Shown: piece by piece, positions 1 through 64,000 of the stretch
Numbering within the stretch: the first letter of the stretch is position 1
How the letters are laid out: each line of letters begins with the position of its first letter
NCBI RefSeq assembly: GCF_004300825.1
Contig: NZ_CP036250.1
Span: forward strand, 3,483,001 to 3,547,000
DNA: 64,000 nucleotides
From: Egicoccus halophilus
GTDB taxonomy: Bacteria > Actinomycetota > Nitriliruptoria > Nitriliruptorales > Nitriliruptoraceae
Reading direction: 5' to 3'
The notes under the pieces: model-generated
The model's database searches: none
Seen by the model: the letters and a program-made list of their open reading frames with translations, nothing else
Told to the model about the DNA's origin: nothing
Position numbers and translations under genes: made by a program

Positions 1-61
1 AGGGTTCAGGCATGCCAGGGGTCACCCGTCGTCATGTGTGCGGTCCGCGTGTCGTCGCCGG

Positions 62-1234
62 TCAGTTTGCGCCGGTCAGCTCGAAGAGCCGGTCGGCCAT
101 CTCCTGTCCGGGGACCCCCGCGGACTCCATCTCCTGGATCCACTGGTCGAACACCGGCTGGACGGCGTCCCGCATGCGGTCGAACTCCTCGGGGTCGAGC
201 TCGATCGACTCGACGTCGTTCTCGGGCCAGTAGGTCGCCTCGGTGTCGTCGGCGGCGCCCTGGTGACCCTCGGCGAGGCGCATGGCGAGGTCCGGACCGG
301 TCAGTGACTCGAGGGCATCCTGCTGCGCCGGCGACAGCCGGTCCCAGGCCTGCTGGCTCATGGCGAGGACGAAGGCGCCGGTGTAGCAGTTGCAGATCGT
401 GCGGTAGGCGGTGGTCCCACCGAGGTCGAAGACGCGGGTGGCGGAGTTGGCGAGCTTGTAGCCGTCGATGACCCCACGTTCGACCGCGTCGTAGATGTCC
501 GGACCCGGCATGCTGACCGCGTTGGCGCCCATCGCCTCGAGCGCCTGGCTCTGCAGCGGGGCAGGGCTGCGGATCGTCAGGCCCTCCAGGTCCTCGAGCT
601 GTTCGACGGGGGTGTCACGCGTGAACAGGTCCCCGGTGTCCATCGCCCACAGCGACAGGACCTTGGTGTCGGAGAACTCCTCCTGGAACGCGTCGAACTC
701 GTTCCACAGCTCGGTGGCGACCTCGGTGCCCTCGATGGCACCGTCGAAGACGAACGGGGCCTCGATGATCTGCGTGATCGGGAATCGACCGGGCGTGTAG
801 CCGGGCATGGTCCAGCCCAGGTCCTGCGCCCCGGCGACCACGTTCTCGTAGACCTGCGGGCCGGGCGCCAGGGCACCTCCGGCGTGGATCTCGATGTCGA
901 CGGTGCCGCCGGTCGCCTCCCGGACCTCCTCGACCCAGGGCTCCCAGACGTTCACCTGCATCGGGTCGGTGGGCGGGAAGGGGTGCCCGAAGGTCAACGT
1001 GACGTCGTCCCCGAAGTCCTCGGCCGCCGCGTCGTCGTCGGTGGCCGCCGCGTCGTCCTCGGTGGCCGTCGCGTCGTCGTCCGTGGCCGTCACACCACCG
1101 TCCTCGTCGGCCGTGAGGTCTCCGGCCGGCTCGGAACCGGCATCCCCACCGCCACAGCTGATCGCCACCAGTGCGACCGCAGCCAACGCGGCCAGCGGCC
1201 GCCTGGAGCGTCCCCGTCTCTTTGCACGTGCCAT
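62..1234 (-). CDS. dctP: TRAP transporter solute-binding lipoprotein, DctP family (first copy)
   Basis: Extracytoplasmic binding subunit of a tripartite ATP-independent periplasmic transporter, 390 aa. A lipoprotein signal ends at Cys27 (LVAISC) after an Arg/Lys-rich n-region. It is followed by a linker of about 50 residues made of repeated DDD/ATA/EED motifs, then the DctP fold with the FGHPFPPTDP start and the IRSPAPLQSQALEAMGANA segment typical of organic-anion binders. The ATG at 1234 is preferred over an upstream in-frame start because AGGGAGAG lies five bases before it. It resembles the second DctP at 26972-28129 closely enough to be a paralogue. Its membrane subunits are not in this window and may lie to the left. 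Beside the pca operon, an aromatic or other carboxylate ligand is likely, but the ligand is not readable from sequence. Confidence 0.88.
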   Translation of the reverse strand: MARAKRRGRSRRPLAALAAVALVAISCGGGDAGSEPAGDLTADEDGGVTATDDDATATEDDAAATDDDAAAEDFGDDVTLTFGHPFPPTDPMQVNVWEPWVEEVREATGGTVDIEIHAGGALAPGPQVYENVVAGAQDLGWTMPGYTPGRFPITQIIEAPFVFDGAIEGTEVATELWNEFDAFQEEFSDTKVLSLWAMDTGDLFTRDTPVEQLEDLEGLTIRSPAPLQSQALEAMGANAVSMPGPDIYDAVERGVIDGYKLANSATRVFDLGGTTAYRTICNCYTGAFVLAMSQQAWDRLSPAQQDALESLTGPDLAMRLAEGHQGAADDTEATYWPENDVESIELDPEEFDRMRDAVQPVFDQWIQEMESAGVPGQEMADRLFELTGAN

Positions 1235-1457
1235 GGAGCTCTCCCTGTAGAGGTCGCGGGCTCGGCCTCGCGCCTGACTCACCGGACCACTCCCGTCGAC
1301 CCGGCACCGCCATTCAATGCAATGAAGTGTCCATGTGTCAAGCAGTTGTCATGCTTGGCACGGTCACCCCCCACCACCGCAGCGTCGGCGACGCCGAGCC
1401 ACGGGTGCTCCGCCCGGCTGACGGGAGCCAGGACGGGAGGGGGCCGTGCCCACCTCG
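1235..1457. promoter_or_regulatory. dctP1 upstream region with inverted repeat
   Basis: This 223-bp gap holds the promoter of the leftward dctP. At 1339-1357 there is an inverted repeat, CAAGCA-7 nt-TGCTTG, about 105 bp before the start codon, which could be a repressor or activator site. A second AT-richer patch with CATT/AATG half sites lies at about 1312-1330. No terminator with a T-run is visible after the UspA gene. The regulatory reading is inference from position and symmetry only. Confidence 0.35.
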
Positions 1458-1880
1458 CTAGTCGTCCGCGCCGGCCTTGACGGCCAGCACCGCGGCCTCG
1501 GCACCGAGGAGCACGTCCTGGGCGTTGCTGCCCAGGACCAGCTTGCCGACCCGGGATCGCCGCCGCAGCCCGATGACGACGAGGTCCACGGCCTGGTCCT
1601 GCGCGACGCGCAGGATCGCCTCGGACGCCGAGACCGGGCCCACCGGCGCGTGCACCGACACGGTCAGGCCTCGTTCGCGCAGCGGCGCGGCGACGGTCTC
1701 CGCTCGTTGGCGTGCCGCATCCATCTCCGAGCCGAAACTGCGGCTCGCCTGGCTGTCGTGCGGGCTCGGCACGTACACGACGAGCAGCAGTTCACCCTCG
1801 CGGACTCGGGCCGCCTCGGCCGCCGCATCCACCGCTGCACGCCCTTCGGGCGTGTCGAGCACACCGGCCAGCACCTTCAT
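1458..1880 (-). CDS. Universal stress protein, UspA family (first copy)
   Basis: Small single-domain UspA protein of 140 aa. It starts MKVLAGVLDTPEG, and the C-terminal nucleotide-binding signature G-LRRRSRVGKLVLGSNAQDVLL is a good match to the G-2x-G-9x-G(S/T) pattern of ATP-binding Usp proteins. The ATG at 1880 places the first beta strand at the N terminus; longer reading frames upstream would overlap the end of pcaF and are not supported. It follows pcaF by 53 bp on the same strand and precedes dctP1. A UspA gene next to a TRAP transporter recurs at 24564-24995 in this window. In Halomonas, TeaD is a UspA protein that modulates the TRAP system TeaABC, so a similar role here is possible. 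Confidence 0.82.
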   Translation of the reverse strand: MKVLAGVLDTPEGRAAVDAAAEAARVREGELLLVVYVPSPHDSQASRSFGSEMDAARQRAETVAAPLRERGLTVSVHAPVGPVSASEAILRVAQDQAVDLVVIGLRRRSRVGKLVLGSNAQDVLLGAEAAVLAVKAGADD

Positions 1881-1933
1881 TCTGCGAGCTCCTGCGTCGT
1901 CGCGATCACCTCGGGCCGTGGCGGGGGCGGACG

Positions 1934-3148
1934 TCACCGGACCCGCTCGAAGAGGGCCGCCATGCCCTGGCCGCCGCCGATGCACATCGTCTCGAGGCCG
2001 TAGCGGGCCTCCCGGCGGTCGAGCTCACGCAGCAGTGTCGCCAGGATCCGGGCACCGGTGGCGCCCACCGGATGGCCCAGCGAGATCCCCGAGCCGTTGG
2101 GGTTGAAGCGCTCGTCACCGATCGGGTCGACGCCCCAGGTGTCGGTCACGGCCAGCACCTGCGCGGCGAAGGCCTCGTTGAGCTCGATCAGGTCGAGTTC
2201 GTCCATCCCGATTTCGGCCCGCTCGAGCACGGCGGCCGTCGCCGGGACCGGGCCGATGCCCATGGTCTTCGGCGGCACCCCGGCGACGGCCCAGGTCACC
2301 AGACGGGCCAGCGGCCGCAGGCCCAGCGCCTCGGCCCGCTCCGGCGTGGTCACCACGCAGATCGCCGCGCCGTCGTTCTGTCCCGAGGAGTTGCCGGCCG
2401 TGACGGTCGCCTCCTCGTCCTGCCGTCCCATCACCGGGCGGAGCTTCGCCAGGGTCTCGAGGGTGGTGTCGGCACGGGGGTGCTCGTCGGTGTCGACGAC
2501 CACCGGGTCGCCCTTGCGCTGCGGGACCTCGACCGGCACCAGTTCGTCGTCGAAGCGACCGTCCTGCTGCGCGGCGACGGCACGCTGATGCGACCGCAGC
2601 GCCAGCTCGTCCTGCCGTTCGCGGTCGATGCGGTGGTCGCGACGCAGGTTCTCGGCGGTCTCGAGCATCCCTCCGGGCACCGGGTGGTGCTCACCACCGG
2701 CGGTCACCCGGGCGCGGGCGAGGCGGTCGGCGAGCTCCACGCCCCCGGCCTTGACCCCCCAACGGATGCGGTCGGTGTAGAACTCGACCGAGCTCATCGA
2801 CTCGGCACCGCCGGCCAGCACGACCTCGGCGACGCCGGTCTGGACCCGCATCGCGGCGTCGATGACCGCCTGCAGGCCCGACCCGCAGCGGCGATCGAGC
2901 TGGAGGCCCGGCACGTCGACGGGCAGACCGGCGTCGAGCGCAGCGACGCGACCGATCGCCGGTGCCTCGCCGCTCGGATAGCCGTTGCCGAGGATGACGT
3001 CGTCGATGCGCTCGGGGTCGAGGCCGGTCCGCTCGACCAGCGCGCGGATCACGGTGGCGGCCAACTGCGGCGCCGACACGTCGCGCAACGCTCCACCGAA
3101 GCGCCCGACCGGGGTTCGCAGCGGTTCGCAGATCACGGCATCACGCAT
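1934..3148 (-). CDS. pcaF: Beta-ketoadipyl-CoA thiolase (acetyl-CoA acyltransferase)
   Basis: Last step of the beta-ketoadipate pathway: 3-oxoadipyl-CoA plus CoA gives succinyl-CoA and acetyl-CoA. The protein has 404 aa, normal for thiolases. The nucleophilic Cys lies in DRRCGSGLQA (about residue 90), the His in NPNGSGISLGHPVGATGAR, and the second Cys in the C-terminal MCIGGGQGMA. The ATG at 3148 overlaps the end of pcaD by 8 bp, which suggests translational coupling. It is distal in the pcaCHGIJBDF operon. A generic acetyl-CoA acetyltransferase would look similar, but the operon context favours PcaF. Confidence 0.92.
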   Translation of the reverse strand: MRDAVICEPLRTPVGRFGGALRDVSAPQLAATVIRALVERTGLDPERIDDVILGNGYPSGEAPAIGRVAALDAGLPVDVPGLQLDRRCGSGLQAVIDAAMRVQTGVAEVVLAGGAESMSSVEFYTDRIRWGVKAGGVELADRLARARVTAGGEHHPVPGGMLETAENLRRDHRIDRERQDELALRSHQRAVAAQQDGRFDDELVPVEVPQRKGDPVVVDTDEHPRADTTLETLAKLRPVMGRQDEEATVTAGNSSGQNDGAAICVVTTPERAEALGLRPLARLVTWAVAGVPPKTMGIGPVPATAAVLERAEIGMDELDLIELNEAFAAQVLAVTDTWGVDPIGDERFNPNGSGISLGHPVGATGARILATLLRELDRREARYGLETMCIGGGQGMAALFERVR

Positions 3149-3962
3149 GGATGTCTCCTGACGAGGAAGTGGTGGCGGCGAGGAAGTCGGCGACCTGTGC
3201 GGAGAACGCCTCGGGCTGCTCGAGATTGGCGAGGTGACCGGCGACGGGCAACTCGACATAGGTGGCGGCGGGCAAACGGTCCGCGAGCGCCCGCGCGTCG
3301 CTCGGCGGTGTCGCCTCGTCGGCCGTGCCGACGAGCACCAGCGCGGGGGCGCCGACCCGTCCGGCCACCTCGCGCAGGTCGGCGGTGGCCAGCGCCTCAC
3401 AGCTCGCGGCATAGCCCTCCGGTCGGGTGTCGCGCAGCGCCGTCGCGACGGCGTCCAGCGCCGGGGCCCCGCTGCGGCGGAAGTCCGGGCTGAAGAAGCG
3501 GCCGAGGACGAGGTCGACGACCGCGTCCATGCCCTGTTCGCGCACGAGCGCCGCTCGTTCGCGCCATCCCTGCTCGGTGCCCACCCGTGCGGCGGTGTCG
3601 GCCAGGACCAGTCGGGACACACGATCGGGCGCGTGCGCGCCCAGCCACAGCGCCACCACACCGCCCAGCGAGAGCCCGCACACGTCGACGCGCTCGATCC
3701 CGTACGCGTCGAGCACGGCCAACGCGTCGTGGCCGAGTCGGTCGATCGTGTACGGGCCGGCGGGTACGGACGACGCACCGTGCCCACGTTGGTCGTAGCG
3801 CAGCACCCGGCGGGTGGTCGCCCAGTCGGCGACCTGGGCCTCCCAGGTCGTGAGGTCGGTGCCGAGCGAGTTGATCGTGAGCAGGTACGGCGCGTCGGCC
3901 GGCCCGTCGAGCCGGGTGTGCAGCGCGACGCCGTCGTCGGTCCGGACCGTTCGCTCGCTCAT
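3141..3962 (-). CDS. pcaD: 3-oxoadipate enol-lactonase
   Basis: Alpha/beta hydrolase of 273 aa that opens 3-oxoadipate enol-lactone to 3-oxoadipate in the cytoplasm. Visible features are the oxyanion region NSLGTDLTTWE near residue 31, the RYDQRGHGAS segment, the nucleophile elbow GLSLGG (Ser near residue 97), the acid in GTADEATPP and the His in PVAGHLANLEQP. The start overlaps the pcaB stop as ATGA, and its own end overlaps pcaF. It is not fused to PcaC, unlike the PcaL fusion known in Rhodococcus and Streptomyces; here pcaC is a separate gene at the front of the operon. Confidence 0.93.
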   Translation of the reverse strand: MSERTVRTDDGVALHTRLDGPADAPYLLTINSLGTDLTTWEAQVADWATTRRVLRYDQRGHGASSVPAGPYTIDRLGHDALAVLDAYGIERVDVCGLSLGGVVALWLGAHAPDRVSRLVLADTAARVGTEQGWRERAALVREQGMDAVVDLVLGRFFSPDFRRSGAPALDAVATALRDTRPEGYAASCEALATADLREVAGRVGAPALVLVGTADEATPPSDARALADRLPAATYVELPVAGHLANLEQPEAFSAQVADFLAATTSSSGDIHA

Positions 3963-5338
3963 GGGACCTCCGGTGTCGGGCGTGGACGCGCGTATGCGGC
4001 CAGGGCCCGGTCGACGAGCGGAGCGACCTGTGCCACCACGGCCGTCGGGTCGAGCGCCGCCGTGAGCTCGTCGAGCGCGAGAACGGCGCGTACCCGCTCG
4101 TCCTGCGCGGCGACCTCGGCCAGGGCACGCCGTTGCGTGGCCGCGCGCGCGGCGAGCTCACCGACCAGAGCCTGGGCGTCGACCCGCCCGAGGGCCGGCG
4201 ACAGCACGGTCGCCAGCGCCTCGGAGCCGGTGAGACCGAGGTTGGCGGCGAGGTTGGCACGCATGCGAGCCGGGTCGACCTCGAGTCCCTGCAGTGCCGC
4301 GCCCAACCGGGTGACGGCCCCGGTGGTCCGCACCAGCGCGGACGGCAGCGCGACCCACTCGGCCTGCCAGGCACCGGCGGCGCGTTCGAGTTCGTGTCCG
4401 GCGGTGGCCTGCAGCAACAGCGAACACTCGCCCTGCGCCAGGCGGGCCGCCGCCCGGGCCGCGGTGGCGTGCACGGGATTGCGCTTGTGCGGCATCGCCG
4501 AAGAGCCGGGCCCCTCGCCGGCGCCCTCGGCGACCTCGCCGAGCTCACTCTGCGCGAGCAGCACCAGGTCGGTGGCCACGGTTCCCACGACGGCGGCCAC
4601 CGCCGACAGCGCGCCGGCCAGCTCGGCGATGCGGTCACGCTCCGCGTGCCAGGGCAGGTCCGGAACCGCCAGCTGCAGTTCGCCCGCCAGCGCCTCGACG
4701 ACGGCGTCGGCACGGTCGGCCCACACCGCACGGGTCCCGACCGAACCGCCGAGCTGGACGACGAGCACGCGGGTCCGTAGCACCGCCAGCTGCTCGCGCC
4801 GGCGGGCGAGCGCGCCGAGCCAGCGCGCGGCGAGCAGACCGAACGTCGTCGGCACCGCCTGTTGGCCGAGCGTGCGGCCCGCCATCACGGTGTCGCGGTG
4901 CCGGCGGGCGAGTTCGGCGGCGTGGTCGGCCGCGTCGGCCAGGCGGCGGTCGAGGAGCGCCAGCGCCTCCCGCAGCTGCAGGACCGTGGCCGTGTCGACG
5001 ACGTCCTGGCTCGTCGCGCCATGGTGCAGCCAGGCGGCCGCGAGCGGTTCGGCCTGTTCGGCGAGTGCGGCCACCAGCGGGATGACGGGGGTCGCCGACC
5101 GAGCCGCCCGACGCGCCAGGACGTCGAGGTCGAGCCGCTCCGGGTCGCACGCGCGGGTGATCGCGTCACCGGCCCCGTCCGGGATCACACCGGCGCCGGC
5201 CAGCGCCCGGCCGAGTGCCGCCTCGACCTCCACCATCCGACGGACGCGTGCCGTCCAGCCGACGACGGCGGCCACCTCCGCGTCACCGAGACCGGCCTCG
5301 AGCAGACCGTCGGACCACTCGTGGTCAGTTGCCGGCAT
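3959..5338 (-). CDS. pcaB: 3-carboxy-cis,cis-muconate cycloisomerase
   Basis: Converts 3-carboxy-cis,cis-muconate to 4-carboxymuconolactone. The protein has 459 aa and belongs to the fumarase/aspartase superfamily, with the signature GSSAMPHKRNP near residue 280 and the upstream HHGATSQDVVDTA segment. The ATG at 5338 lies 14 bp inside the end of pcaJ. Adenylosuccinate lyase shares the fold, but the position between pcaJ and pcaD and the TSQDVVDTA motif support PcaB. The C-terminal Ala/Arg-rich tail ends in a four-base overlap with pcaD. Confidence 0.93.
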   Translation of the reverse strand: MPATDHEWSDGLLEAGLGDAEVAAVVGWTARVRRMVEVEAALGRALAGAGVIPDGAGDAITRACDPERLDLDVLARRAARSATPVIPLVAALAEQAEPLAAAWLHHGATSQDVVDTATVLQLREALALLDRRLADAADHAAELARRHRDTVMAGRTLGQQAVPTTFGLLAARWLGALARRREQLAVLRTRVLVVQLGGSVGTRAVWADRADAVVEALAGELQLAVPDLPWHAERDRIAELAGALSAVAAVVGTVATDLVLLAQSELGEVAEGAGEGPGSSAMPHKRNPVHATAARAAARLAQGECSLLLQATAGHELERAAGAWQAEWVALPSALVRTTGAVTRLGAALQGLEVDPARMRANLAANLGLTGSEALATVLSPALGRVDAQALVGELAARAATQRRALAEVAAQDERVRAVLALDELTAALDPTAVVAQVAPLVDRALAAYARPRPTPEVP

Positions 5339-6095
5339 GGGCCCGCTCGGTGCGCTCGTGCAGGTCGCGCAGCACCCGCAGCTCCTCGTCGCTCGGCGGC
5401 GGGGTCGTGGCCACCTCGTCGGCGAACCGGACCGGCCAGCCCGTCGCCTCCTCGACCTGTGCGCGGGTGACGCCCTCGTGCAGCGAGGTGACGACCAGTT
5501 CCCGGGTCCGTGCATCGGGTTCCAGCAGACACAGGTCGGTGACGGCCAGCACCGGCCCGGCGGTCGAGAGCCCGGCCGCACGCCGGTCGTCGGGACCTCG
5601 GCCGTGACCGAGCGAGGTGACGAAGTCGACCGCCTCGACGAAGGTGCGCGTCGAGTGCTTGGCCGTGATCAGCACCTCGCCGCACGAGCCGGCGATCTCG
5701 GGCGCGCCGCCGCCTCCGGGCAGGCGGACCTTCGGCGCGTCGTAGTCACCGATCACGGTGGTGTTGATGTTGGCGAAGCGATCGATCTGCGCGCCGCCGA
5801 GGAACCCCTTGGAGATGCGTCCCCCCTGGAGCCAGTACTGGAACATTTCCACGACCGGCACCGTGGTCAGCGCGGTCTCGCACAGCTCGCCGTCGCCGAT
5901 GGACAACGGGAGCACGTCGGGGCGCGTCTGCAACGTGCCGGACTCGTAGATGAGCACGATGTCGGGCGCATGGGTGAGCCGGGCGAGATTGCAGGCGGCC
6001 GACGGCGCGCCGATGCCGACGAAGCAGACGTCGTCGTTGCGCAACGCGCGAGCGGCCGCGACGGTCAGCAGCTCGTCGGAGGTGTAGTCGCTCAT
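5325..6095 (-). CDS. pcaJ: 3-oxoadipate CoA-transferase subunit B
   Basis: Beta subunit (256 aa) of the succinyl-CoA:3-oxoadipate CoA-transferase, which activates 3-oxoadipate before thiolysis by PcaF. The family I transferase glutamate is visible in IYESGTLQTRP near residue 50, with the LGGAQIDRFANINTTVIGDY and PGGGGAPEIAGSC segments expected of the B subunit. Its start overlaps the pcaI stop as ATGA, so the two subunits should be made in equal amounts. The GCDL/ACT naming used in actinobacteria (CoA-transferase subunit B) would also apply. Confidence 0.92.
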   Translation of the reverse strand: MSDYTSDELLTVAAARALRNDDVCFVGIGAPSAACNLARLTHAPDIVLIYESGTLQTRPDVLPLSIGDGELCETALTTVPVVEMFQYWLQGGRISKGFLGGAQIDRFANINTTVIGDYDAPKVRLPGGGGAPEIAGSCGEVLITAKHSTRTFVEAVDFVTSLGHGRGPDDRRAAGLSTAGPVLAVTDLCLLEPDARTRELVVTSLHEGVTRAQVEEATGWPVRFADEVATTPPPSDEELRVLRDLHERTERAHAGN

Positions 6096-6931
6096 GTCGA
6101 TGCTCCGCCCGCGTCGGCCGTGCCTGCCTCCAGCACGTGCTCGCGGATCCAGGTCTCGAACGTCTCGCGGTCGCGTGAGATCGCGTCCCACGACTGGTAG
6201 AAGGCGTTGTCCCGGTCGTAGTAGCCGTGGGCGTACGACGGCGCGGCGCCGCGTGGGGCGACGGCCACCGCGTCGACGGCCCATGACGGCAGGATCACGG
6301 AGTTCGGGCTGGGCGCAGCGAGGTCATCGACCACCTCCTCGACGGTGACCACCGACCGCTCCGCCGCCAGGACCGCCTCCTTCTGCACGCCGACGATGCC
6401 CTCGACGAGCACGTTGCCGTGCCGGTCGGCGCGCTGGGCGTGGACGATGCTGACGTCGGGCCGGTGGGCGGGGACGGCCGCGAGCTCCTCGCCGGTGAAC
6501 GGGCAGGTGACCGAGCGGACGTTGCGGTTGACGCGACGCAGGTCCGACCCGGCGTACCCGCGCAGTGTCCCGAAGGGCAGGCCCGCGGCACCGGCGTGGA
6601 AGGCAGCGGCCATGGCCGCGTGACTGTGCTCCTCGATCTCGAGCGCGTTCGGCCAGGCGTGCTCGACCGCGTCGCGGAGGCGGTGGAGGGACCCGACACC
6701 CGGGTTGCCGCCCCACGAGAACACCAGCTTGCTGGCACAGCCGGCGCCGATGAGCTGGTCGTAGATCAGGTCCGGGGTCATCCGGACCAGCGTCAGCCCG
6801 CGTCGGCCCTGCCGGATGATCTCGTGCCCCGCGGCGAACGGGATGAGATGCGTGAAGCCCTCCATGGCGACGGTGTCGCCATCACGTACGTGCGCCGCGA
6901 TGGCGTCCGGGAGGGAGACGATGTCGGCCAT
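6092..6931 (-). CDS. pcaI: 3-oxoadipate CoA-transferase subunit A
   Basis: Alpha subunit (279 aa) of the same CoA-transferase. It begins with VSLPDAIAAHVRDGDTVAMEGFTHLIPFAAGHEIIRQ, the glycine-rich CoA-binding N terminus of the family. SWGGNPGVGSLHRLRDAVE follows in the first domain. It lies 12 bp after pcaG and overlaps pcaJ. Together PcaI and PcaJ move CoA from succinyl-CoA to 3-oxoadipate. The start is the only plausible one, directly after the pcaG stop. Confidence 0.92.
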   Translation of the reverse strand: MADIVSLPDAIAAHVRDGDTVAMEGFTHLIPFAAGHEIIRQGRRGLTLVRMTPDLIYDQLIGAGCASKLVFSWGGNPGVGSLHRLRDAVEHAWPNALEIEEHSHAAMAAAFHAGAAGLPFGTLRGYAGSDLRRVNRNVRSVTCPFTGEELAAVPAHRPDVSIVHAQRADRHGNVLVEGIVGVQKEAVLAAERSVVTVEEVVDDLAAPSPNSVILPSWAVDAVAVAPRGAAPSYAHGYYDRDNAFYQSWDAISRDRETFETWIREHVLEAGTADAGGAST

Positions 6932-6943
6932 GCGCTCGGCTCC

Positions 6944-7546
6944 TCAGGCGTCGAAGAAGACGGTCTCGCCCTCGCCCTGGAGGACCACGTCGAACCGGTA
7001 GCGGCGCAGGCCGTCCTGCTCACCGTCGGGTCGGGCCAGCAGGGTGTGGCGTCGCTCGGACGGGACACCGGTGAGCACCGGGTCGGCGTCGTTGGCCGCC
7101 GCCCCCTCGAAGTAGACGCGGGTGTGCAGGTGGTTGAGCAGGCCGCGGGCGAAGACGTGGACGTTGAGGTGTGGGGCCTGGACCGTGCCACCACGGCCCG
7201 GGACCGTTCCCGGCATCACGGTCGTCACCGAGAACTCGCCGGTCTCCTTCGCGACCGCGACCCGACCGAAGCCGATGAACGAGCTCGGCACGTCGGCGGA
7301 CCGCCCGTCGGCGGGATGGCGGTAGCGGCCACCGCCGTCGGCCTGCCACACCTCGATCATCGCGTCACGAACGAGGTCTCCTGCGCCGTCACGCACGGTG
7401 CCGTGCACGACGATCGCCTGGCCCGCCTGCCCGTCGGGGTCGAGCCGGTCGATCGGCTCCTCGGTGAGCGCGTAGTGGAAGAACGGCCCGACGGTCTGCG
7501 ACGGGGTCTGCGGCAGCAGTTCGGGGGTCGGTTCGGTCGCGCTCAT
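6944..7546 (-). CDS. pcaG: Protocatechuate 3,4-dioxygenase alpha subunit
   Basis: Alpha chain (200 aa) of the non-haem Fe(III) intradiol dioxygenase that cleaves protocatechuate between the hydroxyls. It has the TPSQTVGPFFHYAL opening common to intradiol enzymes and the conserved IEVWQADGGGRYRHP strand. The ligand region reads QAPHLNVHVFARGLL, lacking the full Tyr/Tyr/His/His set, as expected for the structural alpha subunit. The ATG overlaps the pcaH stop by four bases. Confidence 0.94.
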   Translation of the reverse strand: MSATEPTPELLPQTPSQTVGPFFHYALTEEPIDRLDPDGQAGQAIVVHGTVRDGAGDLVRDAMIEVWQADGGGRYRHPADGRSADVPSSFIGFGRVAVAKETGEFSVTTVMPGTVPGRGGTVQAPHLNVHVFARGLLNHLHTRVYFEGAAANDADPVLTGVPSERRHTLLARPDGEQDGLRRYRFDVVLQGEGETVFFDA

Positions 7547-8274
7547 GCCAGTGCTCCTGCGCCGCCGGCCTCGAAGGGGGTCGCGTCGGGTCCGCGCAGG
7601 ACGATGTCGAAGCGGTAGCCGAGCGCCCACTCCTCCTGGGTGATCGAGTGGTCGTAGTCGCCGATCATCCGGTGCCAGTGCTCCCGCGGGACCGAGCCCA
7701 TGATCGGGTCGAGTTCGTGGAGGGGGTCGCCGGGGAAGTACATCTGGGTGATCAGGCGCGTCACCAGTGCCGGGCCGAACAGCGAGAAGTGGATGTGGGC
7801 CGGCCGCCAGGCGTTGGGGTGGTTGCGCCACGGGTAGGCGCCCGGCTTGATGGTGAGGAACCGGTAGGTGCCGTCCTCGTCGGTCGCGCAACGGCCGCGG
7901 CCGATGAAGTTGGGGTCGATCGGGGCGGGGTGCTGGTCGCCCTCGTGGATGTAGCGGCCCGCGGCGTTGCACTGCCAGATCTCGACCAGCGTGTTCGCCT
8001 GTGGCGTGCCGTCCTCGTCGAGGACCCGGCCGGTGACGATGATCCGCTCGCCCATCGCCTCGGCGCCGGTGCCGGCGTTGGTCGTCAGGTCCGCGTCCTG
8101 GGGCATGACCTCGGCGAGCGCGGGGCCGGGACCGGTCACCTCCGACAGGGTGTGCTCGAGCGGGACCGGCGGCTGCTTCGGGTGCCGCGTGCGCGTCGAG
8201 CCGTAGTCGGGATGGTCGAGCGGCGGGTAGGCCGCGTCGTCGCGGCGGCGGTAGCTGGCGTCGGTGGTACTCAC
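7543..8274 (-). CDS. pcaH: Protocatechuate 3,4-dioxygenase beta subunit
   Basis: Catalytic beta chain (243 aa). The iron ligands are in sight: Tyr in IWQCNAAGRYIHEGD, Tyr in PGAYPWRNHPNAW, and the two His in WRPAHIHFSLFG. The start is GTG at 8274, not an upstream ATG: it is preceded by GGAGGCATC and overlaps the pcaC stop as GTGA. The longer reading frame would run through most of pcaC in another phase. The product 3-carboxy-cis,cis-muconate goes to PcaB. Confidence 0.94.
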   Translation of the reverse strand: MSTTDASYRRRDDAAYPPLDHPDYGSTRTRHPKQPPVPLEHTLSEVTGPGPALAEVMPQDADLTTNAGTGAEAMGERIIVTGRVLDEDGTPQANTLVEIWQCNAAGRYIHEGDQHPAPIDPNFIGRGRCATDEDGTYRFLTIKPGAYPWRNHPNAWRPAHIHFSLFGPALVTRLITQMYFPGDPLHELDPIMGSVPREHWHRMIGDYDHSITQEEWALGYRFDIVLRGPDATPFEAGGAGALA

Positions 8275-8666
8275 GATGCCTCCTCGTCGTCGGCGGGGTC
8301 CGCTCCCAGGACCCGCTTGAGTGCGGCGAACGCCGTGTTGGCGGCGGGCACCCCGGCGTAGAGCGCGACGTGCAGCAGCACCTCGCGGATCTGCTCCGGG
8401 GTGGCACCGGTGTTGCGGCTCGCCCGCAGGTGCATCTCGAACTCGCGCTCGTGGCCGAGCGCCGCGAGCAGCGCGAGGGTCACCAGGCTCCGGGTCGGCC
8501 GGTCCAGCTCCTCGCGGCCCCAGACGTCGCCCCAGGCCGCACCGGTGATGTAGTCCTGGAACGGCGCGTCCAGGTCGGTGGTCGCCGCGACGGCCCGGTC
8601 CACGTGCTCGTCGCCCAGGACCTCGCGACGCACCCGCATCCCGTACTCGGCACGCTGGTCGGTCAT
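8271..8666 (-). CDS. pcaC: 4-carboxymuconolactone decarboxylase
   Basis: First gene of the leftward pca operon; 131 aa, the usual size of stand-alone PcaC. It decarboxylates gamma-carboxymuconolactone to 3-oxoadipate enol-lactone. Family features are DAPFQDYITGAAWGDVWGREEL and the CMD-fold helix with EFEMHLRASRNTGATPEQIREVLLHVALYAGVP. It faces the IclR regulator gene across 165 bp. It is not fused to pcaD, which lies six genes downstream. Confidence 0.94.
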   Translation of the reverse strand: MTDQRAEYGMRVRREVLGDEHVDRAVAATTDLDAPFQDYITGAAWGDVWGREELDRPTRSLVTLALLAALGHEREFEMHLRASRNTGATPEQIREVLLHVALYAGVPAANTAFAALKRVLGADPADDEEAS

Positions 8667-8831
8667 CGGGGTCCTCGTCCCTGCGGAACTCGCCGCTTCG
8701 AGCTTGCTTCCTCCGCCTTGTCCCGTCGGCGGCCGTCGTGCTAGCGTCTCGTTCGCACTGCGAACCGATGTTCACGGAACGAACGCCATGCAAGCAGTCG
8801 CCTCCCGAGGTGTCAACCGGACCGGCCCACG
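8667..8831. promoter_or_regulatory. pcaC/IclR-gene divergent promoter with palindromic operator
   Basis: A perfect 15-bp palindrome, GTTCGCACTGCGAAC, lies at 8751-8765. A related imperfect copy, GTTCACGGAACGAAC, follows at 8770-8784, so the two sites are 19 bp apart centre to centre, close to two helical turns. This is the kind of arrangement used by IclR-family regulators such as PcaR and PobR, and the regulator gene is directly adjacent. The sites probably control pcaC leftward and the regulator-pobA pair rightward. The sites are seen; the binding partner is inferred. Confidence 0.6.
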
Positions 8832-10803
<1,972 letters not shown>

Positions 10804-10851
10804 CCTCCGGCGGCGAGCACGCGTCGGCCGAGCGGCTCGTGGCGCTGCCCG

Positions 10852-11688
10852 TCAGGTCGGGGCCAGCCGGTCGAACAGTGCCGCGAGGTCGAGGTCGGCG
10901 GGCAGCGTCACGGCCAGGTCCTCTTCGAGGGCCGCACGCAGGGCGTCGACGTTCGTCAGCTGCCGCTGCTCGCTGCGCCCGTCGGCGTGGTGCACGGCAA
11001 GTCGGAGGTCGGCCAGGGCGATGCGCCGGCCGGCGGGGGCGCGGGCGCCCAGCAGCGCCGTGGTGAAGCGCGAGGCGGGATGTGTGGCGGTGTAGTGGTT
11101 GGCCACCTCGAGGTCGGCCCGCGACTGCGGCTGCAGTTCGACGTCGTAGGCGGGGCGCCAGCCCGCACCGCGCCGCACCTCCACGGTGACGACCTCACCG
11201 TCGCGGCGCAGCCGGCAGGGCTCGTGCCCGGTCGCCTGGGGCCGGTCGGGCACCAGCGCCAGCGGCGCGGTGGGGGTCGGCCCACCGAAGCCGACGTCCA
11301 CGAGGTACGACGTCGGGGCGAACTCGACGAGCAGCACCTGGTGGGTCCGGGGCGCGGACACCCCGTCGGGGCGGCCCCAACGCACCCGTGCGAGCAGCGC
11401 GGTGACCGCGAAGCCGAGCTCGTCGAGCACCGCGTGCAGCAACCCGCTGTGTTCGAAGCAGTACCCGCCTCGGCCACGACGGACGAGCTTGTCCCACAGG
11501 ACCGCCGGCTCCAGGCAGACGCCTCGGCCCAGCAGCGGGTCGAGGTTCTCGAAGGGAATCGTCCGGGTGTGCCGCTCGACGATCCGGAACAACGTCGGCA
11601 GGTCGGGTGCGACCTCGCCGTCCACGCCGATGCGTCGGAGGTAGGCCGCCACGTCGACGGCGGCGGTGTCACGGATGGGGATGGTCAT
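10852..11688 (-). CDS. nat: Arylamine N-acetyltransferase
   Basis: Cytosolic acetyl-CoA:arylamine N-acetyltransferase, 278 aa. The catalytic triad is visible: Cys in RGGYCFEHSG (about residue 72), His in PRTHQVLLVEF and Asp in SYLVDVGFGG. In mycobacteria NAT belongs to a sterol-degradation operon; here it instead follows folC, with its ATG overlapping the folC stop (ATGA), so its role in this organism is open. Acetylation of aromatic amines, including folate-related p-aminobenzoate, is a reasonable guess. It converges on pobA with a 48-bp gap. Confidence 0.9.
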   Translation of the reverse strand: MTIPIRDTAAVDVAAYLRRIGVDGEVAPDLPTLFRIVERHTRTIPFENLDPLLGRGVCLEPAVLWDKLVRRGRGGYCFEHSGLLHAVLDELGFAVTALLARVRWGRPDGVSAPRTHQVLLVEFAPTSYLVDVGFGGPTPTAPLALVPDRPQATGHEPCRLRRDGEVVTVEVRRGAGWRPAYDVELQPQSRADLEVANHYTATHPASRFTTALLGARAPAGRRIALADLRLAVHHADGRSEQRQLTNVDALRAALEEDLAVTLPADLDLAALFDRLAPT

Positions 11689-13012
11689 GGCGCAGCGTAA
11701 CGTCGGGTGTCGTCCCACCCCGCGGCGGCGCCAGTCGACCACGTCGGCCGCAGTTCCCCGCGGGCGGCAGCTACGAGTCGGTGCGTCCCCGTCACCAGGA
11801 TCCGTCCGTCGGGCCCGACGTGCCGTTCGGCCGCCGCCAGGGCATCGGTCACGGAGACGACCCGTATCAGCGGTGCGTCGGGTGCCGCCGCCCCTTCGCT
11901 CCTGCGCTCGGACGCCACGAGGTAGGCGGCGCTGGCCAGCGGCAGGAGCGGTCGGAGGAAGCGGGCCAGGTCCCGGCCGGGCGAGGCGGCCACCACGAGC
12001 GCAAGCGGGACGTCGGCGCACTGGTCGGCCATGGCGGCCGCGAGCGCCCGCGCCGCGTCCTCGTTGTGCGCGACGTCCAGGACGACGTCCGGCCGTCCCG
12101 GACACGTCAGGCGTTCCGTGCGGCCGGGGACCTGCGCCGCCGCCAGGGCTCCCTGCGTCGCGGCGACGTCGAGCGGCCGTGCCGGGCCGAGCAGGGTGTC
12201 GACGGCGGCCAGCGCCAGGGCGGCGTTGACCGCCTGGTGAGCGCCACGCAGCGGGAGTCGTGCCCGGTACGTGGCGCTCCCGATCCGCACGACGAGGTCC
12301 TGCCCGTCGAGGTCGTCCCGGCACGAGAGGACCTCGACGTGCTCGCCGTAGGCCAGCAGCCGGGTCCCCGTCGCCGCGGCACGGTCGGCGACGACGGCGG
12401 TGGCGGCGGCGTCCATCGGGCCGACGACGGCGGTCGCACCGGCTCGAGGATGCCCGCCTTCTCGCCGGCGACCTCGGCCGTGGTGCTGCCGAGCTCGGGG
12501 TGGTCGAGCCCGATCGACGCGATGACGGCGACCTCGCCGTGATGCACGTTGGTGGGGTCCAGGCGGCCACCGATGCCGACCTCGACCGCGGCGACGTCGA
12601 CCCCGGCATCGGCGAACAGCACGGACGCCGTCGCCGTCATCAGCTCGAAGAACGTGATCCGCTCGCCGAGGTGACGCTCGGCACGCGCGACCGCGGCCTC
12701 GACACGGTCGAGCGCGGCGAGGAAGGTGGCTTCGGTGACCGGTTCGCCGTCGACGGCGATCCGCTCCCTGACGTCCTCGAGGTGGGGGGACGTGAAGGCG
12801 CCCACGCGCAGGCCGTTGGCGGACAGCACCGCGCTCGCCAGGCGTGTCACGGTCGTCTTGCCATTGGTGCCGGTCACGTGCAGGCAGCGGTAGCGGTCCT
12901 GCGGGTCCCCCAGCATGCCCGCCAGCACACGCAGGCGTCGCCGTCCGGGCCGCTGCCCGTGCCGACGGCGCTCGAAGTGCGCGGCCATACGCGCGCTCAG
13001 CGCGGAGCTCAC
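11685..13012 (-). pseudogene. folC: folC (dihydrofolate/folylpolyglutamate synthase) interrupted by one frameshift
   Basis: Mur-ligase-type enzyme that adds glutamate to folates. The first part (GTG at 13012, after GAGGAGCGACG) has HVTGTNGKTTVTRLASAVL, GAFTSPHLEDVRERI and VGIGGRLDPTNV, and runs correctly to AGEKAGILEP. Homology then continues in another frame from GATAVVGP-MDAAATAVVADRAA through RGAHQAVNAALALAAVD and the C-terminal DVAHNEDAARALA to the stop at 11685. One missing base at about 12440 (gcacc/ggctcg on the + strand, expected gcacccggctcg) accounts for the shift. All other motifs are intact, so it is either a sequencing error or a very recent lesion. FolC is normally essential, which favours an error or a second copy elsewhere. 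Confidence 0.8.
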
Positions 13013-13081
13013 CGTCGCTCCTCGAGGTCCGTGGGGACCGACCTCGCGGACGGGCCCTGGTCGGTCATGCGCGGGGTGTGC

Positions 13082-13954
13082 TCAGCGCCGCGGCAGACCG
13101 CGGCGGGCGCGCGCCGCCTCGAGGGTGTTCTGCAGCAGCATCGTGACCGTCATCGGCCCGACCCCGCCGGGCACGGGCGTGATCGCACCGGCGACCTCGC
13201 GCAGGCCCTCGAAGTCGACGTCGCCGACGAGCTTGCCGTCCTCGCCGCGGTTCGTGCCGACGTCGATGACCACTGCGCCGGGACGGACCATGTCCGGCGT
13301 GATCAGTCCGATGCGTCCCACGGCAGCGACGACCACGTCCGCCGTGCGGCACACGGCGCCGAGGTCCCGGGTGCGCGAGTGCGCCAGCGTCACCGTCGCG
13401 TCGCGCCCCTTGAGGGTGAGCATGACCGACAGCGGGCGGCCCACGAGGTTGGATCGTCCGACGATCACCACATGGCTACCCGCGGTCTCCACCCCGGCGT
13501 GGTCGAGCAGTTCGAGGACGCCGTAGGGCGTGCACGAGAGGAAGGTCGGATCACCGACGGCGAGGCGACCCGCGGTGTAGGGGTTGAGCGCGTCGACGTC
13601 CTTGCCGGGATCGATCAGTTCCTGGATCGGCTGCGGGTCGAGGTGCTCCGGCAGCGGAAGCTGGACGAGGATCCCGTCGATCTGCTCGTCGGCGTTGAGG
13701 TCGTCGACCAGCCCTTCGAGGTCCGCCTGTGACGTGTCGGAGGGCAGCACGACCTGCCGGCTGAGCATCCCGGCTTCCTCGGTTGCCCGGTGCTTCATGC
13801 CGACGTAGACCTTCGACGCCGGGTCCTCGCCCACCAGCACCGCGGCCAGCCCGGGCTGGATGCCGTGCTCGGCCTTCAAGCGGGTCACGTCGTCCGCGAT
13901 CCGGGCCCGCACCTGCTGTGCGAGTGCCTTGCCGTCGATGATCCTGGCGGTCAT
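13082..13954 (-). CDS. folD: Methylenetetrahydrofolate dehydrogenase / methenyltetrahydrofolate cyclohydrolase
   Basis: Bifunctional FolD, 290 aa. It interconverts 5,10-methylene-, 5,10-methenyl- and 10-formyl-tetrahydrofolate with NADP. Diagnostic motifs are SKVYVGMKHRATEEAG (Tyr and Lys catalytic pair near residues 49-53), DGILVQLPLPEHLD and the nucleotide site VVIVGRSNLVGRPLSVML with PVPGGVGPMTVTMLLQNT near the end. It stands between the ligM operon terminator and folC. In this setting it could carry methylene-THF made by MetF from methyl groups on to formyl-THF for PurU. Confidence 0.95.
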   Translation of the reverse strand: MTARIIDGKALAQQVRARIADDVTRLKAEHGIQPGLAAVLVGEDPASKVYVGMKHRATEEAGMLSRQVVLPSDTSQADLEGLVDDLNADEQIDGILVQLPLPEHLDPQPIQELIDPGKDVDALNPYTAGRLAVGDPTFLSCTPYGVLELLDHAGVETAGSHVVIVGRSNLVGRPLSVMLTLKGRDATVTLAHSRTRDLGAVCRTADVVVAAVGRIGLITPDMVRPGAVVIDVGTNRGEDGKLVGDVDFEGLREVAGAITPVPGGVGPMTVTMLLQNTLEAARARRGLPRR

Positions 13955-13989
13955 GTGTTCCTCGATACAGGTCGGAGTCCGGGTGGTGG

Positions 13990-14032
13990 CGACGGTTCGG
14001 GGACCGGACGAAGCCCGGCCCCCGAACCGTCG
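13990..14032 (-). terminator. Hairpin after ligM
   Basis: CGACGGTTCGGGG at 13990-14002 pairs perfectly with CCCCGAACCGTCG at 14020-14032 (13 bp). The 17-nt loop can itself form a short CCGG/CCGG stem. It begins six bases after the ligM stop and lies before folD. No T-run follows, as is usual in high-GC actinobacteria. It suggests that the metF-purU-ligM transcript ends here and folD is expressed separately or by read-through. Confidence 0.6.
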
Positions 14033-14037
14033 TCCGC

Positions 14038-15444
14038 TCAGGCGCGGCCGGCCGTACGCCACCCCTCGGCGTAGTGCTCGCGGGCCTCACGCGAGTACGG
14101 CACGGGGCTGACGGTGGCGCGGATCTCGATCTGGCGGTGCGGACGCTCGGTGCTGAGCTTGCGCGAACCGCCGTCGGGCTCGCCCCAGACGACCTTCACC
14201 TCGCTGCCGACCTCGAGCGACGGGTCGACGACCGCGAGCGACAGGAAGCGGCGCTCGTTGTAGGTGTAGCCGGTGAACAGCGACAGACCGATGTCCTTGC
14301 CGTCGTGGACGACGCGGTCGTAGCTGGCCGAGCCGTAGACGCTCTGCGGCAGGTCGAGGTACTTGTAGGGCACCTCGTCGCTCAGCAGCGACGCCCAGAC
14401 CTTCAGCACGTCCTCGGCGTTCCAGGCGAGGGTCACCTTGCGCCGCTGGGACTCCTTGTCCATCGCCTCGAGCGCGTCGCGGCCGACGAAGTCGTGGTCG
14501 AGCTTCGCCATGTGGCCGTAGCCCATCTCATACGGCGTGAGGTAGTAGTCCTCGATGTCGTCGGACACGAAGCTGCCCGCCAGGGTGCCGCCGCGCCCCT
14601 CGAGGCTGTTGGCCGGCACCCAGTCGCGGTAGCCCGACATCTTCTCACCGGTGTAGATGGCCGGGAGCGGCGAGGGGATCCAGCCCGACTCGATCGTGTT
14701 GGTCGAGTAGGCGCGGGCGCCGACGGGGCGGATGCCGAACTCCTCACCGGCCTCGAGGATCGCGTCGCGGACCTCGTCGTACTCCTCGTACGGACCCCAG
14801 ACCTCGAGGCCTGGCTGACCGGCCATGCCGTGGCGCAGGGCGGGCAGGCGTCGGCCCGCCATCGTGACCGAGTCGAAGTTGAAGAACTTGATGTTCGGCA
14901 GGTCGCCCCCGGTCAGCTTCTTGATCAGCTGCTCGGCCTTGGGGCCCTGGATCTGGAACCGGTACTGCGTGCGGTTGACCGGCTTGCCCAGCGTGATGGA
15001 GGGCGCACGCGGGTCACGGGTGATCTCGACGTCGTAGTCACCGGCCTCGGCGTTGTAGTGCACCCAGTTCGGCGCCGGGGAGCGGCCCACGAACTCGTAC
15101 AGGTCCTCCTCGAGGTGGAACAGGATGCCGTCGCCGATGACGAACCCGTCCGGGCTGACGGGCACGTACTGCTTGGCCTTGCCGACGGTGAAGTTCTTGA
15201 ACGAGTTGATGCCGTGGTCTCGGAGCAGACGCTCGGCGTCCGGTCCCTTGACGTACATGTTGTCCATGTGCCAGGTCTGGTCGTAGAGGATGCAGTCCTC
15301 GGTCCAGGCCCGCTGTTCGTCGATCCAGTTGGAGAACTCCGGCGGCTTGGTCGGGTAGACGTACCGGCCCACCTGGTTGTTGCGCAGCAACTCGACGGGA
15401 TCGCCCGCGCTGCGCAGGAGGTCGTTCAGACTTTCGTTGCTCAT
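14038..15444 (-). CDS. ligM: Tetrahydrofolate-dependent aryl O-demethylase, LigM/DesA type
   Basis: 468 aa, GcvT/aminomethyltransferase fold. LigM of Sphingobium (vanillate and 3-O-methylgallate) and DesA (syringate) transfer an aryl methyl group to THF, giving 5-methyl-THF. The family pattern is clear from end to end: LLRNNQVGRYVYPTKPPEFSNW, AKQYVPVSPDGFVIGDGI, RFQIQGPKAEQLI, LRHGMAGQPGLEVWGPYEE, ESGWIPSPLPAIYTGEKM and PYEMGYGHMAKLDHDFVGRDALEA. The length equals LigM (about 470). The ATG at 15444 follows AAGGGAAG. It is last in the metF-purU-ligM unit, whose products would process the methyl group. Glycine-cleavage T protein is excluded by length and by these motifs; which methoxy acid it uses cannot be told. 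Confidence 0.88.
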   Translation of the reverse strand: MSNESLNDLLRSAGDPVELLRNNQVGRYVYPTKPPEFSNWIDEQRAWTEDCILYDQTWHMDNMYVKGPDAERLLRDHGINSFKNFTVGKAKQYVPVSPDGFVIGDGILFHLEEDLYEFVGRSPAPNWVHYNAEAGDYDVEITRDPRAPSITLGKPVNRTQYRFQIQGPKAEQLIKKLTGGDLPNIKFFNFDSVTMAGRRLPALRHGMAGQPGLEVWGPYEEYDEVRDAILEAGEEFGIRPVGARAYSTNTIESGWIPSPLPAIYTGEKMSGYRDWVPANSLEGRGGTLAGSFVSDDIEDYYLTPYEMGYGHMAKLDHDFVGRDALEAMDKESQRRKVTLAWNAEDVLKVWASLLSDEVPYKYLDLPQSVYGSASYDRVVHDGKDIGLSLFTGYTYNERRFLSLAVVDPSLEVGSEVKVVWGEPDGGSRKLSTERPHRQIEIRATVSPVPYSREAREHYAEGWRTAGRA

Positions 15445-15540
15445 GCCACTTCCCTTGTCGTCCGCGGTGTCACCAGTTGGTCCCGGACCGGAAGGCAAGT
15501 CGTGCACGATCACCAACCGGTGCCGGGGTGCTGCGGTAGA

Positions 15541-16410
15541 TCAGAACACGACCGTGGAGTTGCCGTCCCGCAGGACCCGATCCTCCGCGTGCCACCCGAC
15601 GGCCCTCGCGAGCACCTGACGTTCGACGTCGGCGCCGAAGCGCTGGAGCGCCTTGGTGCTCATGGCGTGGGACACACGGATGACGTCCTGCTCGATGATC
15701 GGCCCCTCGTCGAGGTCCTCGGTCACGTAGTGCGCCGTCGCACCGATCAACTTGACGCCCCGCTCCTTCGCCCGTTGGTAGGGCGATGCGCCCATGAACG
15801 CCGGCAGGAAGGAGTGGTGGATGTTGATGATCGGGACGGCGAGCTCCTCGAGGAAGTCCCCCGAGAGGATCTGCATGTAGCGGGCCAGGACGACCAGGTC
15901 GACGTTGCCCTTGAGCAGCTTCATCTGCTCGCGTTCGGCCTCGGGCTTCGCTCCCTTCGCCACGGGGACGTGGAAGAACGGGATGCCGAAGCGACGAACC
16001 TCTTCGCTGAGGTCCGGGTGGTTCGAGATCACCATCGTGACGTCGATCGCCAGTTCCCCGCGCCGGTGACGCCACAACAGATCCATCAGACAGTGGTCGA
16101 GCTTCGACACCATGATGGCGGTGCGCTTGCGTCGCTTGACCTCCAGCATCGTGCAGTGGAGACCGAACTTCGCCCCCACCTCCTCGGCGATCACGTCCTC
16201 GAGCTCGGCGCGGCGGACCTGCAGGTTCGGCAGGTGGAACTCGGTGCGCTGGAAGAACCGACCGCCCTCCGGGTCGCTCGAGAACTGATCGAGCGACACG
16301 ATGTTCGCACCCGCCCGGCTGAGCGCTCCGGACACGGCCGCGACCACACCGGGCTGATCGGGGCCCTTGATGATCAGTCGCCCGACGTCGGTGTCCTCGT
16401 CCCCTCGCAT
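15541..16410 (-). CDS. purU: Formyltetrahydrofolate deformylase
   Basis: Hydrolyses 10-formyl-THF to THF and formate; 289 aa. An N-terminal ACT domain (RLIIKGPDQPGVVAAVSGALSRAGANI, residues about 11-90) precedes the formyltransferase-like domain with MVISNHPDLSEEVRRFGIPFFHVPV. The catalytic Asn/His/Asp region is at IINIHHSFLPAFMGASPYQRAKERGVKLIGATAHYV and LDEGPIIEQDVIRVSH. The start at 16410 follows AAAGGAAG and lies 16 bp after metF. Next to ligM it would regenerate free THF for further demethylation and excrete the methyl carbon as formate. Confidence 0.93.
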   Translation of the reverse strand: MRGDEDTDVGRLIIKGPDQPGVVAAVSGALSRAGANIVSLDQFSSDPEGGRFFQRTEFHLPNLQVRRAELEDVIAEEVGAKFGLHCTMLEVKRRKRTAIMVSKLDHCLMDLLWRHRRGELAIDVTMVISNHPDLSEEVRRFGIPFFHVPVAKGAKPEAEREQMKLLKGNVDLVVLARYMQILSGDFLEELAVPIINIHHSFLPAFMGASPYQRAKERGVKLIGATAHYVTEDLDEGPIIEQDVIRVSHAMSTKALQRFGADVERQVLARAVGWHAEDRVLRDGNSTVVF

Positions 16411-16426
16411 CTGACTTCCTTTGCGG

Positions 16427-17332
16427 TCAGGCGCGCACGGACGCCAGCAGCTTCTGCCGCCAGGCCTCGGTGCGCTCGAGCTCGTTGAAGGTGAAGATGT
16501 GCAGCCCCGACACGTAGGTCGGCGTCTGACTCAGCGTCTTGCCCAGTCGCCGAAGCAACCGCGTCGGGTTGTAACCGCCGGGCACCAGCAGCCGCCAGAC
16601 CAGGTTCTGTTGTTTCTGCAGGAACCGCGCCGACTGTCCGAGGCCGATGCCCGCGGAGATCCGCATCAGTTTCTGTCGGTTCACGGGCCCGGGCACCCCG
16701 AGGTGGATGGGCACGTGCACGCCGGCCTGCTCGAGTCGCGACGCCCAGGCGGCGATCGTGTCGGGGGCGAAGCAGATCTGGGTGATGATCCGGTCGGCGT
16801 GGGTGGCCTTCTGGTGCAACGCGGTGTCCAACGCGGCCTCCGGGATGCTGGCGTGACCCTCCGGGTAGCCGCCGACGCCCAGGTTCTCGTAGGAGAAGCC
16901 GATGCCGTCGAGCGCGTCGATGAGCTCCTTGGCGCTCGAGAACGGCCCGTGAGGCTCGGGTGCGTCACCGCCGATCACGAACAGCGAGCGGATCCCGGCC
17001 TCGTCGAGACGCTCCGTGATGCGCCGCAGCTGCCCGTGGTCCTCGACCAGTCGCGCCGCCAGGTGTGGTGCCACCCGGTAGCCCGCCCGCGCCAGGGCCA
17101 CGGCGAGGTCGAGCGTGGCATCCAGCCCTCGTCCCTCGGCGGCGGTGACGGTCAGCGGCACGTCCTTGGGCACGTGCTGCAGCACCGACGCCTCGGTCTT
17201 CTTGAACGGCATGACCTCGTAGCCGATGTTGCGCACCAGGCCGGCGAGGTCGATCGGGGCGACGGTCGGCCGGGGGGTGTCCTCGTCACCCGGCTCGTCC
17301 GGGCGCCCACCGACGGAGTGGCTCTCGCTCAT
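16427..17332 (-). CDS. metF: Methylenetetrahydrofolate reductase, likely working in the oxidative direction
   Basis: FAD-dependent MetF/MTHFR-like protein, 301 aa. Seen are the barrel entry YEVMPFKKTEASVLQHVPKDVPLTVTAAEGRGLDATL, the FVIGGDAPEPHGPF segment, the conserved THADRIITQICFAPDTI strand and HIFTFNELERTEAWR at the C terminus. The ATG at 17332 follows GGGAGCGACG; a start four codons earlier lacks such a site. As first gene of a unit with purU and ligM, it most likely oxidises 5-methyl-THF from demethylation to methylene-THF, as metF does beside ligM in Sphingobium. Sequence divergence from biosynthetic MetF supports, but does not prove, a specialised role. Confidence 0.87.
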   Translation of the reverse strand: MSESHSVGGRPDEPGDEDTPRPTVAPIDLAGLVRNIGYEVMPFKKTEASVLQHVPKDVPLTVTAAEGRGLDATLDLAVALARAGYRVAPHLAARLVEDHGQLRRITERLDEAGIRSLFVIGGDAPEPHGPFSSAKELIDALDGIGFSYENLGVGGYPEGHASIPEAALDTALHQKATHADRIITQICFAPDTIAAWASRLEQAGVHVPIHLGVPGPVNRQKLMRISAGIGLGQSARFLQKQQNLVWRLLVPGGYNPTRLLRRLGKTLSQTPTYVSGLHIFTFNELERTEAWRQKLLASVRA

Positions 17333-17385
17333 CGTCGCTCCCATCGTCCAGCTGGCTCGCGCCCCAACGTGGTGGGGCAGGGATA

Positions 17386-17397
17386 CTCGTCAACACT
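17386..17397 (-). promoter_or_regulatory. Weak copy of the GTTGAC operator before metF
   Basis: On the minus strand the sequence TGTTGACGAG reads towards metF, about 56 bp before its start. It shares the GTTGAC core and the orientation of the stronger sites at 18473, 23415, 28287 and 30483, but has no ACAAT arm. TTGACG could serve as a -35 element. It is listed as a possible regulon member only. Confidence 0.3.
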
Positions 17398-17414
17398 CTG
17401 GTTCGTACGGCTCG

Positions 17415-18170
17415 TCATGGGTGGGCGGGAGCCGCCGCCCGGACCAGGGACCCGCCCGGCATCACAGCGGCGAGGGGTTCGTCGGACGCCAACGCCCGCT
17501 CGAGATTGCGTCGCGCGAGTCGCGCGTGCTCCCGCGCGACCGCTTCCGCGCGGGCACCTTCGCGGGCAGCGATGGCGTTGACGATCACGCGGTGCTGCTC
17601 CTGGGCGATGGTCATCCAGCGACGGGCACCGCGCCCCTGCCCCCGCACCAGCGCGTTCGGCGACGCGAACGGCAGTGCCAGGACGTGCTCGAGCGATCGC
17701 TGCAGGACCGCACTCGACGCCAGCCCCAGCAACAGCGCGTGGAACCGCTCGTTCAGCGCGACGTAGTCCTCGAAGATCCCTTCCGTCCCGCCCTCGCCGT
17801 CGAGCAGCTGGTCGGCCTCCTCGACGACCTCCCGCAGCGGGAGCAGGTACGACGGGTCGTCGAGGCGTTCGGCCGCGAACCGAGCTGCGGTTCCCTCGAG
17901 CACCCCGCGCAGCTCGATGGCGTCCGCGACGTCCGCGACGCTGAAGTCCTGCACCAGGTAGCCACCCGACGCATGTTGGCGCACCAGACCCTCGTGCTCG
18001 AGGCTGATGAGGGCCAGCCGCAACGGCGTGCGCGAGACCCCGAGCCGGGCACACAGTGGGATCTCGGACAGTCGCTCGCCGGGGGCGAACGCACCACCGA
18101 GCAACATCTCCCGCAACGTCAACAGCGCCTTGATCCGTTGCGATGCGGGCGGTTCGGGCAGTGAACTCAC
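17415..18170 (-). CDS. GntR-family regulator with FCD domain (first copy)
   Basis: 251-aa transcription factor. The winged helix (residues about 8-75) contains LREMLLGGAFAPGERLSEIPLCARLGVSRTPLRLALISLEHEGLVR. The helical FCD ligand domain follows (IELRGVLEGTAARFAAERL, ALNERFHALLLGLA, EQHRVIVNAIAAREG), whose Asp/His residues usually hold a metal and an organic acid. The start is GTG at 18170, after AGGGAGGGTGCGCTC; longer forms lack a ribosome site. It sits between metF and the divergent tannase gene, with a GTTGAC operator in the gap, so it is the first candidate for the regulator of that operator set. VanR-type vanillate repressors belong to this subfamily. Confidence 0.86.
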   Translation of the reverse strand: MSSLPEPPASQRIKALLTLREMLLGGAFAPGERLSEIPLCARLGVSRTPLRLALISLEHEGLVRQHASGGYLVQDFSVADVADAIELRGVLEGTAARFAAERLDDPSYLLPLREVVEEADQLLDGEGGTEGIFEDYVALNERFHALLLGLASSAVLQRSLEHVLALPFASPNALVRGQGRGARRWMTIAQEQHRVIVNAIAAREGARAEAVAREHARLARRNLERALASDEPLAAVMPGGSLVRAAAPAHP

Positions 18171-18571
18171 GAGCGCACCCTCCCTGGCCTTGGCGTCGCG
18201 ACGCCCGGAACCTCCGCTGCGACCCACGTCCCCCCGATGATGACATGACCCGCCCGTTGCATGCAACCGAACCGGTGTCCTCGGACGGCATGCCGGCGGC
18301 CCCGCCCGCCCACTGCGGGGCGAGACTGGCTCGCTTCAGACGGAAATTCCGAGCAGCGTGCCCGAAATCCGTATCGATCACGGCGGGACCTGAGCGAGCG
18401 ATGAGCGCACACAGTGATGAAGCTGCATGCAATCGACCCCTCCGGCTCCCGCCGCTCCATTCCGTCAACAAAATCGTTGACAACATTGCCGCAAGTCCTA
18501 GCTCGGCCCGTGCGAACGGGAGGTTCGCGCGTCGAGAGCGGGGACACCCCGTTCGAGGGAGAGGGAGCGAC
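18171..18571. promoter_or_regulatory. gntR/tannase divergent region with GTTGAC operator
   Basis: This 401-bp gap has no convincing gene. GTCAAC at 18464-18469 and GTTGAC at 18476-18481 form a 6-6-6 inverted repeat. The core ATCGTTGACAAC at 18473-18484 matches three other promoters in the window. TTGACA (18477-18482) lies 16 bp before TAGCTC (18499-18504), giving a plausible promoter reading towards the tannase gene, with the operator lying over its -35 box. GAGGGAG at 18561-18567 is the tannase ribosome site. Confidence 0.55.
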
Positions 18572-20173
18572 ATGCCCGCAACACCTGGAGCGCAGCACCG
18601 ACCACGACGCTGGCGAGCCGGCCTGGCCGCCCTGTCGACCATCGGGTTGGTCACGACCGCGGTGCCCGCGGTCGCCGACACCGGGACGTCCTGCGAGGAC
18701 CTCGTCGGCACGGCGATCTCCGCCGACGACATCGGACTCCCCACCTCAGGAGCCGAGGTGACCACGGCTCGGGTCGCCTCCCCGAACACCGCGGGGGCGT
18801 ACTGCCTCGTCGAGGGCCGCATCGCGCCGGTGTCCGCCGACGCGCCCGACATCCGGTTCCGGGTCAATCTTCCCCTGGACTGGAACGGCAAGGCGGTCCA
18901 CTTCGGCGGTGGTGGCTACAACGGCACCGTGGTGACGGGGACCGGGAGCGTCCCGTCGGCCCCGGCCGGGACACCGACCCCGCTGCAGCAGGGCTACGCG
19001 ACCTTCGGTAGCGACTCGGGCCACAGCAGCGCCGAGCATCCCGGCGGTTCGTTCGCCCTGATCGAGGAGTCGCTGGTCAACTTCGCCTACGCGGCCCTGA
19101 AGAAGACCCGCGACGTCGCGGTCTCGCTGATGGAGACGCACTACGACCACACCCCCGGGCAGACCTACTTCGTCGGCAGTTCCCAGGGCGGCCGCGAGGG
19201 ACTGATGGTCGCCCAGCGGTTCCCGACCGACTACGACGGGGTGTTCAGCCGCGTCCCGGTCGTGAACTTCACCGGCCAGCAACTGTTCGTCAACGCGCTC
19301 GCGGAGCCGATCCTCGACGGCGGCTGGATCGACGCGGCCGGCATCGCCCTGCTCGACGCGACGACCCGCACCACCTGTGACGGGCTCGACGGCCTCGTGG
19401 ACGGGATCATCAGCCGACCGCAGGACTGCGACGTCGACTTCGAGGCGCTGCTGTGCGAGGCGGGCGAGACCGCCGGCTGCCTGACGCAGGAGCAGATCGA
19501 CGTCGTCGAGCAGTTCCACGCGCCCCTGGTGCTCGAGTACGCGCTCGCCAACGGCGTGGCCGGCTACCCCGGCTTCCCGGTCGGCGGCGAAGCCAACGAC
19601 TGGCCGTTCTGGGTCATGGGGGCCAACGGTGCGCCCGGGTTCACGGTGAACCTCGGAGCCGACTTCATCCGCTACTTCATCGCGCAGGATCCGGACTTCG
19701 ACACGGTCGGGTTCGACCCGAACGCGCCCGAGTGGCGCGAGCGGATCCTCGAGGTCTCCGAGCTGCTCGACGCGACCGACCCGGACCTGTCCGCGTTCCA
19801 CGCCAGTGGTGGCAAGCTGATCCTGCAGGAGAACCTCGGCGACAACGGCCGCAGCGCCTTCGCGGGGCTGGACTACCACGCCTCCGTGACCGAGGCGCTC
19901 AACAAGGGTCGCACCGACAAGTTCTTCCGGGCCTACGCGGTGCCCAAGGCCGACCACAGCGGTGGCGCCGGACCCAACGACGTCGACTGGCTGGCGCTCC
20001 TCGACCGTTGGGTCACCGACGGCAGGGCGCCCCGCGACGTGGTGCTGCAGGAGCGCGGCACCGACCGCACCCGCCCGGCCTGCGAGTGGCCGACCTGGTC
20101 GCGCTACTTCCGTGGCGACCCGGACCAGGCCACGAGCTTCAAGTGCATGAAGGCGCCGGGCTTCAAGGGCTGA
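18572..20173 (+). CDS. Secreted tannase / feruloyl esterase-family protein
   Basis: 533-aa exported hydrolase of the tannase family (PF07519). The N terminus has a Tat/Sec-like signal: Arg-rich RRWRAG, then a hydrophobic stretch ending at AVPAVA near residue 36. The nucleophile is in YFVGSSQGGREGL (about residue 200), close to the GCSTGG-type elbow of these enzymes, and the catalytic His is probably in VPKADHSGGAG, with Asp in the preceding loop. Cys pairs typical of the family are present (CDGLDGLVDGI, CDVDFEALLCEAGETAGC). Substrates could be gallate, ferulate or related aryl esters; release of gallate or ferulate would feed LigM, LigAB or the pca genes. It is monocistronic and ends at a strong hairpin. 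Confidence 0.85.
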   Translation: MPATPGAQHRPRRWRAGLAALSTIGLVTTAVPAVADTGTSCEDLVGTAISADDIGLPTSGAEVTTARVASPNTAGAYCLVEGRIAPVSADAPDIRFRVNLPLDWNGKAVHFGGGGYNGTVVTGTGSVPSAPAGTPTPLQQGYATFGSDSGHSSAEHPGGSFALIEESLVNFAYAALKKTRDVAVSLMETHYDHTPGQTYFVGSSQGGREGLMVAQRFPTDYDGVFSRVPVVNFTGQQLFVNALAEPILDGGWIDAAGIALLDATTRTTCDGLDGLVDGIISRPQDCDVDFEALLCEAGETAGCLTQEQIDVVEQFHAPLVLEYALANGVAGYPGFPVGGEANDWPFWVMGANGAPGFTVNLGADFIRYFIAQDPDFDTVGFDPNAPEWRERILEVSELLDATDPDLSAFHASGGKLILQENLGDNGRSAFAGLDYHASVTEALNKGRTDKFFRAYAVPKADHSGGAGPNDVDWLALLDRWVTDGRAPRDVVLQERGTDRTRPACEWPTWSRYFRGDPDQATSFKCMKAPGFKG

Positions 20174-20192
20174 CTCCCACCCGCGCGACCGA

Positions 20193-20228
20193 CCTTCGGG
20201 GCGGGGCCACACGGCCCCGCCCCGAAGG
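20193..20228. terminator. Bidirectional terminator hairpin
   Basis: A perfect 16-bp stem, CCTTCGGGGCGGGGCC (20193-20208), with loop ACAC and its exact complement (20213-20228), lies between the convergent tannase and metallo-hydrolase genes. There is no T-tract on either strand. Position and stability support termination in both directions. Confidence 0.75.
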
Positions 20229-20243
20229 CGTCGTGGACGCCGG

Positions 20244-20861
20244 TCAGATCTCGGTGGACTCGCCGTCCGCGAGGACGACCACCTCGGCGATCGGGCACTG
20301 CTTCGCGAACAGCGCGGGATCCGCGAGGAAGTGGTCGTAGTGGACCGGCACCGAGACCCGCGCGCCGCTGGCCTCGACCATCCGGTAGGCGTCACGGGCG
20401 CTGCAGCTGGGACCGGCGATCGGCGTGGCGAGCACCTCGGCGACCACGCCGCGCAGGTCCTTCGCATCGCCGGGATGCAGCAGCCGGTCGTCCACCACGA
20501 AGCCGAGGTTCGCCGGTCCCGGGCGGCCGTCGACCATCGGCATGTGCGGCAGGTCGTGTGCCGCGACCGGGACCCCGGCCGCCTCGAACGTCGCCCCGGC
20601 GACGACCGTGGTCGCACCGTCGCCGATCATGGCACTCACCTCGGCGTTGGCGAACACCGGCACACCGCGCTCGAGCAGCGGCCCGACCCACTCCTCGCCG
20701 AAGTGGTCGGGGTGCTGGTGGGTGTACAGGGCCGCGTCGATGCTGCCGAGCTCGTCGAGCGCCCGGCGGCGCGTGACGTGGAACCCGGCGTCGAGCAGCA
20801 ACCGGGCACCGTTGCCGGCCTCGACCACGAGACACGACTGGGGGTACTTGGTGATCCGCAC
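20244..20861 (-). CDS. Metallo-beta-lactamase-fold hydrolase
   Basis: 205-aa MBL-fold protein of the UlaG/YcjT-like small type. It starts VRITKYPQSCLVVEAGNGARLLLDAGFHV; the metal motif is THQHPDHFGEEW near residue 45 (HxHxDH), followed by AAHDLPHMPM and SVPVHYDHFLADP, which can supply the remaining ligands. The start is GTG at 20861, preceded by GAGGAGGACACC. It lies 59 bp downstream of the MetE-like gene on the same strand. The substrate is unknown; a lactone or ester in phenolic breakdown is conceivable, but nothing in the sequence fixes it. Confidence 0.75.
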   Translation of the reverse strand: MRITKYPQSCLVVEAGNGARLLLDAGFHVTRRRALDELGSIDAALYTHQHPDHFGEEWVGPLLERGVPVFANAEVSAMIGDGATTVVAGATFEAAGVPVAAHDLPHMPMVDGRPGPANLGFVVDDRLLHPGDAKDLRGVVAEVLATPIAGPSCSARDAYRMVEASGARVSVPVHYDHFLADPALFAKQCPIAEVVVLADGESTEI

Positions 20862-20920
20862 GGTGTCCTCCTCGGTGACGGGCCGCCCATCCCGGCGGGG
20901 CGGCTCGGCCAGGCGGTTCG

Positions 20921-22042
20921 TCAGCCCCAGATCTCCTGCGCGGTCTCGACCACGAGCTCGAGCTTGGCGCGTTGGTCGTCGAAGGTCAGCGAGTTCCCGT
21001 CGACGGTCGAGGAGAAGCCGCACTGCGGCGAGAGGCACAGCTGCTCGATCGGCACGAACCGGCTCGCCTCGTCGACACGACGCTTGAGGTCGTCTTTCGA
21101 CTCGAGCTCCGGTCGCTTCGTGGTGATCAGTCCCAGCACGACCTGCTTGCCGGGCGGGACGTAGCGCAGCGGCTCGAACCCACCGGACCGTTCGTCGTCG
21201 AACTCGAGGAAGAACCCGTCGACGTCCAACTCGCTGAACAGCGCCTCGGCGACGAAGTCGTAGCTGCCCGTGGCCGCCCAGGACGAGCGGAAGTTCCCCC
21301 GGCACAGGTGCGTCGTGACACGCAGGTCGCGGGGGCGGTCGGCCACCGCCTCGTTGAGGTGCCGGATGTAGTGCTCGTGTTGGTGTTCGGCGTCGCCGCC
21401 CATCTCCGCGATCCTGGCGCGCTGGAGGGGGTCGTTGAGGTACGCCAGGCTGGTGTCGTCGAGCTGCAGGTACCGGCAGCCGCGTTCGGCCAGGGCCTGC
21501 AGCTCGTCGCGGTACGCCGCCGTGAGGTCGGCCCAGAACGGCTCCTCGTCGGCGTAGACGTCGGGATCGATCGCCGCCCGTCCACCCCGGTAGTGCACCA
21601 TGCTCGGCGACGGGATCGTCAGCTTCGTCACCATGCCGGTCTCGTCGGCCAGCGCCTTCGTGAACGCGAAGTCGTCGGCGAAGATCGGCTCCTCGAGGCG
21701 GACGGGGCCCGCGACCGCCAGCGCAGCGGCGGTGAAGTCGACGCCACCCTGCTCGTTGTCGAAATGGACCTCGATGCTCCCGTTGGCCTGCGTGATGCCG
21801 CCCAGGCGGTAGATGAAGTCCATGTGCCAGGACGAGCGCCGGAACTCGCCGTCGGTCGCGGCCGGAAGGCCCACCTCCTGCTGGAGTGCCACGACCTCCC
21901 GGACGGCATCGTCCTCGACCGCACGCAGGCCGGCCGCGTCGAGTTGCCCGGCGGCGTGACGTTGGCGCGCCTCGAGCAGCTGCGGCGGCCGCAGCAGGCT
22001 GCCGACGTGGTCGGCGCGGAAGGGGGGAAGTCGATCGTGCAT
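20921..22042 (-). CDS. MetE-like cobalamin-independent methyltransferase
   Basis: 373-aa protein of the UROD/MetE C-terminal superfamily, similar to the YxjG/YxjH group rather than full-length MetE (about 750 aa), so it lacks the N-terminal barrel. Family motifs are RADHVGSLLRPPQLLEAR at the N terminus, ATDGEFRRSSWHMDF, YLQLDDTSLAYL and the zinc-ligand regions THLCRGN and LSPQCGFSS. It transfers a methyl group to a thiol; the methyl donor is unknown. Next to a demethylation module it might use methyl groups for methionine, which is inference. The ATG at 22042 is clear. Confidence 0.8.
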   Translation of the reverse strand: MHDRLPPFRADHVGSLLRPPQLLEARQRHAAGQLDAAGLRAVEDDAVREVVALQQEVGLPAATDGEFRRSSWHMDFIYRLGGITQANGSIEVHFDNEQGGVDFTAAALAVAGPVRLEEPIFADDFAFTKALADETGMVTKLTIPSPSMVHYRGGRAAIDPDVYADEEPFWADLTAAYRDELQALAERGCRYLQLDDTSLAYLNDPLQRARIAEMGGDAEHQHEHYIRHLNEAVADRPRDLRVTTHLCRGNFRSSWAATGSYDFVAEALFSELDVDGFFLEFDDERSGGFEPLRYVPPGKQVVLGLITTKRPELESKDDLKRRVDEASRFVPIEQLCLSPQCGFSSTVDGNSLTFDDQRAKLELVVETAQEIWG

Positions 22043-22124
22043 GCGCGGTGCCTCGGTCTCGACGGGTGCGACACCTTAGGCCGAGGTCGTCGCGTCCGGT
22101 CGTCCACCCTGGTGCGCCTTCCGG

Positions 22125-23333
22125 TCAGGCGGGGGGCACCGGCACCTCGGCGGATTGTTCGTCGCGGTCCGGCGGGACCAGCGCCTTTGCCAGGGCCGCG
22201 CTGGCGAGCAGCGCCCCGGCGGCGATGGTGAGGGTGGCGCGTTCCGGCAGGAAACCGAGGAGCGCGACGGCCGGCAGCACCGCAGCGCCGACGACCTCCG
22301 CGCCGAACACGGGCCAGATCACCGCGCGACCGGGGTCGCCCCGGAGCACCGCTTCGCCGGGGATGACCGACAGGGCCAGCGGCAGGGCCCCCAGGGTGAG
22401 GCCGCCGAACGCGAACAGCACCGCCGGTGCCCAGGGGGGCGCGCTGCCCACGGCGAGCACCAGGCTGAGTCCGAGGCCGGCGGCGCCGCCGACCGCCGTG
22501 CTCGTGCCGACGGCCAGCCCGCGCCCGACACGGTCCGAGGCCATCGGCACGAACAGGGCCGCCAGCCAGCCGCCGATGCCGAACGCCCCGACGATCGCAC
22601 CGGCCGTGTCCGGCGTGACGTCGAGGGAGGCGACCACGACGCTGGGACCGGTCTGACTGACCACGTTCAGCCAGCACGCGAACAGGATGCCGAACACCGT
22701 TGCCAGGGTGATGTTGCGGCGGCCGTGTCGCGCCAGGACGGGGCGCGCCTGCTCCCGGCGCTGTGCCGCGGTCGTCTCGATCGCCTCGGACGCGGCGGGC
22801 GCGGGAGGCGTGATCAGCCAGAAGGCCGCCGTTGCGGCGAGCAGCAGGACGGCGGCCGTCAGCAACGCGGAGCGCCAGTCGGCGCGAACGGCGACGCTGA
22901 GCACGACGACCGGTGCGACCAGGCTGCCGAGGAGTCGCGTCGCGGAGAACAGGATGCCGGCGTCGAGTCCGCGACGTCGACGGGGGGCCCAGGCGAAGAT
23001 GAGCCCCGTCAGCGGCGGGGCGACCGTCCCGGCGAGGACGCCGCCGAGGAACCGCAGGAGGAGGAACGCCGGCCAGCCGCCGACCAGGGCCGACGCCACG
23101 TGCACCAGGCCGGCGCCGCCGGCCCCCAACGCGATGCGGGAGCGGTCGGAGAGTCGTCCGCTGAGCCAACGTCCGACCCCCATCGCGACCGCCCAGCCCA
23201 ACCCGATGGTGAGCGGGACGAGCGCCAGTTGGTGCGCCGCCAGGCCTTCCTGTTCGCGGATCACGACGATCAGGTACAGCGGCGCGAGACGGTCGAGGAA
23301 CACCATGCCGAACACCAGCGCGCCGCCGCCCAC
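22125..23333 (-). CDS. Major facilitator superfamily transporter
   Basis: About 402 aa with twelve hydrophobic segments. The loop 2-3 signature appears as GRWLSGRLSDRSRIALG and the second half repeats it as PMASDRVGRGLAVG. It faces the alpha/beta hydrolase gene across a shared promoter region. The start is uncertain: GTG at 23333 has GAGG eight bases before it; TTG codons at 23366 and 23372 would add 11-13 residues. Uptake or export of an aromatic acid is likely from context only; the 12-TM aromatic-acid transporter motifs of PcaK are not obvious, so I leave it unnamed. Confidence 0.78.
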   Translation of the reverse strand: MGGGALVFGMVFLDRLAPLYLIVVIREQEGLAAHQLALVPLTIGLGWAVAMGVGRWLSGRLSDRSRIALGAGGAGLVHVASALVGGWPAFLLLRFLGGVLAGTVAPPLTGLIFAWAPRRRRGLDAGILFSATRLLGSLVAPVVVLSVAVRADWRSALLTAAVLLLAATAAFWLITPPAPAASEAIETTAAQRREQARPVLARHGRRNITLATVFGILFACWLNVVSQTGPSVVVASLDVTPDTAGAIVGAFGIGGWLAALFVPMASDRVGRGLAVGTSTAVGGAAGLGLSLVLAVGSAPPWAPAVLFAFGGLTLGALPLALSVIPGEAVLRGDPGRAVIWPVFGAEVVGAAVLPAVALLGFLPERATLTIAAGALLASAALAKALVPPDRDEQSAEVPVPPA

Positions 23334-23410
23334 CGCGCGGACCTCGGAGCGGACCGGTGCCTCCAAACTCAACCACCACCCGTAGCGTGCGGCGACCCTA
23401 GCGCGGCGCA

Positions 23411-23430
23411 CGGTATTGTTGACAATCTTG
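23411..23430 (+). promoter_or_regulatory. GTTGAC operator between MFS and hydrolase genes
   Basis: ATTGTTGACAAT at 23415-23426 is close to a perfect palindrome and is followed by CTTGT. It lies 50 bp before the hydrolase ATG and reads in its direction; TTGACA can act as -35. The 15-bp string TGTTGACAATCTTGT recurs exactly, in the gene's direction, before dctP2. FCD-type GntR proteins bind GT-n-AC palindromes of this kind. Confidence 0.6.
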
Positions 23431-23475
23431 TTGGCAGCAACTTGGGTCGGGTTCCCGGTCACTCGCGGAGGCAAC

Positions 23476-24201
23476 ATGGCGCGCACGTTCGTACTCACCC
23501 ATGGCGCGTGGCACGGTGCCTGGTGCTGGCAACGCGTCACACCGGCGCTCCGCGCCGCCGGCCACGAGGTCGTCGTGCCGACCCTGACCGGTCTCGGTCA
23601 CCGCGCGCACCTGACCCACCCGATGGTGGGCCTCGACACCCACGTCCGTGACGTGGCCTCCGTGCTCGAGTACGAGGATCTGCACGACGTGGTCCTGGTC
23701 GGGCACAGCTACGCCGGCATGGTCGTCGTCGGGGCCGCCGCGGCGGTGCCCGAGCGGATCGGGGCGCTGGTGGTGGTGGACGGTTTCGTCCCGCAGCGCG
23801 GTGAGCGGGCCGTCGATCTGCTGCCGTCACATGCCGCGGCGCACTACCGCGAGTCGGCCGAGGAGAAGGGCGACGGCTGGCGGGTACCGCCGCGCCCGCT
23901 GCAGAACCTCGGCGTCACCGACGAGGAGGCGGCCGCCTGGCTGCGTCCACGACTGGTCGACCACCCCTTCAAGACCTACACCGACACCGCGGACTTCGGA
24001 GCCTCCGAGCTCTCGGTCGAGGGGACGTACCTGGCCTGTGACGGTTGGAACACGCCGTTCGGGTGGGCAGCCGAGCGCGCCGCCGGGCTCGGCTGGCAGG
24101 TGGAGAGCCTGGACGCCGATCACGAGGTGATCGCCACGTCCCCGGACCTGCTCGTCGACGCATTGTTGCGCGTCGCCACCGAGCGGCACGTCACCGCCTG
24201 A
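23476..24201 (+). CDS. Alpha/beta hydrolase (EstA/MenH-like)
   Basis: 241-aa alpha/beta hydrolase. The oxyanion strand is FVLTHGAWHGAWCWQRV at residues 4-20, the nucleophile is Ser in LVGHSYAGMVVVG near residue 77, and the C-terminal DADHEVIATSPDLL supplies the His. This N-terminal motif is typical of small esterases acting on methyl or aryl esters (salicylate methylesterase, EstC). The ATG at 23476 follows GCGGAGGCAAC. It is followed after 14 bp by a muconolactone-isomerase-like gene, so it may hydrolyse an ester or lactone in the same route. Confidence 0.83.
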   Translation: MARTFVLTHGAWHGAWCWQRVTPALRAAGHEVVVPTLTGLGHRAHLTHPMVGLDTHVRDVASVLEYEDLHDVVLVGHSYAGMVVVGAAAAVPERIGALVVVDGFVPQRGERAVDLLPSHAAAHYRESAEEKGDGWRVPPRPLQNLGVTDEEAAAWLRPRLVDHPFKTYTDTADFGASELSVEGTYLACDGWNTPFGWAAERAAGLGWQVESLDADHEVIATSPDLLVDALLRVATERHVTA

Positions 24202-24215
24202 CCGAAGGACACGTC

Positions 24216-24491
24216 ATGGAGTTCCTCGTCCGCACGACCAACAACCTGCCGGCGGACACGCCGGAGGAACGCCGCCGCGAACTGCTGCAGGCCGAACGGG
24301 CCCGCGCTGCCGAGTTGCGCGAGGCCGGGCTGCTCAAGAAGCTGTGGCGGGTGCCCGGAACGCGCTCCTCGATCGGCTGGTACGAGGCCAGGGACGCCAC
24401 CGAACTTCACGAGGCGCTCTCGTCGCTGGCGTTCTTCCCGTGGGTGGACATCGTCGTCGAGCCGCTGGCGCAGCATCCTCAGGAGCGCTGA
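24216..24491 (+). CDS. Muconolactone delta-isomerase family protein
   Basis: 91-aa protein with the ferredoxin-like fold of CatC (PF02426). It shows MEFLVRTTNNLPADTPEERRRELLQAERARAAELREAGLLKKLWRVPGTRSSIGWYEARDATELHEALSSLAFFPWVDIVVEPLAQHP, of which KLWRVPGTRSSIGWYEA and LPFFPWM-like LAFFPWVDIVVEPL are the family hallmarks. No catA or catB is present here, so it probably isomerises or protects a lactone other than that of the catechol route. It is coupled with the hydrolase upstream and preceded by GAAGGAC. Confidence 0.82.
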   Translation: MEFLVRTTNNLPADTPEERRRELLQAERARAAELREAGLLKKLWRVPGTRSSIGWYEARDATELHEALSSLAFFPWVDIVVEPLAQHPQER

Positions 24492-24563
24492 CGACAGGAG
24501 CGCTGACCACGGCAGGCCACGTGAGCCCGGTGCCCGGAGGTACTTGCTCCGGGCACTCGCGCG

Positions 24564-24995
24564 TCAGCGCCGTGCCTCCAATGGCACGCACAGCACGGGG
24601 CGCCCGGCGGCGAGCAGCAGGTCCTGGGTCGTGCTTCCGAGGAGCAGCTTGCTGACCCGGGAGCGCGTCCGGACCCCGATGACGAGCAGCGTCGCCTCGG
24701 CGTCGGCAGCCGCATCGATCAGCACCGTGCTCGGGTTGTCGTCGCTGCTGGTGACGACGTGTGCCCGACAGTCGACACCTCGCCGGCCCACGGCTGCGGC
24801 GGTGGCCTCGAGTTGCGTCCGCACGTCGGCCGCCGCGGTCATCTCCCGGTCCACACCGGTCGCATGTTCGAGATCCTGGAGCTTGACGTGGCGAACGAGC
24901 ACCAGGCCACGAGCGGCCTGGCGCGCCTGTTCCTCCCCGGCCGCGACCAGGGTCTGTTCTGCCGGACCACCCGGCGTGCAGACGACGATGCTCAT
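24564..24995 (-). CDS. Universal stress protein, UspA family (second copy)
   Basis: 143-aa UspA protein. The N terminus MSIVVCTPGG is followed by LVLVRHVKLQDLE; the ATP-loop signature GVRTRSRVSKLLLGSTTQDLLL matches the first Usp (GLRRRSRVGKLVLGSNAQDVLL) closely. It lies 44 bp after dctM on the same strand, so it likely belongs to the dctPQM unit. This gene order parallels teaABCD in Halomonas, where the Usp protein TeaD binds ATP and tunes TRAP uptake. Confidence 0.84.
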   Translation of the reverse strand: MSIVVCTPGGPAEQTLVAAGEEQARQAARGLVLVRHVKLQDLEHATGVDREMTAAADVRTQLEATAAAVGRRGVDCRAHVVTSSDDNPSTVLIDAAADAEATLLVIGVRTRSRVSKLLLGSTTQDLLLAAGRPVLCVPLEARR

Positions 24996-25039
24996 CGGAA
25001 CTCCTCTCACGGGGACGCGAAGGCCGACCCCGACACGTT

Positions 25040-26341
25040 TCAGCCCATCAACCCGGGCAGGACCAGCACGATCTGCGGGAAGAAGATCACCAGGAGGGCA
25101 GCGACCACCAGCGCGAGCCAGAACGGCGCCACGGAGCGGAACACCTTCTCGAGCGGGACGTCCGCCACCCGGCTGACGACGAAACTGATGATCCCGACCG
25201 GCGGCGTCAGCAGACCTGTCAGGAGCATCATGATGCTGAGTACGCCGAACCAGACCCCGTCGAAGCCGAGGTCGATGACGATCGGGTACATGATCGGCGT
25301 CATGATCACCAGGATCGCGATCTCGTCCATGAACGCACCGAGCACCACGTACAGCAGCAGGATCGCCGCCGCCACCACCCAGCCGGCGACCTCGAGGTCG
25401 CCGATGAAGCCGCCGAGCGTGCGGGGGATCCCGGTGGCCGACAGGAAGAAGCCGAACATCCGGCCGCCGATCACGACGAGGAAGATCATCGCGCTCAGGC
25501 GCACCGTCTGGCTGACGGCCTCGATGAATCCGCTCCAACTCAACCGCCCCGACAGCACGCTGAACGCCAGGGCGAGGAACGCGCCGACGGCACCGGCCTC
25601 GGTGGGGGTGAACACGCCGAGGTAGATCCCGCCCATGCTCAGACCGAAGATGGCTGGCACCGCCCAGACCCGCAGCACGAGTGTGCGCATCGGGCTGCGT
25701 TGCACGTGACCTTCGGCACCGGGGGCGAGTTGCGGGCGTCGTCGGACCAGCAGATAGGCGGTGAGCATCAACAGCAACGTGGTCATCAGGCCTGGAAGGA
25801 TCCCGCCGATGAGCAGCGCTCCGATGTTCTCCTCGGTCAGGATGCCGTAGAGCACGAGGACGGCACTCGGCGGGATCAGTGAGCCGAGCGTCCCGCCCAC
25901 GGCGATGCAGGCGGCACCGAGCCCCTCGTCGTAGTTGTATCGACGCATCTCGGGCATGGCGACGAGCGACATGGTCGACGCCGACGCGGTGGCGGAGCCG
26001 CTCACCGCGCCGAACAGGCTCGATGCCCCGATGGTGGCAAGGGCGAGGCCCCCACGCACGCGCCAGAGCAAGCCGTCGAGGAAGCGGTACAGGTCGCGGC
26101 CCAGCGCCGCCTGCGCCAACAGCAACCCCATGAGGACGAACAGAGGGATCACGCTCAGCGTGTAACTGGCCGTACTGGCGAACGCGTCGGAGCCCAGGCG
26201 AGCGAGCGCCGCGTCGGGACGCACGACGAGGCCGTATCCCGCCACGGAGACCAGGATCATGGCGATGCCCACGGGCACCCGCGCGACCAGCAACAGGATG
26301 AGGACGGCGAAGCCCAACAGGCCGATCAGTTCTGAGGACAT
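25040..26341 (-). CDS. dctM: TRAP transporter large permease, DctM family
   Basis: 433-aa integral membrane protein with twelve or more hydrophobic segments, the ion-coupled transport subunit. Family sequence is clear in VPVGIAMILVSVAGYG, GAVSGSATASASTMSLVAMPEMRRYNYD, GGTLGSLIPPSAVLVLYGILTEENIGALLIGGILPGL, FTPTEAGAVGAFLAL and the closing LTPPVGIISFVVSRVADVPLE. It starts three bases after the dctQ stop. It should work with the DctQ and DctP encoded just upstream to import an organic anion driven by Na+ or H+. Confidence 0.94.
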   Translation of the reverse strand: MSSELIGLLGFAVLILLLVARVPVGIAMILVSVAGYGLVVRPDAALARLGSDAFASTASYTLSVIPLFVLMGLLLAQAALGRDLYRFLDGLLWRVRGGLALATIGASSLFGAVSGSATASASTMSLVAMPEMRRYNYDEGLGAACIAVGGTLGSLIPPSAVLVLYGILTEENIGALLIGGILPGLMTTLLLMLTAYLLVRRRPQLAPGAEGHVQRSPMRTLVLRVWAVPAIFGLSMGGIYLGVFTPTEAGAVGAFLALAFSVLSGRLSWSGFIEAVSQTVRLSAMIFLVVIGGRMFGFFLSATGIPRTLGGFIGDLEVAGWVVAAAILLLYVVLGAFMDEIAILVIMTPIMYPIVIDLGFDGVWFGVLSIMMLLTGLLTPPVGIISFVVSRVADVPLEKVFRSVAPFWLALVVAALLVIFFPQIVLVLPGLMG

Positions 26342-26344
26342 GGG

Positions 26345-26887
26345 TCAGCGCTCGTCGTCGGTGGTGGGCAGGTCGATGGGCAGCTGCCCGTCCTCGGGAT
26401 CGGGGTCGTCCGGTCCCCGGCTGCGCTCGAAGGCGGTGGTCAGGACGCCGACCGCATAGATCACCAGTCCGACCACCCCGACCCAGGCGACCCAGTAGAG
26501 CGGGATGGACAGGGCACTGGTCGTCCGCCGCGAGGCTTCGAGAATCCCGACGTAGTCGTGCAGGCGCCAGGCCATCAGGGCGACCGTGACCAGGCTGACC
26601 GCGGCGGCGAACAGGCCGAGCCCGACCCGTCCACGACGGCCCAACTTCTCGTACACCAGGTCCACCCGGATGTGGTCCTCGCGCACCTGGGCGTAGGCGA
26701 AGCCGAGGAACACGATCGCGACCATGCCGATCTCGGTCAGTTCCACGGTCCCGCGGATCGGCCGGTTGAAGAGCCAACGCCCCACGACGTTGCCCACGAT
26801 CATCAGCATCAGGCCGACGATCAGCGCCCCCGACACGTAGTGGAGCGCTCGGGTCAGGCCGGCGAACCGTGCGACGAGACGTTCCAT
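26345..26887 (-). CDS. dctQ: TRAP transporter small permease, DctQ family
   Basis: 180-aa protein with four membrane segments (about residues 14-34, 50-68, 90-110, 135-155). The family hallmark between the first two segments is GNVVGRWLFNRPIRGTVELTEIGM, with REDHIRVDLVYEKL after the second. The ATG at 26887 is preferred because GGGAG lies nine bases before it; the ATG at 26896 would sit on that ribosome site. It is followed directly by dctM. The C-terminal tail is acidic. Confidence 0.9.
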   Translation of the reverse strand: MERLVARFAGLTRALHYVSGALIVGLMLMIVGNVVGRWLFNRPIRGTVELTEIGMVAIVFLGFAYAQVREDHIRVDLVYEKLGRRGRVGLGLFAAAVSLVTVALMAWRLHDYVGILEASRRTTSALSIPLYWVAWVGVVGLVIYAVGVLTTAFERSRGPDDPDPEDGQLPIDLPTTDDER

Positions 26888-26913
26888 GACGGCCATCTCC
26901 CGTTGAACGCGGT

Positions 26914-26949
26914 GCAGGGGGCGGGCCGGCTGGCCGGCCCGCCCCCTGC
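26914..26949 (-). terminator. Very stable hairpin between dctP2 and dctQ
   Basis: GCAGGGGGCGGGCCGGC (26914-26930) pairs perfectly with 26933-26949 (17 bp; the innermost pairs must open to make a loop). It begins 22 bp after the dctP2 stop and ends 27 bp before the dctQ start. There is no T-run. Such intra-operon hairpins typically cause partial termination or protect the upstream mRNA, so that the binding protein is made in excess over the permease. Confidence 0.6.
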
Positions 26950-26971
26950 GCTCACTGCTTCGGACGTGGTG

Positions 26972-28129
26972 CTAGTTGACGCCTGCCAGCTCGAGCATCC
27001 GGTCGTACATCTCTTGGGCCTGGACGTCGTCGCCCATGGAGTCGATCCAGCTCTGTGGCACGTCCGCCGTGGCGTCACGCCACTCCTGCAGCTGGGACTC
27101 GTCGAGCTCGTGGATCTCGAAGCCCCACTCCTCGAACTGGTCGACCGCCTCACCGCCGACCTGGTCCATGTCCTCGGCGAGCCTCATCGACAGGTCCTCG
27201 AACGCGGTTTCCTGGAACACGGCCTGCTGCTCGGGCGACATGGCGTCCCAGGTGGCCGGGTTCATCACGAGGAACATGGTGCCGACGAAGAAGTTCCCGC
27301 GGGTCACGTGACCGACGACCTCTTCGAGGCCGAAGGTCGGGACACCGGAGTGCCCGATCAGCAGGCCGTCGATGACGCCGCGGTCGAGCGAGTCGTACAG
27401 CTCCGGCGCGGGCATGCCGACGGCGGAGCCGCCCAGGGTTTCGATCAGCGCGTTCTGCATCGGGGCGGGTGTACGGATACTCAGGCCACGGACGTCGTCG
27501 GTGGACTCGACCGGCGTGCTGGTCGTGAACAGGTCACCGACGTCGTGCGCCCACAGCGCCAGGACCTGGACCTCGCCGTACTCGTCCTGGAACTCGGGGA
27601 ACTCCTCGTACAGGTTCCACAGGACCTCGGTGCCCTGGACCGCCGAGCCGAACACGAACGGCAGCTCGATCACCTGGGTGATCGGGAACTGCCCCGGCGT
27701 GTACCCGTGCAGCGCCCAGCCCATGTCGGTCACCCCTGCTGCGGGGTGCTCGTAGTTGTCCGGCGGTCCGGAGAGCGCGCCGGCCGGCTGGACGTCGAAC
27801 CTCACCGTCCCGTCGGTCATCTCGGTGACCTCGTCCATCCACGGCTGCAGCACGTTCACCGCGAGGTGGTGCTGGTCGGGGAACGGGTGACCGAAGACGA
27901 CCTCGACCTCCGGCGCGTCCGCGAAGGCGTCGGCGTCGGGCGCGGCAGCGCCGTCGTCACCGGCATCCTCACCGGCCGTGTCCCCGTCGGTGTCGGCGGT
28001 GTCCTCGGTCGGTGCAGCCGTGTCCGTCGCGTCGTCGTCATCACCGCCGCAGGCCACGAGCACCAGACCCATCGCCATCGTGGCAGCGATCGTCCGACGC
28101 CCTCTGCTCGCGTTGCTGTACATCCTCAC
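26972..28129 (-). CDS. dctP: TRAP transporter solute-binding lipoprotein, DctP family (second copy)
   Basis: 385-aa binding protein. The signal peptide ends with the lipobox LVLVAC (Cys27), then a linker of about 50 residues rich in Asp, Glu, Ala and Thr. The DctP domain shows VVFGHPFPDQHHLAVNVLQPW, IRTPAPMQNALIETLGGSAVGMPAPELYDSL and GVIDGLLIGHSG, aligned with the same positions in the first DctP. GTG at 28129 has GGAGGAG six bases upstream; an ATG two codons later is the alternative. With dctQ, dctM and the Usp gene it makes a complete system. The upstream gap carries the shared GTTGAC operator, so the ligand is probably an aromatic acid of this regulon. Confidence 0.9.
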   Translation of the reverse strand: MRMYSNASRGRRTIAATMAMGLVLVACGGDDDDATDTAAPTEDTADTDGDTAGEDAGDDGAAAPDADAFADAPEVEVVFGHPFPDQHHLAVNVLQPWMDEVTEMTDGTVRFDVQPAGALSGPPDNYEHPAAGVTDMGWALHGYTPGQFPITQVIELPFVFGSAVQGTEVLWNLYEEFPEFQDEYGEVQVLALWAHDVGDLFTTSTPVESTDDVRGLSIRTPAPMQNALIETLGGSAVGMPAPELYDSLDRGVIDGLLIGHSGVPTFGLEEVVGHVTRGNFFVGTMFLVMNPATWDAMSPEQQAVFQETAFEDLSMRLAEDMDQVGGEAVDQFEEWGFEIHELDESQLQEWRDATADVPQSWIDSMGDDVQAQEMYDRMLELAGVN

Positions 28130-28283
28130 CAGATTCTCCTCCCGGCCCCGTCGCGCGTGGTCGACGGGCACTCCGGCGGAGGCCGCTCCCACGTCGTCGA
28201 CGCTCGTCCCTGTGCCGTGTCGGCGAAGCGCGCCGACGGTCTACGACCGATGTCGTTGCCCCGGAAACCTGCCGGACGGGGAC

Positions 28284-28300
28284 AAGATTGTCAACATTAT
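28284..28300 (-). promoter_or_regulatory. GTTGAC operator upstream of dctP2
   Basis: On the minus strand, AATGTTGACAAT (28298-28287) followed by CTTGT reads towards dctP2, about 160 bp before its start and immediately before the end of the gntR2 coding region. It shares 15 identical bases with the site at 23415-23430. TTGACA could be the -35 box. The distance leaves a leader of perhaps 120 bp in which I see no further structure. Confidence 0.55.
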
Positions 28301-28309
28301 TTCAACCAT

Positions 28310-29002
28310 TCATGTCGGAAGCCGCGTTCCGCCGTGCGCGCTGGCGAGGTGGAGGCCGTCGCCACTACGGCCAGCGAGGGCCTGCAGCGCGTCGATCACG
28401 CTGAACACGTGCCGGCGCATGACGTCCTCGGCCACGTCGGCGTCACCGGAGACGATCGACTCGATCACCCCACGGTGTTCCGCCAACCCGACGCTGGGGC
28501 GTCCCGGGAGCAGCGCAACACTGAAGTGGTACCGCACGCTCTGGTAGCGCAGTCGCTTCAGCAGGTCCGCCACCGTCTGTTGGCGTGCGATCTCGCGGAC
28601 GTAGCGGTGCAGGTCCTGGGTGGCGGTGCTGTAGCGCATGACGTCCTCGGCCAGGACGGCGGCCGCCATGTCCTCGCCCAGGCGCCGCAACTCGGCACGC
28701 TCCCTGCCCGTGGCGTTCTGTGCCGCCTTCGCGGCGCACAAGCCCTCGAGCACGGCTCGGGCCTCGGTGATCTCGATGGCCTCGTCGAGGCTGATGGCGC
28801 GGACGCGGGCACCGCGATTGCGCTCACGCTCGACCAGCCCTTCGCCCTCCAGGCTCATCAACGCCTGTCGCACGGCACCGCGGGTCACGCCGTAGCGTTC
28901 CGTGAGTTCGGCTTCCACCAGCCGCTGCCCCGGCCCCAGCACACCAAGCATGATGTCGTCGCGTAGACACGCAACGAGCGGCCGGCCTCCTTCGCGCGCC
29001 AT
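28310..29002 (-). CDS. GntR-family regulator with FCD domain (second copy)
   Basis: 230-aa transcription factor. The winged helix (residues about 8-70) has LRDDIMLGVLGPGQRLVEAELTERYGVTRGAVRQALMSLEGEGLVERERNRGARVRAI. The FCD domain follows with ITEARAVLEGLCAAKAA, TQDLHRYVREIA and AEHRGVIESIVSGD, which holds the usual Asp/His metal ligands. The ATG at 29002 follows GAGGGGGGC. It lies ten bases after ligK, so it should be made with ligK and galB and could be the autoregulated repressor of the GTTGAC sites. Its relation to the other GntR (17415-18170) is moderate, not that of a recent duplicate. Confidence 0.86.
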   Translation of the reverse strand: MAREGGRPLVACLRDDIMLGVLGPGQRLVEAELTERYGVTRGAVRQALMSLEGEGLVERERNRGARVRAISLDEAIEITEARAVLEGLCAAKAAQNATGRERAELRRLGEDMAAAVLAEDVMRYSTATQDLHRYVREIARQQTVADLLKRLRYQSVRYHFSVALLPGRPSVGLAEHRGVIESIVSGDADVAEDVMRRHVFSVIDALQALAGRSGDGLHLASAHGGTRLPT

Positions 29003-29012
29003 GACGCCCCCC

Positions 29013-29705
29013 TCAGTCGTCGAGTCGGTCGACGTAGGCGACCCCGAGTTCGTCCAGGCGCGCACGCAGGCCGTACAGATCCAGTCCCAGCTCCCCGGCC
29101 GCGAGACGCTGTCGGGTTGCCGCCTCCCGTTCGAGTCGGTCCTGGGCGGCCTGGCTCGCCGCGGCCGCTCCGGCCCGGGGAACGACCACGACACCGTCGT
29201 CGTCCGCGACCACGACGTCACCGGGGTGGACCACGCCGCCGGCGCAGACGACCGGCACGTTGACCGAGCCCGGGGTGGCCTTGACCGTTCCCTGCGCCGA
29301 CACGGCTCGGGTCCAGACCGGGAAGCCGAGTTCGTTGAGCTCGTCGACGTCGCGCACGCCCGCATCGATCACGAGCCCGACGCACCCGTGCGCGCGCAAC
29401 GAGGTGGCGAGCAGTTCGCCGAACATGCCGTCCGTCGACGGCGAGGTGGTGGTGACCACCAGCACGTCGCCGTTGGTCACCTGCTCGACCGCCGCGTGGA
29501 TCATCAGGTTGTCGCCGGGTTGGCACGTGACCGTCACGGCGGTGCCGGCGATCCGTGCCCCCCGCTGGATCGGCGACAGCTCCGTACCGAGCAGACCCGT
29601 GCGCCCCATCGCCTCGTGCACGGTCGCCACGCCCGCCGCACCGAGTTCCGCCACGAGATTCGGGTCGGCGCGGTCGATGCTGCGCACGACGACGTTCCTT
29701 CGCAT
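29013..29705 (-). CDS. ligK: 4-carboxy-4-hydroxy-2-oxoadipate aldolase
   Basis: 230-aa class II (HMG/CHA) aldolase of the LigK/GalC/ProA type. It splits 4-carboxy-4-hydroxy-2-oxoadipate into pyruvate and oxaloacetate, the end of the 4,5-cleavage route of protocatechuate and gallate. Conserved elements are ATVHEAMGRTGLL, CQPGDNLMIHAAVE, GMFGELLATSLRAHG and the Arg-Asp metal/acid pair in VIDAGVRDVDEL, with PVVCAGGVVHPGDVVVADDDGVVVVP near the end. RraA-type proteins share the fold, but the neighbours galB and ligAB decide in favour of LigK. Confidence 0.9.
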   Translation of the reverse strand: MRRNVVVRSIDRADPNLVAELGAAGVATVHEAMGRTGLLGTELSPIQRGARIAGTAVTVTCQPGDNLMIHAAVEQVTNGDVLVVTTTSPSTDGMFGELLATSLRAHGCVGLVIDAGVRDVDELNELGFPVWTRAVSAQGTVKATPGSVNVPVVCAGGVVHPGDVVVADDDGVVVVPRAGAAAASQAAQDRLEREAATRQRLAAGELGLDLYGLRARLDELGVAYVDRLDD

Positions 29706-29719
29706 GGGGCCTCCGGGTG

Positions 29720-30454
29720 TCAGGCGAGCTGGTCGGCGACCTGCGGGAAGACCCGCATGTAGGCCTCGGCCATGGCGTCGGTCGTCAGACCGAGGTTGGG
29801 ACCGGAGTTCCGGCGGGCCTGCACGCCGCGCCGCTTGGCGACGTCGGTGTAGTAGTCCCACAGGTGCTCCTGGCCCTCCATGCACCGCATGGCCTCCAGC
29901 TTGGTCGGCCACACCTCCGTGATGTCGAGCAGCACCTCGGGCCGGAACTCGCAGTACTCGCTCTGATGCGGCTCGAAGAGGAACACCGGTGGTGCCCCGA
30001 GCACCTTCTCCCCTGGCTGGTACCCCGGCGCCTGGGCGATGATTCGGGCCTTCTGCGCGAGCCGACTCGCCAGTGGGTGATCGGTGTTCCATGGATCGAC
30101 CGTCGTGTGGGTGAGCACGGCCGTCGGCTGCACCTCACGGTAGATGCGCACCAGTTCGTCGAGCAGCTCGTCCGTCTCGACGATCGGGTAGTCACCCACG
30201 TCGAGCGTGCGCAACTCGGCTCCGAGCACCTCGGCGGCTGCGGCGGCCTCGCGGTGGCGGGCCGCCTTGACCTGCTCGAGGTCCAGCCCCTGGCGCCAGT
30301 AGCGCGCCGACTCACCGCGCTCGCCGTACGACAGGCAGACGATGGTGACACGACCGCCTCGGGCGGTGGTGAGGGCGGCGGCCCCGCCGGCACGCCAGAC
30401 GAAGTCGGCGGCGTGCGCGCTGACGATCAACAGGTTCGTGGTATCGCTGGTCAT
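29720..30454 (-). CDS. galB: 4-oxalomesaconate hydratase, GalB type (PIG-L fold)
   Basis: 244-aa protein of the PIG-L/LmbE fold. GalB of Pseudomonas putida, which hydrates 4-oxalomesaconate in gallate degradation, belongs to this unusual group rather than to the LigJ amidohydrolases. The first metal motif reads SAHAADFVWRAGG instead of the AHPDDE of deacetylases; further candidate ligands are Glu in SYGERGES and His in DPWNTDHPLASRL. It starts 109 bp from the divergent ligA and is followed by ligK after 14 bp, which makes a mycothiol-type deacetylase unlikely. Confidence 0.83.
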   Translation of the reverse strand: MTSDTTNLLIVSAHAADFVWRAGGAAALTTARGGRVTIVCLSYGERGESARYWRQGLDLEQVKAARHREAAAAAEVLGAELRTLDVGDYPIVETDELLDELVRIYREVQPTAVLTHTTVDPWNTDHPLASRLAQKARIIAQAPGYQPGEKVLGAPPVFLFEPHQSEYCEFRPEVLLDITEVWPTKLEAMRCMEGQEHLWDYYTDVAKRRGVQARRNSGPNLGLTTDAMAEAYMRVFPQVADQLA

Positions 30455-30482
30455 GCGGACACCCTAGACGGGGACCGGCCAG

Positions 30483-30506
30483 ATTGTCCACAATGTTGTT
30501 GACTTT
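30483..30506 (+). promoter_or_regulatory. Double GTTGAC-type operator between galB and ligA
   Basis: ATTGTCCACAAT (30483-30494) is a near-perfect palindrome and is followed at once by TTGTTGACTT (30496-30505). The second element reads towards ligA; TTGACT (30499-30504) with AAGATC at 30523-30528 gives an 18-bp-spaced promoter candidate. The pair fits control of both divergent units, galB-ligK-gntR and ligAB, by one GntR/FCD protein. Confidence 0.58.
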
Positions 30507-30563
30507 TGTCTGCGGGGACCCCAAGATCGGTGGCACTGTCGGCCGGAGGAGCGAGACGCGACC

Positions 30564-31765
<1,202 letters not shown>

Positions 31766-31780
31766 CCGGACCGAGGACCT

Positions 31781-31815
31781 GCGTGTGGCCTGGCCGAAGC
31801 GGCCAGGCCACACGC
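31781..31815. terminator. Bidirectional terminator hairpin after ligB
   Basis: GCGTGTGGCCTGGCC (31781-31795), loop GAAGC, and its exact complement (31801-31815) give a perfect 15-bp stem. It starts 15 bp after the ligB stop and ends 15 bp before the stop of the convergent aldehyde dehydrogenase gene. It marks the border between the aromatic and the amine regions. Confidence 0.75.
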
Positions 31816-31830
31816 GTTCGGGCAGCGTCC

Positions 31831-33312
31831 TCAGTGGGCGGCGTTGGCGAGCGCCTCGTCATCGATGTTGGCGATCGAACGGGTGTCCTGGAAGGCGCGG
31901 ATGCCGTGGATGCCCTGCTCCCGGCCGAAGCCGGACTGCTTCATCCCACCGAACGGTGCCCGCAGGTCGAGGCGGGTGGCGCCGTGGTCGTTCACCCACA
32001 CGTAGCCGCAGACCAGTTGCCGGGCGATGCGTGTGGCCGTCTCCGGATCGGCCGTCCACACCGAGCCGCACAGGCCACCCCAGGTGTCGTTGGCCGCACT
32101 GATCGCCTCCTGCTCGGAGTCGAAGGGCAGAACGGGCACCACCGGGCCGAACTGCTCCTCGGTCACGACCTTCAGCTTCGGGTCCGGGTCGACGACGATC
32201 GCCGGCCGCACGAAGTTGCCACCCTCCAGCTCACCGCCGGGCAGCTCGCCGAACTCCAGCACGCTCGCGCCGGAGTCCTTGGCCTCCTGGATCAGCTCGG
32301 TGACGAATTCCTGTTGCGCGCGCTGGTGCAGCGGGCCCATCGTCGTGCCCTCGTCCAGGCCGTAGCCGAGCACGGTCTGCTCGAGCCGCCGGGACAGGCC
32401 GTCCACCAGTTCGTCCATCCGTGAGCGGTGGACGTAGACGCGCTTGGCGTTCATGCAGATCTGGCCGGTGGTGTCGTAGATGGCGGCGAAGAGCCGGTCG
32501 AGGTGGGTGTCGTCGATGACGGCGTCCTCACAGAAGATCGCGGCGTCGTTCCCGCCCAGCTCCAGCGTCACGCGCGTCAGCGTGCGCGACGCCATCTCCA
32601 TCATCTTCTTGCCGCCGTTGACCGAGCCGGTGAAGCACACCTTCGCGACGTCGACGTTCTGGATCAGGCCGGCCATCTGCTCGTCGCGGCCCGTGACGAT
32701 GTTGAGCACGCCCGGCGGCAGCTTCTCCGCGATGCGCTGCACCAACCTCGTCATCGCCAGCGGCGTCGACGGCGGCGGCTTGACGATGGCGGTGTTCCCG
32801 GCGAGCAGTGCATGCGGCAGCGCGGCACCCAGGATCGCGATCGGCCAGTTGAAGGGCACGATCACCGTCACGACGCCGAGCGGCTGGTAGCCGATCTCGG
32901 TCGTCACGGGCAGCCCGGGGGCCGGCTCGAGCTCCGTCGTGGCCTCCACCTCGTCGGCGTGCTGGAGCGCCAGTTGCCAGCGCAACTCGAAGACGAGGGT
33001 GTCGATCCACGCCTCCATCCGGACCTTGCCGTTCTCCTGGGACAGGATCGCGGCGTCCTGGTCACGGTCGTCGGCGATGCCGGCGATCGCCTCGCTCATC
33101 ATCCGGGCGCGGTCCTGTGCCGACCGTGCCGACCAGTCGTCGTACGCCGCCTTCGCTGCGGCGACGGCCTCGGCGACGTCGGCCTCGGACGCGGCGGCCG
33201 CCGTGCCCACCACCCGGCCGGGCTTGGCCGGGTCCAGGACCTCGAGCACCTCCGAGGTCTTCCGGACCTGGCCACCGATGTAGAGCGCCGTACGTGTCTC
33301 GGTATCCGTCAT
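31831..33312 (-). CDS. NAD(P)-dependent aldehyde dehydrogenase
   Basis: 493-aa ALDH-superfamily enzyme. The active-site Asn is in VTVIVPFNWPIAIL, the general base Glu in RVTLELGGNDAAIF and the nucleophilic Cys in TTGQICMNAKRVYVH (about residue 286). The C terminus has APFGGMKQSGFGREQG. The start at 33312 follows AAGGAG. The GQICMNAKR motif is broad (benzaldehyde/vanillin-like and medium-chain aldehydes), so the substrate is not fixed. It is last of three dehydrogenase genes in the leftward amine region and lies next to the aromatic genes, so either an amine-derived aldehyde or an aromatic aldehyde is possible. Confidence 0.85.
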   Translation of the reverse strand: MTDTETRTALYIGGQVRKTSEVLEVLDPAKPGRVVGTAAAASEADVAEAVAAAKAAYDDWSARSAQDRARMMSEAIAGIADDRDQDAAILSQENGKVRMEAWIDTLVFELRWQLALQHADEVEATTELEPAPGLPVTTEIGYQPLGVVTVIVPFNWPIAILGAALPHALLAGNTAIVKPPPSTPLAMTRLVQRIAEKLPPGVLNIVTGRDEQMAGLIQNVDVAKVCFTGSVNGGKKMMEMASRTLTRVTLELGGNDAAIFCEDAVIDDTHLDRLFAAIYDTTGQICMNAKRVYVHRSRMDELVDGLSRRLEQTVLGYGLDEGTTMGPLHQRAQQEFVTELIQEAKDSGASVLEFGELPGGELEGGNFVRPAIVVDPDPKLKVVTEEQFGPVVPVLPFDSEQEAISAANDTWGGLCGSVWTADPETATRIARQLVCGYVWVNDHGATRLDLRAPFGGMKQSGFGREQGIHGIRAFQDTRSIANIDDEALANAAH

Positions 33313-33532
33313 CCCGAAGTCTCCTTGCCGTCCTGCGGACGTCCGTCTTCCCGGCACCTCCCGCGCCGTCGTTCCAACCTACTCCCCCGTCGTGGCGCTC
33401 GCGCCCGGCCGGAGAGCGTGCTGCCGGGGACCGCAGGACACGTGCGGTCGTGATCGTGGGATCGGTCCGCCTCCGGAACGCCGTCGAAGCCGCCGACTCC
33501 CCACCGGCCCGCGAACGGTGCTCCGGCGTGCC
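33313..33532. other. Spacer between two aldehyde dehydrogenase genes
   Basis: These 220 bp carry no open frame with a ribosome site and no strong hairpin. AAGGAG just before 33312 is the ribosome site of the downstream gene. A promoter for the last dehydrogenase gene is possible here, but no clear -35/-10 pair is visible. Confidence 0.4.
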
Positions 33533-34996
33533 TCAGCGGTACGGGAACCACCAGTCCTTGGAGGCCTGGTCGAAGTCCCAGTGCACGTGCTTGGTCTCGA
33601 GGAACGTCTCGAGCCCCTCGGGGCCGAGCTCACGGCCGCCGCCCGTCATCTTCATGCCACCGAACGGTCCCGCGTAGTTGTCGGTCAACGGATCGTTGAT
33701 CCACACCGTGCCGGCCTTCACGCGCTCGTAGAAGCGCTTGATCAGCAGCGGGTCGGACGAACGCAACGTGGCGCCGAGGCCGAGTTCCGAGGCGTTGACC
33801 CGGTCGATGACCTCGTCGAAACCGTCGTAGGTCGCCACCGGGATCGTCGGACCGAACGTCTCCTCGGTCATGATGACCATGTCGTCGTCGACGTCGACCA
33901 GCACGGTCGGCTCGTAGAACCACCCGCGCCGGTCCGGCCGCTGCCCACCGGTGAGCACCCGCGCGCCCCGGTCGACCGCGTCGCGCACGTGCGCGTCGAC
34001 CTTGTCGCGGAACGCCGCGTCGGCGAGCGGCCCGAGGTCCGTGCCGGCGTCCAGCCCGTGCCCGAGCCGCAGCTCGCCGACCTTGGCGGTCAACGCCTCG
34101 GCGAACTCCTCGCGTCGCGCCGCGGGCACGAACACCCGCTCGGACGAGGTGCACACCTGTCCGCTGTTGAGCAGCGCCGAGTACGCCAGCGCGTCCGCCG
34201 CGGGCTCGAGCTCCGCGTCGGGTGCCACCACGAACGCGTCCTTGCCGCCCAGCTCGAGATGCAGGTGCTTCATCAGCGGGGCGGCGACCGAGGCGATGCG
34301 CTGACCGGTCGCGACCGACCCGGTCATGGCCACGACCCGCACGTCGGGATGGCGCACCAGCGCCTCGCCCGCCTCGGCACCGGAACCGGTCACCACGTTC
34401 ACCACGCCGGGAGGGAAGTGGTCGAAGCAGCGCTCGATCCACTCGAGGGTGACCAGCGAGGTCAACTCCGAGGGCTTGACCACCACCGTGTTGCCGGCCG
34501 CCAGCGCCGGCGCGAGCTTCCAGCCCAGCAGCAGCAGCGGATAGTTCCACGGCACGATCGCCCCGACCACCCCGTAGGGTTCCTTGAGCACCAGGTTGAG
34601 CTGCGTGCGCGGCTCCGCCGAGGGCACCACCCGACCGAGCCCGTTGCGACCGAGCTCGGCGTAGTAGCGCAGCGAGGTCAGCGCCCACTCCGCCTCCTCC
34701 TCCTGCTCGGGCCGGGGCTTGCCCTGTTCGCGGGTGAGGAGCTCGACCAGCTCGCCGTGGTGCGCCATCGAGCGCGCGTACGCCTCGTGCAGCAGTTCCG
34801 CGCGGTCGTTCGCGGCCAGGTAGCGCCAGTCGTCGAACGCCGCCTTCGCTGCGGCCACCGCCCGGTCGACCTGCGCCGCACCGCCGGCCGGTACCCGGCC
34901 GATGACCTCCTCGGTCGCCGGATCGAAGCTCTCGATCCAACGGTCGGCGACCACGTGCTCGCCGCCGATCCACATGCCGCGGGATTCGCTCGTCAT
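33533..34996 (-). CDS. NAD(P)-dependent aldehyde dehydrogenase
   Basis: 487-aa ALDH. The Asn is in VGAIVPWNYPLLLL, the Glu in HLHLELGGKDAFVV, the Cys in LLNSGQVCTSSERVFVP (about residue 281), and the tail is PFGGMKMTGGGRELG. The GQVCTSSER motif and ELGGKD resemble betaine-aldehyde / aminoaldehyde dehydrogenases, which fits the polyamine context, but identity is not certain. Its start codon is also the first three bases of a 56-bp tandem array, so its ribosome site GGGGACC-CAGGCAG is present once per repeat. The array separates it from mmsA. Confidence 0.85.
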   Translation of the reverse strand: MTSESRGMWIGGEHVVADRWIESFDPATEEVIGRVPAGGAAQVDRAVAAAKAAFDDWRYLAANDRAELLHEAYARSMAHHGELVELLTREQGKPRPEQEEEAEWALTSLRYYAELGRNGLGRVVPSAEPRTQLNLVLKEPYGVVGAIVPWNYPLLLLGWKLAPALAAGNTVVVKPSELTSLVTLEWIERCFDHFPPGVVNVVTGSGAEAGEALVRHPDVRVVAMTGSVATGQRIASVAAPLMKHLHLELGGKDAFVVAPDAELEPAADALAYSALLNSGQVCTSSERVFVPAARREEFAEALTAKVGELRLGHGLDAGTDLGPLADAAFRDKVDAHVRDAVDRGARVLTGGQRPDRRGWFYEPTVLVDVDDDMVIMTEETFGPTIPVATYDGFDEVIDRVNASELGLGATLRSSDPLLIKRFYERVKAGTVWINDPLTDNYAGPFGGMKMTGGGRELGPEGLETFLETKHVHWDFDQASKDWWFPYR

Positions 34997-35186
34997 CTGC
35001 CTGGGTCCCCTGTCTCGCTCGCTTCGCTCACTCGTTGCCCCCCAGGCGGCATCTGCCTGGGTCCCCTGTCTCGCTCGCTTCGCTCACTCGTTGCCCCCCA
35101 GGCGGCATCTGCCTGGGTCCCCTGTCTCGCTCGCTTCGCTCACTCGTTGCCCCCCAGGCGGCATCTGCCTGGGTCCCCTGTCTCGC
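34994..35186. repeat. 56-bp tandem repeat array, 3.4 copies
   Basis: Three complete, identical copies start at 34994, 35050 and 35106, and a 25-bp partial copy at 35162. Each begins with CATCTGCCTGGGTCCCC and contains CTCGCTCGCTTCGCTCACTC and a CCCCCCAGGCGG end. GCCTGGG near the start and CCCAGGC near the end are complementary, so each unit can form a 7-bp stem with a long loop. On the minus strand each unit ends with GGGGACCCAGGCAGATG, that is, with the ribosome site and ATG of the downstream aldehyde dehydrogenase. The internal ATGs open only a 26-codon frame ending in TGA. Confidence 0.95.
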
Positions 35187-35195
35187 GGGCGGAGA

Positions 35196-36707
<1,512 letters not shown>

Positions 36708-36715
36708 CCCCCCGC

Positions 36716-37870
36716 TCACCCCTGCGCCCGGGTGAACAGGTCGGTGTAGAGCACCTCGGCCTCCCCGGTGTTCTCGAGGAAGTACAGGTTCTCGCGCACG
36801 TCCTCGTCGGGGTAGATCGCCGGGTTGCTCGTGACCTCCTCGTCGATGAACTCGGTCGCAGCCTCGTTGGGCGAGGCGTAGTAGGTGTAGTTGGTCAGCT
36901 GCGCGCCGTTCTCGGCGTCGAGCATGAAGTTGATGAAGGTGTGCGCCGTGCACGGGCTGTTCGACGAGGTCAGGATCGCCATGTTGTCGGTCCAGATCGT
37001 CGCGCCCTCCTCGGGGATCAGGTAGGCGTAGTTCTCGTCGTCACCGATGTTGTCGAGGATGTTGCCGCTGTAGCCCTGCCCGATGTCGGTCTCGCCGGTG
37101 AGCAGCAGCTCGGAGTACTGGTCGGAGGTGAACGTCACGATCTGCGTGTTCTCCTCGATCAGCTGCGCCGCCTCCTCGAGCTGCGCCTCGTCGGTGGTGT
37201 TCGGGTCGTGGCCGAGGTAGTACAGCGCGGCTCCCATGCTCTCGCGCGGGTCGTCGAGCATCGACAGGTCCAGCCCGTCGCGCAGCTGCGGGTCGAACAG
37301 CCAGCCCCAGGTCGGCTCCGGGTCCGGGCCGGTCGCCTCGAGATTCACGCCCAGCCCGGTCGTGCCCCACTGGTAGGGCCGCGAGTAGGCCAGCTCCGGG
37401 TCGTAGGGCGGGTTGGCGAAGTCCTCGGCGACGTTGTCGGAGTTCGGGATCGCCTCGGCGTCGAGCTCGAGCAGCAGGCCCTCCTCGATCATGATCTCGA
37501 CCATGTAGTCGGACGGGACGATCACGTCGTAGTCGGCGCCACCGGCGCGGATCTGCGCCAGCAGGGCCTCGTTGGAGGTGAAGGTGTCCTCGGTGGCGGA
37601 GACGCCGTACTGCTCGCCGAACGCGGTGAGCAGGTCCGGGTCCATGTACTCCGACCAGTTGTAGAACAGCAGGTCCCCGTCGACCTCGTCGACCTCGCAC
37701 TCGGCGCCGGCCGCGGACGCGTCACCGCCACCGGAGGAGTCGTCGCCGTCCTCGGCGGCCGTCTCGGAGCCCTCGGGGGCCCCGTCGGCGGTCTCACCAC
37801 CGACTTCGCGACCGCAGGCGGCCAGGACCAGGGCGCTGGCCAGCAGCGTTGCCAGCAGGCGAATCCTCAT
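36716..37870 (-). CDS. potD: Spermidine/putrescine ABC transporter binding lipoprotein
   Basis: 384-aa binding protein. The signal ends at the lipobox LVLAAC (Cys19), followed by an acidic Gly/Ser/Glu/Asp linker to about residue 55. The PotD/PotF fold follows: GDLLFYNWSEYMDPDLLTAFGEQYGV, DYDVIVPSDYMVEIM, PYQWGTTGLGVN, and an IPEEGATIWTDNMAIL loop where the aromatic and acidic residues that clamp the amine lie. The ATG at 37870 follows GGGAAGGGAACGTC. It is the last pot gene, after potC, and precedes mmsA. Confidence 0.93.
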   Translation of the reverse strand: MRIRLLATLLASALVLAACGREVGGETADGAPEGSETAAEDGDDSSGGGDASAAGAECEVDEVDGDLLFYNWSEYMDPDLLTAFGEQYGVSATEDTFTSNEALLAQIRAGGADYDVIVPSDYMVEIMIEEGLLLELDAEAIPNSDNVAEDFANPPYDPELAYSRPYQWGTTGLGVNLEATGPDPEPTWGWLFDPQLRDGLDLSMLDDPRESMGAALYYLGHDPNTTDEAQLEEAAQLIEENTQIVTFTSDQYSELLLTGETDIGQGYSGNILDNIGDDENYAYLIPEEGATIWTDNMAILTSSNSPCTAHTFINFMLDAENGAQLTNYTYYASPNEAATEFIDEEVTSNPAIYPDEDVRENLYFLENTGEAEVLYTDLFTRAQG

Positions 37871-37937
37871 ACGACGTTCCCTTCCCTCTTCTCGCAACCG
37901 TTGACTCGTCCCCGGGGCGGCGTGGGCCGCCCCGGCC

Positions 37938-38819
37938 TCACTCCCCCGCGTCCTCCCGACGCCGCGACACCGCCAGTGACAACAGCACGAGCAGGATCGA
38001 CCCGACCAACATCAGGACCGACACCGCGTTGATGAGCGGCGTGACCCCCCGGCGCAGCGAACCGAACACGTACACCGGCAGGGTCGTTGCCCCCGCGCCG
38101 CTCACGAACTCGGTGATCACCACGTCGTCGAGCGACAACGTCAGCGCCAGCAGCGCACCACCGGCGACCCCTGGGGCGATCAGCGGCAGGGTCACCCGCC
38201 GGAACGCCTGCCAGCGGCTGGCGTACAGGTCGGCCGCAGCCTCCTCCAACGCCCCGTCCAACCCGGCGAGCCGCGCACGCACCACCAGCGCCACGAAGGA
38301 GACGTTGAACGCGACGTGGGCCAGCATGATCGTCCCGAGCCCACGGCTGAACTGCACGCCGGTGGCCAGGAAGATCAGATCGAACGCCTGCACGAAGAAC
38401 AGCAGCAGCATCACGGCCATCGTGATGTCCGGGATGATCACCGGCAGGTACAGCAGCCCGTCGAACATGCGCTGCCCGCGGTAACGGAAGCGCTCCATCG
38501 ACAGACCGGCGAGCGTTCCCAGCACCGTCGCCACCACCGTCGAGACCGCCGCGACGACCAGCGAGTTGCGCAGCGCGTCCATCACGCGGGTGTTGCCGAC
38601 CAGTTCGCCGTACCAGCGCAACGACGGCTCGGTCCACACACCCACCCGCTCGTTGTCGTTGAACGAGTAGACGATCAGGACCAGGATCGGCAGGTACAGG
38701 AAGGCGAACACCAGCCACGCGTTGCCGGCCAGCACCCGATCGACCCCCCGGCGCGGCCTGGCGAGCGAGTCGTCGGCGACCTCCGCCCCCGCCCCACCCG
38801 GCATCTCCAGCACACTCAT
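37938..38819 (-). CDS. potC: Polyamine ABC transporter permease (PotC type)
   Basis: 293-aa permease with six membrane segments. It shows the PotC entry LVFAFLYLPILVLIVYSFNDNE and the EAA loop EEAAADLYASRWQAFRRVTLPLIAPGV that contacts PotA. The ATG at 38819 has GGAGGGGG seven bases upstream and is the natural start. The same frame stays open upstream for 77 codons through the tandem repeats (unit 63 bp = 21 codons), which would add a Gly/Arg-rich periodic tail; I regard this as fortuitous. Confidence 0.92.
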   Translation of the reverse strand: MSVLEMPGGAGAEVADDSLARPRRGVDRVLAGNAWLVFAFLYLPILVLIVYSFNDNERVGVWTEPSLRWYGELVGNTRVMDALRNSLVVAAVSTVVATVLGTLAGLSMERFRYRGQRMFDGLLYLPVIIPDITMAVMLLLFFVQAFDLIFLATGVQFSRGLGTIMLAHVAFNVSFVALVVRARLAGLDGALEEAAADLYASRWQAFRRVTLPLIAPGVAGGALLALTLSLDDVVITEFVSGAGATTLPVYVFGSLRRGVTPLINAVSVLMLVGSILLVLLSLAVSRRREDAGE

Positions 38820-38826
38820 GCTGCCC

Positions 38827-39073
38827 CCTCCGAGACCGCTGAAGGCCCCTCCAAACCCCACAGGGGGCCTTTCCCGCCGCTCCGTCCATCCTCCGAGACC
38901 GCTGAAGGCCCCTCCAAACCCCACAGGGGGCCTTTCCCGCCGCTCCGTCCATCCTCCGAGACCGCTGAAGGCCCCTCCAAACCCCACAGGGGGCCTTTCC
39001 CGCCGCTCCGTCCATCCTCCGAGACCGCTGAAGGCCCCTCCAAACCCCACAGGGGGCCTTCACCGCCGCTCAT
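38827..39073. repeat. 63-bp tandem repeat array between potB and potC, about 3.9 copies
   Basis: Units start at 38827, 38890, 38953 and 39016; the first three are identical and the last has a changed 3' end that runs into the potB stop codon. Each unit contains AAGGCCCC and GGGGCCTT (8-bp inverted repeat, about 15 nt apart), so the mRNA can form four hairpins in a row. On the minus strand each unit carries GTCTCGGAGG followed by ATGG; in the copy next to potC this GGAGG is the real ribosome site. The array fills nearly the whole 250-bp potB-potC gap. Confidence 0.95.
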
Positions 39074-39993
39074 AGGTTCTTTCCTCCGGCGCGGAAGTAG
39101 GCCGTCGCGGCGGCCAGCATCACGACCAGGATCGCGACCGACAGCGCCGAGCCGAAGGGCCAGTCGCTCGCGGTCCCGATGAACTGGCGGGCGATGTAGC
39201 TGCCGAGCATCGTCGAGCCGCGCCCGCCGAGGATCTCCGGCGTGACGTAGGCCCCGAACGACGGGATGAACACCAGGATCGATCCGGCGATCACCCCCGG
39301 CCGCGACAGGGGCCAGGTCACCTTCCAGAACGCCTGCCAGCCGCTGGCGTACAGGTCCCGGGCCGCCTCCACCAGCGAGTGGTCGAGGCGTTCGACCGCG
39401 GCGTACAGCGGCAGGATCATGAACGGCAGGTAGCCGTACACCAGCCCGATCATCACGCCGGTCGGCGTGAACAGCAGCGTCGCGTCGATGCCGACCGTCT
39501 GCAGCAGCCGGGTCAGAGGTCCGTCGCTGCCCAGCAACATCCGCCAGGCGTAGGTGCGCACGAGGAAGTTCGACCAGAACGGGATCATGACCAGCACGAG
39601 CAACAGCGCCCGGACCCTGACGGGCCGGGTCGCCAGGTAGTACGCGAACGGATAGGCCAGCACCAGACAGATCAGCGTCGTCACGACGGCGATCCACAAC
39701 GAGCGCCACGCGATGGTGAGCACCAGCGAATCGGTCAGCCGCGCGTAGGAGTCGAGGTTCCAGCCGGCCAGCACGGTGGCGCCCCGCGGCGAGCGGCTCG
39801 CGAACGAGTAGACGACCACGATCAGCAGCGGGGCCGCGAAGAACGCCACGAGATAGGCGAGCCCCGGAAGCCCGATCAGGAAGCCGCGTCGGGAGGCGGC
39901 CTTCTCGGCGTCGCGTTCCAGCCCGGGCCCCGGCGGAGGCGGCTCGTCGTGCAGGTCGGGCTGGACGTCGGGGGGAGGAACGGTCGTCGACAT
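39070..39993 (-). CDS. potB: Polyamine ABC transporter permease (PotB type)
   Basis: 307-aa inner-membrane permease. A Pro/Asp/Glu-rich cytoplasmic N terminus of about 35 residues precedes six membrane segments. PotB features are LPGLAYLVAFFAAPLLIVVVYSF, PFWSNFLVRTYAWRMLLGSDGPL and the EAA loop EAARDLYASGWQAFWKVTWPLSRPGVIAG, then GAYVTPEILGGRGSTMLGSYIARQF. The ATG at 39993 is preceded by GGAGCCGG and lies 13 bp after potA. Its stop overlaps the edge of the 63-bp array. Confidence 0.93.
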   Translation of the reverse strand: MSTTVPPPDVQPDLHDEPPPPGPGLERDAEKAASRRGFLIGLPGLAYLVAFFAAPLLIVVVYSFASRSPRGATVLAGWNLDSYARLTDSLVLTIAWRSLWIAVVTTLICLVLAYPFAYYLATRPVRVRALLLVLVMIPFWSNFLVRTYAWRMLLGSDGPLTRLLQTVGIDATLLFTPTGVMIGLVYGYLPFMILPLYAAVERLDHSLVEAARDLYASGWQAFWKVTWPLSRPGVIAGSILVFIPSFGAYVTPEILGGRGSTMLGSYIARQFIGTASDWPFGSALSVAILVVMLAAATAYFRAGGKNL

Positions 39994-40006
39994 GGTCCGG
40001 CTCCGT

Positions 40007-41155
40007 TCAGTCCTCGAGCACGGTCGCGCTGGCCGGCAGCCAGCGCACCCGCACCCGGTCACCGACGGCGAAGTGCTCGATGCCGGGCGCATTGCCCTGT
40101 CGGACCCGGACGTGCAGGTCCGCGTCGCCGTCGGCCACCACCTCGTAGCTGGTGGCGTTGCCGAGGAAGGTCACCCGCTGCACCCGCCCGTGCACGGCGT
40201 CGAGGGCCGGATCCCGGTCGTGTTCGGGAGATCGCAACCCGATCTGCTCGGGCCGGATCGCGAGCGTGCAGGTGGCACCCTCCGGTCGGCCCGAGGCCAC
40301 GCGTACCGGTGTGCCGTCGACCAACCGCACCGTGTCGGTGTCCACCACGGTCGCCGGCATCAGGTTGGTGTCCCCGATGAAGTCGGCCACGAACCGGGTG
40401 CGGGGGCGGTCGTAGATCTCGGTGGGTGCCCCGACCTGGAGCAGGCGACCACCGTCCATGACCGCGATGCGGTCGGACATCGTCAGCGCCTCCTCCTGGT
40501 CGTGGGTGACGTAGACGAAGGTGATGCCGACCCGTTCCTGCAGTTGCTTGAGCTCGAGCTGCATGGCCTGGCGCAGCTTGAGGTCCAGCGCTCCGAGCGG
40601 CTCGTCGAGCAGCAGCACCTTGGGGTGGTTGACCAGTGCGCGGGCGAGCGCCACCCGCTGCTGCTGCCCACCCGAGAGCTGCTTGGGCCGCCGCGACTCC
40701 CGACCCTGCAGCTGCACCAGCTCGATGACCTCCGCGACCCGCTGGCGCACCTCGCGCTTGTCGACCTTCTGCATCTCGAGGCCGAAGGCGATGTTCTGGG
40801 CCACGCTCAGGTGCGGGAACAACGCGTAGGACTGGAACACGGTGTTGACCGGCCGGCGGTTGGGCGGCAGCAGCCCGACCTCGTCGCCGAAGATGCGGAT
40901 CGAGCCGGCCGTCGGGTACTCGAAGCCGGCGATCATCCGCAGCGTGGTCGTCTTGCCGCACCCCGAGGGCCCCAGCAGACTGAAGAACTCGCCGTCGGCG
41001 ATGTCGAGGTCGATGGCGTCCACGGCGGTCACCGCCTCGGCACCCTTCGGTCCGGGGAACCGCTTGGTCACCCCGTGCAGGGCGACGGCCACACCGGTGG
41101 CGGACGCGGTCGCGTCCACCGGGGGGCGACCGGTCTCGAGCGAGACGTCAGACAC
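40007..41155 (-). CDS. potA: Polyamine ABC transporter ATP-binding protein
   Basis: 382-aa ATPase. Walker A is LLGPSGCGKTTTLRMIAG (about residues 60-77), the Q-loop VFQSYALFPHLSV, the ABC signature QLSGGQQQRVALARAL, Walker B VLLLDEPLGALD and the switch His in VYVTHDQEEALTMSD. A C-terminal TOBE domain begins near residue 290 (TCTLAIRPEQIGL). The start is GTG at 41155 after AAAGGACCGCC. It leads the potABCD block and follows the FAD oxidase by 48 bp. Confidence 0.94.
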   Translation of the reverse strand: MSDVSLETGRPPVDATASATGVAVALHGVTKRFPGPKGAEAVTAVDAIDLDIADGEFFSLLGPSGCGKTTTLRMIAGFEYPTAGSIRIFGDEVGLLPPNRRPVNTVFQSYALFPHLSVAQNIAFGLEMQKVDKREVRQRVAEVIELVQLQGRESRRPKQLSGGQQQRVALARALVNHPKVLLLDEPLGALDLKLRQAMQLELKQLQERVGITFVYVTHDQEEALTMSDRIAVMDGGRLLQVGAPTEIYDRPRTRFVADFIGDTNLMPATVVDTDTVRLVDGTPVRVASGRPEGATCTLAIRPEQIGLRSPEHDRDPALDAVHGRVQRVTFLGNATSYEVVADGDADLHVRVRQGNAPGIEHFAVGDRVRVRWLPASATVLED

Positions 41156-41203
41156 GGCGGTCCTTTCGCGGGGCGGGAACCGGAGCAGGCGGCAGTCTGC
41201 CCG

Positions 41204-42595
41204 TCACGAGTCGAATCCGATGCCGAAACGGTCGAGGAGTGCGAGCCACGAACCCCGCCGACCGCCGCGACGGTCGGCCCGGGCCATCGCGGAACGGGTG
41301 GCCTGCACCCCCACCCAGCGCAACGGCTCGGGCGGGAAGGGCACCGGCGAGGTGCTGGTGAAGGCCAGGCGAAGCAGCGGCGAGTCGGCCGCGGTGAGCC
41401 GGTCGGCCAGGACCCGGCCGGCGAACCGGGTCGCCGCGACACCGAGTCCCGTGTAGCCCAGCGCGTAGTGCACCCGACCACCCAGCGCGTCGCCGAAGGT
41501 GACGGTGAACCGGGTGGTGGTCGCGATCGGCCCGCCCCACCAGCGCTCGAACCGCACGTCGGCCAGCTGCGGGAAGGTCGCTCGGAAATGGCGGGCCAGC
41601 AGGTCGTAGGTCGCTCGGCGATGGTCGAAGCGCGGACCGACCCCGTTGCCGAACCGGTAGACCGCGTCGTACCCGCCCCACAGGATGCGGTCGTCGGCGG
41701 TGAGCCGGTAGTAGTGGAACTGGTTGCCGGCGTCGGCGATGCCCTGGCGGCGTCGCCACCCGATCCTGGCCAGCTGCTCGGCGTTCAGCGGCGCGGTCAG
41801 CAGCACGTAGTCGTGGACGGGCACGAAGTGGCGGGCGGTGCGGCGCAGCACCCGGTGGCTGTAGGCGTTGGTGGCCAGCACCGCCGCACCGGCCAGCACC
41901 TGTCCCTGCGGGGTGCGCACGACGACGTCCGGACCGGCGGGGGTGAACCCGACGACCGGGCTGCCCTCGCAGACCTGCACCCCCCGGCGCATCGCCTCGG
42001 CGGCCAGCGCCCGCACCAGTCGACCCGGGTCGACCAGCGCACCACCGTCGGGCAGGTGCAGTCCGCCCAGGTAGGTGGGTGAGTCCACCTCGGCGCGGAC
42101 CGCGTCGGCGCCGAGCAGCTCGGCGTGCTCCTTCACCTCGGCGTGCAGGGCAGCGGCCTCGGCGAGCTCGTCGACCTGCCAGGGCGCGGTGGCGACCTCG
42201 AGGAGGCCGGTGCGCTCGACCGCGTCGGCCACCCCGAAGCGGGCCGCGTCGGCGAGCAGCCCGTGCAGGTTCTCGTGGCCGAGTCGGGTCAGCTCGGCCA
42301 CCTCGTCGGGGAAGTGACGCCGGGCGTTGGCGATGCCGTGGGTCAGCGAGGGCTCGACGAAACCGCCGTTGCGTCCCGACGCACCGTGGCCGACCCGCTC
42401 GGCCTCGAGCAGCACGACCCGCCGGCCCGGTTCGCGCTCGGTGAGGGACAGCGCCGTCCACAGGCCGGTGAACCCCCCGCCGACGATCACGACGTCGGCG
42501 AGGTGCCGGCCGGTGAGCGGCGGACCCGCCGCGCCGTCGGCGTCCCGCAGCCAGTGGCTGGCGTGGCGGGCGGCCGTCGGCGCGGGCGGGGTCAC
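41204..42595 (-). CDS. FAD-dependent amine oxidoreductase (PuuB/OrdL-like)
   Basis: 463-aa DAO-family flavoprotein. The Rossmann motif is DVVIVGGGFTGLWTALSLTERE (residues about 34-55), then VLLEAERVGHGASGRNGGFVEPS, and a C-terminal GYTGLGVAATRFAGRVLADRL that closes the FAD site. PuuB (gamma-glutamylputrescine oxidase) has this architecture, but no gamma-glutamylputrescine synthetase is nearby, so oxidation of a free polyamine or an N-substituted amino acid is as likely. The start is GTG at 42595, four bases after the ald stop. A second member of the family is at 48560-49930. Confidence 0.82.
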   Translation of the reverse strand: MTPPAPTAARHASHWLRDADGAAGPPLTGRHLADVVIVGGGFTGLWTALSLTEREPGRRVVLLEAERVGHGASGRNGGFVEPSLTHGIANARRHFPDEVAELTRLGHENLHGLLADAARFGVADAVERTGLLEVATAPWQVDELAEAAALHAEVKEHAELLGADAVRAEVDSPTYLGGLHLPDGGALVDPGRLVRALAAEAMRRGVQVCEGSPVVGFTPAGPDVVVRTPQGQVLAGAAVLATNAYSHRVLRRTARHFVPVHDYVLLTAPLNAEQLARIGWRRRQGIADAGNQFHYYRLTADDRILWGGYDAVYRFGNGVGPRFDHRRATYDLLARHFRATFPQLADVRFERWWGGPIATTTRFTVTFGDALGGRVHYALGYTGLGVAATRFAGRVLADRLTAADSPLLRLAFTSTSPVPFPPEPLRWVGVQATRSAMARADRRGGRRGSWLALLDRFGIGFDS

Positions 42596-42599
42596 GCGG

Positions 42600-43682
42600 T
42601 CAGGCCCGCGGCAGGTCGGGGAAGGTCTCGGCGACCACCGGGTGCACCAGGGCACCGTCGGCGACGTTGAGCGCCCCGGACAACGACGCGTCGTCGGGAT
42701 CGGTGACCAGCTGCAGCAGCCGCGGGGTGACGGCGGCCGACAGGGCGGCCGAAGCGGTGCGCGGGAACTGCCCCGGCACGTTGGTCACGCAGTAGTGGAC
42801 GACGCCGTGCTCGACGTAGGTCGGCTCGGACAGCGACGTGGGCCGGGCCGTGGCGATGCAGCCGCCCTGGTCGATGGCCAGGTCGACCACGACGGACCCG
42901 GGCCGCATGGAGGCCACCATCTGCTCGTCGACCACGACCGGTGCCCGGGCACCGGGCACCAGCGCCGCCCCCACCACCAGGTCGGCCTCGCGCACGTGCG
43001 CAGCCACGGCGGCGGGTTCGCTGATCTGGGTCGCGTCGACCGTGCCGTCGAGGTGGTGCTCGTAGAGACGCTGCAGGTCGACGTCCACCCCGGTCACGTG
43101 GGCGTCGAGCCCACGCAGGCCCCGGGCCGCCATCGTGCCGGCCACGCCGAGCCCGATCACGACTGCCTTGGCCGGCGGCACGCCGGCGGCACCACCCATC
43201 AGCGTCCCCGAACCGCCCTGCGCGGCCGAGAGCTTCTCCGCGCCGACGATGGCCGCAGCCCGCCCGGCGATCTCCGACATCGGCGCGAGCAGCGGCAGCC
43301 CGGTGCGGTCGGTGAGCGTCTCGTAGGCGTAGGCGTGGATCCCCGACTCGACCAGGGCGCGGGTCAGCTCCGGCTCGGCCGCCAGGTGCAGGTAGGTGAA
43401 CAGGGTCAGGTCGTCGCGGAAGAACGCGAACTCGTCCGGCTGCGGTTCCTTGACCTTGACGACCACCTCCGCGGCCCAGACCTCGCCGGCGTCGGCGACC
43501 AGCTCCGCGCCGGCGTCGGTGTAGGCGTCGTCGTCGAACCCGGCGCCCGTGCCGGCACCGGCCTGGACCAGGACCCGGTGACCGCGGTCGACGACCGAGG
43601 CGACCGCCGAGGGCGTCAACGACACCCGACGTTCGCGGTCCTTGGTCTCGCTGGGCACACCGATCGTGCGGGTCTCGCTCAT
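42600..43682 (-). CDS. ald: Alanine dehydrogenase
   Basis: 360-aa NAD-dependent enzyme that deaminates L-alanine to pyruvate and ammonia. It carries the family start IGVPSETKDRERRVSLTPSAV, the catalytic Lys in VVVKVKEPQPDEF, His in LFTYLHLAAEPEL, the nucleotide motif VVIGLGVAGTMAARGLRGLDAHVTGVD, and the C-terminal ADLVVGAALVPGARAPVVVDEQMV and YCVTNVPGQFPRTAS. Between the aminotransferase and the FAD oxidase, it would turn the alanine formed by pyruvate-dependent transamination back into pyruvate, pulling the amine route forward. Confidence 0.94.
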   Translation of the reverse strand: MSETRTIGVPSETKDRERRVSLTPSAVASVVDRGHRVLVQAGAGTGAGFDDDAYTDAGAELVADAGEVWAAEVVVKVKEPQPDEFAFFRDDLTLFTYLHLAAEPELTRALVESGIHAYAYETLTDRTGLPLLAPMSEIAGRAAAIVGAEKLSAAQGGSGTLMGGAAGVPPAKAVVIGLGVAGTMAARGLRGLDAHVTGVDVDLQRLYEHHLDGTVDATQISEPAAVAAHVREADLVVGAALVPGARAPVVVDEQMVASMRPGSVVVDLAIDQGGCIATARPTSLSEPTYVEHGVVHYCVTNVPGQFPRTASAALSAAVTPRLLQLVTDPDDASLSGALNVADGALVHPVVAETFPDLPRA

Positions 43683-43731
43683 GCGCTCGCTCCTGCGTGG
43701 CCGCACGGCGCCTGCACCACCGGTCCGGTGC

Positions 43732-45081
43732 TCACAGGGCCACCATGCGCTTGGCTGCCTCGCCCAGCACCTGGTCGAGGATCCCGATGATCTCGCCGAG
43801 GGTCTCCCGGTCGGCGATCAACGGGGGGGACAGCTGGAGCACGGGTTCGTCGCGGTCGTCGGCGCGGCAGATCATCCCGAGCTCGAGCAGACGCGCCGAG
43901 AGGAAGCCGCGTAGCAGCTGCTCGGACTCGACGGCGTCGAACATCACCTTGTGCTCGCGGTCCTTGACCAGCTCGAGCGCCCAGAAGTAGCCGGTGCCGC
44001 GGACGTCGCCGACGATCTCGTGGCGCTCGTACAGGCCACGCAGCTGCTCCTCGAACCAGCTCTCGTTGGCGCGGACGTTGTCGAGCACCCCGAGCTCGTC
44101 GAACAGCCGCAGGTTCTCCAGGGCGACGGCGGCGGCGACCGGGTGACCACCCCAGGTCGCGCCGTGGACGAACATGGTGGTCTTCTCGAGCTGCAACAGC
44201 TTGCTGATGCGCTCGTTGAAGCCGACGCCACCGAGCGGCAGGTAGGCGCTGGTGACGCCCTTGGCGAAGGTGAGCAGGTCGGGGACCACGCCGTACTTCT
44301 CCGCGCCGGTCCAGTACCCGAGGCGCCCGAAGCCGGTGATCACCTCGTCACAGGCGAGCAGGACGCCGTAGCGGTCACAGATCTCGCGCAGCCGGGGCCA
44401 GTAGTCGGCCGGCGGGGTGAAGCAACCACCGGCGTTCTGCACCGGCTCGGCGATCACCAGCGACACCCGGTCCGGGCCGATCTCGAGGATCTTGTCCTCG
44501 ACCGCCTGGGCCGGGTCGTCGTGCTGGGGGCGGTAGGCGTTGGTGTTGGGCACGTAGTGGTGCACGGGACGCAGCGGTTCGAACGGCTCGCGCAGTCCTG
44601 CCAGCCCGGTCACGCCCAGCGCCCCGAGCGTGGTGCCGTGGTAGGCGTAGTTGCGGCTGATGACCTGCGTGCGTTCGGGTTCACCGTTGAGCCGGTGGTA
44701 CTGCTGGGCCATCTTCACCGCCGACTCCACGGCCTCCGAGCCGGAGTTGACGAAGAAGAAGTGGTTCAGGTCCCCCGGGAAGCGCTCCGCGAGTGCCGCG
44801 GCGAGGTCGATCGCGGGCTGATGGGCGTAGGACCAGTTGGTCGCGAACGGCAGCCGGTCCATCTGCGCCCGCGCGACCTGCCCCATCGACGGGTGCCCGT
44901 AGCCGATCTGGGCGCAGAACAGCGCCGAGAGTGCGTCGAGGTAGCGCTTGCCGTCGGTGTCCCAGACGTAGCAGCCCTCGGCACGGTCCATCGTCGGGAT
45001 CGACGGCGCGTCGCCGAGCCAGTCCGAGGTGCGGGTGAAGTGCAGCCACAGGTTGCCCGTGCCCAGTTCCGCGGTGCTCAT
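43732..45081 (-). CDS. Class III aminotransferase (putrescine/omega-amino acid:pyruvate type)
   Basis: 449-aa PLP enzyme. The cofactor Lys is in LLTFAKGVTSAYLPLGGV (about residue 283), the Asp in LLACDEVITGFGRLG, the phosphate pocket in VNSGSEAVESAVKMA and AYHGTTLGALGVTG. The N terminus WLHFTRTSDWLGDAPSIPTMDRAEGCYVWDTDGKRYLDAL and the LFCAQIGYGHP segment match SpuC-like and beta-alanine:pyruvate transaminases. The neighbours ald, patD-like dehydrogenase and mmsA suggest it takes amino groups from putrescine, aminopropionaldehyde-derived beta-alanine or both. The two activities cannot be separated by eye. Confidence 0.87.
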   Translation of the reverse strand: MSTAELGTGNLWLHFTRTSDWLGDAPSIPTMDRAEGCYVWDTDGKRYLDALSALFCAQIGYGHPSMGQVARAQMDRLPFATNWSYAHQPAIDLAAALAERFPGDLNHFFFVNSGSEAVESAVKMAQQYHRLNGEPERTQVISRNYAYHGTTLGALGVTGLAGLREPFEPLRPVHHYVPNTNAYRPQHDDPAQAVEDKILEIGPDRVSLVIAEPVQNAGGCFTPPADYWPRLREICDRYGVLLACDEVITGFGRLGYWTGAEKYGVVPDLLTFAKGVTSAYLPLGGVGFNERISKLLQLEKTTMFVHGATWGGHPVAAAVALENLRLFDELGVLDNVRANESWFEEQLRGLYERHEIVGDVRGTGYFWALELVKDREHKVMFDAVESEQLLRGFLSARLLELGMICRADDRDEPVLQLSPPLIADRETLGEIIGILDQVLGEAAKRMVAL

Positions 45082-45094
45082 ACCGGCGTCCTTG

Positions 45095-46525
45095 TCAGAT
45101 CGTGATGTCGGACATCACGTGCTTGATGCGCGTGTAGTCCTCGAGGCCGTACATCGACAGGTCCTTGCCGTGGCCGGAGTGCTTGAACCCGCCGTGGGGC
45201 ATCTCCGCCACGATCGGGATGTGGGTGTTGATCCACACCGCGCCGAAGTCGAGCCCTCTGGCCATGCGCATGGCCCGCCCGTGGTCCCGGGTCCAGACAC
45301 TGGAGGCGAGGCCGTACTTGACGCCGTTCGCCCAGCGCAGCGCCTGGTCCTCGTCGTCGAAGCGCTGCACGGTCAGCACCGGACCGAAGATCTCGGTCTG
45401 GCTCATCTCGTCGTCGGGGCGCAGGCCGGCCACGACCGTGGGCTCGAAGAAGAAGCCGTCGCGGACCAACGGCGAGCCGCCGGCCACGACCTCGAGGTGG
45501 CCGGGAGCCCGGTCGAAGAAGCCCCGCACGCGTGCGTGCTGGTCGGCGTTGTTGAGCGGCCCGTAGTCGGGTTCCTCGTCGTCGTTCGGCGCGCCCGTCG
45601 AGGTCGCCCGGGCCTGCTCGGCCAGCGCCGCCACGAGGTCGTCGTGGATGCGCGGGCCGGCCAGGACCCGTGACGCGGCGGTGCAGTCCTGCCCGGCGTT
45701 GAAGTAGCCGGCCCCGGCGATGCCGGCGGCCGCGTGTTCGACGTCGGCGTCGTCGAACACGATCACCGGCGCCTTGCCGCCGAGCTCGAGATGGGTGATC
45801 TTGAGGTCACGCGCGACCGCCTCGGCGACCTCCATGCCCGCACGGACCGAACCGGTGACCGACACGAACTGTGGGATCTCGTGGGTGACCAGACTGCGGC
45901 CGGTGTCCCGGTCCCCGCAGACGACGTTCATCACCCCCGGCGGCAGGAACTCCTGCATGAGCTCGGCCATCCAGGCCGTGGAGACCGGCGTGGTGTCGCT
46001 GGGCTTGAGCACGACCGCGTTGCCGGCCGCGAGCGCCGGCGCGAACTTCCACACCGCCATCATCATCGGGTAGTTCCACGGTGACACCTGCGCACAGACC
46101 CCGATCGGCTCCCGACGGACGTAGGAGGTGTGCCCCGCCAGGTACTCGCCGGCGGAACGGCCCTCCAGCACCCGCGCGGCGCCGGCGAAGAAGCGGATCT
46201 GGTCGACGGCCGGCGGCAGCTCCTCCTCCATCGTGAGCTGGAACGGCTTGCCGGTGTTCTCGCACTCGAGCCGGACCAGCTCCTCGCCGCGCTCCTCGAT
46301 CGCGTCGGCGATCCTGAGCAGCGCGCGGCTGCGCTCGGACGGCGTCGCGTCCCGCCAGCCGGGAAAGGCGTCGGCGGCCGCACGACAGGCGTCGTCGACG
46401 TCCTGTGGGCCCGACCGCGGCGCGCTGCCGAAGACCTGTCCCGTCGACGGGTCGACCAGGTCCATGGTCTCGCCGGCGACCGGATCGCGCAGCTCGCCAC
46501 CGATCACGTTCTGCACCTTGCGCAC
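45095..46525 (-). CDS. Gamma-aminobutyraldehyde-type dehydrogenase
   Basis: 476-aa ALDH similar to PatD/YdcW and PuuC. The Asn is in [17 protein letters not shown], the Glu in [18 protein letters not shown] and the Cys in [15 protein letters not shown] (about residue 277); GQDCTA is characteristic of the aminobutyraldehyde and betaine-aldehyde group. The C terminus is [27 protein letters not shown]. The GTG start at 46525 follows GGGAGG. As the first gene leftward from the PucR promoter, it would oxidise 4-aminobutanal to GABA. Confidence 0.88.
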
Positions 46526-46844
46526 TGGCTCGACCTCCCGGTCCGCTCCTGCCCGCTGCCACGATGCCTGCCACGGACGTCTCCCTCGTCCGCGTCACCG
46601 GCTCCGCCGCACACCGGCTTCCGATCTCGCGCCGCGAACCGTAGGACCGGCCGGCGATCGATGTCGTTGGCCGTCCGGCGCTGGTCGCGGGTGTGGCCTT
46701 GGCCACCTGGCGAAGTGTTGCACGGATCGTCGCGGCGCCTGGCCGATCGTCGTACGCATCCCGCGCACGGTCGTGGGTTCGGCCGATGCCGCCCCGGGAG
46801 GACCGCCGTAGCGTGTGCCGAGCGGCCGAGGGAGATGTCGCGAC
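46526..46844. promoter_or_regulatory. Divergent promoter between aldehyde dehydrogenase and pucR
   Basis: This 319-bp gap has no supported gene. It holds a palindrome, GTGGCC-TT-GGCCAC, at 46693-46706, placed near the middle and therefore able to affect both directions. TTGGCC and CGATCG-rich stretches surround it, but no clear -35/-10 pair stands out. GAGGGAG at 46828-46834 is the likely ribosome site of pucR. A PucR-family activator normally binds in such an intergenic region. Confidence 0.4.
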
Positions 46845-48563
46845 GTGGGTACGACGGAATCCGGCGCGACCGCGCCCGAAACGCGACGGTCCGGGCAGTA
46901 CGCTCCGGCGGTCCTCGACCCGAAGGGTCCCGTGCCGCTCTGGCCGTCGGAACTGCTGGCCGATCCCGGTCTCGGGCTCGAGCTCGTCGCCGGCCGGGCA
47001 GGACTGGACCGGCGTGGCCCGATCCGCTGGGCCCACATCGCCGACACGCCCGACCCGACCCCCTGGCTCGAGGGCGGGGAACTGCTGCTCACCACCGGTC
47101 TGGGGGTGAAGGACAGCCCGTCGCTGCAACAGCGCCTGATCGCCGGGCTCGCCGGACGTGGTGTGGTCGCCGTCGGGTTCGGCACCGGCGTGAGCCTCGA
47201 GGAGGTACCGGCCACCATGGTGGCCGCCTGCGACAGCGCCGCGCTGCCCCTGTTCACGGTGCCCTACGAGGTGCCCTTCCTCGCCGTCACCCGCCGGGTG
47301 TCTCGCGCGGTGTTCGAGGAGCACTTCGCCACCCTGCGCAGCGCGGTCACGTTGCACCGGCAGGTGCTGGCCGCGGTCGTCGCCGACCACGGGCTCCGGG
47401 GCGTGCTGGCCACGGTCGGTCGCGCGATGCCGACGACGGCCCTGCTCGCCTTCGACTTCGCGGGTGCGGAGCTCGCCCGCCACGACCCCGACGGGCGACT
47501 CGACGGACTTGCACCCGAACTGCTGTGGAAGGCCGCGGCCGCCGAGGGACCGGCCGCGACGCTGCCCGACGGTCAGCTGGTGACCAGCGCCACGGTCCGC
47601 ATCGGACAGGAGCTCGAGGCGGTCGTCGCCGTCGTGACCGCCGAGTCGCTGATCGAGCACCAGACGCTGCTCTTCGAGCAGGGTGTCGCGGGCGTGTCGC
47701 TGGAGCGCGCCCGACGCCGATCGGTCCGCGAGGCACAGCGTGCCCGGGTCGACGAGCTGCTCGAGGAGGTCGCCGCCGGACGTGACACCCCCGGCCTCGT
47801 CGCCCGGGCGCTGCGACGGCTCGGCGTCCCACCACCGGCCGCCTACCGGGTGCTGGCCGTCGCCCGCCCGGACGGCGTCGGCGACGCCCAGCTGGCCGCC
47901 GTGGTCGAGGACGCCCTGCTCCCGTTCGGCCGCCCCGTCGTGGGCCGACTCGCGGAGACGTGGTTCGCCCTGGTCCCCGTTCCGGCCGACACCGATGCTG
48001 GGGGGCACGACGCCCGCGCCCACGACCACGACGGCCGGGACACCGACGACGGCCCCACCGGCGGCGACCACCCCGACGCGGCCACCCGGATCGTCGAGGC
48101 GCTGCGCGCCCGCGGCTGGCCGCGACCGCGGGTCGGGCGCAGTCGGGTGAAGACGGGCGCCGAGGCGTTGCGTGCCGCCATCCGGGAAGCCAGCGTGGCG
48201 CTGCGCGTCGACGACGGCACCGCCGTGCACGACGTGGACCAGCTCGGTCTGTCCGGGCTGCTGGCCGGCATCCGCGACGACCTCGGCGCGACCGACTTCG
48301 TCACCTCGGTGCTCGGCCCCGTCCTCGACCACGACGCCCGCGAGGCGACCCGCCTCGTCGACACCCTGCGCGCCTACCTCGCGCACGGCTGCCGACCCGG
48401 CCCGGCCGCCGCGGAGCTGTGCGTGCACCGGCACACCCTGACCTACCGGCTCGACCGGATCCGGGAGCTCACCGGCCGCGACCCGCGCGGCGGCGACCAC
48501 CTGCTCGAGTACGGCCTCGCCCTCGAGCTGCATGCCCGAACGACGGCCCGGGAGCCCACGTGA
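46845..48563 (+). CDS. PucR-family transcriptional regulator
   Basis: 572-aa regulator. The N-terminal PucR domain (residues about 25-150) starts PLWPSELLADPGLGLELVAGRAGLDRRGPIRWAHIADTPDPTPWLEGGELLLTTG. A GGDEF-like middle region follows, with a His/Asp-rich insertion near residues 395-420. The C-terminal helix-turn-helix is LRAYLAHGCRPGPAAAELCVHRHTLTYRLDRIRELTGRDPR. Such proteins activate purine or amine catabolism when the inducer is bound. The GTG at 46845 is chosen with GAGGGAG upstream; a GTG at 46815 is possible. Its stop overlaps the next start as GTGA. Confidence 0.88.
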   Translation: MGTTESGATAPETRRSGQYAPAVLDPKGPVPLWPSELLADPGLGLELVAGRAGLDRRGPIRWAHIADTPDPTPWLEGGELLLTTGLGVKDSPSLQQRLIAGLAGRGVVAVGFGTGVSLEEVPATMVAACDSAALPLFTVPYEVPFLAVTRRVSRAVFEEHFATLRSAVTLHRQVLAAVVADHGLRGVLATVGRAMPTTALLAFDFAGAELARHDPDGRLDGLAPELLWKAAAAEGPAATLPDGQLVTSATVRIGQELEAVVAVVTAESLIEHQTLLFEQGVAGVSLERARRRSVREAQRARVDELLEEVAAGRDTPGLVARALRRLGVPPPAAYRVLAVARPDGVGDAQLAAVVEDALLPFGRPVVGRLAETWFALVPVPADTDAGGHDARAHDHDGRDTDDGPTGGDHPDAATRIVEALRARGWPRPRVGRSRVKTGAEALRAAIREASVALRVDDGTAVHDVDQLGLSGLLAGIRDDLGATDFVTSVLGPVLDHDAREATRLVDTLRAYLAHGCRPGPAAAELCVHRHTLTYRLDRIRELTGRDPRGGDHLLEYGLALELHARTTAREPT

Positions 48564-49930
48564 CCAACTACTGGCTCGCCACCTCGGCGGACGACCTGAC
48601 GCCCCGCGCACCACTCGAGGGCGACCGGCGCGCCGACGTCGCGGTCGTCGGTGGTGGTTACACCGGCCTGTGGACCGCCTGGTACCTGCGCGAGCGCGAC
48701 CCGGCCCTCGACGTCGTGGTGATCGAGGCCGAGACGGTCGGGTTCGGCGCGTCCGGCCGCAACGGCGCCTGGCTGTCCCCCGGCGTGGGCGTCACCCCGG
48801 GCGAGCTGGCCCGGCGCGCCTCCCCCGGCATCGCCGCCGCAACCGTGCGGGCGGTGCGCGACAGCATCGACGAGATCGCGGCCGTCTGCGACCGCGCCGG
48901 CATCGACGCGCAGCTGCGTCGCGGGGGCATCCTGCGCATCGCCCGCGGCCGCGCCGAGGTTCCCGCCCTGCACGCCGGACTCGACGAGCTGGTCCGGCTC
49001 GGGCTCGGCGACGGGGTCACGCTGCTCGACGCCGACGCACTGGCGGCCCGCGTCCGGGTCGCCGACGCCCTCGGGGCGCTGCACGACCCGTACGGCGCCG
49101 TCCACCATCCGGGCCGGCTCGTGCGCGGCCTCGCCCGCCGGCTCGAGGACGCCGGCGTGCGCATCGTCGAGGGCACCCGGGTCACCGACCTGCGCCCCGG
49201 ACCGCCCGCGGTCCAGGTCGTCACCGACCACGGGGTCGTGACCGCCGACACGGCCGTCCTCGCCACCGAGGCGTGGCTGCCGCAGCTGCCCGGCCGCGCC
49301 CGGGACGTGCTGCCGATCTACTCGCTGGTCGTGCTCACCGAACCGGTCGACGACGCGACGTGGGCCCGCATCGGCTGGCAGGGCCACGAGGCGCTGTCCT
49401 CGCACCGCTACACGGTCGACTACCTGTCGCGCACCGTCGACGGCCGGATCCTGTTCGGTGGCCGTGGGGCGCCGTACCACTTCGGCTCGGCCGTCGCCCC
49501 GGCCTTCGACCGCCACGACCGTACGCACGACGAACTCGCCCGGCAGCTCACGTCCTGGTTCCCCGATCTCGCCGGCGTGCGCGTCGAGCACCGGTGGGGC
49601 GGGCCGCTGGCGATGCCGCGCGACTGGCTGCCCGCGTTCCGGCACGATCCACGCACCGGCATCGCCACCGCCAACGGCTACACCGGCCAGGGCGTCGCCG
49701 CGACCAACCTCGCCGGGCGGGTGCTCGCCGACCTGATCGTCACCGGCACCACCGAGTACGCCGAGCTGCCGATGGTCGGCCACCGCCCGCGCCGCTGGGA
49801 GCCCGAACCGCTGCGCTGGCTCGCCGCCCGCTACCTGCAGCACTCCCTCGCCCGCCTCGACGCGAAGGCCGCCCGCACCGGCCGTCCTCCCACCGGTCGC
49901 ACCCTCGCCGAACGCCTCGTCCGGCACTGA
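48560..49930 (+). CDS. FAD-dependent amine/amino-acid oxidoreductase
   Basis: 456-aa DAO-family flavoprotein. It has DVAVVGGGYTGLWTAWYLRERDP near residue 25, VVIEAETVGFGASGRNGAWLSPG, and GYTGQGVAATNLAGRVLADLI at the C-terminal FAD site. It is a paralogue of the gene at 41204-42595 with the same order of motifs, but GRNGAW replaces GRNGGF. Start and stop overlap with pucR, so regulator and enzyme are translated together. The substrate is unknown; an amine or N-methylated amino acid is likely. Confidence 0.84.
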   Translation: MTNYWLATSADDLTPRAPLEGDRRADVAVVGGGYTGLWTAWYLRERDPALDVVVIEAETVGFGASGRNGAWLSPGVGVTPGELARRASPGIAAATVRAVRDSIDEIAAVCDRAGIDAQLRRGGILRIARGRAEVPALHAGLDELVRLGLGDGVTLLDADALAARVRVADALGALHDPYGAVHHPGRLVRGLARRLEDAGVRIVEGTRVTDLRPGPPAVQVVTDHGVVTADTAVLATEAWLPQLPGRARDVLPIYSLVVLTEPVDDATWARIGWQGHEALSSHRYTVDYLSRTVDGRILFGGRGAPYHFGSAVAPAFDRHDRTHDELARQLTSWFPDLAGVRVEHRWGGPLAMPRDWLPAFRHDPRTGIATANGYTGQGVAATNLAGRVLADLIVTGTTEYAELPMVGHRPRRWEPEPLRWLAARYLQHSLARLDAKAARTGRPPTGRTLAERLVRH

Positions 49931-49955
49931 GCCGGCGCGCTGCGCGCGGTCCTTC

Positions 49956-49986
49956 GTCGCGGGCGCGGGAACCCGCACGGCGCGAC
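49956..49986. terminator. Bipartite hairpin between convergent genes
   Basis: GTCGCG (49956-49961) pairs with CGCGAC (49981-49986), and inside it GCGGG-AA-CCCGC (49965-49976) forms a second stem. It lies between the second FAD oxidase and the CPBP protease genes, which converge. There is no T-run; the call rests on position and pairing. Confidence 0.4.
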
Positions 49987-50035
49987 ACCCGGGAGACCGC
50001 AGGACCTTGTGCCCGCCCGGCGCGGCGAGACGGGG

Positions 50036-50875
50036 TCAGACGGTGTCGAGGAACTGGCCGCCGAGCAGCGTCAGCCCCACGGAGACCGCGTTGAAGGCGG
50101 CGTGGGCGACGATCGGGACCACGAGGTTGCCGAAGCGGTGCAGCGACCAGGCCAGCGCCACGCCCAACGCGAGCAGCCCGGCGCTGTAGACGGGCTGCTG
50201 CACCTCGACATGGACGGCGGCGAAGACCAGGCCGGACACCAGCGCACCGGGCCACAGGCCGAGGCGTCGCTTGAGCGCCTGGAAGAGCACGCCGCGGAAG
50301 ATGACCTCCTCGACGACCGGGGCCATGACCACGGCCACCACGACCGCCAGCACGGTCGTCGCACCGCCGGCGGTCAGGTCGGTCAACAGCTGCTGCTCGG
50401 GCGGGTCGACGGGGCCGATCAGTTGCAGCACCAGCGCGATGACGGCGTTGACGCCGAGGAAACCGGCGATGCCGACCACGATCCCGTAGGCCGCCCGGGT
50501 CCAGGTCGGTGGCCGTGGTCCGAGCAACCGCCACGACAGCCGGTCCCGGGCCTGCAGGTAGGCCAGCGCGCCCGCGAGCCCGACCGCCTGCGACACCAAC
50601 GCCAGCAGCATCATGGTGGCGGTGTCGTCCTGGCTGACGAAGCCGAGCACGGCCGCCGGCAGGATGACGAGGAACTGCGCCAGGATCATCCACACGACCA
50701 GCAGTGCACCGTCCACGGCCGAGAACGGCACCGGGAAGGCGTCGGCGGCGCGGGCACCGTCGCGGTAGCCGCCGCCGGGCCAGGCCGGGTCGCCGTCCGC
50801 ACCGGGGGAGCCGGCCGGCGGAGGGCCCGACGGGCCGGCCGGCGGCGGACCGGGTGGTGGCGGGAGGTGACTCAT
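50036..50875 (-). CDS. CPBP-family intramembrane glutamic protease
   Basis: 279-aa membrane protein. A Pro/Gly-rich cytoplasmic N terminus (about 45 residues) precedes seven or eight membrane segments. The CPBP (Abi/RCE1) motifs are VVEEVIFRGVLFQAL (EExxxR), LVFAAVHVEVQQP (FxxxH) and IVAHAAFNAVSVG (HxxxN), which carry the catalytic Glu and His. The start overlaps the SpoIID-domain gene as ATGA. Its target is unknown; such proteases are often linked to envelope stress or bacteriocin processing. Confidence 0.85.
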   Translation of the reverse strand: MSHLPPPPGPPPAGPSGPPPAGSPGADGDPAWPGGGYRDGARAADAFPVPFSAVDGALLVVWMILAQFLVILPAAVLGFVSQDDTATMMLLALVSQAVGLAGALAYLQARDRLSWRLLGPRPPTWTRAAYGIVVGIAGFLGVNAVIALVLQLIGPVDPPEQQLLTDLTAGGATTVLAVVVAVVMAPVVEEVIFRGVLFQALKRRLGLWPGALVSGLVFAAVHVEVQQPVYSAGLLALGVALAWSLHRFGNLVVPIVAHAAFNAVSVGLTLLGGQFLDTV

Positions 50876-52650
50876 GACGGACTCCTGCGGGAACGGCGGA
50901 GGACGAGCGGGAGGAGCAGGACGGCGAGGACGGCTGCCGCGAGCAGGGCGACCACCCGCGAGCCTGGACCCGAGGTCGCGTCGCCGGTGCCGATGCGCTC
51001 GGCAACGGCCGCGGCCTGGTCGTCGCCGACCGTGACGGTCAGCGGACTGCCGGCCTCCGAGCCGTCGGTGTCGCGGGCGAGCAGGGCGACGGCGTAGTCG
51101 CCGGCCGGCACGGCCGCACCGCCGGCGTCCTCGTAGCGCCAGCTGGCGGCGTGCGAGCCGGGGTCGGCGGCGCCGAGATCACGCGAGAGGACCTCGTTCC
51201 CGTCGGCGTCGCGGACCGAGAGACGCAGTAGCGCAGGCCGGTTGACCTCGACCTCGACCACGACGGCGTCCCCGAGGTCGATCCCGGCGGCGGGGCGGGT
51301 GGCCGACACGTCGAGTGCGGCGTCGTGGCCCTCGGGAGGGGTCAGCGTCCACTGTTCACCGACGCGGGTGACGGTCCAGGTGCCGATGGCGGTCTCCTCG
51401 ACCACCTCGTCGCCGAGCGTTATCCGCATGGTCTGCGAGGGCCGCAACGTGAACGTGTCGGCGACGTCGAGGCCGACACGGACGCGTTCGGGCAGGGCGG
51501 CGCTGGAGGTCGGTCGACGGCCGTCGTAGTAGGCGGCGAGGATCTCGGCGTGGTCCTGTCCCTGTTCGGCGCGGCCGAGCGCGCCGTACTGCCCCATGCC
51601 GACCCCGTGGCCCCAGCCGCGCCCCTCGATGATGACGTGGTCGTCGTCGAGGTCGATCGTGAACCGGCTGGAGGGCAACGTCTCGGGCAGTCGCCGCAGC
51701 CCGTCGCCGCGGACGCCGGGGAACTCGTCGGGGTGGCGCTCGGCCGCGATGCGGCTGACGAACTCGCGGAAGGTGCGCACCCCGACGCGGACCTCGGTGC
51801 CGTCGGCTCCGGTCACCACGACGTCGGCGAACGGGTCGTGGACGTCGCCCTCACGGCGGACGTCGACGACGGGCGCGGCCGGTCCGAGGGTCTCGCCGCG
51901 GGCGACGATGTCGTCGAACTGGGCGCGGGTAAAGGGCACCGTCCAGCGGTGGTAGGGCGACACGGCGTCGGCCGGGTCCTCGGTGCCGACCAGGAACGGA
52001 CGCGGCCCCTCGGCGGGGAACACGAGCTCGTTCGGGTAGGTGCGACCACCCGAGGTGGAGAAGTAGCGGGCCAGGATCGGCGCGCCGGCGTCGTCGACGA
52101 GGACCTGTCCGGCGGTGGCGTCCACGGCCTCGCGCCACCGGTCCCCGAGGTCGTCGAGGACCACCTCGGCGCCGCGGAACACCTGGCAGGCGACGGTCGC
52201 GCAGATGTCGTAGTGGGAGAAGGTGCCGAGCTCGATCGAGTACCAGGCGTAGGTGCGGGCGGCGACGGCCTGGGCCTGGAGCGCCTCGAGGTGCCACCGC
52301 GAGGGCATCTCGGCGACACCGGCGACGTAGTCCTCCATCCCGAGCTCGTTGACGAGCAGCGTTCCCGACGAGCCGGCCCGGAACTCGAGGGTGTCGAGGT
52401 GACGACGTACCCCGCGCATCTCGTCGCCGACCCCCACCACGCCGTCGTCGGCGGCCTGGACCCGGAGCACACCGGTCCCGGTCCACGGTTGTCCCGCGAG
52501 GGTGTCACCCGCGAGGGTGGCTGCCGTGACGCCAGCGCCCTCGGGCAGCACGCCGGCGGGGGCGAGCAGCACGCCCAGCGCCGTTGCCAGCACGGCGAAC
52601 GCGGCCCGACGGTGCCGCCGGGGCGTCCTCCGGAGGTCGCGGTCAGGCAT
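50872..52650 (-). CDS. SpoIID/LytB-domain cell-wall protein
   Basis: 592-aa exported protein. A signal or anchor (AAFAVLATALGVLLAPAGVLP) lies near residues 16-36. The SpoIID/LytB domain covers about residues 75-380: LLVNELGMEDYVAGVAEMPSRWHLEALQAQAVAARTYAWY and FSTSGGRTYPNE, ending with GRGWGHGVGMGQYGALGRAEQGQDHAEILAAYYDG. A FlgD-like Ig fold with DADGNEVLSRDLG and a C-terminal membrane anchor (VVALLAAAVLAVLLLPLVLRR) follow. SpoIID is a lytic transglycosylase acting on stem-free glycan. It overlaps murA by eight bases, which supports a wall-remodelling role in a non-spore-forming setting. Confidence 0.88.
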   Translation of the reverse strand: MPDRDLRRTPRRHRRAAFAVLATALGVLLAPAGVLPEGAGVTAATLAGDTLAGQPWTGTGVLRVQAADDGVVGVGDEMRGVRRHLDTLEFRAGSSGTLLVNELGMEDYVAGVAEMPSRWHLEALQAQAVAARTYAWYSIELGTFSHYDICATVACQVFRGAEVVLDDLGDRWREAVDATAGQVLVDDAGAPILARYFSTSGGRTYPNELVFPAEGPRPFLVGTEDPADAVSPYHRWTVPFTRAQFDDIVARGETLGPAAPVVDVRREGDVHDPFADVVVTGADGTEVRVGVRTFREFVSRIAAERHPDEFPGVRGDGLRRLPETLPSSRFTIDLDDDHVIIEGRGWGHGVGMGQYGALGRAEQGQDHAEILAAYYDGRRPTSSAALPERVRVGLDVADTFTLRPSQTMRITLGDEVVEETAIGTWTVTRVGEQWTLTPPEGHDAALDVSATRPAAGIDLGDAVVVEVEVNRPALLRLSVRDADGNEVLSRDLGAADPGSHAASWRYEDAGGAAVPAGDYAVALLARDTDGSEAGSPLTVTVGDDQAAAVAERIGTGDATSGPGSRVVALLAAAVLAVLLLPLVLRRSRRSPS

Positions 52651-53935
52651 CCACATCGCTGGCGGGGACGCGTTCGACGTCGGCGCCCAGCGCCTGCAGA
52701 CGTGGGATCCAGTCGGCGTAGCCGCGGTCGACGTGGTGGACGTCGCGGACGACCGTGGTGCCGCGGGCGACCAGGCCGGCCAGCGTGCCCGCCGCACCGG
52801 CGCGCACGTCGAGGCCGGTGAACGTCGCGCCGACCAGCGGGGCGGGGCCGCGGATGAGCGCGTGGTGGCCGTCGATCTGGATGTCGGCGCCCATCCGCGC
52901 GAGCTCGTCGACGAACGAGAACCGCGACTCGAAGACGTTCTCGGTGCAGCGCGAGGTGCCCTCGGCCTGGGTGAGCAGCACCATCATCTGCGGTTGCAGG
53001 TCGGTCGGGAACCCCGGGTAGGGCAGGGTCACGAAGTCGACCGGGTCGAGGTCGCCGGCCTTGACCCGCAACGAGTCGCCGCCCTCCTCGATCACGACAC
53101 CGGCGGAGCGCAGCTTCAGCAGTGGCAGGGTGAGATCGGCCGGACGGACCCGTTCGATCACCACGTCGCCGCCGGTCAGCGCGGCGGCGACGGCGTACGT
53201 GCCGGCCTCGATGCGGTCGGGGCAGGTCTCCCAGGAGATCGGCGCGAGCCGGTCGACGCCCTCGATCTCCAGCGTCGGCGACCCGATGCCGTCGATGCGG
53301 GCGCCCATCGCGACCAGCATCCGGCACAGGTCCTGGATCTCGGGTTCACGGGCGGCGTTGTCGAGCACGGTGGTGCCGTCGGCGAGCACGGCCGCCATCA
53401 CCAGGTTCTCGGTGGCGCCGACGCTCGGGAAGTCCAACGTCAGGATCGCGCCGTGCAGTTCGCGGGCGACGACCTCGACCTCGTCGGCGCGCTCCTCCAC
53501 CTCGGCACCCATCGCCATCAGACCCCGCACGTGCATCTCGATGCGGCGGGCACCGATCTTGTCCCCGCCGGGCAGGGCGATGCGGGCCCGACGGGTGCGG
53601 CCGACCAGCGGGCCGAGACAGGAGATCGACGCCCGGATGCGGGTGACGGCGTCGCGCGGCGGCCGCCAGTCCGGCTCCACCGACGCGTCGATCGTGCAGC
53701 GCTCGTTGGCGAGGTCGAGGTCGACCCCGAGCCCGATGCCGCGCAGGACCTCGGCCATGACCGGCACGTCCGCGATACGCGGGATGGCCCCGAGCTCGAG
53801 CGTGCCGTCGCACAGGATGCCGGCGGCCATCAGCTTCAGCGCGCTGTTCTTGGCGCCCGACAGTCGGACGGTGCCCCGCAGGGGGGCACCGCCGCGGACG
53901 ACGAAGACGTCGGTGGAGGAGGTGGGATCCAGCAT
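52643..53935 (-). CDS. murA: UDP-N-acetylglucosamine 1-carboxyvinyltransferase
   Basis: First committed enzyme of peptidoglycan synthesis: transfers enolpyruvate from PEP to UDP-GlcNAc. 430 aa. Family residues are Lys-Asn in LSGAKNSALKLMAAG, RASISCLGPLVGR, and Asp in CPDRIEAGTYAVAAAL. The catalytic loop reads ALPGGDKIGARRIEMH: the Cys found in Escherichia coli MurA (Cys115) is Asp here, as in mycobacterial MurA, which makes those enzymes insensitive to fosfomycin. It follows atpC on the same strand after a hairpin. Confidence 0.94.
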   Translation of the reverse strand: MLDPTSSTDVFVVRGGAPLRGTVRLSGAKNSALKLMAAGILCDGTLELGAIPRIADVPVMAEVLRGIGLGVDLDLANERCTIDASVEPDWRPPRDAVTRIRASISCLGPLVGRTRRARIALPGGDKIGARRIEMHVRGLMAMGAEVEERADEVEVVARELHGAILTLDFPSVGATENLVMAAVLADGTTVLDNAAREPEIQDLCRMLVAMGARIDGIGSPTLEIEGVDRLAPISWETCPDRIEAGTYAVAAALTGGDVVIERVRPADLTLPLLKLRSAGVVIEEGGDSLRVKAGDLDPVDFVTLPYPGFPTDLQPQMMVLLTQAEGTSRCTENVFESRFSFVDELARMGADIQIDGHHALIRGPAPLVGATFTGLDVRAGAAGTLAGLVARGTTVVRDVHHVDRGYADWIPRLQALGADVERVPASDVDA

Positions 53936-54033
53936 GACCGCCGAGACTACCCGGGCCCGGCATCCGGCACGCTGCGACCGCGCGGCCGCAGACCCGCCGA
54001 CCGTCGCGAGCACGCGACCAACAGCATCGACGA

Positions 54034-54064
54034 CGACGGCGGCCCCGACCCGGGGCCGCCGTCG
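54034..54064 (-). terminator. Terminator hairpin after atpC
   Basis: CGACGGCGGCCCC (54034-54046), loop GACCC, and its exact complement (54052-54064) form a 13-bp stem, 23 bp after the atpC stop. No T-run follows. It separates the ATP synthase operon from murA. Confidence 0.7.
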
Positions 54065-54086
54065 AGGCGTGGAAGGCGTCGCTCGG

Positions 54087-54478
54087 TCAGCCGTCGGCGA
54101 CCGTCAAGCGGGTACGGGCGCGCTGGATCGAGGCGCGCAGCACCGGGTCGTCACCGGCGGCCTGACGGCCCTCGAGCTCGCGCAGTGCGGTCTCGGCCCG
54201 TGCGGCGTCGATCGAACTGGCGGGCTCGGCGACGTCGGCGAGGACGATCAGGCCGTCCCGCCCGACGTAGAGCAGCCCGTGGTGGACCGCGATGGTCTCC
54301 CACGTGCCGTCCTCGAGCTTGACGCGGACCGGGGCGATGTCGAGCTCGATCAGTGCCGGCTGGTGGCCCGGCAGGATGCCGATCTCGCCCTCGACGGAGC
54401 GGGCGTAGAGCTCGACCGCGTCGGCGGAGAGCACGTGGCGCTCCGCCGACACGACCTCGACGTGCATGGTGGTGGCCA

Positions 54479-54479
<1 letters not shown>
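54087..54479 (-). CDS. atpC: ATP synthase epsilon subunit
   Basis: 130-aa subunit of F1 that connects the gamma shaft to the c-ring and can inhibit ATP hydrolysis. The N-terminal beta sandwich shows MHVEVVSAERHVLSADAVELYARSVEGEIGILPGHQPALIELDIAPVRVKLEDG, with GLLYVGRDGLIVLADVAEPASSID, followed by the helical C-terminal hairpin. Its start overlaps the atpD stop by one base. It ends the operon. Confidence 0.95.
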
Positions 54480-56870
<2,391 letters not shown>

Positions 56871-56932
56871 TGGGGTCTCCTGGTGGGTCGAGGGACGGGT
56901 CGGACCGCGGGAGGGTCCGACCCGTGCCGTCG

Positions 56933-58582
<1,650 letters not shown>

Positions 58583-58634
58583 GTGTTGATCCTTGCGTGT
58601 CTCGGCCCGCGATCGGGGCCGTCGGGGGCGCGTG

Positions 58635-59168
58635 TCAGCGCCCGACGCGGGTGCGCAGGTCCTGCAGACGGCGGGCGACCGACCCGTCGATCACGGTGTC
58701 ACCGATCTTGGCCCGCACGCCACCGACGACCGTCGGGTCGACGTGGACCTGCACGTCCAGCCGCTTGCCGGTGGCCCGCTCGAGCGCCTCGACCAGCGCA
58801 CGCTGGCGGGTCGCGTCGAGCGGCGCGGCGACGTAGACCTCGGCCAGCTCGCGCGAGCGGAGCTCGGCCGAGCGGGTCGCGACGGCCTCGGCGATCTCGC
58901 CCAGCTCGGAGGCGCGCTCGGCGGCGATGATCATCGCCAGCGCACTGCGGGTCGCCGGGTGCGCGGCGCGCAGCACGTCGGACTCGACGAACTTCAGCCG
59001 CTGCCCGAGAGGCAGGTTGATGTCGATGAGCCGCTGCCGCAGGTCCTCGCTGCCCTCCACCGCCGCGGCGATGGTGCGCAGCTCGGTGCCGACGGCGTCG
59101 AGGGCGTCCTCGCCCTCGGCGAGGGCGACGACGGCCTGCGCGTAGGCGCCCGTCCGTTGGGTCGTCAT
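58635..59168 (-). CDS. atpH: ATP synthase delta subunit
   Basis: 177-aa subunit that joins the top of F1 to the b-stalk. The N-terminal six-helix domain ([31 protein letters not shown]) and the C-terminal [50 protein letters not shown] (OSCP signature) are visible. It is a normal-length delta, not the fused b-delta of mycobacteria; a separate atpF is present. Confidence 0.95.
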
Positions 59169-59292
59169 GGGCCGGTCCTCGTTGGTCCGGTGAGCGTCGG
59201 CTGCGCCCGTCGCCTGGCGACCGTGGAGCCGGTCGGTTCGGCGTTGCGGGCGGCCCGGCCGGGTGGTCCGGTCCGGGCGCGACGACGTCGGG

Positions 59293-59829
59293 TCAGTTCT
59301 GGCTGGCGAGTCGCTGGATGTAGTCGTCCACCAGCGACTGGTGGGTCGTGGGGTCGAGTTCGCGCTCGACGATGCGCGAGGCGAGCTCGACGGAGATGGC
59401 GCCGACCTGCATGCGCAGTTCCTGCAGGGCGCGGTCGCGTTCGGCGTTGATGTCGGCCTGCGCCCGCGAGACGATCGCGGCGGCCTCGGTCTCCGCCTTC
59501 GCGACGATGTCGCGGCGCAGGGACTCGGCCGTGGCCTTGGCGTCCTCGATGATGGCGTTGGCCTCACCGCGGGCGTCGGCGATCTGGGCGTCGAAGTTGC
59601 GCCGGGCCTCTTCGGCCTCGACCAGCTTCGCGTCCGCGTCCTCCATCTTGCCCTGGATGGCGGCCGACCGCTCCTCGAGCACCTGGTTGGCCTTCGGGAA
59701 GACGAACTTCATCATCCCGAGCATGAGCAGGGCGAAGGCGACGAAACCCCAGATCAGCTCCGGTGCGGCCGGAACCAGCAGCTGGGCCCCCGAGGCGTCC
59801 TCTGCGGCGACGGCGAGCAGCGTGATCAC
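59293..59829 (-). CDS. atpF: ATP synthase subunit b
   Basis: 178-aa peripheral-stalk protein. One membrane helix (ELIWGFVAFALLMLGMMKFVFP, about residues 24-45) is followed by a long charged coiled coil (NQVLEERSAAIQGKMEDADAKLVEAEEARRNFDAQIADARGEA) and the dimerising C terminus. The start is GTG at 59829 with CAGGAGTCAAC before it. It lies 28 bp after atpE. The 124-bp gap to atpH holds only a GC-rich stretch with no evident gene. Confidence 0.95.
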   Translation of the reverse strand: MITLLAVAAEDASGAQLLVPAAPELIWGFVAFALLMLGMMKFVFPKANQVLEERSAAIQGKMEDADAKLVEAEEARRNFDAQIADARGEANAIIEDAKATAESLRRDIVAKAETEAAAIVSRAQADINAERDRALQELRMQVGAISVELASRIVERELDPTTHQSLVDDYIQRLASQN

Positions 59830-59857
59830 GTTGACTCCTGACGGTGGCGTGCGACGT

Positions 59858-60142
<285 letters not shown>

Positions 60143-60937
60143 TCAGTGCGATTCCAGCGACGAGCTGATGTACACCGCGGTGAGCAGCGTGAAGATGTAG
60201 GCCTGGAGGCCGATGATGAACAGCTCGAAGGCGAACACCAGCGGCGAGATCCCCAGCGCCAGGATGCCGACCGGCAGGCCGGGTCGCGGGTAGAGGAACA
60301 CGTGGACGGTCACCAGCGTGATCACCACGAGGATGTGGCCGGCGACCATGTTGGCGAACAACCGGATGGCCAGCGCGAAGGGGCGCAGGATCAGGTTCGA
60401 CACGAACTCGATGATCGCGAGCAGCGGCAGGATCGCCAGCGGCGTGCCCGGCGGGACCGACACTTCCTTGAGGTAGCCGAAGAACCCGTGGTTCTTGATC
60501 CCGACGCCGACGTAGACCGCCCACGCGGTGAGGGCCAGGAAGCCGGTCACCGCCATGCGCGAGGTCGGCGGGAGCATGATGCCGGGCGTGATCTTCATCA
60601 GGTTCATCGCGAAGATGAAGATGAAGAACGTCGTCAGCAGCGGCACGAACCGCACGCCCTTGGGACCGATGATGTCCAGCGCGATGTTGCGGACGAAGTC
60701 GATGACCAGCTCGCAGGCGGACTGCAGCTTGCCCGGCACGACCTTGGAGTCGCGGAACGCCGCCGCGAAGAGCGCGAAGACCAACGCCGTGGCCAGCCAC
60801 ATGATCAACACGGTGCGGTTGATCGAGAAGACGCCCAGGTCGAAGATGGCGGGCATGTCGAACAGGGCGTTGATGTCATCCAGCGCCCCGTCGAAGTTGC
60901 CTCCGTACTCAACCTCGACAGCGAGGAACGGTGTCAC
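60143..60937 (-). CDS. atpB: ATP synthase subunit a
   Basis: 264-aa stator subunit with five to six membrane helices. The essential Arg is in LAIRLFANMVAGHILVVI, and the last helices read ALGISPLVFAFELFIIGLQAYIFTLLTAVYI. The start is GTG at 60937 following CGGAGCTGACGCT; this puts it four bases after the stop of the preceding membrane protein gene. The N terminus FLAVEVEYGG faces outside. Confidence 0.95.
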   Translation of the reverse strand: MTPFLAVEVEYGGNFDGALDDINALFDMPAIFDLGVFSINRTVLIMWLATALVFALFAAAFRDSKVVPGKLQSACELVIDFVRNIALDIIGPKGVRFVPLLTTFFIFIFAMNLMKITPGIMLPPTSRMAVTGFLALTAWAVYVGVGIKNHGFFGYLKEVSVPPGTPLAILPLLAIIEFVSNLILRPFALAIRLFANMVAGHILVVITLVTVHVFLYPRPGLPVGILALGISPLVFAFELFIIGLQAYIFTLLTAVYISSSLESH

Positions 60938-60941
60938 AGCG

Positions 60942-61394
60942 TCAGCTCCGGGTAGCGGCCGAGACCGTCGGCAGGCGACGGGCATCGGGGTCGACGTTGA
61001 ACAACTGCGGGGAACGCGTGAGCCACACGAACTCGGCCACCATCGTCACGGCCAGCGCGATCGCGACCGCGACCGCCAGCGCCTCGGCGTGGAACCAGGT
61101 GGCGCCGGAGGCGGCGTCGAGGATGACGAGGTAGGCCGCGAGGCGGATCCCCAGGCCTCCGACGAGGAGACCGAGACTGGCGTCCGAGGGTCGCGACACG
61201 ATCCAGACCAGCAGCAGGACCGACAGCCCGAACAGCACGGCCGCCAGCGCGACGCCCACGACGGCCGACCAGGCGGCCGGCGCGCCGGCCGTCAGGCCCC
61301 CGACGAGTGCCGCGCTCGCGGCGAGGACCGCCAGCAACCGCCAGGTCCGAACCGCCAGGCGCCAGGCGCTGGCGCGCGTGGGGTCAGCGACCAT
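60942..61394 (-). CDS. AtpI-like membrane protein of the atp operon
   Basis: 150-aa protein with four hydrophobic segments (about residues 18-38, 43-65, 72-92, 105-125). It occupies the place of atpI directly before atpB and overlaps the upstream small gene by 11 bp. Similarity to ATP synthase subunit I is by size, topology and position; no sharp motif is visible. AtpI-type proteins help assemble the c-ring. Start at 61394, with ATG. Confidence 0.7.
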   Translation of the reverse strand: MVADPTRASAWRLAVRTWRLLAVLAASAALVGGLTAGAPAAWSAVVGVALAAVLFGLSVLLLVWIVSRPSDASLGLLVGGLGIRLAAYLVILDAASGATWFHAEALAVAVAIALAVTMVAEFVWLTRSPQLFNVDPDARRLPTVSAATRS

Positions 61395-61722
61395 GGTCGT
61401 CCCGTCCTGCCGCCTCGCGGGCGTCCATGCGCTGGGCACGCAACCACACGAGGTACAGGCCGGCCGCGAAGCCGGCGAGCGCACCGATGGCGAACAACCA
61501 GGGCGTGGTCCCCAGCGCACGATCGATCAGCCAGCCGAGGCCGGCGAGCACCAGGATGCCCGACAGCAACTCGGTGCCCATGCTCCAGCCCTGGTCGAGG
61601 GCGACCATCGACTCACCCAGGTCCCGGCGCACGGAGGTGCGACGGCCTTCGGGCGCAGACGAGGAGAGCAGGGACATCAGCCGGGGACCGATCGGTGGGA
61701 TGCGCCACGACGGGAACGACAC
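61384..61722 (-). CDS. AtpZ/AtpI-type small membrane protein
   Basis: About 112 aa. Two membrane segments (GTELLSGILVLAGLGWLIDRALGTTPWLFAIGALAGFAAGLYLVW) match the AtpZ/AtpI family (putative F0F1 subunit, PF09527), with the polar GWLIDRALGT turn typical of that family. It opens the atp operon. The start is uncertain: GTG at 61722 and ATG at 61677 both lack a good ribosome site. Family members are linked to c-ring assembly or Mg2+/Ca2+ passage. Confidence 0.75.
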   Translation of the reverse strand: MSFPSWRIPPIGPRLMSLLSSSAPEGRRTSVRRDLGESMVALDQGWSMGTELLSGILVLAGLGWLIDRALGTTPWLFAIGALAGFAAGLYLVWLRAQRMDAREAAGRDDHGR

Positions 61723-61769
61723 GCGTCACGGCTCGGGCGCACACCAAGGGGTGGGCGCGATCGGGCCGG

Positions 61770-61799
61770 ACGATAGCAGCGGACGAGAAGGGGCGCCAA
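61770..61799 (-). promoter_or_regulatory. Candidate promoter of the atp operon
   Basis: On the minus strand TTGGCG (61799-61794) and TATCGT (61775-61770) are 18 bp apart, about 48 bp before the first atp gene start at 61722. It lies in the 161-bp gap after the WecA-like gene. Both hexamers match the consensus at four positions. The gap otherwise shows no gene or strong hairpin. Confidence 0.35.
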
Positions 61800-61883
61800 A
61801 GCACGAGCAGGCGACGTGCGGCAGTCCCCGTCCGTGCGCTACAGGGCGCGACGTGGCGTGCGTCGGCCGGCACCGGATGTCGC

Positions 61884-63077
61884 TCAGGCGGTGGTCCGTC
61901 GACGTGGCGGGGCCGGCGGCGCGCCGTCGTCGCGCGTCCCGGGGCGGGTCCCCGCCTCCGGTGCGGTGTCCTCGCCACGGGCCTGGGTCCCCAGTGCCGT
62001 CAGCGCCAGCCCGACGCCGGCGGCGACGAGCAGCCACGGCAGCAGACGCACCATGGGCACGAACGTGGGGCCGACCGAGCCGAACGCCAGCAGCGCCGAC
62101 CAGTAGTACAGCACCAGCACCGCCCGCCGGTGCGAGTGCCCGAACGCGATCAGCAGGTGGTGCAGGTGGCCGCGGTCCCCGGTCGCCAGCGGCCGGCGTT
62201 GCAGCGCCCGGCGCACGACCGCGAACGCCGAGTCGAGGAACGGGATCGCGAGCACCAGCACCGGCACGAGCAGCGGGATCGAGCCGTAGAAGTCGGTGTT
62301 GGACGGCGAGGTGGAGCGTGCGGTGTAGGACACCCCGGCCGCGCCGAGCAGCAGACCGAGCAGCATCGCGCCGGTGTCGCCCATGAAGATCCGTGCCGGG
62401 TGCCAGTTGTGCACCAGGAAGCCGGCCCCGATGCCGGCCACCACGGCCGCGATCAGCGTGGCCGAGGACGGGACCAGGGTCTCGCGGATCCCGCTGCCCT
62501 CGGTCGCCACGCTGAAGGCGAAGAACGCCAGCGCGGCGATCACGCAGACGCCGGCGGCGAGCCCGTCGAGCCCGTCGATGAGGTTGACCGCGTTGATCAT
62601 CGCCACCAGCGCGAGGATCGTCACCACCAGCCCCAGGTCGCTGGACAGCGCGACGATCTCCACACCCGGCACCCACACGTAGACCAGCTGCATGCCGAAC
62701 AGCACCACACCGAGCGCGGCCACGATCTGCCCGGCCAGCTTCACCGTCGGCGGCAGGCCGACGAGGTCGTCGGCGACACCGACCAGCACGATCACCAGCG
62801 CTCCGACCAGCAGGGCCACCGGCTCGGAGGTCGAGGCGAACAGCGGTGCGAACGGGCCGCCGAGCGCCCAGGCGACCGCGAGGGCGGCCAGCACCCCGGC
62901 CAGCATCGCCAGGCCCCCGAGGGTGGGCACTGCGCGCGTGTGGACCCGACGCCCGTCGCCGGGATGGTCCAGTGCCCCCAGCCGGCGTGCCAGCCGGACC
63001 ACCACCGGGGTGATCCCGGCGGTGACGACGAACGCCGTGAGCGCCACCACCAGGTGGTGGAGCAGGGGGCTGTCCAC
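61884..63077 (-). CDS. UDP-GlcNAc:undecaprenyl-phosphate GlcNAc-1-phosphate transferase (WecA/TagO-like)
   Basis: 397-aa polytopic membrane enzyme with eleven or so hydrophobic segments. It transfers GlcNAc-1-P to a polyprenyl phosphate, starting wall glycopolymers such as teichoic acid or arabinogalactan linker. Signature motifs are VGVADDLVGLPP, AVNLIDGLDGLAAG (Asp-Gly-x-Asp-Gly), HNWHPARIFMGDTGAM and the cytoplasmic GDRGHLHHLLIAFGHSHR. MraY is excluded by the HLHH loop. Its GTG at 63077 is two bases after the glyA stop; the ribosome site is weak. Gene order glyA-wecA-atp is widespread in actinobacteria. Confidence 0.9.
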   Translation of the reverse strand: MDSPLLHHLVVALTAFVVTAGITPVVVRLARRLGALDHPGDGRRVHTRAVPTLGGLAMLAGVLAALAVAWALGGPFAPLFASTSEPVALLVGALVIVLVGVADDLVGLPPTVKLAGQIVAALGVVLFGMQLVYVWVPGVEIVALSSDLGLVVTILALVAMINAVNLIDGLDGLAAGVCVIAALAFFAFSVATEGSGIRETLVPSSATLIAAVVAGIGAGFLVHNWHPARIFMGDTGAMLLGLLLGAAGVSYTARSTSPSNTDFYGSIPLLVPVLVLAIPFLDSAFAVVRRALQRRPLATGDRGHLHHLLIAFGHSHRRAVLVLYYWSALLAFGSVGPTFVPMVRLLPWLLVAAGVGLALTALGTQARGEDTAPEAGTRPGTRDDGAPPAPPRRRTTA

Positions 63078-63079
63078 GC

Positions 63080-64000
63080 TCAGGCCGAGGTCGGGGGCAC
63101 CGGCCCGGCCTGCGGGTAGGCCGGGAAGGCGGTGACGAGTTCGCCCACCTCGGCCCGCACGGCGCCGAGTTCGGACTCCGCGCCCGTCAACGCCCGGTCG
63201 ATCAGTTCGGCGACCCGGGCCATCTCGGCGGTGCCCATCCCCTGGGTGGCCACACACGACGCACCGGCCCGGATGCCCGAGGCCACCGCGGGCGGGTGGG
63301 TGTCGAACGGGATCGCGTTCTTGTTGAGCACGATCCCCGCCGCGTCGCAGCGCGCCTCCGCCTCCGCCCCGGTCAACCCGCGCGGCGTGACGTCGGCGAG
63401 GAACAGGTGCGTGTCGGTGCCTCCGGAGGTGACCCGGTAGCCACGCTCGACCAGCCCCGCCGCCAGGGCGCGGGCGTCGTCGAGGATGCGCTGGCCGTAC
63501 TCCTTGAAGCCCGGGTCCATGGCCTCCTTGAGGGCCACGGCCTTGGCGGCGATCACGTGCTCCAGCGGTCCGCCCTGCGTGCCGGGGAAGACCGCCTTGT
63601 CGATCTTCCTGGCCCACTGCTCGTTGGTCAGGATGATCGCCCCGCGCGGGCCACGCAGCGTCTTGTGGGTGGTGAAGGTCACGATGTCGCAGTAGGGCAC
63701 CGGGCTCGGGTGCACGCCGGCGGCGACCAGGCCGATGAAGTGGGCGGCGTCGCACATCAGCACGGCGTCGACCTCGTCGGCGATCGAGCGGAACGCCTCG
63801 AAGTCGAGCTGACGCGGGTAGGCCGACCAACCGGCGATGATCAGCTTCGGACGGTGTTCGCGCGCGAGCCGGCGCACCTCGTCCATGTCGATGCGGTGGT
63901 CGTCCTCGCGCACCCCGTAGGACACGACGTCGAACCACTTGCCGGAGAAGTTGATCGGCATGCCGTGGGTGAGGTGGCCACCGTGCGGCAACGACATCGC
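63080..64000 (-). CDS. glyA: Serine hydroxymethyltransferase (5' part beyond the window)
   Basis: C-terminal 306 or so residues of a PLP enzyme that moves the hydroxymethyl carbon of serine to THF, giving glycine and methylene-THF. The frame enters from the right edge at [12 protein letters not shown]. The cofactor Lys is in [20 protein letters not shown], with [13 protein letters not shown] before it and the C-terminal [31 protein letters not shown]. The start codon is outside the window. It leads the wecA/atp block. Confidence 0.96.

Follow-up and report, generated by a model that had tools for sequence, protein, structure and literature searches.

The potB-potC junction of Egicoccus halophilus most probably carries a tandem pile-up of a MIRU-like insertion family that would preserve the translational coupling of the genes it enters, through apparent mobility and a putative relay of translation. 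This reading draws on the dispersal of the unit, its filled and empty sites, its reading frames and gene overlaps, the spacing of its Shine-Dalgarno site and the covariation of its hairpin, all of them read from genome sequence. The window is the whole stretch of 64,000 nucleotides that was analysed, and window positions are used below unless otherwise stated.

The array at the potB-potC junction

The array is situated in the operon potA-potB-potC-potD, in which potB and potC both lie on the minus strand (Table 1). In agreement with the preliminary description, the gap between these two genes is taken up by four 63-bp units, for which TRF gives a period of 63, 3.9 copies, 98% matches and a score of 476 at 38827-39071. 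A stem had also been described in every unit, and the AAGGCCCC/GGGGCCTT hairpin is indeed found at 38842, 38905, 38968 and 39031, with one further place only in the 3.98-Mb genome. In transcription order, unit 1 differs from the others by a change of TG to GA, and units 2-4 are identical except for the 3' end of the last one. A search of the window's own genome confined the array DNA to potB-potC. The assignment of potC is in line with the NCBIfam PotC model (E 3.5e-68, under the model's curated cut-off).

Table 1. Features of the potB-potC junction and of a neighbouring array (window positions)
Feature	Position	Strand	Evidence or remark
potC, polyamine ABC transporter permease	37938..38819	-	start ATG 38819-38817, conserved in relatives
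potB, polyamine ABC transporter permease	39070..39994	-	stop TGA 39072-39070; ORF, homology to relatives' potB, adjoins potC and potA
Element unit 1, 63 bp, TGAAGGCCCC stem	39011..39073	-	R2 74.5 bits, E 9e-15
Element unit 2, 63 bp	38948..39010	-	R2 65.5 bits
Element unit 3, 63 bp	38885..38947	-	R2 65.5 bits
Element unit 4 with 3' end, spacer and potC ATGA	38814..38884	-	R2 76.7 bits, E 2.8e-15
Unit 1 hairpin	39031..39060	.	exact inverted repeat; arms covary across family
Unit 2-4 hairpins	38968-38997, 38905-38934, 38842-38871		exact inverted repeats
Bridging micro-ORF, 85 codons	38816..39073	-	no internal stop in translation; like architecture in G003, G010
GGAGG within potB 3' end	39083..39087	-	9 nt ahead of micro-ORF ATG
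GGAGG, element-borne potC Shine-Dalgarno site	38827..38831	-	7 nt ahead of potC ATG
56-bp x 3.4 array, 100%	34994..35186	-	TRF; belongs to an unrelated family of dispersed repeats, distinct from 63-bp element

Read on the minus strand, the array runs CCT-ATGA-GCGGCGG...GGAGGGGGCAGC-ATGA-GTG. The ATG of the bridging micro-ORF overlaps the TGA of potB, and its TGA overlaps the ATG of potC, as ATGA in both cases; the unit length of 63 corresponds to 21 codons and therefore keeps both overlaps. The preliminary description had already noted the 21-codon unit, which holds, and had relied on the potC frame staying open through the array, an argument that carries no information because four of the six frames are stop-free (one of the others has 1 stop and the other 4). 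Judged from the sequence, the informative frame through the array is the bridge from the potB TGA to the potC ATG and not the frame of potC. Neither this bridging ORF with ATGA at both ends nor the dispersed nature of the unit was recognised in the preliminary description.

Regarding ribosome sites, the last GGAGG had been correctly recognised as the proper one for potC, and an equivalent spacing is found across the family, with 7 nt in 30 loci and 6 nt in 5. The proposal of a ribosome site repeated in every unit fails, since the unit-internal GGAGG and ATG are separated by 0 nt and do not form a usable start site. The alternative potC starts derived from it are likewise unsupported: the unit ATGs lie in a frame other than that of potC, the in-frame GTGs fall in the hairpin loop and relatives keep the ATG at 38819. 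The GGAGG within the 3' end of potB would be the ancestral Shine-Dalgarno site of potC, as empty-site relatives start potC at that overlap.

A dispersed family in the Nitriliruptoraceae

A search with two array units revealed copies elsewhere in the genus, each between co-directional genes, and the control (reversed) pattern gave 0 matches in the genus. Models R1 and R2 recovered the family in genomes G000-G003 and in some other genera of the Nitriliruptoraceae (G006, G010, G011, G021 and G022); about 30 loci lie in G001 and smaller numbers in eight further genomes of the family, with lengths of 59-65 bp. Outside the Nitriliruptoraceae, a search within the class with R2 gave no convincing match; the match in G062 (L338) was discarded as weak and apparently inside coding sequence. 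The window's genome (G000) holds 2 loci, potB-potC and nuoC-nuoD (612959-613029 of the chromosome), a census that comes from sequence searches, and several of the relatives are draft or incomplete genomes. Among the junctions that carry the element are rplP-rpmC, nuoC-nuoD, coxB-coxA, pyrK-pyrD, livH-livM, resB-ccsA and folB-folK, gene names being our reading of the translated products. By its sequence matches the potB-potC unit is a member of a dispersed Nitriliruptoraceae family with 65- and 59-bp forms.

Several loci depart from the common pattern. At L134 (G001 C283), units of the 59-bp subtype, 55 bp long and four in tandem, are fused via GACGGAGCGG, a junction of the same type as that of the window array. 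At L238, L241, L245 and L248 (G006) and at L246 (G001), related tandem arrays bordered by CTGAGC follow stop codons; such arrays cannot start a micro-ORF and possibly represent a variant that uses any TGA stop. At L230, L249 and L256 the copies are 3n long and the micro-ORF shares the frame of the downstream gene, which would permit an N-terminal extension.

Comparison of orthologous junctions separates filled from empty sites. At nuoC-nuoD, the filled site of G000 reads gtcga-ATGA-(61 bp)-ATGA-GC, and the empty ones in G002 and G003 (gtcgaATGAGCC and gtcgaATGAGTC, respectively) have one plain ATGA. The coxB-coxA junction is filled in G003 and G010 and has a plain NTGA in G018, G007, G012 and G023. 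At potB-potC the site is filled in G000, G003 and G010, and most Nitriliruptoraceae, including G001 from the same genus, show a direct NTGA overlap with no unit. There, G003 has one full unit and a partial one and G010 one diverged unit, both with a bridging ORF that overlaps its neighbours at both ends; the 28-bp spacer of G002 is likewise bridging. The constant array in relatives that the preliminary description had regarded as contrary to its reading is thus not observed, with 4 units here and fewer or 0 elsewhere. Many copies combine a 5' GTGA with a 3' ATGA, and in these the last ATGA may be borne by the element rather than arise by target duplication; comparison of both ends within single copies led us to reject a target duplication extended by the 6-7 nt that precede NTGA. 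The potB-potC junctions of other genera and of Acidimicrobiia (L008, L019, L059, L060, L064 and L066) also showed short bridging ORFs, unrelated in sequence, that overlap both neighbours by NTGA, a finding which suggests that mini-ORF relays arise by other routes too.

These comparisons bear on the possibility that the array is a local minisatellite, in which slippage amplified a neutral spacer and the ATGA overlaps and frame are coincidental. The near identity of tandem units 2-4 and the variation in copy number between species (4, 1 and 0, from one genome per species) would fit such an origin. However, relatives carry the unit at dozens of further junctions, where its anatomy, frame and overlaps recur, and slippage accounts for copy number at potB-potC only; the dispersed copies and the empty sites refute it as a complete account, and we regard it as very improbable.

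Element anatomy, reading frame and hairpin

The element is organised as NTGAGCGGCG, stem, loop, complementary stem, GCGGTCTCGGAGGA, about 6 variable nt and NTGA, with TGAGCGGCG and GCGGTCTCGGAGGA as its conserved blocks. The distance from NTGA to NTGA is 65 or 59, both of the form 3n+2. Among the 54 member loci, a 3' NTGA of the start type is in frame with the downstream coding sequence in 44 of 44 cases and the 5' NTGA ends the upstream frame in 32 of 38, counts that are not independent because the copies share descent. Where both ends have an NTGA of the start type, the relay of 4-nt overlaps is complete in 28 of 31 loci and broken in the other three, and tandem doubles of 65+65 and 59+59 give two relay steps. 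A few copies carry CTGA, unable to start a micro-ORF. The 3n+2 rule is kept in 8 of 13 loci of altered length (p 0.035).

What seems to be preserved is the frame rather than the peptide, given that mean entropy does not depend on codon position (0.94, 0.85 and 0.84 bits at positions 1, 2 and 3). Spread or retention of the element for a functional small peptide of 20-22 aa (MSGGxGPxWxFEGPxAVSExx), recognisable across copies as it is, is the least probable explanation of all, since variability is not raised at third codon positions over the other two, an absence of bias on which peptide selection was rejected, and the 59-bp form differs in the middle.

The stem covaried already in the first alignment of eleven copies, less clearly than in the later one of 36 copies, where changes on both sides are found in 9 of the 10 pairs of the hairpin arms. 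Covariation there amounts to 0.358, versus 0.151 for shuffled alignments and at most 0.127 for slid structures, with the alignment fitted to the model and so favouring the structure. A single array unit folds with -31.4 kcal/mol, and copies of the element folded singly do modestly better than shuffled sequences, some of them not at all (z -2.15 to +1.89). Rfam models produced only sub-threshold chance matches elsewhere and no structured-RNA family for the array.

Four stable stems with covarying arms, together with that folding energy, are what would be expected if the tandem hairpins attenuated transcription or steered mRNA decay and thereby set the PotB:PotC ratio. Attenuation between potB and potC had been one of the two mechanisms offered in the preliminary description, but no terminator-like site exists within 38700-39200 and no U tract follows the array stems. 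Furthermore, the element also occupies unrelated operons, including rplP-rpmC and nuoC-nuoD, and is missing from potB-potC in most relatives. A regulatory array is therefore improbable, if somewhat less so than a minisatellite, and the array may still influence mRNA stability in a secondary way. Of the preliminary interpretation, a role of the array in the translation of potC survives; attenuation and alternative starts, the mechanisms offered for it, find no support.

A second array of 56-bp units

Another array, unrelated but similarly placed, had been noted about 4 kb away and taken to make coincidence less likely. The array is real and is located upstream of an aldehyde dehydrogenase gene, and it belongs to a different dispersed family, with about 48 matches in G001 and 17 in G003, larger than that of the 63-bp element. 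The family core, GGGGGGCAACGAGYGAGCG...GAGACAGGGGACCC, is not restricted to NTGA sites and is found away from them too, and the array was therefore kept apart from the 63-bp element. By sequence comparison, then, the 56-bp array is no support for a shared mechanism and speaks for a lineage rich in small dispersed repeats. In the window copy, successive GTGA sites are spaced by 56 bp (3n+2) and the final frame terminates on the ATGA with which the downstream gene starts, so that this array, too, happens to give a relay. In G003 the family occurs at a seemingly orthologous junction.

Proposed mechanism

In the mechanism that we favour, a dispersed, non-autonomous and apparently mobile element of ~65 bp, which also exists in a 59-bp form, would insert at the NTGA overlap of a stop and a start codon, and this mobility would be the cause of its distribution. 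Insertion would leave an NTGA at both ends and, owing to the 3n+2 length, create a short ORF from the first ATGA to the second, and the element would bring its own Shine-Dalgarno site, usually 7 nt ahead of the second start. On completing the upstream gene, a ribosome would start again on the micro-ORF, translate across the hairpin, terminate at the downstream start codon and initiate there once more. At plain ATGA junctions the ribosome can terminate and re-initiate (PMC6728339), and it has been reported that an untranslated structured spacer between coupled genes can abolish coupling, as in phage f1 with +62 versus +89 nt (reviewed in PMC12548453). With 4-nt overlaps on both sides, the micro-ORF would avoid this loss of coupling, and relay re-initiation at both overlaps would keep the genes coupled and render the insertion nearly harmless. 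At potB-potC, tandem amplification, presumably by slippage, with a loss of 2 bp per junction (65 to 63) would have fused the units into the 85-codon ORF, so that copy number could shift in 21-codon steps without breaking the relay.

Comparison with known systems

At both ends of the element, the presumed translation mechanism is termination and re-initiation at ATGA (PMC6728339); in its usual setting this mechanism joins two ordinary genes, whereas the element would add one or more relay steps. REP/BIME sequences, mobilised by RAYT, are likewise short, dispersed, palindromic intergenic elements that are sometimes clustered, but the element described here is bound to NTGA in its insertion and preserves the reading frame. 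Mobilisation by RAYT was ruled out, as the Y1 transposase (PF01797) is encoded in 0 of 35 family genomes with positive controls, and the search for a mobilising enzyme of the element found none.

Strain typing of tuberculosis relies in part on MIRUs. To our knowledge, neither their movement nor their effect on gene expression is settled, and so far they have been regarded as mycobacterial; insertion at DTGA sites was reportedly proposed for them by Supply et al. in 1997. No MIRU-like element outside mycobacteria was found in the literature searched. The element shares with MIRUs of the senX3-regX3 type, which are dispersed intergenic repeats of 40-100 bp, its size (59-65 bp), a small ORF that overlaps the flanking genes at -4 nt (here in 28 of 31 loci and at potB-potC) and insertion at a stop/start overlap, as seen here from the empty relatives of nuoC-nuoD, coxB-coxA and potB-potC. 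MIRUs follow the same insertion logic (PMC12548453, PMC2734929, PMC4213456), and for those of senX3-regX3 reports are confined to M. leprae and the M. tuberculosis complex (PMC4213456). In contrast, the present element belongs to the Nitriliruptoria, another class of Actinomycetota, and has its own blocks and a strongly covarying hairpin. By this comparison it is to be called MIRU-like and not a MIRU, the likeness resting on function and anatomy and not on sequence homology.

It is an evenly balanced proposition that the family is lineage-specific, mobilised in trans and independent of mycobacterial MIRUs, that the hairpin serves as the mobility signal, that the 3n+2 length, the own Shine-Dalgarno site and the terminal ATGA together make the insertion self-buffering, and that both groups have converged on the same niche in compact operons, one open to mobile DNA in general. 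The family shows how DNA can enter even the tightest junctions of essential operons, such as those of respiratory complex I and ribosomal proteins, while translation apparently continues unbroken. This counterpart of the MIRUs in a distant class of actinobacteria, whose filled and empty sites are clearly told apart between sister species, opens the NTGA/3n+2 rule and the coupling hypothesis to tests in harmless organisms.
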